Shown: positions 1 to 42,271 of the stretch, one piece after another
Layout of the letters: the number at the start of each line of letters is the position of its first letter
Position numbering within the stretch: the first letter of the stretch is position 1
DNA from: Flavobacteriales bacterium
GTDB taxonomy: Bacteria; Bacteroidota; Bacteroidia; JACJYZ01
DNA length: 42,271 nucleotides
Assembly (NCBI GenBank): GCA_020435415.1
Contig: JAGQZQ010000019.1
Location: forward strand, 1 to 42,271
Direction: 5' to 3'
Translations under genes and position numbers: made by a program
The notes under the pieces: model-generated
The model's database searches: none
Told to the model about the DNA's origin: nothing
The model's input: only the letters and a program-made list of their open reading frames with translations

Positions 1-3
1 CCC

Positions 4-34
4 TTTGTCAACACATTCAAAAAACTTACATTTG
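4..34 (+). promoter_or_regulatory. Bacteroidota-type promoter of sucC
   Basis: The -33 box TTTG (4-7), a 19-base spacer and the -7 box TACATTTG (27-34) match the known phylum consensus TTTG-N19-TAnnTTTG exactly. Transcription would start near base 41, giving a leader of about 30 bases before the sucC ATG at 69. No Shine-Dalgarno sequence is visible in that leader. Confidence 0.75.
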
Positions 35-68
35 GACACGCTTAATCAAAGTTAAAGCAACATCCGAT

Positions 69-1262
69 ATGAATGTACATGAATACCAGGGAAAAGAGAT
101 CCTGAAAAGTTTCGGGGTTACCGTTCAAGAGGGCATCATTGCCAACACACCCGATGAAGCAGTTGAAGCTGCAAAAAAACTTAACAGCCAAACCGGCACG
201 GAATGGTGGGTGGTAAAAGCACAGATCCATGCAGGTGGTCGTGGTAAAGGTGGCGGTGTGAAGCTTGCAAAGTCCCTGGACGAGGTGAAGCAAAAAGCAA
301 CTGACATTATCGGTATGAACCTTGTGACGCCACAAACCGGTGCGGAAGGCAAAAAAGTTCATAAGGTTTTGGTTGCGCAGGATGTATACTATCCCGGTGA
401 GTCAGAGACCAGCGAGTTTTATATCAGCGTTCTTCTCGACAGATCCAGCGGTAAAAATATGATCGTGTATTCTACCGAAGGCGGTATGGATATCGAAGAG
501 GTGGCTGAGAAGACGCCGCATCTTATTTTCAAAGAAACGGTTGATCCGGCGGTAGGGCTGCAGCCATTCCAATGCCGTAAGGTTGCTTTTAACCTGGGCT
601 TGACCGGCGATGCATTCAAACACATGACCAAGTTTATCGCCAGTCTTTATAAGGCATATGATGCAACAGACTCTGCGCTTTTTGAGATTAACCCGGCCCT
701 GAAAACCTCTGATAATAAGATCCTGGCGGTTGATGCAAAAGTGAACCTGGATGATAACGCCCTTTATCGCCATGCAGATTATGCTGCCATGCGTGATGTA
801 CTGGAAGAAGATCCGGCTGAAGTAGAAGCGGGAGAGCATGGTCTGAACTTTATCAAACTCGACGGTGATGTGGGATGTATGGTAAACGGTGCCGGACTGG
901 CCATGGCTACCATGGACATCATTAAATTGTCAGGTGGTGAGCCTGCAAACTTTCTGGACGTAGGCGGTACGGCCAATGCCGAGCGCGTTGAAAAGGCATT
1001 CCAGATCATTTTGAAGGACGCCAATGTGAAAGCGATCCTCGTAAACATATTCGGAGGTATCGTACGTTGTGACCGCGTAGCACAGGGTATCGTGGATGCC
1101 TACAAAAGTATCGGCGAGATCAAAGTGCCCGTAATTGTTAGACTTCAGGGAACCAATGCCGTTGAAGCCAAAAAGCTGATCGATGAGTCCGGCCTGAAAG
1201 TGCAATCTGCTATCCTACTTCAGGAAGCAGCAGAAAAAGTAGCACAAGCCATCAAAGGTTAA
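69..1262 (+). CDS. sucC: Succinyl-CoA synthetase (ADP-forming) beta subunit
   Basis: This is the beta subunit of the TCA-cycle enzyme that interconverts succinyl-CoA and succinate with formation of ATP or GTP. At 397 residues it is close to the usual length of about 390. The N-terminus MNVHEYQGKEIL and the glycine-rich AGGRGKGGGVK stretch belong to the ATP-grasp domain. The C-terminal flavodoxin-like domain carries the NIFGGIVRCD phosphate-binding motif. The start at 69 gives the canonical family N-terminus and lies behind a consensus promoter. No sucD is seen in the window. The biotin carboxylase gene follows after 27 bases on the same strand, so the two may be co-transcribed. Confidence 0.96.
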   Translation: MNVHEYQGKEILKSFGVTVQEGIIANTPDEAVEAAKKLNSQTGTEWWVVKAQIHAGGRGKGGGVKLAKSLDEVKQKATDIIGMNLVTPQTGAEGKKVHKVLVAQDVYYPGESETSEFYISVLLDRSSGKNMIVYSTEGGMDIEEVAEKTPHLIFKETVDPAVGLQPFQCRKVAFNLGLTGDAFKHMTKFIASLYKAYDATDSALFEINPALKTSDNKILAVDAKVNLDDNALYRHADYAAMRDVLEEDPAEVEAGEHGLNFIKLDGDVGCMVNGAGLAMATMDIIKLSGGEPANFLDVGGTANAERVEKAFQIILKDANVKAILVNIFGGIVRCDRVAQGIVDAYKSIGEIKVPVIVRLQGTNAVEAKKLIDESGLKVQSAILLQEAAEKVAQAIKG

Positions 1263-1289
1263 TTTGATCCATATAGCCGCAGCATCCTG

Positions 1290-2783
1290 ATGAAGAAGAT
1301 ACTGATCGCCAACCGCGGGGAAATTGCATTACGCATCATGCGAACCTGCAGGGAAATGGGCATCAGTACCGTGGCTGTTTTCTCCGAAGCAGACAGGGAT
1401 TCTCCACATGTTTCCTATGCCGATGAGGCGGTGTGTATAGGCCCACCACCTTCTTCACAGTCGTACCTGAAAGGAGAAGATATCCTTAAGATTTGTAAGG
1501 AACGGAATGTGGATGGCATCCATCCCGGATACGGTTTCCTCTCCGAGAATGATAAATTTGCTCAGGCTGCAGAAGCGGCAGGGGTGATATTTATCGGTCC
1601 GTCGTCCCAGGCCATAAGGACAATGGGAAGCAAGCTAGCCGCAAAAGAAGCGGTAGCAGCCTATGACATTCCCATGATACCAGGCTCTAAAGGCGCGGTA
1701 ACTGATGTGAAGGAGGCTACGAAGATTGCACAGGAGATCGGCTATCCCATCCTAATTAAAGCTTCCGCCGGTGGTGGTGGTAAGGGTATGCGGGTAGTCA
1801 TGAAGGAAGAAGAGCTGAAGGAGCAAATGAATCTTGCTGTCAGTGAAGCAACTTCCGCCTTTGGCGACGGCTCTGTTTTTATTGAAAAATATGTTACATC
1901 TCCGAAGCACATCGAAATCCAGGTGCTTGCCGATAACCACGGAAATGTTGTTTACCTTTTTGAAAGAGAATGCTCCATTCAACGGAGGCATCAGAAAGTG
2001 ATCGAAGAAGCGCCATCCATTGCCATTGATGAAGCCACCAGAAAAGCCATGGGCGAGGCGGCGGTAAATGTGGCTAAAGCCTGTGACTACAGTGGCGCCG
2101 GAACGGTGGAGTTTATCCTGGATGAGCAGAAGAACTTTTATTTTCTTGAAATGAATACCCGGTTACAGGTAGAGCATCCTGTTACGGAGATGATCACGGG
2201 AATTGATCTGGTCAGAGAGCAGATCCGTGTGGCCATGAACGAACCCCTCTCTATTGGTCAGGATGACCTGAAGATAAACGGACATGCCATTGAAGTGCGG
2301 GTTTACGCGGAAGATCCAGCCAACAAGTTTCTCCCCGATATAGGTACCCTTCATGTGTACCAAAAACCCTCCGGTCCCGGGGTGCGCGTGGATGATGGTT
2401 TTGAACAGGGTATGACCATCCCCATTTATTATGACCCGATGATTTCCAAATTGATCGTTCATGCGAGAAACAGGGACGAGGCCATTGGTCGCATGCTACG
2501 CGCGATAGCAGATTACCGTGTCGTTGGGGTTGCCACAACCCTGCCGTTCTGTGCATTCGTTCTGAGCCATGAAGCCTTTGTTACCGGTGCATTTGACACC
2601 CATTTTGTTGCCAACTATTTTACCCCGGAAAAACTTCGAAACGATATCCCGCAGGATCATCTGGAAGTTGGTGCCATCATGGCCGCTTTTGTCCGCGAAA
2701 GGGACAAGCAGCAAGCGGTTGATGTAAGACCCGATGTGGCTGCACCCTCACGGTGGAAGGCCAATCGCATGGGAAGATCATAA
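1290..2783 (+). CDS. accC: Biotin carboxylase subunit of acetyl-/propionyl-CoA carboxylase
   Basis: The product carboxylates biotin on a carrier protein using ATP and bicarbonate. At 497 residues it is longer than the roughly 450-residue E. coli AccC and nearer the length common in Bacteroidota. The start KKILIANRGEIALRIMRTC is canonical. The ATP-grasp loop GGGGKGMR sits near residue 165, followed by the FERECSIQRRHQK segment and EMNTRLQVEHPVTEM, which carries the catalytic and metal ligands. There is no biotinyl (MKM) domain and no carboxyltransferase partner nearby. It could therefore serve fatty-acid synthesis or, since it follows sucC, propionyl-CoA metabolism towards succinyl-CoA; the sequence does not decide this. 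Confidence 0.9.
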   Translation: MKKILIANRGEIALRIMRTCREMGISTVAVFSEADRDSPHVSYADEAVCIGPPPSSQSYLKGEDILKICKERNVDGIHPGYGFLSENDKFAQAAEAAGVIFIGPSSQAIRTMGSKLAAKEAVAAYDIPMIPGSKGAVTDVKEATKIAQEIGYPILIKASAGGGGKGMRVVMKEEELKEQMNLAVSEATSAFGDGSVFIEKYVTSPKHIEIQVLADNHGNVVYLFERECSIQRRHQKVIEEAPSIAIDEATRKAMGEAAVNVAKACDYSGAGTVEFILDEQKNFYFLEMNTRLQVEHPVTEMITGIDLVREQIRVAMNEPLSIGQDDLKINGHAIEVRVYAEDPANKFLPDIGTLHVYQKPSGPGVRVDDGFEQGMTIPIYYDPMISKLIVHARNRDEAIGRMLRAIADYRVVGVATTLPFCAFVLSHEAFVTGAFDTHFVANYFTPEKLRNDIPQDHLEVGAIMAAFVRERDKQQAVDVRPDVAAPSRWKANRMGRS

Positions 2784-2892
2784 AACTTATCCCCTTCATT
2801 TACGTTAAAACGTTGTAATGTGCCATCTGTTTGGTGGTAGATTATCAGGTGCAGGTATTGCATTCTGGCATAGAATTGGATATATTATCACC

Positions 2893-3492
2893 ATGAGATG
2901 GTTTGTAGTCATACTGTTTGTGCTGGCAGGTACCCTCCAGGGACTGGCCCAGGATACCATTTCCTTCAAGAATGGCGAACACAGGGTGCTGGCCGGACGG
3001 GTAGTTAACGGTGATACCATGTTGTATGCTTCCCTTCCCAGTGTGACCTTCTCTGCTCCAAGGGTATTTAAGAACGAAAAAGATTACTTGCGGTACAAAA
3101 AGCTTCTGCGCGATGTACGTAAAGCCTATCCATATGCGAAAATTGCAGGTGAGAAAATGCGGCAATATGCTGTTTTGCTCCAGGAAGTCGAAAAAGACAG
3201 CAAGAAGCGAAAATTAATGAAGCAGGCGGAACAAGAGCTTAAGGACGAATTTGAAGGAGACATCCGAAAACTCACCATGACCCAGGGACGAATCCTGATC
3301 AAGCTGATCGATAGGGAAACCGGGGATACCTCCTACGATATTATCAAGGATCTTCGCGGCGGCTTCTCTGCCTTCTGCTGGCAATCACTGGCACGCCTGT
3401 TCGGTAGTAACCTGAAGGATCGTTACGATGCCGACGGGGAAGATAAAATGATCGAGCAGATCGTTCAGGCCATTGAGGCCGGTGAGATATAA
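2893..3492 (+). CDS. DUF4294 family exported protein
   Basis: This 199-residue protein belongs to a Bacteroidota family of unknown function (DUF4294). The frame is open from 2818, but the ATG at 2893 gives a clean signal peptide (MRWFVVILFVLAGTLQGLAQ, then DTISF), so I take that start. The mature protein has a charged, probably helical middle with many Lys and Glu residues. It ends with the family signature RGGFSAFCWQSLARLFGSNL followed by KDRYD. A periplasmic location is inferred. The stop codon abuts the stop of the convergent thioesterase gene with no base between them. Confidence 0.82.
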   Translation: MRWFVVILFVLAGTLQGLAQDTISFKNGEHRVLAGRVVNGDTMLYASLPSVTFSAPRVFKNEKDYLRYKKLLRDVRKAYPYAKIAGEKMRQYAVLLQEVEKDSKKRKLMKQAEQELKDEFEGDIRKLTMTQGRILIKLIDRETGDTSYDIIKDLRGGFSAFCWQSLARLFGSNLKDRYDADGEDKMIEQIVQAIEAGEI

Positions 3493-3900
3493 TCAGCCGT
3501 TGTATTCGTTCAGTGCAACAATCCACTTCTCCGGTATGGGTACGGGTTTCGAAGTTTTATAGGAAAAGCATACGATCACAGTTATGGCATTGGCGACCTC
3601 AATTTCCTGGTCGCCATTTTTTTTGACCAATGAATAGGACATGTCAAAACTGGTGTTGCCCAATCTGCTTACCCATGTGTATATAACGATCTTGTCGTGC
3701 AGATAAACGGGGGCCTTATAGTTGATCTCTGCTCTTGCCAGGATCATGCCTTCAGAATCCCAGTCTATTTCTTTCCTGATCACCGCTTCAAAAAATCTGA
3801 TCCGCGCATTCTCCAGCAGGCTGAGATAAACAGCATTGTTTACATGTCCCAGTGCATCAATATCCGCAAACCGTAATTCTACTTCGCTGGCATGTTTCAT
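3493..3900 (-). CDS. Acyl-CoA thioesterase, YbgC/4HBT hotdog family
   Basis: The product is a 135-residue hotdog-fold protein that probably hydrolyses acyl-CoA thioesters in the cytoplasm. The signature is RFADIDALGHVNNAVY near the N-terminus, in which the Asp before LGHVNN is the catalytic residue of the 4-hydroxybenzoyl-CoA thioesterase family. The frame is open to 4005, but I choose the ATG at 3900. That start gives the normal family length, and a full consensus promoter (3919-3950) predicts a transcription start near 3913, downstream of the earlier ATG codons. The substrate cannot be told from the sequence. The gene converges with the DUF4294 gene with zero spacing. Confidence 0.85.
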   Translation of the reverse strand: MKHASEVELRFADIDALGHVNNAVYLSLLENARIRFFEAVIRKEIDWDSEGMILARAEINYKAPVYLHDKIVIYTWVSRLGNTSFDMSYSLVKKNGDQEIEVANAITVIVCFSYKTSKPVPIPEKWIVALNEYNG

Positions 3901-3918
3901 CGCATCATATGTTTGAAA

Positions 3919-3950
3919 CAAAGTTATCATAACCGCCCATTCGAAACAAA
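3919..3950 (-). promoter_or_regulatory. Promoter of the thioesterase gene
   Basis: Read on the minus strand, TTTG (3950-3947), 20 bases and TAACTTTG (3926-3919) form a near-perfect Bacteroidota housekeeping promoter. The -7 box lies inside codons of the longer open frame (ATG ATA ACT TTG), which argues against the upstream starts. Confidence 0.65.
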
Positions 3951-4036
3951 GAGACTCCTCATCATAAATAAAAACTTTTCTTACGCTACGGTAAATCCAA
4001 GGCATGGATTAAGTATCATTGTTTCAAAATTCACGC

Positions 4037-4043
4037 GGAGGTG
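4037..4043 (+). promoter_or_regulatory. Strong Shine-Dalgarno site of the MOA-related gene
   Basis: GGAGGTG lies 4 bases before the ATG at 4048. Most genes of this window, as is usual in Bacteroidota, have no recognisable Shine-Dalgarno site, so this one stands out. Bases 4037-4045 are also perfectly complementary to the loop of the candidate RNA at 10556-10564. Confidence 0.6.
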
Positions 4044-4047
4044 AATA

Positions 4048-4481
4048 ATGTTTATATCCACTGATCAAATAAAACGTGAACTGGATGTTATCCTGAAGGG
4101 GAAATGGTCTACCAGCCATTTTGCCGGTTTTTCAGACCATCAGTACTATGCACCTCCAAGACAAGAGATAGAATTGTATCTCAAGTACAACCCCCTCCTT
4201 TTAAATCCCAATAGTCCGGTAGCAGGCACGGAAGGTTTTGATTGCGACGACTTTTCCTTTGCCTTGAAAGGACAGATCGCCTTGTTCAACCGCAACCGTG
4301 CCCATCAGCCGCACAGTTGGGCGGTCGGGCTCATTTGGGGACATTTACCTGGATTGAAAATCTGCACGCCATTAATTGGATTGTGACTGCAGATGCCGGG
4401 TATTTTCTTGTAGAACCACAAACCGGTAAACTCAGTGATTTTTCAGAATGTACAGGTAATGTGACCCTGGCAGTATTATAG
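4048..4481 (+). pseudogene. Lectin MOA-related / Agglutinin_C-like papain-fold protein, frameshifted
   Basis: Two overlapping frames together encode one protein of about 144 residues. Frame 1 (from ATG 4048) carries the cysteine motif FDCDDFSFALK and reaches HSWAVGLIWG. The second frame continues with TFTWIENLHAINWIV and VEPQTGK and stops at 4481. The order Cys-Asp-Asp, then VGLIWG, then HAINW, then EPQTG matches, from memory, bacterial 'lectin MOA-related' proteins. These resemble the papain-like C-terminal domain of Marasmius oreades agglutinin, with Cys and His as catalytic residues. The break is at the G4 run 4337-4340: one extra G would restore a single frame. Without it frame 1 ends prematurely at 4386, after 112 residues. 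It could be a real mutation, a phase-variable site or a sequencing error. Confidence 0.7.
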
Positions 4482-4501
4482 CTTAACACAAAATCAGTCG
4501 T

Positions 4502-6481
4502 ATGATGCATTCAAGAATTTTAGGATTATCCGTATTCCTCCTGACCAGTGTTTTTGCCAAAGCCCAGCATGAGGCTGAACTGGCACTTTCTCTGCAGCAA
4601 CAACGAGCAAGTATTATTCAAAACGCGGCGAATGATCCGCAGTTTAAGCAGCTTCATGATTTCGCTACACAGAATAATTTTGCTCCGCTGAAATCAGTAG
4701 ATGCAGAAACGATTGCCAATCAACTCGCGGCATTCAAGACTTCTCAAAACGCAAAGAACGGAACCACAGCAACGGAGGTGCCCAACAGCTTGGTGTCTTT
4801 GGTGGGACAGGTGCTCAGTCCACAATTGAATGAAGGTGAGTTGATCACCGCCCTTACCGAGGTGATCGTTAGCAGGGCGAAGGAAGAGCTGGCCATGGCA
4901 TACTTTGACAGGTTGGCGTTAAGGATGGCGCAAACAGATACGTTGAAGCTGGTGGTAGGCTGCCAGGCAACAAAGACAAGCCCTTACCTTCAAACTTACC
5001 AGCTCAAATCATTGTTCCCTAATTTTTATTTGCTGATCAGGAACGGTCAGCAAAACCTGAACGGGCAGGTAGGGCACACATTGAAGGTGGCATTGGAAAA
5101 GGATATTCACGGGCTATATGATAATGTATCTGCCAATCTGATCCCTGCCTGCTTAAAACAGGATCCGGCGTATGCCCTGGTTGATATTGCGGTTTCATTG
5201 GTGGAAGGGTTAAGCGCCGGACAGCATCCGGCCACTGTGATGCGGAATATAAGGCCGGATCACAGTTCGGAGATGACCACAGCGGATCACTTGCTGAATG
5301 TGTTGGTAGGTGTGTCCGAAAGCATGCTGTCATCAAAGGGGCAGAATGAAACCTGGATGAAGCCTTCAGAACTTAATAAACTTGACAAACAGGGTTTGAT
5401 CTATTATTTCAATCTGTTCTATCATAATCCGGATCATAAAGCCTCACTGAATGCTCTTGTGTCTGACATGACCGAGCAGCATATGCACAAACTGCTGAAT
5501 TTGTGGAGTCATTTTTTTAGTATGGAAGCCATGATGCTTCAAGCCGGTCAGCAAAACGCGATGTCCGAAGCTCAGTTCTTCGGAAACAATGGAGCGGGCA
5601 TACCATCGCCGGCCGCAGCAACAGTTAGCGATGAGAATAGGCTTGCTGCCATCACTGCCATGGTTCGCCAGTGGCTTGGTACTGTAAATCAATTACAGGA
5701 TCTCTTGAATATTAAAGATGATCGAATCCGGAAAGGATTGGCCATTGCACCTTATGTTCTGGATCTTACCGATGAACTCGGAGAGCATCAATACAGTGCG
5801 GCTATTTTGTCTGTGTTTCGTGTGTTAAGCGAGTTGGTGCCTGAAGAAAGTGGTTTGTCTGCAGACCTGGTCAAATATCTTACGCTGGCAGCGGATGTAG
5901 CTGAAGCCAAAAGCACGGAGGATGCCAAAGATATTCTTGAAACCGCCATCCTTCCGGTGGGGAGTTACCGTATTAAACGCAGCGTTCCGAGAAGTTTGTT
6001 CCTGTCGTCATATGTTGGTGCAACGGGCGGATATGAATGGATGGATCATAATAAACTATCAGGTGTGTGTGCACCATACCTGGGCCCTTATTTACCTATA
6101 GGTATAGAATACTGCACCAGCAAAGGAACTGAGACACGCACTGCAGCCTCGCATTCAATCCTGTTCAGTCTTTTAGACCTGGGTGTAGTGGCGGGCTACA
6201 GCTTTATCAATGACAGCCAGGATTCCTCAGTCGCCATATCTTCCGTTCCTGAACTTAAACTGCAGAATATTCTTTCACCGGGTCTGTCTTATGTCTATGG
6301 CTTCCGGAATGCACCCCTTTCTATTGGTGCAGGCGTTGCTTTCAGTCCGCGTCTCCGTGAAATCTATAACAGTCAGGATGTTCAGGTTGGACTCGCCAAT
6401 GGCTTGAGGCTTCAGCTTTCAGTGATGGTGGATGTGCCTCTGTTGAATTTGACAGTGGGAGGGAAGAAGAAGGGGAATTAA
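4502..6481 (+). CDS. Unrecognised exported protein with possible C-terminal beta-barrel
   Basis: I do not recognise this 659-residue protein. It begins with a signal peptide (SRILGLSVFLLTSVFAKAQ), so it is exported. Residues 20 to about 490 look mainly helical, rich in Ala, Leu and Gln, with no evident motif. From about residue 500 the composition changes to alternating aromatic, Gly and Ser segments (FLSSYVGATGGYEW, LDLGVVAGYSF, LSIGAGVAF), ending in short hydrophobic strands near LRLQLSVMVDVPLLNLTVGG. This is compatible with an outer-membrane barrel or barrel fragment. It starts 20 bases after the MOA-related gene and may share its transcript. A 14-base tandem duplication spans its stop codon. 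Confidence 0.6.
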   Translation: MMHSRILGLSVFLLTSVFAKAQHEAELALSLQQQRASIIQNAANDPQFKQLHDFATQNNFAPLKSVDAETIANQLAAFKTSQNAKNGTTATEVPNSLVSLVGQVLSPQLNEGELITALTEVIVSRAKEELAMAYFDRLALRMAQTDTLKLVVGCQATKTSPYLQTYQLKSLFPNFYLLIRNGQQNLNGQVGHTLKVALEKDIHGLYDNVSANLIPACLKQDPAYALVDIAVSLVEGLSAGQHPATVMRNIRPDHSSEMTTADHLLNVLVGVSESMLSSKGQNETWMKPSELNKLDKQGLIYYFNLFYHNPDHKASLNALVSDMTEQHMHKLLNLWSHFFSMEAMMLQAGQQNAMSEAQFFGNNGAGIPSPAAATVSDENRLAAITAMVRQWLGTVNQLQDLLNIKDDRIRKGLAIAPYVLDLTDELGEHQYSAAILSVFRVLSELVPEESGLSADLVKYLTLAADVAEAKSTEDAKDILETAILPVGSYRIKRSVPRSLFLSSYVGATGGYEWMDHNKLSGVCAPYLGPYLPIGIEYCTSKGTETRTAASHSILFSLLDLGVVAGYSFINDSQDSSVAISSVPELKLQNILSPGLSYVYGFRNAPLSIGAGVAFSPRLREIYNSQDVQVGLANGLRLQLSVMVDVPLLNLTVGGKKKGN

Positions 6482-6503
6482 GAAATAAGAATTAAGAAAT
6501 AAG
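6476..6503 (+). repeat. 14-bp direct tandem duplication at a gene end
   Basis: The unit AATTAAGAAATAAG occurs twice in direct succession (6476-6489 and 6490-6503). The first copy contains the stop codon of the upstream gene. The repeat fills most of the 36-base gap before the convergent sugar dehydratase gene. Confidence 0.9.
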
Positions 6504-6517
6504 AATGAAAGGTGGGG

Positions 6518-8395
6518 TCAGTTCGTTTTCCGATCCAGTTTTTCAAAGATGGATTGATGGCTTTTGAATTCGGGGACCAGGCTTTTCATGGTGGCAACAA
6601 TGGCATCATTATCCTGGGTGTCGAATTGGTCGACCAGCTTTTCAATCGCTGACGCCACAGTTTCGAAATCATATTCTTTGACCCGGGCAATCATAATTCT
6701 TGGGTGGTGGGTAGGTATGGTATTCTCTTCGTTGGCCAACAGTTCTTCATACAATTTTTCACCGGGTCGCAACTGGGTGTATTCTATCTTGATATCCCGA
6801 CCGGGTTCCAATCCTGAAAGACGGATCATCTTTTTCGCAAGGTCCTCGATCTTCACGGGTTGCCCCATATCAAAGAGATAAATTTCACCGCCCTGCCCCA
6901 TAGCTGCCGCTTCAAATACCAGTTGGCCTGCCTCGGGAATGGTCATAAAGAAACGTGTGACTTCAGGATGTGTCACGGGGAGTGGTTTTCGTTCCTGGAT
7001 CAGTTTTCTGAATCGCGGAATTACCGATCCGTTTGATCCCAGAACATTGCCAAAACGCGTGGTTATAAATGCAGTAGAGCTATGAGCATTGTATGCCTGG
7101 ATATAAATCTCTGCGATCCGCTTGCTGGCCCCCATAACGTTTGTCGGATTCACCGCTTTATCTGTGGATACCATGACGAATTTCTTCACGCCGAACTTTA
7201 CCGCAAGATCAGCGACAACCTTCGTGCCCAATACATTGGTCAATACGGATTCGGAAGGATTGTTTTCCATGACCGGAACATGCTTGTAGGCCGCCGCATG
7301 AAACACGATCTCCGGTTTAAGTGCGGTAAACAGGCGGTGCATTCGCGAATCGTTCCGGACATCTCCGATGACCGTCTCCACCATCTGTCCACCAGGTGCT
7401 TCTTTCAGTTCAAGTTCCAATTCGTAAAGCGGAGATTCGGCCTGGTCCAGAAGGATCAGTCTGGAGGGCTTAAATGCCATGGCCTGCCGCGCCAACTCGC
7501 TTCCGATAGAACCTGCCGCGCCTGTGATCAGTACCACCGCGCCATTCAAAAGGTTGCCAACGTTGGTCTGGTCAATGCTGATCGGTTCTCTTTCCAGAAG
7601 ATCTTCAATGCGCATACTCCGGATCTGATTAGCGCTCAATTCTCCTTTGATCCATTGCTGTACCGGAGGCACATTAAAAGCTTTTACATGGTGCTTCAGA
7701 CAGAGGTCTACGATCTCTTGTTTGCGCTCAGAAGATAATCGCTGAACCGAGATCACCAGTTGCCTTATATCACCCGATGCCAGCAACTCTTCCATTTTTG
7801 AACCCGGCCACACTGGTACACCTTCTACCTTCATTCCCGCCTTGCGCGGATCATCATCAATAAATCCCTTTACCCTGAAACCTGTCTCAGAATCACGTTC
7901 CAGACTTCTTTTGGTGATGAGGCCGGATTCCCCTGCACCGAAAATCAATGCATCGCTTCGGTCCTGACGGGACTGTCTGAGTTCAAGGTAAAGCACTTTT
8001 ACCGCCAGCCTGAATGAGACCAGTGTGAACATGCACATGATATAATCAATGACGAGAATGGATCGGGGGATGAAGAAGGTCTTGTTGACAATAAAGTAGC
8101 TCACGCCGTTGCCAATGACAAAAAGAATACTTCCTGCGGTAACAATGGTAAATATCCTTTGGAGGTCGCGCGTTGAAGTGTATCTGACGACCATGACATG
8201 ACTTCGTCCCACAACAAAGGACAGTATGCGCACAACCATCATAAAGGGTAAGACGAAACGAAGCGCTGCGATCTCATGGGTGGGAATGTGAAAATCGAAC
8301 CTGAGTAAATAGGCCATGATCACCGAGAAGAAAGAAAGACACAGGTCGATGGATAAAACGATCCACCTGGAGGTTGTATGGCCGGTCAAATTCAT
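6518..8395 (-). CDS. Membrane nucleoside-diphosphate-sugar 4,6-dehydratase (FlaA1/CapD/PglF type)
   Basis: The 625-residue product has the full-length architecture of the membrane-bound UDP-GlcNAc 4,6-dehydratase family. It has about four N-terminal transmembrane segments (residues 10-135), a first Rossmann fold with FGAGESG near 152, and a second SDR-type NAD-binding domain with TGAAGSIG at 291-298. The segment STDKAVNPTNVMGASKR carries the Lys and Met typical of FlaA1/PglF enzymes instead of the usual Tyr-x-x-x-Lys. Such enzymes make keto-deoxy sugars for capsule, O-antigen or protein glycans. No other glycan-assembly genes adjoin it; the GT2/GT-C pair lies 18 kb away. The ATG at 8395 is the first in frame. 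Confidence 0.9.
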   Translation of the reverse strand: MNLTGHTTSRWIVLSIDLCLSFFSVIMAYLLRFDFHIPTHEIAALRFVLPFMMVVRILSFVVGRSHVMVVRYTSTRDLQRIFTIVTAGSILFVIGNGVSYFIVNKTFFIPRSILVIDYIMCMFTLVSFRLAVKVLYLELRQSRQDRSDALIFGAGESGLITKRSLERDSETGFRVKGFIDDDPRKAGMKVEGVPVWPGSKMEELLASGDIRQLVISVQRLSSERKQEIVDLCLKHHVKAFNVPPVQQWIKGELSANQIRSMRIEDLLEREPISIDQTNVGNLLNGAVVLITGAAGSIGSELARQAMAFKPSRLILLDQAESPLYELELELKEAPGGQMVETVIGDVRNDSRMHRLFTALKPEIVFHAAAYKHVPVMENNPSESVLTNVLGTKVVADLAVKFGVKKFVMVSTDKAVNPTNVMGASKRIAEIYIQAYNAHSSTAFITTRFGNVLGSNGSVIPRFRKLIQERKPLPVTHPEVTRFFMTIPEAGQLVFEAAAMGQGGEIYLFDMGQPVKIEDLAKKMIRLSGLEPGRDIKIEYTQLRPGEKLYEELLANEENTIPTHHPRIMIARVKEYDFETVASAIEKLVDQFDTQDNDAIVATMKSLVPEFKSHQSIFEKLDRKTN

Positions 8396-8483
8396 AGTTC
8401 AGGAGGCTAAGATAACGCTTATTCATGGTCTTCAACTCCTAAGACTTGTTGAAAAGCACCGTTCTTTTATTCCGCAAATATTC

Positions 8484-8491
8484 TACCTTTG
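8484..8491 (+). promoter_or_regulatory. -7 promoter box upstream of gcvT
   Basis: TACCTTTG matches TAnnTTTG. No clear -33 TTTG is found at 19-20 bases. The predicted start near 8497 leaves a leader of about 88 bases before the preferred gcvT ATG. Confidence 0.45.
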
Positions 8492-8584
8492 CCCGCTGAA
8501 TGGTACTTTCTATAACCGTTTGTGAAGCGGTTATCATTCCTCACCTTTCTAATAATGACACTTATGAACGATACGACCGCTACA

Positions 8585-9667
8585 ATGAAAGAAACCGCGC
8601 TAACCAAAAAGCACATTGAGTTAGGCGCCAAAATGGTTCCCTTTGCAGGCTACAATATGCCATTACAGTACAGTGGGCTGTTGGAAGAGCATCACAATGT
8701 TAGAAAGGCGGTAGGGGTATTTGATGTTTCGCATATGGGTGAGTTCATCCTCAGAGGACCTCATGCGCTTGATCTGATTCAAAAAGTAACTTCCAATGAT
8801 GCGTCAAAACTCACAGAGGGAAAGGCGCAGTATTCCTGCCTTCCCAATACCAAAGGCGGAATTGTGGATGACCTGATCGTATATTGTCTGGGCAATGAAA
8901 ATTATATGCTCGTTGTAAATGCTTCCAACATAGAGAAAGACTGGAACTGGATCAAAAGCCAGGATGAATGGCAGGTGGATATGGAAGACATTTCAGATCG
9001 TACCACCCTGCTGGCCATCCAGGGACCTAAGGCTGCTGAGGCTATGCAGTCCCTGACAGATGTAGACCTGGCCGGTATGGGTTTTTACACCTTTACCAAA
9101 GGCTCCTTTGCAGGCGTTGACAATGTGGTGATCAGTGCAACAGGGTATACCGGGTCCGGTGGTTTCGAGATATACTTTGACAATGCAAATGCCGATCGCA
9201 TCTGGAATGCGGTATTTGATGCAGGAAAGAACTTCGGTATTCTGCCATGTGGATTGGGTGCACGGGATACCCTGCGTATGGAAATGGGCTATTGCCTGTA
9301 TGGAAACGATATCGATGACACCACCTCACCTTTGGAAGCTGGTTTGGGATGGATCACCAAATTCACCAAAGAGTTTGTGAACAGCGCTGCGCTGCAAAAG
9401 CAAAAGGAGGAAGGTGTTCAACGCAAACTGGTCGGACTTGAAATGGTGGATCGTGGCATTCCACGTAAAGGATATCAGATCAAGGATGCAGATGGTAATG
9501 TGATCGGTGTGGTTACTTCGGGAACGCAATCACCATCGCTTTCCAAAGCAATCGGAATGGGTTATGTGGATAAGGCATTTGCTTCAGAAGGAACAGAGGT
9601 TTATCTTGACATACGAAATCAACCTATTAAGGCTACTGTAGCTAAGTTTCCATTTTATAAATCCTGA
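8585..9667 (+). CDS. gcvT: Aminomethyltransferase, glycine cleavage system T protein
   Basis: GcvT transfers the methylene carbon of the lipoyl-bound aminomethyl group to tetrahydrofolate and releases ammonia. The N-terminus [19 protein letters not shown], then [11 protein letters not shown], and the late [20 protein letters not shown] segment are all canonical. The frame is open from GTG 8522, but the ATG at 8585 gives the normal family N-terminus and 360 residues. ATGs at 8555 and 8564 are weaker alternatives. The other gcv genes are not in the window. A ComB-like gene follows after 6 bases, so the two are probably one operon. Confidence 0.94.
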
Positions 9668-9673
9668 TAAGGT

Positions 9674-10432
9674 TTGCCGGGAGAAGGAAAGAACGATGTG
9701 CTGGTAAGTTATACACCGGCAAATTTTCCATACTACGAAGCAGAAGATGCCATCGTGGTGGTGATCGATATTCTCAGAGCTACCTCTGCGATTTGTGCGG
9801 CATTTATCAATGGTGTGGCCAGGGTCATTCCCGTTAAGACGGTGGAAGAGGCGATAGCCTACAGAGAAAAGGGCTATCTGGCAGCTGCCGAACGTAATGG
9901 TGAAAAGGTGCCCGGCTTTGACATGGGAAATTCTCCGTACGATTTTCTGGAAGAAGACCTGAAAGGAAAGGAGGTGGTATTGACCACCACCAATGGTACG
10001 CAGGCATTGGCAGCGGCTTCCGGTTCTCATAAAGTAGTGGTGGGATCTTTCCTTAACCTGAGTGCCTTGTGTAAATGGTTGATTGAACAAGACCGAAAAG
10101 TGGTGTTGCTTTGTGCTGGCTGGAAAAACAAATACAATATGGAGGATTCAATCTACGCCGGTGCGGTCGTTGGTGAATTGCTTAAAAGCGAACGGTTCTC
10201 TACCACTTGTGATTCTGCCATTGCGGCATCCCATATCTTTGGAATTGCCAATTACGACCTCTACAGGTTCCTTGACTACTCGTCTCACCGCATCCGCCTG
10301 AGGCAACTGCAATTGGAAAAGGATATTCGATATTGCCTGCAGCGTGATATTACGGATATCATCCCCATTCTGGAAGGAGATGCCCTCGTGCCGCTGCGCA
10401 AGGCTCCCTCACGCTCTGCCGTATTTCAATAA
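9674..10432 (+). CDS. comB: 2-phosphosulfolactate phosphatase family (ComB-like)
   Basis: The family hydrolyses 2-phosphosulfolactate in coenzyme M synthesis in archaea, but is widespread in bacteria where its role is not settled. Visible motifs are IVVVIDILRATSAIC near residue 25, DMGNSPYDF, LTTTNGTQAL and LCAGWKNKYNMEDSIYAG, in the usual order over 252 residues. There is no ATG at the N-terminus. TTG at 9674, 6 bases after the gcvT stop, is the best start, and GTG at 9698 is an alternative. Translational coupling to gcvT is likely. No other coenzyme M or sulfolactate genes are present, so the true substrate remains open. Confidence 0.82.
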   Translation: MPGEGKNDVLVSYTPANFPYYEAEDAIVVVIDILRATSAICAAFINGVARVIPVKTVEEAIAYREKGYLAAAERNGEKVPGFDMGNSPYDFLEEDLKGKEVVLTTTNGTQALAAASGSHKVVVGSFLNLSALCKWLIEQDRKVVLLCAGWKNKYNMEDSIYAGAVVGELLKSERFSTTCDSAIAASHIFGIANYDLYRFLDYSSHRIRLRQLQLEKDIRYCLQRDITDIIPILEGDALVPLRKAPSRSAVFQ

Positions 10433-10529
10433 ATCGCTTGAGTAAGTTCGTTCGTCGAAAAATTGATTAGATTCATGGGGTAGAATGGAGAAGGTGAAAC
10501 TTTTTTGTGCTTCCTTTGTATAAAATAAG

Positions 10530-10608
10530 GCCGAAAGAAAGGGATGTGCCAAATTTTCACCTCCGTATGATGGCGTAAGCCATTAACGTCCCCTCTTTCG
10601 GCTTTTTT
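10530..10608 (+). ncRNA. Candidate small structured RNA or structured terminator
   Basis: GCCGAAAGA (10530-10538) pairs perfectly with TCTTTCGGC (10594-10602), and the helix continues after a small internal loop with GGGATG against CGTCCC. A run of six T (10603-10608) follows, as in an intrinsic terminator. Unlike a simple terminator it encloses about 40 bases containing a second hairpin, TGATGGC-GTAA-GCCATTA, with a GNRA-type tetraloop. The single-stranded stretch TTCACCTCC (10556-10564) is complementary to Shine-Dalgarno sequences. A TATAAAAT box at 10519-10526 could serve as its own promoter. It may instead be only the comB terminator or a leader of the downstream gene. Confidence 0.5.
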
Positions 10609-10636
10609 ATTTTAGAGCCATTGTTTACCTTCCGGC

Positions 10637-11764
10637 TTGCACTCCCCGATACATATTATCATTGCAGAACCCTTCCATTCAGGTTCACATAAATCCTGGA
10701 TTGATGGCTTGGGTAAGTTTTGTGATTGCGATATTGAATTGCTGGCGCTTAAAGGCCGGCATTGGAAATGGCGCATGCACGGAGGGGCGGTGACCCTGGC
10801 AAAGAAACTGAGCCAATCGTCTTTCCGTCCCGATCTCATCATCGCATCTGACATGCTTGATCTACCATTGTTTCTGGCCCATACGCGACATCAGACAGCA
10901 AACGTTCCCGTTGCACTTTACATGCATGAGAACCAGCTGACCTATCCGTGGTCGCCGCAAGACAGGGATGTCAGGCTAAAGCGGGACCGGCACTATGCGT
11001 TTACCAACTATGCGTCTGCGTTGGTGGCAGACAAGGTTCTTTTCAACTCGGGCTATCATATGAACGTTTTCCTGGATGCCCTGCCTAAATTTTTAAAGGC
11101 ATTTCCGGATCATCGGGAACTAGCCTCAGTGGAGGCGATTCGTAAAAAAAGTGAAGTACTGGAGTTGGCCTTGGATCTCAATGCACTAGATATTTTTAAA
11201 TGCCCGAAAAACAGGAAGCCCGCGATACTTTGGAATCACCGCTGGGAATATGATAAGTCACCGGAGGATTTTTTTTCTGTCCTCTTCAGGTTGTCGGAAA
11301 AAGGGATGGACTTTGACCTGATCGTATTGGGTGAATCCGGTGATAAGTATCCTGTCATATTTGATGAAGCCAGACAACGTTTGTCTGCACACATCCTCCA
11401 TTGGGGATATGCCAAAGATGCTGCGGAATACGCCGGGTGGCTTTGGAAGGCGAACATCTTACCCGTTACATCCCGCCAGGACTTTTTTGGCATGAGTACG
11501 GTTGAAGCAATGTATTGTCAATGTCATCCGATACTACCTGACAGACTTGCTTATCCCGGGCACATTCCGCATTCGGGAAGAAATGACTTTATTTATTCTT
11601 CACCGGAAATGCTGGAACATATGCTCATTGAATTGGTCTCAGGTGAAAAGGAATTGAAAGGGGCAGAAGCGAGGAGCTTTGTTTCCCGATATGACTGGAA
11701 GCAACAAGCCTCCACATACAACCGGATGTTCCGGCAGCTGGCTGCATCACCGGTTACCCCATAA
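10637..11764 (+). CDS. DUF3524/GTDC1-type glycosyltransferase, probable tRNA-queuosine mannosyltransferase
   Basis: This 375-residue GT4-like glycosyltransferase resembles human GTDC1 (QTMAN), which mannosylates queuosine in tRNA-Asp. Shared landmarks are IIAEPFHSGSHKSW at the N-terminus, GRHWKWRMHG, LYMHENQLTYPW, LFNSGYHMNVFLDALPKFL followed by FPDHR, and the C-terminal nucleotide-sugar site around LPVTSRQDFFGMSTVEAMYC. No ATG fits. TTG at 10637 is the only start between the in-frame stop at 10613 and the conserved N-terminus. The 3' end of the gene, from 11672, is repeated downstream at 12141 together with the terminator. Whether the bacterial enzyme acts on queuosine is inference from the family. 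Confidence 0.82.
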   Translation: MHSPIHIIIAEPFHSGSHKSWIDGLGKFCDCDIELLALKGRHWKWRMHGGAVTLAKKLSQSSFRPDLIIASDMLDLPLFLAHTRHQTANVPVALYMHENQLTYPWSPQDRDVRLKRDRHYAFTNYASALVADKVLFNSGYHMNVFLDALPKFLKAFPDHRELASVEAIRKKSEVLELALDLNALDIFKCPKNRKPAILWNHRWEYDKSPEDFFSVLFRLSEKGMDFDLIVLGESGDKYPVIFDEARQRLSAHILHWGYAKDAAEYAGWLWKANILPVTSRQDFFGMSTVEAMYCQCHPILPDRLAYPGHIPHSGRNDFIYSSPEMLEHMLIELVSGEKELKGAEARSFVSRYDWKQQASTYNRMFRQLAASPVTP

Positions 11765-11776
11765 AAAAAGACGGGA
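11672..11776 (+). repeat. Duplicated gene tail plus terminator, copy 1
   Basis: These 105 bases comprise the last codons of the mannosyltransferase-like gene, its stop codon and the first arm of the terminator. They recur in direct orientation at 12141-12245 with about four mismatches (at 11677, 11713, 11715 and near 11741). Confidence 0.9.
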
Positions 11777-11795
11777 ACCCTTCCTGTCTTTTTTT
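11763..11795. terminator. Intrinsic terminator, bidirectional, copy 1
   Basis: AAAAAAAGACGGGAA, a 3-base loop and TTCCTGTCTTTTTTT form a hairpin flanked by A and T runs. It terminates the mannosyltransferase-like gene and could work in both directions. It belongs to the duplicated segment. Confidence 0.85.
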
Positions 11796-11975
11796 ATTTA
11801 GCTTATATAGTATTAGTGCGTTGACCACTTTCTAAATATACCGTCCGTGTGTAGATTCGTTTTTAGATTTAGATATCCCTGGTTTTACGTCGGGATGACA
11901 CGGCTGCTATGCATCATGGTAAGAATGGCAAGAGCGTCAGAATGCTGTCATTACTAAGTATGGTGAATTTCGGTG

Positions 11976-12135
11976 GTTGGGCGAAGGTTGTACCTTCGTC
12001 TGTCTATCCTGTAGCTTTAAGCTATATCCTTTGTCTTGGCTTTCGGTGATGGTAATAGAGGAAAAGTTCCCAGTAGAAAATACCAAAGCGGAACGCTTTG
12101 AAGATAAAAAGACGAAGGTGCAACCTTCGCCCAAC
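11976..12135. mobile_element. REP/MITE-like element with 26-bp terminal inverted repeats
   Basis: The ends 11976-12001 and 12110-12135 are inverted repeats of 26 bases with one mismatch. Each end is itself a hairpin: GAAGGT-TGT-ACCTTC on the left and GAAGGT-GCA-ACCTTC on the right. Two more palindromes lie inside: TAGCTT-T-AAGCTA (12012-12024) and AAAGCG-GAA-CGCTTT (12085-12099). There is no coding capacity that I would support. The design resembles REP/BIME elements mobilised by REP-associated transposases, or a miniature transposon. No obvious target-site duplication is seen. Its right end is 5 bases from copy 2 of the duplicated gene tail. Confidence 0.6.
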
Positions 12136-12140
12136 ACCTC

Positions 12141-12245
12141 AGGAGTTTTGTTTCCCGATATGACTGGAAGCAACAAGCCTCTAGATACAACCGGATGTTC
12201 CGGCAGCTGACTGCATCACCGGTTACCCCATAAAAAAAGACGGGA
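12141..12245 (+). repeat. Duplicated gene tail plus terminator, copy 2
   Basis: This is the second copy of 11672-11776 at a constant offset of 469 bases, about 96 percent identical. It holds a fragment of the mannosyltransferase-like gene with no start and ends in the terminator shared with ilvE. The 517-base stretch 11765-12281 contains only the two terminators, this fragment, the REP/MITE-like element and about 180 bases of unexplained sequence (11797-11975). Confidence 0.9.
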
Positions 12246-12262
12246 GGTGTTCCCGTCTTTTT
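12232..12262. terminator. Intrinsic terminator, bidirectional, copy 2 (ilvE end)
   Basis: AAAAAAAGACGGGA, the loop GGTGT and TCCCGTCTTTTT form a perfect stem with flanking A and T runs. It lies 20 bases past the ilvE stop on the minus strand and ends the duplicated segment. Confidence 0.88.
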
Positions 12263-12281
12263 CATTTTAATTCAGAAAGCG

Positions 12282-13352
12282 TTACAGTTTCTCTACCCAG
12301 CCATGTGGATCCGCGGCTTCACCTTTCCTGATCTTTTCAAGATCCTTGGCGATACCTTTGGATAGACTGTTGTCCATAGCGGTGGTCACATCATATAGTG
12401 TTCCTTCATGGCCAATGGTATGGATCGGAGCGATGGTTGCCGCCGTTCCGATACCGAAGGCCTCGCGCATTTTTCCGGCAGTGATGGCATCCAGGACTTC
12501 TTTTACTTCAATCCTACGCTCCTCTACTTTCACCCCACGGTCGCGTGCCAGGGTGAGAACGCTGTCCCGGGTGATTCCTTCAAGTATGGTTCCGGTTGAG
12601 GTTGGTGCGGTTACCAGCGTATCGTCTATGACAAAGGCGACATTCATGGCGCCGGCTTCTTCAATAAAGCGGTGTTCTTTTGAATCTGTCCAGATCACCT
12701 GGTGGTAACCTTCATCCTGTGCAATCTTCTGCGGGTACATGGCGCCACCATAGTTGCCTGCTGCTTTTGCATATCCAACGCCGCCATCAGCAGCCCTGGA
12801 ATATTTTGTTTCAATCTTAAGCTTCAGCGGTGCACTGAAAAAAGCAGCCACCGGGCATGTAATGATCATGAATGAATAGGTCTTGGAAGGCCTGACACCC
12901 AAAGTCTGATCCGTAGCAAACATAAAAGGTCTGAGATACAGGGAATGTCCTTCTTTGGAGGAAACCCATCCTTCATCCACCCGAACCAGCTCTTTCAGTC
13001 CATCAATAAAAATGGATTCAGGAACAGAAGGCATGCACATCCTATCGGCGGAACGGTTCATGCGCTCCATGTTTGCCCGGGGCCTGAACAGCAATATCTC
13101 ACCCGCACCATTGCGGTATGCTTTCATCCCTTCAAAGATCGCCTGACCGTAGTGTAAACTCACCAGACCAGGATTAAAGGTGATGGAGCCGTAGGGAATG
13201 ATTCGAATATCCGTCCATTGTTCTCCATTATAATCAGCCACCAGCATGTGGTCTGAAAAAGTCTGACCGAATACGAGGTTATCGAAATCCGTTTGTGGCA
13301 ACCTTGAGCTCGCTACTTTGGTAACCGCAATGTTTTGTGTAAGCGTTGACAT
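12282..13352 (-). CDS. ilvE: Branched-chain amino acid aminotransferase
   Basis: IlvE transaminates the keto acids of Leu, Ile and Val with glutamate as donor. At 356 residues it is the longer, eukaryote-like BCAT type rather than the roughly 310-residue E. coli type. Landmarks are SLHYGQAIFEGMKAYR near residue 65-80, RPRANMERMNRSADRM, the PLP lysine in VGYAKAAGNYGG (Lys196) and EEAGAMNVAFV. The phosphate-binding end of the fold lies around STGTILEGITRDSV. It is a single-gene unit with its own terminator, divergent from htpG. Confidence 0.95.
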   Translation of the reverse strand: MSTLTQNIAVTKVASSRLPQTDFDNLVFGQTFSDHMLVADYNGEQWTDIRIIPYGSITFNPGLVSLHYGQAIFEGMKAYRNGAGEILLFRPRANMERMNRSADRMCMPSVPESIFIDGLKELVRVDEGWVSSKEGHSLYLRPFMFATDQTLGVRPSKTYSFMIITCPVAAFFSAPLKLKIETKYSRAADGGVGYAKAAGNYGGAMYPQKIAQDEGYHQVIWTDSKEHRFIEEAGAMNVAFVIDDTLVTAPTSTGTILEGITRDSVLTLARDRGVKVEERRIEVKEVLDAITAGKMREAFGIGTAATIAPIHTIGHEGTLYDVTTAMDNSLSKGIAKDLEKIRKGEAADPHGWVEKL

Positions 13353-13471
13353 AACTCTACTAAGTTTAGTTCCGGGTGAATATACGTAATTCGATAAAAT
13401 TGGTGACGCCTTTTTCCCGGAAATCCGTGCTATTCATATAACAGCTGTCAATTTGTCGCCTAAATGCTTCA

Positions 13472-13487
13472 TGGCACAAGCTTTGAA
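13472..13487 (+). promoter_or_regulatory. Possible sigma-54-like promoter upstream of htpG
   Basis: TGGCAC, five bases, then TTGAA has the GG to GA spacing of 10 bases that fits the -24/-12 consensus TGGCAC-N5-TTGC. The critical -12 C is replaced by A. It ends 26 bases before the htpG ATG. No TAnnTTTG box is evident here, but the match could be chance. Confidence 0.25.
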
Positions 13488-13513
13488 AATCAACGTTTCT
13501 AAAAAAAGATATC

Positions 13514-15376
13514 ATGCAAAAAGGAAGTATTCACGTTCAGTCGGAGAACATTTTTCCCATCATTAAGAAGTTCCTGTATTCGGATCATGAGATTTTTCTA
13601 AGAGAACTGGTCTCCAATGCAGTTGATGCCACTCAGAAGCTGAAAGCCCTGGCCTCGATTGGTGAGTTCAAAGGAGATCTGAATGAGACCCATATTGATG
13701 TGGTGCTTGATCCCAAGGCCGGAACCCTGACTGTTAGGGACCGTGGTATTGGGATGACAGATAAAGAAGTGGACAAATACATCAATCAGATCGCATTCTC
13801 CGGTGCGGAAGAGTTTCTGAAGAAATATAAGAATAAGGCAGAAGGTACTGCTATGATCGGTCACTTCGGTCTTGGTTTCTATTCTTCCTTTATGGTGGCG
13901 AAGTCCGTAGAGATTATTTCCAAATCCCATAAAAAATCCAAAGCGGTTCATTGGACATGCGACGGAAGTCCGGAATACCAGCTGGATGAAAGTGATAAAA
14001 AGGAGCGCGGTACCGATATCGTTCTCCATATCAATGATGACTCAAAGGAGTTTCTTGAAGAAGGTCGCATCGGCACCCTGCTGGACAAGTATTGCAAGTT
14101 CATGCCGATTCCGATTTATTTCACCGTGGTGGGGAAAGAAGAAAAGAAGGATAAAGGGGACGAAAAAGAAGAAGCGCCTTCATCTATTAATAACCCGGAA
14201 CCTGCATGGACAAAGAATCCGGCAAAGCTGGAAGACAAGGACTACAAGGATTTCTACCGGGAACTTTACCCCATGACCTTTGAAGAGCCGCTCTTTCATA
14301 TCCATTTGAATGTGGATTACCCTTTCAATCTAACCGGTGTCCTGTACTTTCCGAAACTCAAGAACAACCTGGAGTTTCAACGAAACAAGATCCAGCTATA
14401 CTGCAACCAGGTTTTCGTAACCGATAATGTGGAAGGCGTCGTACCGGAATTTCTGGCACTGATGCATGGGGTGATCGATTCCCCCGATATCCCGCTTAAC
14501 GTATCCCGGTCTTATCTGCAAAGTGATGGTAATGTCAAGAAGATCTCAGGTCATATCTCCAAAAAGGTAACGGACAAACTGGAGGAGATGTTCAAAAAGG
14601 ACCGGAAGGATTTTGAAAGCAAATGGGATGACATCAAGATATTCATAGAGTATGGCATGGTGGCCGATGAGAAATTCTTTGAGCGCGCCCGGAAGTTCGT
14701 ATTGGTGAAAAATACCGACGGTAAATACTATACACTTGATGAATTCAGTGAACAGATCAAACCATCACAGACGGACAAGGATGGCAAGCTGGTATACCTT
14801 TACGCAGCCAATGCCGATGAACAACATGCTTACATTGAAGCAGCAAAGGATCGCGGTTATGAAGTATTGGTATTGGATAGCCCGTTGACCGGCCATTTCG
14901 TTGGCAAGCTCGAACAAAGCCTGGAAAATTCATCTTTCGTCAGGGTTGACAGTGATACCCTGGATAAGCTGATCGCCAAGGATGATGAGCTTCCGTCCAA
15001 ACTTTCCGAAGAACAACAAGGACAGATCAAACCCATTATAGAAAAACTGGTGCCTGCGGGAAAGTTCCAGGTTGTGTTTCAGAACCAAAGTGAAAGAGAA
15101 GATCCGATCTCTGTCATCCAACCGGAATTCATGCGCCGCATGCGTGAAATGAATGCCGTGGGTGGAGGCGGTTTCATGGGGTCTTTGCCGGAAACCTATA
15201 ACCTTGTGGTGAATACCAACCACCCATTGATCGGAAAGATATTGGTTGAGTCGGATGAGCAGAAGCAATCCGCCCTGGCAAGACAGGCCACTGACCTGGC
15301 TCTTCTAAGGCAGAATATGTTGAAAGGAGAGCAACTGACCCACTTTATCAAAAGAAACCTTGAGGCTTTAACATAA
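13514..15376 (+). CDS. htpG: Molecular chaperone HtpG (Hsp90)
   Basis: This is a cytoplasmic ATP-dependent Hsp90 chaperone of 620 residues, the usual length. The N-terminal GHKL ATPase shows SDHEIFLRELVSNAVDA, DRGIGMT and IGHFGLGFYSSFM. The middle domain includes the KNPAKLEDKDYKDFYRE and YPFNLTGVLYFPK segments, followed by the conserved SRSYLQSDGNVKKI. The C-terminal dimerisation part ends in HFIKRNLEALT. A short charged linker (KKDKGDEKEEAPSS) separates the ATPase and middle domains. The ATG at 13514 gives the canonical start. It stands alone between ilvE (divergent) and glmM, and no heat-shock operator such as CIRCE is seen. Confidence 0.96.
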   Translation: MQKGSIHVQSENIFPIIKKFLYSDHEIFLRELVSNAVDATQKLKALASIGEFKGDLNETHIDVVLDPKAGTLTVRDRGIGMTDKEVDKYINQIAFSGAEEFLKKYKNKAEGTAMIGHFGLGFYSSFMVAKSVEIISKSHKKSKAVHWTCDGSPEYQLDESDKKERGTDIVLHINDDSKEFLEEGRIGTLLDKYCKFMPIPIYFTVVGKEEKKDKGDEKEEAPSSINNPEPAWTKNPAKLEDKDYKDFYRELYPMTFEEPLFHIHLNVDYPFNLTGVLYFPKLKNNLEFQRNKIQLYCNQVFVTDNVEGVVPEFLALMHGVIDSPDIPLNVSRSYLQSDGNVKKISGHISKKVTDKLEEMFKKDRKDFESKWDDIKIFIEYGMVADEKFFERARKFVLVKNTDGKYYTLDEFSEQIKPSQTDKDGKLVYLYAANADEQHAYIEAAKDRGYEVLVLDSPLTGHFVGKLEQSLENSSFVRVDSDTLDKLIAKDDELPSKLSEEQQGQIKPIIEKLVPAGKFQVVFQNQSEREDPISVIQPEFMRRMREMNAVGGGGFMGSLPETYNLVVNTNHPLIGKILVESDEQKQSALARQATDLALLRQNMLKGEQLTHFIKRNLEALT

Positions 15377-15403
15377 GGTAAACCAAGGGAACATCGAATT
15401 GGC

Positions 15404-15411
15404 TACCTTTG
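15404..15411 (+). promoter_or_regulatory. -7 promoter box of glmM, leaderless spacing
   Basis: TACCTTTG ends 4 bases before the glmM ATG at 15416. In Bacteroidota transcription starts a few bases after this box, so the mRNA would begin at or very near the start codon. No good -33 TTTG is present. Confidence 0.5.
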
Positions 15412-15415
15412 CGCT

Positions 15416-16807
15416 ATGACACTCATTACATCAATCTCAGGTATCAGGGGGACCATCGGCGGAAAAGCCGGTGAAGGGCTAACACCTCCCGACATTGTGA
15501 AGTTCACGTCGGCATTCGCCGGCATGGTAAAACAGCAGGCCAATAAAAAACGCTGTAAGGTGGTGATCGGCAGGGATGCCCGGATCTCCGGAGAGATGGT
15601 CAGTCAGCTTGTTTCCGCAACACTTTGCGCAATGGGTATGGATGTGATCGATCTCGGGCTCAGCACCACACCAACCGTAGAAATGGCCGTACCTGAACTG
15701 AAGGCTGATGCAGGCATTATTCTTACCGCCAGTCATAACCCGATCCAGTGGAATGCACTGAAGCTTCTCAATAGTAAAGGAGAGTTCATTTCCGGCGCAG
15801 AAGGGGAGAAGTTGCTGGAGCTGGCAGCGCAAGGTACTTTCTCATTTAATGAGGTGATGGAACTCGGATCGTATTCTCAGGAAACCGATAGCATCAAAAA
15901 ACATATTGACGCCATTCTTGCCCTTCCTCTGGTAGACAAAGAAGCCATCGCCGCCAGGAACTTTAAGGTGGCAGTGGATGCGGTGAACAGCACCGGAGGG
16001 ATTGCAGTGCCAGCCCTTCTGGAAGCTTTGGGAGTGAAGCAGGTTGAAAAACTGTATTGTGAACCTACCGGGCATTTCCCTCATAACCCGGAGCCCTTGC
16101 CCGCTCATTTGACGGATATTTCTGCAACGGTGAAGGACAAAGGTTGCGACGTGGGCATCGTGGTTGATCCGGATGTAGATCGACTGGCAATGGTTTGTGA
16201 AGACGGTTCGATGTTCGGAGAAGAATACACCCTTGTGGCTGTGGCAGATTATGTGCTCAGGCATACGCCCGGAAATACGGTCTCCAATATGAGCTCTACC
16301 CGTGCTTTGCGCGATGTAACTGAAGCAAGCGGCGGTGAATATTTTAGTTCTGCAGTAGGTGAAGTGAATGTGGTGACCATGATGAAGGAAAAAAATGCGG
16401 TCATCGGCGGCGAAGGAAATGGTGGTGTCATCTATCCGGCATTGCATTATGGTCGCGACGCCCTTGCAGGGATCGCTCTTTTTCTCACCCACCTTGCAAA
16501 ATGCGGAATGACCTGCACGGAACTCCGGAAATCCTATCCTGATTACCATATCTCCAAGAATAAGATTGAATTGGATCCATCTGTCAACGTTGATGACTGG
16601 CTTGGGAATGTCGTTAAACTTTATGACGGTCAGCCCATGAACCTTATAGACGGGGTGAAGATCGAGTTCGGGAAAGAATGGGTACACCTGCGTCGTTCCA
16701 ATACCGAACCCATCGTGCGCGTGTATGCCGAAAGTGAAAGTGCAGAAAAAGCAGACGCATTGGCCCGTGAGGTGATGGATCGGGTATCATCGCCCACCCA
16801 TGGCTGA
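15416..16807 (+). CDS. glmM: Phosphoglucosamine mutase / phosphomannomutase family
   Basis: The enzyme belongs to the alpha-D-phosphohexomutase family. In Bacteroidota this form normally converts glucosamine-6-phosphate to glucosamine-1-phosphate for UDP-GlcNAc, the precursor of peptidoglycan and the substrate class of the FlaA1-type enzyme here. It is 463 residues long. The catalytic serine is Ser106 in TASHNP, the metal loop is DPDVDRL from residue 251, the sugar-specificity loop is GEGNGG, and the phosphate site is RRSNTEP. The start MTLITSISGIRGTIGG is typical. Its last 8 bases overlap the cysteine desulfurase gene, so the two are translationally coupled. Confidence 0.93.
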   Translation: MTLITSISGIRGTIGGKAGEGLTPPDIVKFTSAFAGMVKQQANKKRCKVVIGRDARISGEMVSQLVSATLCAMGMDVIDLGLSTTPTVEMAVPELKADAGIILTASHNPIQWNALKLLNSKGEFISGAEGEKLLELAAQGTFSFNEVMELGSYSQETDSIKKHIDAILALPLVDKEAIAARNFKVAVDAVNSTGGIAVPALLEALGVKQVEKLYCEPTGHFPHNPEPLPAHLTDISATVKDKGCDVGIVVDPDVDRLAMVCEDGSMFGEEYTLVAVADYVLRHTPGNTVSNMSSTRALRDVTEASGGEYFSSAVGEVNVVTMMKEKNAVIGGEGNGGVIYPALHYGRDALAGIALFLTHLAKCGMTCTELRKSYPDYHISKNKIELDPSVNVDDWLGNVVKLYDGQPMNLIDGVKIEFGKEWVHLRRSNTEPIVRVYAESESAEKADALAREVMDRVSSPTHG

Positions 16808-17942
16808 TCAGCCACGTATCTACTTAGACAATGCGGCCAGCACCCCTCTTGATCCCGAGGTGCTGGATGCCATGATGCCTTATCTCAAAGGTGGATATGG
16901 AAATCCATCATCTATCCATCATGCAGGCCGGGAAGCGCGCGCTGCTATTGAAAAGGCCAGGAAGCAGATGGCTGCTTTTCTTGGGGTTTCTCCATCAGAA
17001 ATTTATTTTACATCCGGCGGAACCGAAGCGGATAATTTTGCACTCCGGATGAGCGTAGAGGGCTTGGGTGTAAAGAAGATCATCACCTCACCGGTAGAAC
17101 ACCATGCTGTTTTGAATACAGCCCTGGATCTTGCCAGGCAAGGAAAGGTCGTGTTGGAATTGTTACCCTTAGACAAGCAAGGCCGGCCGGAGTGGGAGGG
17201 ACTGCTGGATCGGGATTATAAAGAAACAACACTTGTGAGTCTGATGCATGCCAACAATGAATTGGGAACGGTATTGCCTCTTAAGAAACTCGCTCCCGGA
17301 TTGAAGGAGAAGAATGTTCTTTTTCATTCGGACATGGTGCAGACCATAGGTCATTTTGATATCAATCTGACCGATCTTGAAGTCGGTATGGCATCCGCAT
17401 CAGCACACAAATACCATGGACCCAAAGGTGCGGGTTTTCTGTTTGTGCATTCCGATATACCTGTTACACCCATCCTTACCGGTGGGGCTCAGGAGCGTAA
17501 CCTGCGGGCAGGCACCGAAAATGTACCCGGTATCATCGGCATGGCTAAAGCTTTGGAATTAGCCTATCGGGACATGCAGGTTCATCGCAAGCACATTGAA
17601 GGATTAAAGGACCGGCTTCGCACATCGATCATGAAGCAATACCCGGAAGCCATTATTAATGGAGACGACAGCGACAAAGCGTTGTACACCATTCTGAGCG
17701 TGACTTTTCCGGAAATGGCAAACCAGGAGATGCTGCTGTTTCAACTGGATATACTGGGGCTGGATGTTTCAGGGGGAAGTGCCTGTACTTCCGGAAGCCA
17801 TAAAGGATCCCACGTACTTGAAGCGATTCAAATCAATCAGGATCATCCTACCATTCGTTTTTCTTTCAGCAAGTACAATACGGAAGAAGAAGTGGACCGG
17901 ACGATGGGGTTGTTGAAGGAGGCGGTGGGTAGTAGGCAGTAG
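16800..17942 (+). CDS. Cysteine desulfurase (NifS/IscS family)
   Basis: This PLP enzyme removes sulfur from cysteine for Fe-S clusters and thiolated tRNA. It is 380 residues long, of the class with a short active-site loop. Visible features are IYLDNAASTPLDPEVL at the start, FTSGGTEADNFAL, the PLP lysine Lys204 in SAHKYHGPKGAGF, and the persulfide cysteine Cys329 in GGSACTSGS. The ATG at 16800 overlaps the end of glmM by 8 bases. No iscU, sufE or tRNA-thiolation gene follows, so its acceptor is unknown. The stop TAG (17940-17942) lies at the beginning of a heptamer repeat that fills the gap to the next, convergent gene. Confidence 0.93.
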   Translation: MADQPRIYLDNAASTPLDPEVLDAMMPYLKGGYGNPSSIHHAGREARAAIEKARKQMAAFLGVSPSEIYFTSGGTEADNFALRMSVEGLGVKKIITSPVEHHAVLNTALDLARQGKVVLELLPLDKQGRPEWEGLLDRDYKETTLVSLMHANNELGTVLPLKKLAPGLKEKNVLFHSDMVQTIGHFDINLTDLEVGMASASAHKYHGPKGAGFLFVHSDIPVTPILTGGAQERNLRAGTENVPGIIGMAKALELAYRDMQVHRKHIEGLKDRLRTSIMKQYPEAIINGDDSDKALYTILSVTFPEMANQEMLLFQLDILGLDVSGGSACTSGSHKGSHVLEAIQINQDHPTIRFSFSKYNTEEEVDRTMGLLKEAVGSRQ

Positions 17943-17982
17943 GCAGGAGGCAGGAGGCAGGAGGCAGGAGGCAGGAGGCAGG
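17934..17982. repeat. Heptanucleotide tandem repeat (AGGCAGG) between convergent genes
   Basis: Six perfect AGGCAGG units (17941-17982) follow one variant unit, AGGCAGT (17934-17940). The repeat fills almost all of the 42-base space between the stop codon of the cysteine desulfurase and that of the ion channel. Copy-number change would not alter either protein. Confidence 0.95.
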
Positions 17983-17984
17983 AG

Positions 17985-18800
17985 CTACAGCGCACTGCCG
18001 CAGAACTTGCAATACAATGCATCTGGTTCATGGCCTTCCCGGGCACATTGCGGGCAGCTTTGTGTGGATATTTTCTCCGGCGTTTTTGACTTAGTATGTA
18101 CCATCTCTGCAGACACGATTCCTGTGGGTACGGCGATGATGGCATAGCCGAGGATCATGATGAGTGAAGCTACGGTCTGGCCCAATGCGGTTTGAGGTGC
18201 GACATCTCCGTAGCCAACAGTGGTGAGGGTTACAATGGCCCAGTAGACGCTTTTGGGGATGCTGGTGAAGCCATTTTGTGGTCCTTCGATCAGGTACATC
18301 AAAGTTCCAAGAATGATGGTAATGCACGAAACGGTTGTCAGAAAGAGGATAATCTTATAACGTGATGCCTTCAGGGCATCTGTCAGACTGCGTGCCTCCC
18401 CTAAAAATTGTGCAAGCTTCAGAATTCTGAATACCCTGATCAGCCGTATCGTTCTTACCACTAAAAGGGCCTGGCTTCCGGCTACAAGAATAGCGAGATA
18501 GGTGGGGAGGATGGAAAGCAAATCCACCATCCCGAAAAAGCTAAAGGCATATTTCCAGGGTTTTCCCGTGCAAACCAGCCGTGCAATGTATTCCAGCGTA
18601 AACAGAATAGTAAATACCCACTCCAACGCTCTCATTAAATCCCGATGGTGCGATGCAATGGTGGGAACACTTTCCAGCATGACCACACCTACACTGAGAA
18701 CAATGGCAACAAGCAATACGATATCAAACAGTTTGCCTCCGAAGGTGTCCGCTTCGAAGATCACCACCTGCATTTTTCTTTGCCACGGTTTCAGCGTCAT
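17985..18800 (-). CDS. Voltage-gated-type potassium channel with C-terminal zinc ribbon
   Basis: This 271-residue inner-membrane protein has six transmembrane segments. S4 carries regularly spaced arginines (RTIRLIRVFRILKL, residues 116-129), so it should sense voltage. The pore loop carries the potassium filter TVGYGD (194-199). After S6 (about 210-235) a short tail contains a four-cysteine zinc ribbon with CPQC (Cys249, Cys252) and CKFCG (Cys264, Cys267). The ribbon would be cytoplasmic and might act as a regulatory or assembly module, which is inference. It is 15 bases downstream of the outer-membrane protein gene on the same strand. Confidence 0.92.
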   Translation of the reverse strand: MTLKPWQRKMQVVIFEADTFGGKLFDIVLLVAIVLSVGVVMLESVPTIASHHRDLMRALEWVFTILFTLEYIARLVCTGKPWKYAFSFFGMVDLLSILPTYLAILVAGSQALLVVRTIRLIRVFRILKLAQFLGEARSLTDALKASRYKIILFLTTVSCITIILGTLMYLIEGPQNGFTSIPKSVYWAIVTLTTVGYGDVAPQTALGQTVASLIMILGYAIIAVPTGIVSAEMVHTKSKTPEKISTQSCPQCAREGHEPDALYCKFCGSAL

Positions 18801-18815
18801 GTTCAGTAATAGGCG

Positions 18816-19433
18816 TTAATTCGCGTGACCACTTCGGTTTGATGTCAGGCAATAATTAATACTCAGGGTGATCAGCATATGCTGTGAGAATGCCTTTCTG
18901 TTCCGTTCAATAATAAACACATGGTTGGAAACGTAAGCTTCCAGTTCACTGTTAAAATGCCACATATATTGGCCGGATAAGGCAGCATAAAGCTGATTGG
19001 TTAACTCAACCTCAGCACCAAGGCCACCTTGAGAAGTTGAACTGAACCTTTGTCGCGATATACCGCCTTTATCGGCGTGTCGCATTGTTGAGTAAGCCAA
19101 TCCGTACCCCGCGAGGATAAACGGTTGTATGTTATTCCACGGCTGAATGGGGTAAAACATAAGCACACCACCGGTGTGGATGTCGGTTCTTTTGGCAATG
19201 TCAGCAATATCGGTGATGATCATGTCCCCGAATAATTTGGTATTCCAACGGTTACTTCGCTTAAGCCCGATGTGAACACCGAATCCTCTTCCTGTATAGC
19301 CTTGTGTAACGCCCACCGTGGTGCGCATGCCAAGGTAAAGCTGAGATGATGTTTGCATAAGACTGTCTTGTGCGAGTACAGTCTGGCATAGCATCATTGC
19401 CATAATGAGCGCCGGGATTATATATCGCTTCAT
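18816..19433 (-). CDS. Small outer-membrane beta-barrel-like protein of unknown function
   Basis: The protein has 205 residues. A signal peptide is clear (MKRYIIPALIMAMMLCQTVLAQ). The rest alternates polar and aromatic or hydrophobic residues in strand-like blocks (GFGVHIGLKRSNRW, PFILAGYGLAYST, GGLGAEVELTNQLYAALSGQY), ending with HMLITLSINY. This pattern fits an eight-stranded OmpA/OmpX-like barrel. I do not recognise a closer family. Its ATG overlaps the stop of the upstream aminotransferase gene by 4 bases (ATGA), so they are translated from one mRNA. Confidence 0.72.
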   Translation of the reverse strand: MKRYIIPALIMAMMLCQTVLAQDSLMQTSSQLYLGMRTTVGVTQGYTGRGFGVHIGLKRSNRWNTKLFGDMIITDIADIAKRTDIHTGGVLMFYPIQPWNNIQPFILAGYGLAYSTMRHADKGGISRQRFSSTSQGGLGAEVELTNQLYAALSGQYMWHFNSELEAYVSNHVFIIERNRKAFSQHMLITLSINYCLTSNRSGHAN

Positions 19434-20599
19434 TCTGCCTCGTTCAAAGATTTGTCAATGATGGCGCACGCCTGATCTATCTGTTCAAGGGTAATGGTCA
19501 ATGGTGGCGCAATCCGGAGAGCGGTATCGCAAAACAGGAACCAATCGGTGAGTAATCCGTTCTTTAATGCCTGATCACAAGCTTTCTCGCGAAGAGCGGT
19601 ATTTCCTAGCTCCACCGCCAGCATCAATCCACTTCCACGTATTTCCTTTATTAGGGGATGACTGAGGTTTTCACGAAATCGTTTTTCTTTCTCAGCCACC
19701 GTATCCATCCATCCTTCGGAAATCAGTGCTTGCATATGTGCCAGTCCGGCAGCACACGACAATGGATGTCCGCCAAAGGTGGTGATATGGCCCAATGCCG
19801 GATCGTGACTCAATACGTTCATGACCTGCCCGGACGCAATGAAAGCTCCAAGGGGCATGCCACCACCCAAAGCTTTGGCCAGAACAAGGATGTCGGGTAT
19901 CACATCATACGATTGATGGGCATACAAATGCCCGGTACGACCGAAGGCGGTTTGTGACTCATCGATAATCAGCAGGGCGCCAAACGCTGTGCATCTTTCG
20001 CGCAGCCTTTTCAGAAAAGAAGGGGTTGCGTTCCTGACTCCGGCTTCACCCTGGATGACCTCGACAATAACAGCTGCCGTATTATGATTAATAAGTTCAG
20101 CTGAGACCTCTTCATTGAATACCCCATGAAAGACACCCGGCAGCAGGGGGCCGAACCCGGATTTCAAAGCATCGTTTCCCGTAACACTCAGGGCACCGTG
20201 TGTACTTCCGTGATATGCCTTTTCGAATGCCAGTATTTCAGTACGTCGTGTATATTTCTTGGCAAGTTTTAAGGCACCTTCTACGGCTTCACTACCAGAA
20301 TTGGTAAAGTAAACATTGTTGAGAGAGGAGGCCAGATGTTCGGTTAGTAATTTGGCAAAGGCCAATTGTTTTTCCTGAACAAACTCACCATATACCATGG
20401 CGTGCAGGTAGTGATCCAGGTGATCTTTTAATGCCTGAATGATGCTTGGGTGACGGTGTCCGAGATTATTTACAGCGATACCGCTGATCAGATCAATATA
20501 CTGTTTGTTGTTGCGATCCCTGAGATAAATGCCTTCAGCATCAAGGATGTCAAGCCCGATAGGTTTCGGACTGGTAGGGGCTAGCGGTGATGTTGCCAT
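19430..20599 (-). CDS. Class III PLP-dependent aminotransferase (acetylornithine/ornithine type)
   Basis: The enzyme transfers an omega-amino group to 2-oxoglutarate; the Bacteroidota members are usually annotated only as the aspartate aminotransferase family. It shows GIAVNNLGHRHP near residue 45, FTNSGSEAVEGALKLA, IIDESQTAFGRTG, and the PLP lysine (Lys242) in LAKALGGGMPLGAF. The frame is open from ATG 20617, but I prefer the ATG at 20599, giving 389 residues. A -7 box, TAACTTTG, lies just 5 bases upstream of it and between the two candidate starts. No arg genes are nearby, so the substrate is uncertain. Confidence 0.88.
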   Translation of the reverse strand: MATSPLAPTSPKPIGLDILDAEGIYLRDRNNKQYIDLISGIAVNNLGHRHPSIIQALKDHLDHYLHAMVYGEFVQEKQLAFAKLLTEHLASSLNNVYFTNSGSEAVEGALKLAKKYTRRTEILAFEKAYHGSTHGALSVTGNDALKSGFGPLLPGVFHGVFNEEVSAELINHNTAAVIVEVIQGEAGVRNATPSFLKRLRERCTAFGALLIIDESQTAFGRTGHLYAHQSYDVIPDILVLAKALGGGMPLGAFIASGQVMNVLSHDPALGHITTFGGHPLSCAAGLAHMQALISEGWMDTVAEKEKRFRENLSHPLIKEIRGSGLMLAVELGNTALREKACDQALKNGLLTDWFLFCDTALRIAPPLTITLEQIDQACAIIDKSLNEAE

Positions 20600-20604
20600 T
20601 TGCC

Positions 20605-20612
20605 CAAAGTTA
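20605..20612 (-). promoter_or_regulatory. -7 promoter box of the aminotransferase operon, leaderless spacing
   Basis: Read on the minus strand, TAACTTTG ends 5 bases before the ATG at 20599. It matches TAnnTTTG and suggests an mRNA that starts at or next to the start codon. No good -33 box is seen. Confidence 0.5.
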
Positions 20613-20646
20613 ACCATTTGGGCGAAAGGGAAACCGGTTGATTATG

Positions 20647-21984
20647 CTACAGAAGTTCGTTGGCCAGATTGGCAAGTTCTGAACGTTCGCCTTTTTCCAG
20701 GGTGATATGGGCGAACAGCTTATTGCCTTTCAGGCGGTCGATCAGATAAGACAGACCGTTACTCTGCTCATCAAGGTATGGTGTATCAATTTGAAACACA
20801 TCACCGGTGAAAATGATCTTGGTGTTTTCTCCGGCCCGTGTGATGATTGTTTTAACCTCATGAGGAGTCAGGTTCTGTGACTCGTCTACAATGAAAATTG
20901 AATCACTGATGCTTCGTCCGCGGATGTATGCCAGGGGTGCGATGACGATCTTTTCTTCCTTTTGCATCTGATCGATCATCTTGCTGCGTTTCTCATTCTC
21001 CCCGAACTGATTCTTGATAAACTTCAGGTTATCCCAGAGTGGCTCCATGTACGGATTGATCTTGTCATTGACATCACCGGGAAGATAACCCAGGTCCTTG
21101 TTGCTTAGGGGGACAATGGGACGCGCCAGGATGATCTGATTGTACAAACTCTTTTGTTCCAGACACCCAGCCAACGCAAGCAGCGTTTTACCCGTGCCGG
21201 CTACCCCCTGAATGGTCACCACCTTGATATCCGGATTCATGATGGCATGCATGGCGAATGTTTGCTCGGCATTTCTGGGTTTAATGCCATAGGTATATTG
21301 CTTCTCAACCTTTTTAATGCTGTTGTCGAAAGGATTGAAGTAAGCGAGCGAAGAAGTCTTTCCGTTCTTCAGGATAAAGAAGTGATTATTGATCTTAAAA
21401 TCCCCGAGTATATCGGTATCGGCAAGCTCACCATCTTTATAAAGTTTCATGATGGTATCCGTGGGAATATCTTCAATGCATACCCTTCCGGTGTAGAGAT
21501 TCTTGATATCCTGAATCTTGCCGGTCTCATAATCTTCCGCGATCAGGTTGAGGGCTTTTGCCTTCAGTCGCAGATTAATGTCTTTGGTCACAAGGACAAC
21601 ACGGGTGGTTTTTTCTTCTTCTGCCAGGGTAAGTGCCGCGTTCAGTATTTTGTGGTCTGGTTTTTTCTGATCGAAAACCCGGTTAGCATCCACGGAAGGG
21701 CCGGATTCGTTCATGACGATCTTTACGCGTCCCTTTTCTTTGCCATCAATGGGTATCCATTCCTGCAGGGAATAGTTGCCGGAAATCCGGTCGATGATGC
21801 GGATAAATTCACGGGCTTCATAGTTCTTGGGGCTATTGCCTTTCTTAAAATTATCCAACTCTTCCAATACCGTGATGGGGATCGCTATATCGTGTTCATC
21901 AAAATGAAAGATGGCATTGTGATCGTGAAGAATGACAGAGGTATCGAGAACATAAATCTTTTTAGTCTTTTTACGGGCAGTCAT
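20647..21984 (-). CDS. PIN-PhoH protein (PhoH2-type RNase/RNA helicase)
   Basis: This 445-residue cytoplasmic protein joins an N-terminal PIN nuclease domain (KIYVLDTSVILHDHNAI, residues 9-25, with the first catalytic Asp) to a PhoH ATPase. The ATPase has Walker A GVAGTGKT at 260-267 and Walker B IFIVDESQN at 363-371. The family unwinds and cleaves RNA in an ATP-dependent way. The frame stays open to 22260, but the extension has no family similarity that I recognise. The ATG at 21984 gives the standard start, and a -7 box lies at 22006-22013. It is monocistronic, with only 29 bases between its stop and the open frame of the upstream-facing neighbour at 20617. Confidence 0.92.
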   Translation of the reverse strand: MTARKKTKKIYVLDTSVILHDHNAIFHFDEHDIAIPITVLEELDNFKKGNSPKNYEAREFIRIIDRISGNYSLQEWIPIDGKEKGRVKIVMNESGPSVDANRVFDQKKPDHKILNAALTLAEEEKTTRVVLVTKDINLRLKAKALNLIAEDYETGKIQDIKNLYTGRVCIEDIPTDTIMKLYKDGELADTDILGDFKINNHFFILKNGKTSSLAYFNPFDNSIKKVEKQYTYGIKPRNAEQTFAMHAIMNPDIKVVTIQGVAGTGKTLLALAGCLEQKSLYNQIILARPIVPLSNKDLGYLPGDVNDKINPYMEPLWDNLKFIKNQFGENEKRSKMIDQMQKEEKIVIAPLAYIRGRSISDSIFIVDESQNLTPHEVKTIITRAGENTKIIFTGDVFQIDTPYLDEQSNGLSYLIDRLKGNKLFAHITLEKGERSELANLANELL

Positions 21985-22005
21985 AGAGGTGGTATCAGGT
22001 TTTTT

Positions 22006-22013
22006 CAAATTTA
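22006..22013 (-). promoter_or_regulatory. -7 promoter box of the phoH gene
   Basis: On the minus strand TAAATTTG matches TAnnTTTG. A start near 22000 leaves a leader of about 16 bases before the ATG at 21984, which supports that start over the longer frame. Confidence 0.45.
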
Positions 22014-22250
22014 ACAGGTAATACGACTTAGAAGCTCCTTGGATACATAAAGAAATCAACGGCCTTGTCTTGATAAATTTCATCCCGAACGGATGTGTCT
22101 TGTTAATAACTCTGGTAGCAGCCTGTTCACAAACCCGGCTCAGGCCTTGGTAATTGATGAATGGTGTAAGTACATACACGTGTCCTGAGGATATTAACAA
22201 TTGTTTATATCTTATGTTGAAACCATGTGTGTAAAACCGGATCGGATTTC

Positions 22251-22281
22251 TTGCGATCATCTTGTTGCACTTCTATATTTG
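22251..22281 (+). promoter_or_regulatory. Promoter of an RNA or long leader upstream of the histidine kinase
   Basis: TTG (22251-22253), 20 bases and TATATTTG (22274-22281) form the same arrangement as the promoter at 29171-29201. A transcript would start near 22288, about 480 bases before the kinase start. Confidence 0.5.
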
Positions 22282-22287
22282 AAATAG

Positions 22288-22764
22288 CAAGTAACCGGTA
22301 TTCATCACCGAAGGTTTATTCCAAAGGTGGTTCTCCGGATCGGAAGTTGTTCTGTCATTGCTGAAAGGGCATGACTCCCGGGTCTGTCTGAAATCCCACT
22401 TTGTTGGGGCAAAAAGGATGAGAGGGCACCGGCGGTTGACGAAAGGATACTGTTGGTATTTCGTAACCTGTGGTTCGTTCTTTTTCCATGCATTTCTCTG
22501 AAAGGTATGTGAGAAGAATAACTAAAATGTCTGACCCTTGAGTAAAGGTTAACTTAAGTTGCCGGATCAAAAGGGTAAACTTTCCGAAGCCTCACGGCGA
22601 TGGAAGTTCATGTTGAAGGCAGTCCTCGGAATGCCTTTGATTGGAAGACGGGAGGGAGCGATGCCGCGGTAACGCTGGTATAGCTTCGGATATTGGTACC
22701 TGGCATTTCGGTTTACACTGAAATGTAAAACGGGAGCCTTTTCGCAAGAATCGGTTCCCGTTTT
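22288..22764 (+). ncRNA. Candidate long noncoding RNA or structured leader
   Basis: Together with the phoH upstream region, the stretch 21985-22767 (783 bases) contains no gene that I can support. On the plus strand a promoter precedes it, and its 3' part is rich in potential helices. These include AAGGCA/TGCCTT (22616-22637), CATTTCGGT-TTAC-ACTGAAATG (22704-22725), and a 12-base-pair stem, AAAACGGGAGCC with GGTTCCCGTTTT (22727-22764), capped by a GCAA loop. It does not match what I remember of RNase P RNA, tmRNA, SRP RNA or 6S RNA. The last hairpin ends 3 bases before the TTG start of the kinase gene, so it may terminate a separate RNA or control the kinase. Confidence 0.35.
22727..22764. 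terminator. Strong hairpin just before the histidine kinase start
   Basis: Twelve base pairs (one G-T) join 22727-22738 to 22753-22764. A short inner helix is capped by the GNRA loop GCAA. Four T close the plus-strand side, so termination would be weak to moderate; the hairpin may also mask the ribosome entry site of the next gene. Confidence 0.5.
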
Positions 22765-22767
22765 CAT

Positions 22768-24141
22768 TTGAAGAGATTGATCCGTATTGGTGCGGAGCTA
22801 CTCAAGGATCTTTTTACGAAATGCCATCCGGATGAGTCCGGCGGTGTGCTGGATAAAAGTGTTTCATCAAAGCAGGTAAGCATTTGGGGTACATTTGTGG
22901 GGAATGATGATAAATCCGTAACCTGGAAAGCAGTATCAAAACAAATTAAGAAGAGTCAAAACTGGGAAGGTACCTTGTGCATCAGGGGGAGCGGCGGGGA
23001 GAAGATATGGCTGTCTGCAGATATTCAACCGATACACGGGGATCACTTTTTGCTGCTTGGGTTTGATGTTTCCAACCGCGTGCGCGCGGAAAGACAATTA
23101 CGTCAGAAAGATCAGGAGTTGAATATAATCACAAAAGCAACTTCTCTCTTTTTTCTGAATATTTCACTGAATGGAAGAATTCAGTTTATAAATAAAACCT
23201 TAAAACATCTGGATGCCAAAGATGTGATTGGCAAAACAGTCTATGAATTTTTCCCCGCTAAGGAACATAAGGAGATCAAAGCGACGATAAAAAGGGTGTC
23301 TCAATCGGGCAGACCCTCCTATTTTGAGGCGGAGAGTATCGGAGAAGGCAATAATCCTGCATGGTATGGCACACATGTTTACCCAAATGGAATTGATGAC
23401 CATGGCAATAAGCAGATGCTGCTTATTGCCAAAGATATCACCCATAAGGTAGAGGTGGATAAGGAGCTTGAAAAGCAAGAACGAATGTCAAAGGAATATC
23501 AATCCCAATTCCTGAGCACCCAGATCAACCCCCACTTTATTTTCAATGCGATGAATGCCATTCAGGTTTATATTCTGGATAGGCAAACTGAACCTGCACT
23601 TGAATATGTTTCTGAGTTTTCCAGCCTGATCAGGAATGTTCTGGAGAATTCCAGCAAGCTGAAGATTACCATTGCAGAGGAGGTGGAGTTTCTGATCAAA
23701 TACCTTGAACTTGAGAAAAAAAGATTTGATAAACGATTTGAGTATAATGTCATCATAGAACCGGGTCTTGATATGGATGCAGCTGTGATTCCTCCCATGG
23801 TATTGCAACCGCATGTGGAGAATGCCGTTGTTCATGGTATCGGAAAGCTCAGGGGTAGAGACGACGGCTTGATCACCATTTCGTTTAACGGAGTCAAAGA
23901 CCGACTGATTTGTAAAATTCAGGACAATGGGGTAGGGAGGGAATATGCGCTTTCCTTTACCACCCTGAATCGTGGGAAGGCCCATCGCTCGATGGGTGAA
24001 AAGATCACCAAAACCAGACTTCGTTTATTGACCGAAACATCCGGCGCAAAGCACGACATCAAAGTTGTTGATCTGAAGGACGCCAATGGAAATGCGAAAG
24101 GAACTTCCGTTGAGCTGACATTTCCATTATTATCCATCTAA
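22768..24141 (+). CDS. PAS-domain sensor histidine kinase of the LytS/YesM (His_kinase) family
   Basis: The 457-residue product has no signal peptide or membrane segment, so it is a cytoplasmic sensor. A first PAS-like region (about 38-105) is followed by a PAS domain (about 112-228) and a short coiled linker (230-247). The phosphoacceptor His256 lies in the TQINPHFIFNAMNAI motif of the His_kinase family. The ATPase shows PPMVLQPHVENAVVHG and QDNGVG. Such kinases usually partner a LytTR response regulator, but none is in the window. TTG at 22768 is the first start after the stop at 22726, and TTG 22777 is an alternative. The start lies 3 bases after a strong hairpin. Confidence 0.85.
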   Translation: MKRLIRIGAELLKDLFTKCHPDESGGVLDKSVSSKQVSIWGTFVGNDDKSVTWKAVSKQIKKSQNWEGTLCIRGSGGEKIWLSADIQPIHGDHFLLLGFDVSNRVRAERQLRQKDQELNIITKATSLFFLNISLNGRIQFINKTLKHLDAKDVIGKTVYEFFPAKEHKEIKATIKRVSQSGRPSYFEAESIGEGNNPAWYGTHVYPNGIDDHGNKQMLLIAKDITHKVEVDKELEKQERMSKEYQSQFLSTQINPHFIFNAMNAIQVYILDRQTEPALEYVSEFSSLIRNVLENSSKLKITIAEEVEFLIKYLELEKKRFDKRFEYNVIIEPGLDMDAAVIPPMVLQPHVENAVVHGIGKLRGRDDGLITISFNGVKDRLICKIQDNGVGREYALSFTTLNRGKAHRSMGEKITKTRLRLLTETSGAKHDIKVVDLKDANGNAKGTSVELTFPLLSI

Positions 24142-24190
24142 GTGTAAGAACACCTACTCAACTGTGGGTAACGTGTTTGAAAAGAAAAAG

Positions 24191-24214
24191 GCCTGATTCA
24201 AATGAATCAGGCCC
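24191..24214 (-). terminator. Terminator of the 24238-25964 minus-strand genes
   Basis: GGCCTGATTC, the loop AAAT and GAATCAGGCC form a perfect 10-base-pair stem. The A-rich flank at 24181-24190 reads as a T run on the minus strand, so it terminates transcription from the right. Confidence 0.85.
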
Positions 24215-24237
24215 ATTTGCTAACCGGCATCGTCTTT

Positions 24238-24690
24238 CTACTCCGACAATGCCACCTCCGTATTGGCGACTTTTACCGGTATGCTTTCTGAAAAAATGGG
24301 TGTCTCTCCGTGTCTGACATATCTGACCCTGTACCAAACCATATCTCCGCGTACAGACAAGTCTTGAAATGAATATGCCAATTCGATCGGGCTGTTGAAA
24401 CAGGGCCTCATTTGTATAGCCACAAATTCCAGGTTACCGGTAGACCTTTCCAGCACGAGCAATCCTTCTTCAATGGCACCTTTGGTACGACACTGAATAT
24501 AAACGTTGTTGTGGTCAGGTTTGGCGGTGAAGCGTGCCAGGATTTGGTCGCTCTTGGTTACCGCGTTATTTGAACTTGGCTCCGGCTGTTCGGACTTTGC
24601 ATCCTGTGCTGTGGAAGTCAAGGGTGTCAATGCGTTCACGCAGAAAGTTGCCAACATCACAAATCGCATCAAAATCTTCTTGCTAGTCAT
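24238..24690 (-). CDS. Small exported protein of unknown function
   Basis: The protein has 150 residues with a probable signal peptide (MLATFCVNALTPLTSTAQ, cleaved before DAKSE). After a Ser/Pro-rich linker it has one beta-rich domain, roughly residues 50-145. Its pattern LVLERSTGNLEFVAIQM, then AYSFQD, then VWYRVRYVRHG recalls the fibronectin-III-like modules that precede sorting tails in Bacteroidota surface proteins. There is no sorting tail here. It begins 8 bases after the stop of the PKD protein gene, so the two form an operon ending at the hairpin 24191-24214. Confidence 0.6.
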   Translation of the reverse strand: MTSKKILMRFVMLATFCVNALTPLTSTAQDAKSEQPEPSSNNAVTKSDQILARFTAKPDHNNVYIQCRTKGAIEEGLLVLERSTGNLEFVAIQMRPCFNSPIELAYSFQDLSVRGDMVWYRVRYVRHGETPIFSESIPVKVANTEVALSE

Positions 24691-24698
24691 TGTAGTAG

Positions 24699-25964
24699 TT
24701 ATTTGGTTTGGTTGATAAGTATTACCTTATTTCTGCCCGAGTAAATCAAGTTAAAAATGTATGTGCCATTCTTCATCTCAGGGATTCTTACACGCGAGGT
24801 AGAGGATGGTATGGTCTTCGTTTCAATCAAACGTCCACCCATGTCCATAATCACATAGGAATATGGTTCCTGATGACCTGATCCCTGAATCCTGACAAAA
24901 TTACCATTGGGGATAAATGAAAGCCCAATTTCATTATCGCCGGCTGAATATACACCCGTTGGGTTGTCGGGCAATATAGTAATCGTTTTTGTGATACTAT
25001 TATCACATGAGTCATTAAATGCAGTAAGTGTCACTTCATAGGTTCCTTCATTTTGAAATTGGATCACCGGTGAAGTTTCAGTGGTGGTATAACCGTTGGA
25101 GCATTCCCAAACGAAATGGTTGGCATCTGTTGACCAGTTTGTGAAAGTAATCTCCTCACCGGAATACAACAGGCCTGTTTGTGTGGAATAGTCAAATTCG
25201 GCCTTGACCGGAGCTGGAGCGGAAATGACAACATCATCTTCCGAGATAGGGTTCCCCTGCGAATAATAAACGAGATGATAAGTGCCCGCTTGTAATTGAC
25301 CGAACTCGGATTCTCCGGCGGATACGATGTCTGCCACTAAAACCGTAGAACCGTTTCTGCTGGCCACCATGTGTATGGGCACGGTCTCTGTGTAAACCAG
25401 AAGTCCGCCTTTTTGATTACATCCTGCCGCAACAGCTGTAGCAGTGGGGATTGCCGGAGGATTAGGGAAGGTGATGTCAAACTTTAGTTCATAAGTTCCG
25501 GGCTGGGCTTCAAACGTAAATTGTTCAAGATGAAGAATGTCGACCTTGTCACCGGTTAAAGGATCTTCAATAGTCAATTGTGCATCAGGATCAAAAGATC
25601 CGAGGATTTCCCATTGAATGGTGATGTCACCTGGTTGTTGAACCTTGAGGTAGAGGTATTCTGTTTCGTAAGTATCATAGGGTGGTAGGGCATTGATAGA
25701 TAATGCCAGACTATCTTCTATCCGGGTGAATAGGCTTGGGACTTCGGTACTGCTGGTGAATCGTTTCCATGCATCGTATTTGCTGTCGAATGCAGGAGTT
25801 GCTTCCTGTAGATAACGGATGACAGTTTCATCGGAAAATGTTCCCTGGGAAACCCTGAAACGAATGGCATCATTTAAGGCTGATGCTTGTTGTGTACAAA
25901 ACAAACAAAAGAATCCAACGCTGAGAAGCAGGGTGGTATTTTTTTGTTTTGACAGGTTATTCAT
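24699..25964 (-). CDS. Secreted PKD-domain protein with T9SS type A-like tail
   Basis: From the ATG at 25964 the product has 421 residues. Its signal peptide is NTTLLLSVGFFCLFCTQQASA. The N-terminal 230 residues contain beta-rich segments such as DITIQWEILGSFDPDAQLTI and LKFDITFPNPPAI, which I do not assign to a family. A PKD domain follows at about 250-335 (FDYSTQTGLLYSGEEITFTN and GTYEVTLTAFNDSC). The C-terminus (VIMDMGGRLIETKTIP, then MKNGTYIFNLIYSGRNKVIL) matches a T9SS type A sorting domain, although the usual YPNP is replaced by FIPNG. ATG 25970 is an equal alternative start, and the frame is open to 26018. Confidence 0.75.
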   Translation of the reverse strand: MNNLSKQKNTTLLLSVGFFCLFCTQQASALNDAIRFRVSQGTFSDETVIRYLQEATPAFDSKYDAWKRFTSSTEVPSLFTRIEDSLALSINALPPYDTYETEYLYLKVQQPGDITIQWEILGSFDPDAQLTIEDPLTGDKVDILHLEQFTFEAQPGTYELKFDITFPNPPAIPTATAVAAGCNQKGGLLVYTETVPIHMVASRNGSTVLVADIVSAGESEFGQLQAGTYHLVYYSQGNPISEDDVVISAPAPVKAEFDYSTQTGLLYSGEEITFTNWSTDANHFVWECSNGYTTTETSPVIQFQNEGTYEVTLTAFNDSCDNSITKTITILPDNPTGVYSAGDNEIGLSFIPNGNFVRIQGSGHQEPYSYVIMDMGGRLIETKTIPSSTSRVRIPEMKNGTYIFNLIYSGRNKVILINQTK

Positions 25965-26164
25965 AATCATGGTTATTTCAAATTGGACACACCGATATAT
26001 ATGTGTCTGCCATACCATATGTTTATTTCAATTTCCCAACGTTACCCTGAATTGGATGTGAAAAGTTTAAACGTTTCTCCGAACGTTGGCGACGCGTTAA
26101 CATGTTGATGTTGAGAATAGTAGGTAATAATACGTAAAGTGACCAGCGATTAACAGGTTTTAGA

Positions 26165-26172
26165 TACATTTG
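26165..26172 (+). promoter_or_regulatory. -7 promoter box of the glycosyltransferase pair, leaderless spacing
   Basis: TACATTTG ends 4 bases before the ATG at 26177, as in glmM. The following four bases (TGCT) are nearly those at glmM (CGCT). This suggests a leaderless mRNA. No -33 TTTG is present. Confidence 0.5.
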
Positions 26173-26176
26173 TGCT

Positions 26177-27130
26177 ATGCCGGTTATTGGGTTATCCATT
26201 ATTGTTCCCTGCTATCAGGAAGAAGAAGTCATTGCGAGCACATGCGAGCGACTTGTGAATTTATGTTCACGACTGATTTCAGAATTGGATACCGAAGTCA
26301 TCTTTATCAACGATGGCAGTTCTGATGGAACAGGTAAGATCTTAAGATCATTTGCTGATTCCAATCCTTCTTTTAAGGTGATCTCATTCTCCAGAAATTT
26401 TGGGCATCAGGCGGCAGTGGCAGCAGGTCTTCATCATTGCTCCAGGGATACTGCGGTGAGCATAGATGCAGATTTACAGGATCCCCCAGAAATCATTCCG
26501 GATATGATAAAGTTGATGAACGATACCGGAGCTAATGTGGTTTACGGTGTACGTTCATCAAGACAGGGAGAAAGTTGGTTGAAGAAAAGTTCTGCCCATT
26601 TGTTTTATCGCCTGATCAACCGGTTCTCTGACGTACATATTCCAGTGGACACCGGTGATTTCAGGTTGATGGATAGAAAGGTGATCGATGCATTCAGGAC
26701 ATTGAAGGAAAAGAATAAGTATGTCAGAGGGCTGGTAAGTTGGGTTGGATTCAATCAGGTGCCTTTCTATTATAAAAGAGATGAGCGGTTGGCAGGAAAC
26801 ACCAAGTACGGTTGGTCAAAGATGATGGGCCTTGGAATGAATGCGTTGACCTATTTTTCCAAAAGGCCTCTTCATGTAGCCATTAATCTGGGTTTCCTGT
26901 GTTTGTTCATCGGTTTGTTACTGGCGGTTTATGCGCTGGTAGTTCGCTTGTCCGGGGATTACTTTTTTATGGCCGGTTGGGCATCCACCATGATAGCCAT
27001 CATTTTCTTTGGCGGGGTACAGCTTCTGACCGTAGGTCTGATAGGTAAATATATCGGCAGCATCTTTGACGAAGTAAAACAGCGACCGGAGTATATCATT
27101 GACGAAACCATCAACTTTAGCAATGACTGA
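26177..27130 (+). CDS. GT2 polyprenyl-phosphate sugar synthase (DPM1/GtrB-like)
   Basis: The 317-residue enzyme should transfer a sugar from a nucleotide donor to undecaprenyl phosphate on the cytoplasmic face. The GT-A domain starts with SIIVPCYQEEEVI and FINDGSSDGT, includes FSRNFGHQAAVAAG, and has the catalytic acidic cluster DADLQDPPE. DTGDFRLMDRKV is also typical of GtrB-like proteins. Two C-terminal transmembrane helices (about 235-260 and 270-295) anchor it. Its stop overlaps the start of the membrane GT-C protein by 8 bases, so the product lipid-linked sugar is probably used by that partner. Confidence 0.9.
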   Translation: MPVIGLSIIVPCYQEEEVIASTCERLVNLCSRLISELDTEVIFINDGSSDGTGKILRSFADSNPSFKVISFSRNFGHQAAVAAGLHHCSRDTAVSIDADLQDPPEIIPDMIKLMNDTGANVVYGVRSSRQGESWLKKSSAHLFYRLINRFSDVHIPVDTGDFRLMDRKVIDAFRTLKEKNKYVRGLVSWVGFNQVPFYYKRDERLAGNTKYGWSKMMGLGMNALTYFSKRPLHVAINLGFLCLFIGLLLAVYALVVRLSGDYFFMAGWASTMIAIIFFGGVQLLTVGLIGKYIGSIFDEVKQRPEYIIDETINFSND

Positions 27131-29060
27131 AGGAGAGACTGTCACATCCGCTAAACCTTCTGTTTTCCCTAAGGCGATAACCATAATGTTATGGTTCATG
27201 CTTGGCGTTATCGGTGTAAAGCTGTTGGCGGATCATTACAGATTGATCAGTTGCCCATACCCCCTAGAATACCGTGAAGCCCATACACCTGCCACCACGC
27301 ATTTGATGCTTAAAGGGGGTGATCCATATGAACTTGCCCAACAACCCTGGTATACCAATGTATATGGTGTGGCCTTTAATTATATATGCTATCCGGTGGT
27401 GATGGTCTTTGGGGAGGGGTACCCGGTATATCGCGCAATCGTGGGTTTCTTTATATGGTGTTGCTGCATCACCTTGTATTTGCTGCTGCAGCGGTTGAAG
27501 GTTCCCCGGCTGGAAAGCACCGCAGCTACACTCATCTTCTATGCTTCACTGCTTTATTTCGTGACGCCCATGGTGAGGCCGGATAGCTTTGGGTTGTTCC
27601 TGTTTATGGTGTCCTTGTTTTACCCTGTGATCTCAGGATATGGTTGGCGTTCATTGGTGGTGAGCATGGTTTGTTGCATCGTTGCATTCTACGCCAAACC
27701 GTATTTTTTGCTGGCCTCCGCATTTCTTGCAGCATATATGTTTTTGTTTGTTTCCAAAAAGCAAGGGTTGATATATGGATGTGGGTTTGCCCTGTTGCTC
27801 TTGATATCCGTTCTTGTTGTAGACCAACGTTTTGAAACATATTTCAGCAACGCCTTCTTCATTTATACTAACTATCGCATTGATAAATTTGATTATATGA
27901 TCAGGCAATTATCGGCTTATGTCAAGCACAGTCCTGGCTTAATTGGACTGATGATGATGGGTGGGTATGCAGGGTGGCGATCATTTAAGGGTGGGAGCTG
28001 GAAATTGAACTTAAAGAATCCAGAAGCCCCGGCAATAGCAAGCGCGATACCTCTTTCGGCATTTGTGGCTGTTTGTATTTTCCTGTTATTCGTATATCGC
28101 TTAGGCCAACATCAGGGTGCATGGCTTACCTATTTATTTCAGTTGATGTCGCCCTTTTTGCTTTTAGCGACCCTTCCTGCCGTTTTCAGGGCGTCTATCC
28201 GGTATAAACGAAGTCTGGTCATGGCATTGTTGATGATCAACCTGGGAATTAACGCATTCGCATACCTCAACCATACAGGGGAGGTAAGGTATAGCGAGGA
28301 ATCGTGGAAACTTTTAAAAACGCTGACTGAACCTGCCAATCAGGTATTGAATACCCCGGTCATTGCGATGGACCTGCTACAGGAAAACAAGCGTGTATTT
28401 GACACGGGTAACTCTGAGTATTTTCAATATGGTGGCGAGCGCAATGGTATTTGGTCTTCCTTTTTATCGCCACATCCCGAGATACAGGATCGTTGGATGG
28501 AGGCAAGGAGAGAAGTAAATCAAATGATTGAGCAGCAAAAGTTTGATCTTATTGTTTTGGGAAGAGGTCCGAGATACCTCACGGACGAGGCTTTTTACTC
28601 CAGATATTACACACTCCTCGTGACCATACCCATCAGAATGCCCCATGCAACCATGAGGGAAGAAATTCAGCGGTTTGATGTTGGTGTTTGGGAACCAAAG
28701 GGAAAGGAGCGTCCTAAAACGGAACGTAATGCGATCTATCAGAAGCTTTATAATGCTTATCCTGACAATTTCTTTGTAAACTATTACCTCGGGTTTCAGC
28801 TGTTCGAAGTGGAGAAAGATTATCGCAATGCGGCTTTCTTTTTGGAAAATGCAGTAGCGATTGATCCCAGCCCACCGATACTCTCCAGCGCGCTCGGGGC
28901 CATATATTTCAATCATCTTCAGGATTATAACAATGCATTGCGGCATTTTTCAAGAGCCTACCAAATGAATCCCCAGGACAAATCCGCACGTACAAACCTT
29001 GGTTATACCTATAGGAAACTGGGAGATGAAAAGCATGCACGTGAACTGCTCGGCGAATAG
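27123..29060 (+). CDS. GT-C-fold membrane glycosyltransferase-like protein with C-terminal TPRs
   Basis: The 645-residue protein has about ten transmembrane segments up to residue 400. The first periplasmic loop contains PLEYREAHT, with acidic residues placed like the catalytic Asp/Glu of GT39/ArnT-type enzymes that use polyprenyl-phosphate sugars. A soluble part follows (about 410-540). The last 100 residues hold at least two tetratricopeptide repeats (YLGFQLFEVEKDYRNAAFF and NALRHFSRAYQMNPQDKSA). The frame is open from 27099, but the ATG at 27123, overlapping the GT2 stop, is the natural coupled start. Acceptor and sugar are unknown. The gene ends directly before a pair of inverted DnaA-box sequences. 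Confidence 0.78.
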   Translation: MTEGETVTSAKPSVFPKAITIMLWFMLGVIGVKLLADHYRLISCPYPLEYREAHTPATTHLMLKGGDPYELAQQPWYTNVYGVAFNYICYPVVMVFGEGYPVYRAIVGFFIWCCCITLYLLLQRLKVPRLESTAATLIFYASLLYFVTPMVRPDSFGLFLFMVSLFYPVISGYGWRSLVVSMVCCIVAFYAKPYFLLASAFLAAYMFLFVSKKQGLIYGCGFALLLLISVLVVDQRFETYFSNAFFIYTNYRIDKFDYMIRQLSAYVKHSPGLIGLMMMGGYAGWRSFKGGSWKLNLKNPEAPAIASAIPLSAFVAVCIFLLFVYRLGQHQGAWLTYLFQLMSPFLLLATLPAVFRASIRYKRSLVMALLMINLGINAFAYLNHTGEVRYSEESWKLLKTLTEPANQVLNTPVIAMDLLQENKRVFDTGNSEYFQYGGERNGIWSSFLSPHPEIQDRWMEARREVNQMIEQQKFDLIVLGRGPRYLTDEAFYSRYYTLLVTIPIRMPHATMREEIQRFDVGVWEPKGKERPKTERNAIYQKLYNAYPDNFFVNYYLGFQLFEVEKDYRNAAFFLENAVAIDPSPPILSSALGAIYFNHLQDYNNALRHFSRAYQMNPQDKSARTNLGYTYRKLGDEKHARELLGE

Positions 29061-29080
29061 TTATCCACAGATGTGGAAAA
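29061..29080. promoter_or_regulatory. Inverted pair of DnaA-box-like sequences
   Basis: TTATCCACA (29061-29069), two bases, then TGTGGAAAA (29072-29080, which is TTTTCCACA on the minus strand) form a head-to-head pair. Both fit the DnaA-box consensus TTWTNCACA. The pair starts at the base after the stop codon of the GT-C gene. No further boxes are seen, so this is not a full origin. Confidence 0.55.
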
Positions 29081-29095
29081 ATTATTTTGCCATAC

Positions 29096-29113
29096 CGAAC
29101 AATATTTTGTTCG
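29096..29113. repeat. Short hairpin downstream of the GT-C gene
   Basis: CGAACA, the loop ATATTT and TGTTCG form a perfect 6-base-pair stem in an A+T-rich stretch. It lacks a clean T run and is at most a weak terminator. Confidence 0.4.
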
Positions 29114-29170
29114 ACTTGAAAAAATAAAGCAGGATTCTTCATTTTCACCAAATCTTATTGGTCAAATTAC

Positions 29171-29201
29171 TTGGAATAGGGAGCTCGCTTTATTATATTT
29201 G
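29171..29201 (+). promoter_or_regulatory. Promoter of the giant PKD-protein operon
   Basis: TTG (29171-29173), 20 bases and TATATTTG (29194-29201) match the phylum promoter. A start near 29208 gives a leader of about 125 bases. The leader holds two hairpins: AAGCGC-GGGAA-GCGCTT (29245-29261), and TGCTTCTGG pairing with CCAGAGCA around the loop AAAGTA (about 29278-29300). Confidence 0.55.
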
Positions 29202-29334
29202 ATATGGTTGTTGAATCGATTGTCCATTTTTTATTAAGAGTCAAGCGCGGGAAGCGCTTTAGTGATGTGCATTTAAGTGCTTCTGGAAAGTACCAGAGCA
29301 ACGGTATTAAGGCGTTTGACCTAACCGATGCGTG

Positions 29335-32232
29335 ATGAGTGGAAGTTCTAATCCTTTCAGTAAAAGACGTGTATTCTATACACTGACTGCATTCTTATTG
29401 ACCCTTTTCAATTTGAAAGCTCAATTGGTGGTGAACAATAATCTGACACCAGTCCAAATGGCAAACCAAATTGTAGGACAGGGCTTCGATGTGAAGAATG
29501 TGGTTCTTAACTGCCCTCAGGGAGCCATTGGTCTCTTTGATGCGACAGCGACCACCATGGCTATTCGTACAGGTATACTTCTTACCACCGGTTCTACCCA
29601 AACAGCGAGGGGCCCCAATAACAATGTAAGTGCTGGGGTAAATAATGGTACGGCAGGCGATAACCAGTTGGATGCACTCGCCGGGCAAACGACCTACGAT
29701 GCATGCGTGCTTGAATTTGACCTCGTTCCATATTGTGATACCCTTAGAATCAACTATGCTTTCGGGTCCGAGGAATATCCTGAATTCGTAGGAAGGGAGT
29801 TTAACGATGTGTTTGCCTTCTACGTTAGCGGACCTGGAATTGTGGGTGCGCAGAATATCGCGGTTATTCCCGGACAAGGTCTTCCGATCAACATCAATAA
29901 TATTAATCAGAATGTAAATGCTAACCTGTACGTAAATAACAATAACGGTACAGGAATCCAATATGACGGCTATACCTGGCCTCTTACCGGTAAGATTGCG
30001 GTAATTCCCTGTGAGACTTATCACCTGAAAATTGCCATTGCCGACGTAGAAGACGGTATTTTCGATTCGGGCATATTCATTGAATCCAAGTCGGTTGAGT
30101 GTACACCTATTGTATTTAACGAGATTGGAGCCAACAGGGATGGGGTAGAAGGCTGTACCCCAGGTGCATTTACTTTCTGCCGTACAGGTGAGATAAACTT
30201 GCCATTGACCGTGAACTATGAAATCAGAGGGACTGCAACCAATGGTGTAGATTATCAGACCATTCCTAATAATGTGACTATTCCTGCAGGTCAATCCTGC
30301 GCCGAAGTTATTATTGACCCTATCTTTGATGGTACCCTGGAACCAGGTGAGTATGTTGAAATCGTTTATCAACGCGGGAATTGCCCGATTTTTGATACCA
30401 TCCGGATCAATATTTCAGATCCTGCTTCCATTGATGCCGGCCCGGATGTAACCATTTGTTCCGGAGGGCAGATACAGATAGGGAATATACTTGATCCCAC
30501 GTATACCTACGCCTGGACGCCAACCGGAGGCATTACGGATCCGACCCTGTCAAATCCTGTAATTTCAATATCAGTGGCGTCAACCACTCCGGTAACCTAT
30601 ACGTATGTCCTGCAGGCAACCTCGCCCGACGGATGTGTGTTGACCGACAGCATTAGGGTGAATGTGATGCCACCGCCGGATGTGAACTTCAACTTCACGC
30701 CGGCATGTACCAATCAACCAACCATGTTCACGGATCTTTCCGCTTCCAGTGGAGGAAATATCACCGGATGGCTCTGGGATTTTGGAGATAATTTCTTCGA
30801 TACGATTGCCAATCCCCAGCACACCTATAATATGCCAGGTACTTATACCATTACTCTCACAGCAACAGATGAGAATGGGTGTACCGCCCAAACCGATCAG
30901 ACGATGCAGATATGGGCGCTTCCGGTTGCCAATTTCTCTGTCAACGAACCATGTGTGGATGACACCTCTTTTTTCCTGAACCTTACAACGATTGCAGATC
31001 CGAATGATAATCTGTCACAGTCCGTATGGGACTTTGGAGATGGAACACCGACACTGAATTCACCAAATCCATCTCATGTTTACAAGCTGGCGGGCACCTA
31101 TTTTGTTACCCTTACCGTAACAACCGCAAACGGATGCAGCAATACTGTTAAGAAGGCTGTGATTATTCAGCCCAAGCCAACGGCGCAGATGTATGTTGAT
31201 GATATATGCCAGAACGTAGCGGCAAAAATTTTCAACCGATCGCTAGGCATAACCGGTGGTAACTGGGTATGGGACTTTGGAGATGGATCTACCTCAGATT
31301 CGCTGAATCCAACCCATTTTTATGATACCGACGGCCCGAAAACAATTAAGTTATGGGTGACAAGCTACTACGGATGTACGGATAGTGTCGAGCAAACAAT
31401 TAATGTCTATCCGATGCCTGAACCCAAGTTTTTCCTTGATAGCATTGCAGGCTGTTCACCTTTGTGTCTTGATTTCAGCGATCAGACAGATGAGGGGCAG
31501 GCCCAGATCGAACAATGGGCCTGGTTGTTTGGAAACCATGTGGAAGTGGGGAAGGATGTTCGTTACTGTTTTTATGAAGACGGTTATTTTTCTCCGGGCT
31601 TGATGATTGTTACCTCTGACGGTTGTTCGGATACCGTATTCAGGCAAAACCTAATCACCGTTTACCCCAAACCAACCGCCGGCTTCAATATGTCACCCCG
31701 TGTGGTGGATGATATCAATCCGGTCGTACAGATCACGGATGAGTCCTTTGGCGGCGGAACCTGGATATGGAATTATGGGGGGGGAGATATCGATACCACC
31801 ACCACAAATACCAATCCGATCAAGACTTACAACGAACCCGGAACCTATTCAGTAGAACAGATCGTATATAATGAGTATGGTTGCGCGGACACCGCTGTTG
31901 AATATGTGGTGGTGCGTGAATTATCGTCGGTATACATCCCGAATGCTTTTACACCGGGAGGAGATGGCATCAACGAGGGCTTCATTCCCAAAGCAACAGG
32001 TATCTATTTGGAAGCGGACTTCGTAATGTACATCATGGATCGATGGGGCAATACCATTTATAAATCAACATCATTGAATGATCCCTGGGATGGAAAGGTA
32101 TACAGCAACGCCGGAAATCCGGGTGATAAAGCAGTTCAGAATGACGTATATATTTATATCGCAAGATTTACAGATAAGAACAATGGATCTATGCTCAAGC
32201 AGTTGCTGGGCAGTGTAACCGTAATCCGATGA
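29335..32232 (+). CDS. Giant secreted choice-of-anchor-L/PKD protein with T9SS type B (gliding-type) tail
   Basis: This 965-residue surface protein is exported by a signal peptide (VFYTLTAFLLTLFNLKAQ). Residues about 30-225 form a choice-of-anchor-L domain (FGSEEYPEFVGREFNDVFAF, then ETYHLKIAIADVEDG). A Calx-beta-like domain follows (about 240-345). Five PKD-like repeats begin near 478, 562, 643, 727 and 809, each with a WxFG-type core and a terminal Cys. The gliding-motility-type C-terminal domain (YIPNAFTPGGDGINE to the end) spans about 864-965 and should direct T9SS secretion. The ATG at 29335 is preferred to the adjacent GTG at 29332. A G8 run (31777-31784) lies in the fifth PKD repeat. 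The stop overlaps the next gene by 4 bases. Confidence 0.9.
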   Translation: MSGSSNPFSKRRVFYTLTAFLLTLFNLKAQLVVNNNLTPVQMANQIVGQGFDVKNVVLNCPQGAIGLFDATATTMAIRTGILLTTGSTQTARGPNNNVSAGVNNGTAGDNQLDALAGQTTYDACVLEFDLVPYCDTLRINYAFGSEEYPEFVGREFNDVFAFYVSGPGIVGAQNIAVIPGQGLPININNINQNVNANLYVNNNNGTGIQYDGYTWPLTGKIAVIPCETYHLKIAIADVEDGIFDSGIFIESKSVECTPIVFNEIGANRDGVEGCTPGAFTFCRTGEINLPLTVNYEIRGTATNGVDYQTIPNNVTIPAGQSCAEVIIDPIFDGTLEPGEYVEIVYQRGNCPIFDTIRINISDPASIDAGPDVTICSGGQIQIGNILDPTYTYAWTPTGGITDPTLSNPVISISVASTTPVTYTYVLQATSPDGCVLTDSIRVNVMPPPDVNFNFTPACTNQPTMFTDLSASSGGNITGWLWDFGDNFFDTIANPQHTYNMPGTYTITLTATDENGCTAQTDQTMQIWALPVANFSVNEPCVDDTSFFLNLTTIADPNDNLSQSVWDFGDGTPTLNSPNPSHVYKLAGTYFVTLTVTTANGCSNTVKKAVIIQPKPTAQMYVDDICQNVAAKIFNRSLGITGGNWVWDFGDGSTSDSLNPTHFYDTDGPKTIKLWVTSYYGCTDSVEQTINVYPMPEPKFFLDSIAGCSPLCLDFSDQTDEGQAQIEQWAWLFGNHVEVGKDVRYCFYEDGYFSPGLMIVTSDGCSDTVFRQNLITVYPKPTAGFNMSPRVVDDINPVVQITDESFGGGTWIWNYGGGDIDTTTTNTNPIKTYNEPGTYSVEQIVYNEYGCADTAVEYVVVRELSSVYIPNAFTPGGDGINEGFIPKATGIYLEADFVMYIMDRWGNTIYKSTSLNDPWDGKVYSNAGNPGDKAVQNDVYIYIARFTDKNNGSMLKQLLGSVTVIR
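31777..31784 (+). repeat. G8 homopolymer inside a surface-protein gene
   Basis: Eight consecutive G encode part of NYGGGD in the fifth PKD repeat, at residue 815. Change by one base would shift the frame before the T9SS sorting domain. No other G run of this length is obvious in the window. Confidence 0.9.
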
Positions 32233-35168
32233 CTATGGTCGCCTACATAAAAGGATGGATTGCCCCCGTGGTACTGTGTGTACTGCTGATGTCTACAGTT
32301 ATATCAGTGAAAGTTCAGGCACAGACCAAACCGCCTTCAACATGTGAAAACCTGGACTTCAGCAGGCGCGATTTCACAGGATGGGTGGGGCGAACGACGG
32401 TTTATAAGTCAGATCACCCGGACGCGAATAACTGTCCGCAGGCAGGAAGACCGAATGTGAACTGTCCCGATGGCACCGGGCCAGCATGTAACGGGGCATG
32501 CTACTCTGTTCCAGGTTTCCAGTTTCCTTTACCTAATGCATGCTTTGCTTGTCTCAATCCTCCAATGAACCAACCTGGTGATTTTTATAATACGATAGGT
32601 ATTTTCCCAGGAAGGCATACCATTATTACCAACTCCCAGCCTGACCCGTTTACCTGCAATAATGTAATGACCCTACCTCCGGGTGAGAATCAGTGTGTGC
32701 GTCTAGGGAATGGAGGAAGGGGACCTTGGGGTACAGGAGTGGGGTGGGAGATAGACTACCTCAGTTACTCATTCGTTGTCGGAACCGATAATCAACTGCT
32801 CACCTATAAATATGCCGTGGTGCTACAGGATCCGCTTCGTGATCCGAACAATCCCCCTCATTCAGACAGCATCCGTCCCCGCTTCAATGTTTTTATTACT
32901 AACGACCTTACAGGCGAACTCATTGACCCGACATGCGGCGCTTTCGAGGTTATCTATGATACTACACTCACAGGTTTCAGGGAGTGCTCCTACAACCAGG
33001 TCACCAGTTTTGGAGGTAATCCTTTGTCATCCGTTGGAACGGCATATCGTGCATGGACCACCGTAGGCGTGGATCTCAGATCTTATGTGGGTGTTCCGAT
33101 CACCATCACCTTCAATACGTGGGATTGCGGATGGGGAGGTCACTTCGGTTATGCCTATGTAACGGCCAGATGTGATTCATTGGGACTGACCGTTCAAAAC
33201 TGCACACCGGGCGGTACGGTGACCATTTCTGCACCTGAAGGATTCGCTTATGATTGGTTTAATGGTGAAAGTACACGCACCATCCTTGTAGATAATGTGA
33301 GTCCCGGAGACTCTGTATGGGTAACCCTTACGAGCCGTAACGGTTGTAAGACCGACCTGGGTGCGATTATCAGTCCTACACAAACCAATGCCATCTTTAC
33401 TGCACAGCCTTCTCCTATTTGCGAAGGAGATACGGTTTTCTTTGATGAAAGCTCATACAGTATATTCCTGGGCAACGGAGATACGGTGGACATCCAAACC
33501 TACCAATGGGATTTCGGCGACAGCGGAACCGATAATGTTCAGGATCCTTACCATATCTACACCACAGCCGGAACCTATGAGCCTACCCTTATCGTTTATA
33601 CCGATGAAGGATGTTTGGACACGGCAAAAGCCATTATACAGGTAGACCCAATGCCGGTTGCAGATTTCGTGGCGCCGATTGTTTGTGCCGGTGCAGAGAC
33701 CGAGTTTACGGATAATTCCGTCATAGGGACTGGGACCATTACATCTTATTCCTGGAACTTTGGTCATAATAATGCGACATCTACCTCTCAAAACCCAACA
33801 TATACGTATCCGGGTCCCGGAACCTATACGGTCACACTGGATGTAAGCAGTCAAACAGGATGTCCGGCCACCGTAACAAAAACGGTGGAGGTAGTGCCGG
33901 CGCCGGTTGCTGACATCTCCGGCTATGATGTTTGTCTGGGCGATACCGTATACTTTACCAATAACTCTTATCCGACGAATCCTAATGATCCCCTGGTGGG
34001 TTGGACCTGGAGTTTCGGTGACAAAACTTCCTTCCAGAACGCACCGAACCCTGCCCACATTTACCAAAGCACGGGAACATTTGATGTGAAACTCACGGTG
34101 GTAACACAGGCCGGATGTACGGATGATACCATCATCAAGGTCAACGTTTATCCGCCTCCTGTAGCCAACTTCTCAACCGGTCCGGTTTGTGTAGGCAGTG
34201 CTACAAACTTTACGGACCTGTCTTCTTCCACAGGTGTCCTGTCCAACTGCGTATGGGATTTCGGAGATGGAACGGTTGTAAACGGATGCGGAGATCAGGA
34301 CCACATTTATGGCAGCGCCGGTGTGTATACCGTTAAGCTTTTTGTAGCAGAAGCATCCGGATGTTCTGATTCAATTGTACAATCGGTCATGGTAAATCCG
34401 GAGCCAATCATCTGCTTCACAGACTCGTTGAAGGGGTGTGTGCCGCTGATTGTGGATTTTGCAGACTGCTCTTCTTATGGTGGTTCATGTTTGTGGGACT
34501 TCGGTGACGGTTCAGCGGCCTCCACCGATTGCCAGCCTACACATCAATTCACCGAGCCGGGATGCTATGATATTTCGCTCACCGTTACTTCTCCATCGGG
34601 TTGTAAAAAGTCATTGACCAAGCCCTGTTATGTTGAGGGGTATCCATGGCCGAATGCCGCTTTTGATGCTGATCCCATCAAGGTGAGCATCATTAACCCG
34701 GTAATCAATTTCACTGATAAATCTACGGCTGGTGTGAAATGGAACTGGTTCTTCGGTGATGGAGATACCGCCGCCATCCAGCATCCCAACCACACCTACA
34801 GGGAAGTGGGGGAGTATAACGTGGTGCTGGCCATGGAAAACCAATACGGCTGCAAGGATACTGTTTACAAAAAAGTCATTGTAGAACCTATATCTTCTAT
34901 CTATGTACCAAACGTATTCAGCCCGAATGGAGATGGTGTTAATGATTTCTTTAAGATCGAGTATGAAGGCTTCTGTGAAGTTGAGATGTTTATTTTCGAC
35001 CGTTGGGGAAATGAAATATTCCAGACCAGTTCATTCGAAGGTTGGAACGGTAAAGCCAATGGAGGAGATAAAATTGCACAGGAAGATGTGTACGTGTGGT
35101 TGATTCGGGCTATAGACTGTTCCGGTGAACGCTGGAGACGGGTAGGGCAGGTCACCCTCGTACGATAG
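32229..35168 (+). CDS. Giant secreted PKD-array protein with T9SS type B (gliding-type) tail
   Basis: This 979-residue paralogous partner of the preceding gene starts within its stop (ATGA overlap). A signal peptide runs to VKVQAQ. Residues about 35-320 form a cysteine-rich region ending in a lectin/jelly-roll-like part (FNTWDCGWGGHFGYAYV); I cannot assign it firmly. An Ig-like segment follows (about 325-385), then six PKD repeats beginning near 424, 507, 591, 672, 753 and 837 (WDFGDGT and similar). The gliding-type C-terminal domain (YVPNVFSPNGDGVND to the end) spans about 889-979. Both proteins probably share regulation and may act together in adhesion or motility. A strong terminator follows at 35195. 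Confidence 0.9.
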   Translation: MTMVAYIKGWIAPVVLCVLLMSTVISVKVQAQTKPPSTCENLDFSRRDFTGWVGRTTVYKSDHPDANNCPQAGRPNVNCPDGTGPACNGACYSVPGFQFPLPNACFACLNPPMNQPGDFYNTIGIFPGRHTIITNSQPDPFTCNNVMTLPPGENQCVRLGNGGRGPWGTGVGWEIDYLSYSFVVGTDNQLLTYKYAVVLQDPLRDPNNPPHSDSIRPRFNVFITNDLTGELIDPTCGAFEVIYDTTLTGFRECSYNQVTSFGGNPLSSVGTAYRAWTTVGVDLRSYVGVPITITFNTWDCGWGGHFGYAYVTARCDSLGLTVQNCTPGGTVTISAPEGFAYDWFNGESTRTILVDNVSPGDSVWVTLTSRNGCKTDLGAIISPTQTNAIFTAQPSPICEGDTVFFDESSYSIFLGNGDTVDIQTYQWDFGDSGTDNVQDPYHIYTTAGTYEPTLIVYTDEGCLDTAKAIIQVDPMPVADFVAPIVCAGAETEFTDNSVIGTGTITSYSWNFGHNNATSTSQNPTYTYPGPGTYTVTLDVSSQTGCPATVTKTVEVVPAPVADISGYDVCLGDTVYFTNNSYPTNPNDPLVGWTWSFGDKTSFQNAPNPAHIYQSTGTFDVKLTVVTQAGCTDDTIIKVNVYPPPVANFSTGPVCVGSATNFTDLSSSTGVLSNCVWDFGDGTVVNGCGDQDHIYGSAGVYTVKLFVAEASGCSDSIVQSVMVNPEPIICFTDSLKGCVPLIVDFADCSSYGGSCLWDFGDGSAASTDCQPTHQFTEPGCYDISLTVTSPSGCKKSLTKPCYVEGYPWPNAAFDADPIKVSIINPVINFTDKSTAGVKWNWFFGDGDTAAIQHPNHTYREVGEYNVVLAMENQYGCKDTVYKKVIVEPISSIYVPNVFSPNGDGVNDFFKIEYEGFCEVEMFIFDRWGNEIFQTSSFEGWNGKANGGDKIAQEDVYVWLIRAIDCSGERWRRVGQVTLVR

Positions 35169-35194
35169 GGCCAATTGAAATCTTAAAATTTATA

Positions 35195-35227
35195 AAATCC
35201 GGGTAGAGCATCTGCCCGGATTTTTTT
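35195..35227 (+). terminator. Terminator of the PKD-protein operon
   Basis: AAATCCGGG (35195-35203) pairs with CCCGGATTT (35215-35223), with extra AGA/TCT pairing inside, followed by a T run to 35227. It separates the operon from the protease gene. Confidence 0.9.
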
Positions 35228-35258
35228 ACGTTTGATCGGCCTCTAAAACCATTTTCTT

Positions 35259-38200
35259 ATGTCTGCTCCCAAGCTATTCAGCATGCTCGTGCTATGTACT
35301 GGTACCATGCTTTCATTCGCCCAGCAATCTTCTCCGGAAACCCCGGAAAATCTACCCAAACTACAAGTTGATCAGAACGGCTGGTTAAAGGTTACTCCTG
35401 ATCAACACCTGACCAACGGTCAATTTATTGAAGTGTTTACACAACATGCCGAACTAGGGAAAGAGGTCGGGTTTGAGCTTCAAAAACATTTTGATGACAA
35501 CATCGGTATGACACACGACCGATATACGCAAACATATTCGGGGGTTCAGGTTTTTGATGCCGAACTGACCGTTCATTCACAAAACGGACTTGCCCGTTCC
35601 GCCAACGGAAAGTGGGTCGCCGGTCTTTCCCTTGATGTGCAACCTGCTGTTTCATCCATAACTGCAGTGGCAACCGCCATGCAACGGGCAAATGCACATG
35701 TATATATGTGGGAAGATAAGAACGCGGAAACCTTATTGAAACGGTTGCGCAACGATCCGGATGCAACCTATTACCCCAAAGCGGAACTGGTGATCATTGA
35801 TCCCACATTTTCCGGTATACCTTCTGCATATAAACTGGCCTGGCAGATCGACATCTTCTCGGTTGAGCCGCTGAGCCGCCAATGGTATTTTGTTGACGCG
35901 TCATCCGGTGAAGTGCTGATGACCCTGGATCAGATTCACACCGATAATGCCTTCGGCACCGCTGCAACAATGTACAACGATACCGTCAGCATTGTAACAG
36001 ACTCCCTGGCGCCGGATTCATTTCGCCTCCGGGAAGTTCGTGATGGTGTTCGTATCGAAACCTATGATATGAACAAAGGAATTTTTTACGGAGATGCGGT
36101 GGATTTTACCGACGACGACAATTTCTGGGACAACTTCAATTCACAGCATGATGAAGCGGCTACAGACGGACACTGGGGCGGTGAGGTAACACATGATTAC
36201 TACCTTCAATACCATGGCCGGAACAGTTTTGATAATCTCGGTTCCCCCATGTTGTCTTTTCTCCATTTTCGCGACAAGTACCAGAATGCTTTCTGGAACG
36301 GTGAGTTTATGACCTATGGAGATGGGGCGGGTAATTCAAAACCCTTCGTTGCACTGGATGTTTGCGGGCATGAATTTACCCACGGTGTTACGCAGTTTTC
36401 CGCCGGTCTTATCTATAAGAATGAATCAGGCGCACTGAATGAATCATTCAGCGATATATTCGGATATATGGTTGAATGGATGGGAGACAGCAGCAGTGTG
36501 AACTGGGATGTGGGCGAGGATATTGGTGCCCTTCGTGACATGGCGGAGCCACATCGCTTTGCAAATCCGGATACATACAAGGGAAACTACTGGTATACGG
36601 CTTCAGATGACAATGGAGGTGTGCATTATAACAGTGGCGTTCAGAACTTCTGGTTCTATCTGTTAACGGATGGTGATTCCGGGGTGAACGACAACGGAGA
36701 TGCATATACCGTCAATGGCATCGGCAGGCATAAGGCTGCTGCCATTGCCTACCGGAACCTCACCGTATATCTGACAAAATCATCTACATATGCCGATGCC
36801 CGTCAGGGTTCTATCTGGGCCGCTGAAGATTTATTCGGTACCTGTTCAGATGAAATGAAGCAAACCGCAATGGCCTGGTATGCAGTAGGTGTAGGAGACT
36901 CCTTGTCAGAGTTGGATGCAGGCGTTTTGAAATTAGAAACGGAACATCCTTCATGCGGACTCACGGCCAATGAAAATTTAAGTATATATATTAAAAATAC
37001 CGGCTGTCAGGATGTGGCTTCCGGTGATACCATCACCACATCGTACAAAGTGAATTCGGGTACGGTGCATACAGATACCATTGTGCTGACCACACCGCTG
37101 CCTGCGGGAGATACCATCATTCATACATTTTCGCAGTCCGCCAATCTGGTTACCGCGGGAACTTATGCTGTGAAATGCTGGGTGACTATGGCTAATGACC
37201 AGAATATTTCAAATGATACGATCAACGTTAATGTGCTAAAGATTGCGTACCAGAACACGGATCTTGGGGTGACCGAGATTATTAGCCCATCTTCGAGTTG
37301 CCTCCTTGGCAATTCCGAAGATGTAGTGGTTACATTGCAATACCTCGGGTGCGACACATTACCCTCCGGCAGTTCTATTCCGTTGGCCTATAGAAGCAAT
37401 GGAGGAACAGCCATCAGGGATACCCTGGTGCTCGGAACAGACCTTCCATCCAAAGGAAAGGTCAGTCATACTTTCTCAACAAAACTTTCGCTGACCGGCT
37501 CGCGGACGTTCCTGCTTGATGCCTGGACAGAATATCCGGGAGATAATAATGCCGTAAACGACTCTGTGACGGATGTACTGGTTATCCGCCCGACTTACCT
37601 GACGGATGCGCGCATCACCTTTGAAGATCCCATCGCTGCTATTGACTCGTTTTATTCGGTGAACATGCCCAGAACAAGGGGGTGCATATCTGACACCTCC
37701 GCTGCAGCAGGAAATTATGCTTACCAGATCAGCGGATCCGTTTATAATTCCATCCGTTTTACGTACGGTTATAAAAAACCAACAGATCTGAACTCATGGA
37801 CGGTAAATGATGACTATCGCGGAGAACTCTGCCTGTGTATTGATGCCAGTAGCTGGAGCACAGCACACCTGACATTCGACCTCAGGCAGACTTACAACGG
37901 GATATACAGTACGGAAGCCGGCGGTCCCTTTCCATTTACAAGTAACCTGAGGGTCATGGTCAACGGAAGTCAGATCGGGGATCAGTATAATCCCGTCACC
38001 AAAACATCAGATGCATTCACATTTCATCACGTGGATTTAAGTGCTTATGCTGGTAACAAGTTTGAAGTGTGTTTTGAAACGAAGAATTATGAAGGCCGTG
38101 AGTCAGAAAAGTACCCCGCACTTTATGTGGGTGACAATGCCTTTATTGATAACATCAATGTGGTAGAGACCGTCAATGTCGGCGTGAATGAACCGGGCGA

Positions 38201-38459
38201 TGCAAATGAATGGCCATGGGGTATTTATCCGAATCCGAGTGAAGGGGTATTTGATGTATGGGTCAATTCAGCGAATGCAGATGATGTGACCGTAGAGGTT
38301 AGCAATATTATTGGTCAGTTTATCGAAAGTCGGCCAATGAAAATAAAACCCGGGATGAACCAGGTGAGATTTGCCGGTGATCATTGGAAACCGGGCTGGT
38401 ATCTGGTGACTTTGCGTACCGGAGAAGGCATCCAGGTCCAGAAAATCCTTGTGTATTGA
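35259..38459 (+). CDS. Secreted M4 (thermolysin-type) zinc metalloprotease with T9SS type A tail
   Basis: The 1066-residue preproprotein has a signal peptide (LFSMLVLCTGTMLSFAQ) and an FTP/PepSY propeptide (about 30-225). The M4 catalytic domain follows (about 230-560). Zinc ligands are His371 and His375 in HEFTH and Glu395 in GALNESFSD, with Glu372 catalytic. DNGGVHYNSGVQNFWFYL carries the second active-site His. Two CARDB-like beta domains follow (about 570-675 and 680-785, LSIYIKNTGCQDV and VVTLQYLGCDTL), then a jelly-roll-like domain, and last a type A sorting domain (YPNPSEGVFDVWV to KILVY). It is a likely nutrient-scavenging or surface-processing protease. It stands alone after a terminator. 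Confidence 0.95.
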   Translation: MSAPKLFSMLVLCTGTMLSFAQQSSPETPENLPKLQVDQNGWLKVTPDQHLTNGQFIEVFTQHAELGKEVGFELQKHFDDNIGMTHDRYTQTYSGVQVFDAELTVHSQNGLARSANGKWVAGLSLDVQPAVSSITAVATAMQRANAHVYMWEDKNAETLLKRLRNDPDATYYPKAELVIIDPTFSGIPSAYKLAWQIDIFSVEPLSRQWYFVDASSGEVLMTLDQIHTDNAFGTAATMYNDTVSIVTDSLAPDSFRLREVRDGVRIETYDMNKGIFYGDAVDFTDDDNFWDNFNSQHDEAATDGHWGGEVTHDYYLQYHGRNSFDNLGSPMLSFLHFRDKYQNAFWNGEFMTYGDGAGNSKPFVALDVCGHEFTHGVTQFSAGLIYKNESGALNESFSDIFGYMVEWMGDSSSVNWDVGEDIGALRDMAEPHRFANPDTYKGNYWYTASDDNGGVHYNSGVQNFWFYLLTDGDSGVNDNGDAYTVNGIGRHKAAAIAYRNLTVYLTKSSTYADARQGSIWAAEDLFGTCSDEMKQTAMAWYAVGVGDSLSELDAGVLKLETEHPSCGLTANENLSIYIKNTGCQDVASGDTITTSYKVNSGTVHTDTIVLTTPLPAGDTIIHTFSQSANLVTAGTYAVKCWVTMANDQNISNDTINVNVLKIAYQNTDLGVTEIISPSSSCLLGNSEDVVVTLQYLGCDTLPSGSSIPLAYRSNGGTAIRDTLVLGTDLPSKGKVSHTFSTKLSLTGSRTFLLDAWTEYPGDNNAVNDSVTDVLVIRPTYLTDARITFEDPIAAIDSFYSVNMPRTRGCISDTSAAAGNYAYQISGSVYNSIRFTYGYKKPTDLNSWTVNDDYRGELCLCIDASSWSTAHLTFDLRQTYNGIYSTEAGGPFPFTSNLRVMVNGSQIGDQYNPVTKTSDAFTFHHVDLSAYAGNKFEVCFETKNYEGRESEKYPALYVGDNAFIDNINVVETVNVGVNEPGDANEWPWGIYPNPSEGVFDVWVNSANADDVTVEVSNIIGQFIESRPMKIKPGMNQVRFAGDHWKPGWYLVTLRTGEGIQVQKILVY

Positions 38460-38474
38460 TTTGTTGAACGGGTG

Positions 38475-38906
38475 CTATCTGGTGGTAACCTCTGCCGGAA
38501 AGCTTCCGGCCTCAGAAGGGCATTTCTCGTCATACCTTACAAAGAACCGGATCCAGACCATTCTTGAAAGGTAGAATACGATGGGGAAAAACAATATGGA
38601 TGAAAGGATAATGCTGGTTACCAGCTGTAGCAGAGGGGTATCATCATCATATACCCAAGCCCAAAGTGCCCACATGATGAGAAAGAGTCCGACGTTGAGG
38701 GCATAACTCACGATCATCGCACCATACCAGAAGCCCACATCCTTTTCGTACTTCAGACCACAGGAACTGCATCGTTCATAAATTCCACCCTTATACCGGA
38801 TGAGGTTAACATATGGGTTGGCATGTGCCCAAAAAGGTCCGTTATGGCATCTCGGGCATCTATTGCGAAGTATACCCAGGATAATATTGCTGCGCTTGAA
38901 CTTCAT
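38475..38906 (-). CDS. DUF983 membrane protein with zinc ribbon
   Basis: This 143-residue member of the DUF983 family has an N-terminal four-cysteine zinc ribbon (NRCPRCHNGPF and ERCSSCGLKY), followed by the family segment KDVGFWYGAMIVSYA and two transmembrane helices (about 60-85 and 93-115). The family is common in Bacteroidota and Alphaproteobacteria and has no established function. It is divergent from the Ig/PKD protein gene with 49 bases between the starts, and convergent with the protease gene with 15 bases between the stops. The ATG at 38906 is the only sensible start. Confidence 0.88.
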   Translation of the reverse strand: MKFKRSNIILGILRNRCPRCHNGPFWAHANPYVNLIRYKGGIYERCSSCGLKYEKDVGFWYGAMIVSYALNVGLFLIMWALWAWVYDDDTPLLQLVTSIILSSILFFPIVFYLSRMVWIRFFVRYDEKCPSEAGSFPAEVTTR

Positions 38907-38943
38907 AAATCGCGTGCAATTTACAGGAATAACCTCAATATTT

Positions 38944-38951
38944 TATCTTTA
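38944..38951 (+). promoter_or_regulatory. -7-like promoter box of the Ig/PKD protein gene, leaderless spacing
   Basis: TATCTTTA differs from TAnnTTTG only in the last base and ends 4 bases before the ATG at 38956, the same distance as at glmM and the GT2 gene. Confidence 0.4.
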
Positions 38952-38955
38952 ACGG

Positions 38956-39990
38956 ATGAAATGGTATATCCCTTTTGTCCTCTCCATGCCGCTCTTTATC
39001 AGCGCCAATAAAGCCAACGCCCAGTGTCCTCACACAATTGCATCCACAGGACAAAACCCTGTTTGTGCCAACGACAGCATCAAACTGGATGCGACTCCGC
39101 TGGGTGATACCTTTCTATGGTACAGGAATGGTGTACCTGTCAATGGCGCAACGGATTCATATTTGTTCGTGAATACGCCCGGTGTTTACAATTGCATGGT
39201 AGGGCAAACATGTGGGACGGATAGTGCAGCAACTGGCATTGCGGTCTCAGTGAATAACATTCCCTCCGTGAGCATCATGCCCGCAACGGATACCACCTAT
39301 TGTCCCGGTGAAAGTGTACAACTAAGCGCTTCTACCGGAGGAACAAGCCAATGGTATATGAATGGCAATCCGATATCAGGTGCAGTATCTCCGGTCTATG
39401 ACACATCCCAGGCTGGTTGGTATAACATGACAAAAACAAACAGCAAAGGATGCTCCGATTCGGCTGCGGTTGGCGTGGCAGTTACGCTGACCGTGATCCA
39501 TGCGCCGATCATCCAGGCAAGTGAGGATACGGTTAATCTTTCCGTAAGTGGAACAGTTGACTTCAGTCTGTTGACTTCAGGTTATGATAGCGTGGCCTGG
39601 GATTTTGGCGATGGAGACACCTCCGTTGCAACCGCACCGTCGCATACATACACAACCCCCGGCGCCTATCAGGTGACGGTCATGGTTTATGTGAACGGTT
39701 GTGAAGACTTTGCCATAGCGAATGTGTGGGTTGTCAATACGACAGGTATTGTATATGCCGGTGTGAATACGGAAAGCGTACGCGTTTTCCCAAACCCAAC
39801 GTCATACTCCCTTCATTGGGATCAGGCGGGACTGTTGTCATGGCAGGTGTTTGATTCGGCCGGGCAACTCGTGATATCTGGAACCAAAGGAGAAGCGGAG
39901 CTAAATATGTTGCCCTCCGGTGTATATCTGATCCGCTTTGCGGAAATAGGAGGAGCATATCATTATGCCCGTTTCAGCAAACTCCCCTGA
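38956..39990 (+). CDS. Secreted Ig-like/PKD protein with T9SS type A tail
   Basis: The 344-residue protein has a signal peptide (YIPFVLSMPLFISANKANA). Two Ig-like repeats of about 80 residues follow. Both have the pattern seen in WYRNGVPVNGATDS and WYMNGNPISGAVSP, with Cys pairs (residues about 25-100 and 105-180). A PKD domain (WDFGDGDTS to DFAIANVWVV) spans about 190-258. The last 80 residues are a type A sorting domain (VFPNPTSYSLHWDQ, then LPSGVYLIRF). It should be exported and attached to the cell surface; no enzymatic domain is seen. Its TGA stop directly abuts the stop of the convergent gene. Confidence 0.85.
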   Translation: MKWYIPFVLSMPLFISANKANAQCPHTIASTGQNPVCANDSIKLDATPLGDTFLWYRNGVPVNGATDSYLFVNTPGVYNCMVGQTCGTDSAATGIAVSVNNIPSVSIMPATDTTYCPGESVQLSASTGGTSQWYMNGNPISGAVSPVYDTSQAGWYNMTKTNSKGCSDSAAVGVAVTLTVIHAPIIQASEDTVNLSVSGTVDFSLLTSGYDSVAWDFGDGDTSVATAPSHTYTTPGAYQVTVMVYVNGCEDFAIANVWVVNTTGIVYAGVNTESVRVFPNPTSYSLHWDQAGLLSWQVFDSAGQLVISGTKGEAELNMLPSGVYLIRFAEIGGAYHYARFSKLP

Positions 39991-41049
39991 TCAATGTACC
40001 ACCAGAAGTTGTTCTGACTTCGGTCCGGTCCAGAACCTGGATGTTATACGTGTGGTGTAAATGCCCGAGGGAAAGTTCGTGGTATTCACAAGGGAAACCT
40101 TTCCTGAAAACATCTGGCTGTATAACAGGTTGCCCTGCGAATCAAATATCTCGAGGTTATAATCTCCTTTCTGCGTCAGCAATATCTTAACATATTCATC
40201 CGCAGGATTAGGGTAAAGTCTCAGGTGGGTGGTGTCGGAGGTATTCATAACATTTGTTTTTTCAGCGTTCAACTTCACTTCATTTTCCTGATCTAATACC
40301 TCAGGCTCAGGATCAATTTCATCTACTTCAGCTTTCTTATAAACGATGAGTCCTACAGCCACATGGGTAACTTTAGGCTTTAACTCAACTTCAATTATGC
40401 AGAAATCAGAAACTTTCCGCATTTCATTCTTCAGATATATCTTTTCCTTAAGATGGGGAAAGGAAATGTTTTCCATAAATACCGTCTCATATGCGAAAAC
40501 GGATATTTGAATATCCACATGATCCAAAGGTTGATTGATCGGAAACCGGATGGTGTAGTTGCCATAGTAATCAGTCGTTGTCGTTGCGATCTGATCACCT
40601 TTATACGAAACACCAACAATCGCAAAGGAAATTCTATCTCCTGTACCTTCCTCTGATACCTTTCCTACAATCTCACGATAACCCGTGGTTTGAGATGATC
40701 CGGATTCTGTCGGTGTTTTTGCATCCTCCGGTTCAGTCTTTTGAGCGATTGCTTTTCGGTTTGGGAACAAGGCCAAAAGCATGAGCAAGGCAGAAGTCAG
40801 ATAACTCAGAACAATAATGCTTTTTTTAGCCGGAGGTGAATCCGGTATATGGACCCGATCGCGTTGAATTCGGCCACATACAGGCTGGGATTGCTCCCGG
40901 AGGTATTGTTTAATTTCATGTGGGTTCATCCCTGTGAAATCAATCACTGTCTTCTCGCAGGAATCGCAATGTCTTCCGATGCCGTTTTTCTTCATATGGT
41001 TCCAATCTTCTTTACATTGGAACATGAGGTGAAAAGATTCCCGTGTCAT
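39991..41049 (-). CDS. Membrane-anchored protein: Cys-rich N-terminus, CarboxypepD_reg-like domain, T9SS-like tail
   Basis: The product has 352 residues and no N-terminal signal peptide. Residues 1-68 contain four cysteines in a pattern common in Bacteroidota (QCKEDW, GRHCDSCEKTVIDFTGM, VCGRI) and probably bind a metal. One transmembrane helix follows at about 78-96 (IVLSYLTSALLMLLALF). A carboxypeptidase-regulatory-like beta-sandwich comes next (about 125-215, REIVGKVSEEGTGD and YYGNYTIRFPI). Residues about 278-352 look like a T9SS type A sorting domain (LYPNPADEYVKI, then FPSGIYTTRI). An internal helix plus a sorting tail is unexpected, since T9SS cargo should have a cleavable signal peptide. 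Confidence 0.75.
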   Translation of the reverse strand: MTRESFHLMFQCKEDWNHMKKNGIGRHCDSCEKTVIDFTGMNPHEIKQYLREQSQPVCGRIQRDRVHIPDSPPAKKSIIVLSYLTSALLMLLALFPNRKAIAQKTEPEDAKTPTESGSSQTTGYREIVGKVSEEGTGDRISFAIVGVSYKGDQIATTTTDYYGNYTIRFPINQPLDHVDIQISVFAYETVFMENISFPHLKEKIYLKNEMRKVSDFCIIEVELKPKVTHVAVGLIVYKKAEVDEIDPEPEVLDQENEVKLNAEKTNVMNTSDTTHLRLYPNPADEYVKILLTQKGDYNLEIFDSQGNLLYSQMFSGKVSLVNTTNFPSGIYTTRITSRFWTGPKSEQLLVVH

Positions 41050-41172
41050 AGCGTAGCATTGTAGGTGGATCTACTTGTGAAACGCGATGATAAATGGCTT
41101 CGTTGTACGCTCAGGCTGAATGGTGGCGATGAGTGATTGTAAGGCGGGGCAAGGGTTTTAAGCGGAATGGCC

Positions 41173-42048
41173 CTACATTTCCGGACGTCTGAATTTCTTC
41201 AGGTATTCGGATGGGGTCAGATTATTAATGCGCTTAAACTGGCGATTAAAGTTGGCCACATTATTAAATCCGCTCTGATAGCATATCTGGCTGATGGACA
41301 TGGAAGAGGAGGTAAGCATTTTACAGGCGTTGGCAATGCGGATCTCGTTCAGAAAGCTGGAAAACGTTTTACGGGTTCTTTGTTTGAAGTACCTGCAAAA
41401 AGCAGTGGTACTCATATTGGCAACAGCCGCCACATCTTCCAGCTTGATATCCTCCTGGTAATGGTTGAACATGTAAGCCAGGGTATCCTTCATTCTTTTG
41501 TTGTCGGTCTCTTTACCTTGTTTTCCAATGGCCACAGAACTGAGGAACTCGTATTCATCAGTTTCCGATAATACCTTAAGGATCTCCAATAACATGATCA
41601 GCCTGTTGACACCGGTGATTCTGGACATTTCCTGAATCATCGAATGGCACTTGTCACGGGCCTTTCCCTTAAAGATAATCCCCCTGGAAGCGTCTTCCAC
41701 CAAGCGGCTTACAGAAGCCATTTCGGGCAAGCCCATAAAAACATCTCCCAGTTCCATCGTGCTGAAGTATACGGATGTTCCGTGGGATATGAGTCGTGAT
41801 CCAGGTTCATAATATGCTTCATCGCTTCGCACAACGTGGGGAAGGTTGGCTCCTAACATAAACACATCGCCCGGGCCGAAGCGCTTAATGCGATCGCCCA
41901 CAATCAACGTTCCCTCTCCGGAAACGAGCCCGGTGATCTGAACCTCAGGATGGTAATGAAGATGATCAAAGAAATAGGCTGACCGGTCCACTTGTACGTG
42001 AATGGACTTCTCTTTGGTCTTTGGGTTTTGGAAAAATATCGGTTTCAT
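41173..42048 (-). CDS. AraC-family transcriptional regulator with cupin domain
   Basis: The protein has 291 residues. An N-terminal cupin-like ligand-binding region shows HYHPEVQITGLVSGEGTLIV and FGPGDVFMLGANLPHV (about 30-80). The C-terminal 100 residues hold two helix-turn-helix motifs: LEDVAAVANMSTTAFCRYFK, and ISQICYQSGFNNVANFNRQF followed by LTPSEYLKKFR. Proteins of this type usually respond to sugars or other small molecules. A -7 box (42062-42069, minus strand) lies 13 bases upstream of the ATG at 42048. No adjacent target operon is visible. The space between it and the gene at 41049 contains nothing that I recognise. Confidence 0.92.
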   Translation of the reverse strand: MKPIFFQNPKTKEKSIHVQVDRSAYFFDHLHYHPEVQITGLVSGEGTLIVGDRIKRFGPGDVFMLGANLPHVVRSDEAYYEPGSRLISHGTSVYFSTMELGDVFMGLPEMASVSRLVEDASRGIIFKGKARDKCHSMIQEMSRITGVNRLIMLLEILKVLSETDEYEFLSSVAIGKQGKETDNKRMKDTLAYMFNHYQEDIKLEDVAAVANMSTTAFCRYFKQRTRKTFSSFLNEIRIANACKMLTSSSMSISQICYQSGFNNVANFNRQFKRINNLTPSEYLKKFRRPEM

Positions 42049-42061
42049 GCTAATATAGTAG

Positions 42062-42069
42062 CAAATATA
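42062..42069 (-). promoter_or_regulatory. -7 promoter box of the AraC-type regulator gene
   Basis: On the minus strand TATATTTG matches TAnnTTTG, and its last base is 13 bases from the ATG. A TTTG lies only 15 bases further upstream, which is too close for a normal -33 box. Confidence 0.45.
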
Positions 42070-42271
42070 GGGGATTTTCCGCTACAAAATAACCGATTGA
42101 GCTAATTTAGTATATGGATTGGTTAATTCCGTGGAGGCATTTGGGTACTCTCTTTTGTACCTTGGTCATGCCGAAAATACTTAAGGATTTTTTGCATTTC
42201 AATCAATGGTGGTTGAGGCGGGCCTCAGGGTTGCCTTATGCTATAAAGATAATATGTAGGGAAATATAATA

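Follow-up and report, generated by a model that had tools for sequence, protein, structure and literature searches.

The window analysed here, a stretch of 42,271 nucleotides from a Flavobacteriales bacterium, contains an intergenic interval at 22260-22767, flanked by a minus-strand PIN-PhoH gene and a plus-strand kinase gene, for which the question arises whether it encodes an RNA in its own right or serves as the leader of a neighbouring gene. The original prediction had described a stretch without a supported gene that runs from a promoter to two hairpins, and had offered both readings: an unknown noncoding RNA or a regulatory leader of the LytS-type kinase. Its description of the signals is borne out, with a promoter at 22251-22281 and hairpins at 22704-22725 and 22727-22764, the second closed by a GCAA loop and accompanied by a T4 tract, which in the window is located inside the 3' arm of the terminator hairpin. 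On the plus strand the stretch carries no supported gene and no open reading frame longer than ~70 codons; short reading frames up to about that length are present.

A folded transcription unit in the window

The features of the locus are as follows.

20647-21984, minus strand: PIN-PhoH gene (Pfam PF13638 and PF02562), divergent from the RNA and outside it, a possible functional partner
22202-22237, plus strand: degenerate phased array of DnaA-box-like units TGTTTATAT, TGTTGAAAC and TGTGTGTAAAA, 5' of the core promoter, with unit positions as in relatives
22251-22281, plus strand: core promoter of the Bacteroidota TTG/TAnnTTTG type, assigned by sequence, with TTG at 22251 and TATATTTG at 22274-22281, spaced as in relatives
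22285-22764, plus strand: predicted long noncoding RNA, based on its fold z-score, on being the sole genome match of a covariance model from which the window was left out and on phoH-linked homologues
22288-22301, plus strand: closing helix P1, 5' strand (CAAGUA-A-CCGGUAU), pairing with 22690-22702, its conserved part covarying across 26 members
22690-22702, plus strand: closing helix P1, 3' strand (AUAUUGG-UACCUG), aligned to the family motif AACAGUAGCUUGG
22704-22725, plus strand: 3' hairpin 1 (CAUUUCGGU-UUAC-ACUGAAAUG), with a hairpin at the same place in 25 members examined
22727-22764, plus strand: 3' hairpin 2, the intrinsic terminator, with 12 bp, a 2x2 internal loop and a UUC-GCAA-GAA apex, showing compensatory changes
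22768-24141, plus strand: PAS/LytS-type histidine kinase gene (PF06580)

The start of the RNA is predicted at about 22285-22288, at the same distance from the promoter as in relatives, and its end coincides with the end of the terminator hairpin at 22764. As a single strand, the plus strand of 22285-22767 is predicted to fold with -176 kcal/mol, corresponding to z = -5.8 relative to dinucleotide shuffles, compared to z = -2.9 for the minus strand; the domain closed by P1, taken without the 3' hairpins, reaches z = -3.5. Generic scans of the window for promoters and terminators are by themselves not above chance; it is the fold together with the conservation in relatives that lifts the finding above it. 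On these sequence signals, 22285-22764 is confirmed as a self-contained, strongly folding transcription unit.

Relatives across the class Bacteroidia

We searched 395 genomes of the class Bacteroidia, covering 197 genera, all from orders other than that of the window. At the DNA level (BLASTN) the matches were limited to the two 3' hairpins, with five genomes of one family-level group (f23) standing out, to which a family-wide search added a sixth. At all f23 loci that were checked the match lies upstream of phoH and divergent from it, as in the window, and a locus found independently by way of phoH (L037) shows the same arrangement, its sequence over the region being the same as that of L009. 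The f23 sequences align with their promoters in register and give an RNA of 550-640 nt with the same ends. Three f23 genomes belonging to one genus share 90-93% identity in this RNA across 544 gap-free nt, whereas the flanks of the same trio reach only 55-63% downstream and 71-80% in the spacer on the phoH side. Given this contrast, purifying selection acts on exactly the RNA interval.

More distant relatives were sought with covariance models of the 3' end. The first of these, R1, contained the window sequence and picked up members from further families. The second, R2, was built from 16 members that comprise neither the window nor any f23 sequence, after removal of wrong-strand matches caused by the palindromic terminator; as its training sequences had first been found by R1, it is independent in its parameters, not in the discovery of members. 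In the 3.48-Mb genome of the window, R2 has its sole match at 22679-22766 on the plus strand (32.5 bits, E = 0.0012), a score that taken alone is modest within the 395-genome survey, and it scores the f23 members at 49-53 bits. Across the class it matches 54 of the 395 genomes and 28 of the 197 genera at E <= 0.01; below 1e-4, about 40 genomes are matched, from eleven families besides the window's own. Weak survey matches with E between 0.001 and 0.01, some of which are simple terminators (for example L143 and L153), were not counted as members, and we likewise claim no members outside the class, where R2 matches are weak. Usually one RNA is found per genome. Two copies occur in the assembly G045, at 36 kb and 91 kb of contig C75, and in G222, on contigs C16 and C418; in G222 both adjoin phoH and may be contamination.

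The helices at the two ends of the RNA covary. In the 16-member alignment, hairpin 1 shows compensatory changes at 10 of its 11 pairs and hairpin 2 at 7 of 10, so that double changes occur at 17 of 21 pairs; 85.6% of the positions are paired, compared to 40-60% when the strands are slid against each other, and all shuffles are beaten. The loop of hairpin 1 is nearly always YAYG (UACG, CACG or UAUG) in members outside f23, as if it were a site of protein binding or tertiary contact; other loops are found in f23 and in the window. The motif UUCGCAAGAA in the terminator is common to several groups and otherwise rare. A general terminator motif of Bacteroidota was considered here and rejected: within the window UUCGCAAGAA is present a single time, and of 80 phoH loci only one has it in a terminator. 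Domain V of a group II intron, suggested to the eye by GAGCC...GGUUC and the GNRA loop, was rejected by inspection on account of the 2x2 internal loop, the three upper pairs and the role as a terminator.

The 5' end is tied into the same structure by helix P1, in which a 5' CCAAGU pairs with a GCUUGG located 200-630 nt downstream. Among 26 members, 96.2% of cells in the P1 alignment are paired (8-46% in slid controls), four of the six pairs show compensatory changes, and 18 cells carry double changes, compared to 3.7 in shuffles; the compensatory variants include CCAAGU/GCUUGG, CCAAAU/GUUUGG, CUAAGU/GCUUAG and GCAGUU/AACUGC. Because P1 joins the 5' end to a site just before the 3' hairpins, the body of the RNA forms one closed domain. 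In the window, P1 contains an A-C and a G-G mismatch and forms four of the six conserved pairs, with the helix extended beyond them. A few bases before the 5' strand of P1, the window (22251-22288) and most members have a TTG/TAnnTTTG promoter of their own, laid out in the family as TTG-N~20-TAnnTTTG. Following P1, many members share the 5' consensus GUGAGRGAUAAAAGG, which is common rather than universal, as the window, with UAACCGGUAUUCAU in its place, f40 and one f14 lineage depart from it.

Taken together, these comparisons give good support to a large structured RNA family with members in some twelve family-level groups within Bacteroidia. We consider it very probable that the window RNA is a divergent member of this family, given the model match, the synteny, the promoter and P1. 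Its membership is founded on the 3' end, the promoter, the upstream array, P1 and synteny, its interior having no convincing alignment to those of other members. That the structured RNA at the window locus and the RNA family are both real we regard as nearly certain. The stretch that the original prediction singled out is hence conserved and covarying among relatives.

Neighbouring genes, upstream array and proposed role

The genes next to the RNA and their orientation change between groups and include, as judged from reading translations rather than from family searches, those for cytochrome oxidase subunits, dnaK, acyl-CoA ligase, oxidoreductases and others. Such variable neighbours exclude the RNA as the leader of one particular gene. 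The neighbour that recurs is phoH, which adjoins the RNA in four of the ten groups examined and in three arrangements: it is divergent in f1 and f23, downstream on the same strand in f40 (four of four loci) and upstream on the same strand in one f2 genome. It is not found beside the RNA in f4, f5, f10, f14, f46 and f47. Universal phoH synteny was rejected as well, since the RNA is present at only one (L037) of the 80 phoH loci taken from a genome scan. That phoH recurs in three different arrangements is indicative of a functional link; it is possible that the linkage was inherited with rearrangement, or that it reflects regulation of phoH.

Upstream of the promoter, the family carries TGTTNATAA-like units at about -47, -58, -70 and -82 from the -10 box, helically phased and present in ten family-level lineages. 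The 180-nt upstream regions contain 100 such units, compared to a mean of 20.9 and a maximum of 37 in shuffles, and in 7.15 Mb of strand sequence, a sample enriched in RNA loci of which some are present more than once, all 14 triple arrays lie directly upstream of a family RNA. The units of the window start at about -71, -58 and -47, positions that are used in nine other family-level lineages; compared to GTTNATAA, one unit has one mismatch and two have two mismatches. Low-affinity DnaA sites are spaced by about 11 bp. As the array units of some groups include the perfect DnaA box TGTGGATAA and the spacing of 11-12 bp resembles that of low-affinity DnaA arrays, DnaA or a DnaA-like factor is the first candidate for a regulator binding there. 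At E. coli oriC, low-affinity sites bind ATP-DnaA and guide the formation of its filament (PMC6742236). We treat DnaA as a candidate only, because the array in the window is degenerate and DnaA (PF00308) was not found in the window's draft genome, which is rated 98.8% complete and in which assembly gaps could explain the missing match.

The DnaA-box-like units also brought up the possibility of a replication origin (oriC), which was discarded on the basis of GC skew, both for the window and for the genome G230: no skew switch is found in the window, and the RNA locus of G230 is ~1.9 Mb away from the skew origin, the ribosomal L2 gene having served to verify strand polarity. Among f40 genomes, the RNA is located at the plus-to-minus switch of the skew (the replication terminus) or close to it, within ~40 kb of it in G380 (contig C2, 867 kb), at ~60-90 kb in G202 (contig C1, 933 kb) and at ~150 kb in G230 (contig C1, 2.69 Mb). 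The f14 contigs show no skew switch near the RNA locus.

In our best reading, the window harbours an independent noncoding RNA gene, belonging to a Bacteroidia family that is absent from Rfam 15. Its product would be a stable RNA that acts in trans, probably as the core of a ribonucleoprotein. PIN-PhoH, combining a PIN nuclease with a PhoH ATPase, would be the best candidate for a partner, either as a processing enzyme, a remodeller or a bound client, because its gene stands beside the RNA in four family-level groups and in three arrangements. Transcription would be set by a protein that binds the upstream array cooperatively, for which DnaA or a DnaA-like factor is the first candidate. We lean towards this reading as a whole, with limited confidence, and its components differ in strength: a role in trans is likely, a partnership with PhoH is tentative and would have to be called somewhat less than an even prospect, and DnaA as the regulator is more doubtful again. 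A bolder version, in which an undescribed class of large structured RNA with a DnaA-type array promoter would be timed by replication or the cell cycle and form a ribonucleoprotein with the PIN-PhoH helicase-nuclease, appears unlikely, at perhaps one chance in a few.

A precedent for PhoH acting on RNA exists in mycobacteria, where PhoH2 binds and unwinds RNA, has RNase activity and has been reported as part of a toxin-antitoxin locus (PMC4826407). The window's neighbour has the same PIN plus PhoH architecture; in contrast, the partner in mycobacteria is a small antitoxin protein, PhoAT, and not a long RNA (PMC4826407). PIN-PhoH proteins are widespread and their function is poorly known. Bacteria rarely have large noncoding RNAs that are widely conserved, and the few known examples have so far defied functional explanation. 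The present family offers two handles that most orphan RNAs lack, namely a recurrent RNA-enzyme neighbour and a conserved array of the DnaA-box type. An orphan RNA and an orphan protein thereby become partners that can be tested directly in culturable relatives.

The adjacency of phoH in four family-level groups could also mean that the chief role of the RNA is to tune phoH expression, acting in cis or through base pairing and possibly in a feedback loop with PhoH; in f40 it would be a terminator-ended leader, in f1 and f23 a divergent transcript. In agreement with this, the phoH gene of f40 follows the RNA and its terminator on the same strand at a distance of 62-456 nt. We nonetheless judge such a role improbable, as three relative orientations occur, and as f4, f5, f10, f14, f46 and f47 lack an adjacent phoH despite having the same promoter, P1 and 3' hairpins. 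Slightly less probable still is that the function resides in the DNA array, as a locus of DnaA titration or replication control, datA-like in concept, with the RNA as its timed output or co-factor. The phased DnaA-box-like units, some of them perfect TGTGGATAA boxes, in ten lineages and the closeness of the f40 loci to the skew terminus would suit this explanation, but the RNA itself is conserved and covarying, the G230 locus is not at the skew origin, neither the f14 loci nor the window have a skew switch nearby, and the window's draft genome yielded no DnaA.

It is very unlikely that the RNA is instead a message encoding one or several small conserved proteins: the short reading frames mentioned above would allow for it, but no long or shared frame is found in the members checked, the ends of the RNA covary as helices, and lengths differ by hundreds of bases between groups. 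The other half of the original prediction, a regulatory leader or attenuator of the LytS-type kinase, does not hold up and is given hardly any weight, since, although the kinase reading frame starts on the same strand just 4 nt past the terminator hairpin, the RNA has its own terminator, the kinase adjoins it in no relative examined and the neighbours vary.

Relation to known RNAs and variation of the interior

At the gathering cut-off, the covariance models of Rfam 15 give no match to the RNA in the window or in the sampled member loci, so that the unknown noncoding RNA of the original prediction has turned out to be a widespread, covarying family absent from that library. That one of the housekeeping RNAs (tmRNA, RNase P RNA, 6S or SRP RNA) has diverged so strongly here that the Rfam models miss it is just as implausible as the kinase leader: tmRNA was indeed not found above the cut-off elsewhere in the window's draft genome (98.8% complete, with assembly gaps possible), but ARAGORN finds no tRNA-like domain in the window and tmRNA was rejected, RNase P RNA sits on another contig, the member loci have no Rfam match to the RNA, one of these loci has SRP RNA at another place, and the variation in length is too great for these families.

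Large noncoding RNAs without an assigned function are already known as a broad type, exemplified by OLE, ROOL and GOLLD (PMC12286853). Like these, the new family is a large structured noncoding RNA with a role that is at best partly known and an interior that is modular in some groups. It differs in having no sequence or structure match to them in Rfam scans and in its hosts and neighbours, being chromosomal in Bacteroidia. The motifs 6S-flavo (RF01685), Flavo-1 (RF01705) and Pedo-repair (RF01715) are likewise RNAs of Bacteroidetes that were recognised by comparative genomics (PMC2864571), but their Rfam models, which are part of the scanned library, fail to match. The Soda Lake RNA, or smtA motif, resembles the family in being a large (>350 nt) covarying RNA candidate with unknown function, but is confined to Thioalkalivibrio, and the main text of its description names neither Bacteroid- nor phoH (PMC11109978). 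A phage or plasmid origin was considered and rejected, as blastn gave no match in the collections searched; two exact 5' motifs of the RNA were not found in IMG/VR, where a shorter motif gave 12 matches, about the chance expectation. No description of the RNA was found in the literature covered, and as subscription papers and preprints lie outside this coverage, a published description is possible. Judged by sequence and structure models, the family matches no known RNA family.

The interior of the RNA differs strongly between groups; no common internal fold was derived, and the interiors of many relatives fold no better than shuffles. Lengths range from ~0.26 to 0.7 kb, with totals of ~260-300 nt in f10 and parts of f14 and f46 and of 335-705 nt in most others, and possibly reach 1.8 kb once. 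This last case is the locus L252 on the minus strand of an f47 genome (G046, contig C1, ~25.9-27.7 kb), where array, promoter and 5' motif lie 1.8 kb upstream of a matching 3' end with no open reading frame of more than 90 codons between the 5' motif and the 3' end; it is possibly a giant member of the family. At the f14 loci L239 and L241, the interior contains modules like UUUGAGACGGGYNACCGCAGAAGUGC about 100-110 nt apart, with similar copies recognisable by eye in L140, suggesting growth via duplication of a structural unit.
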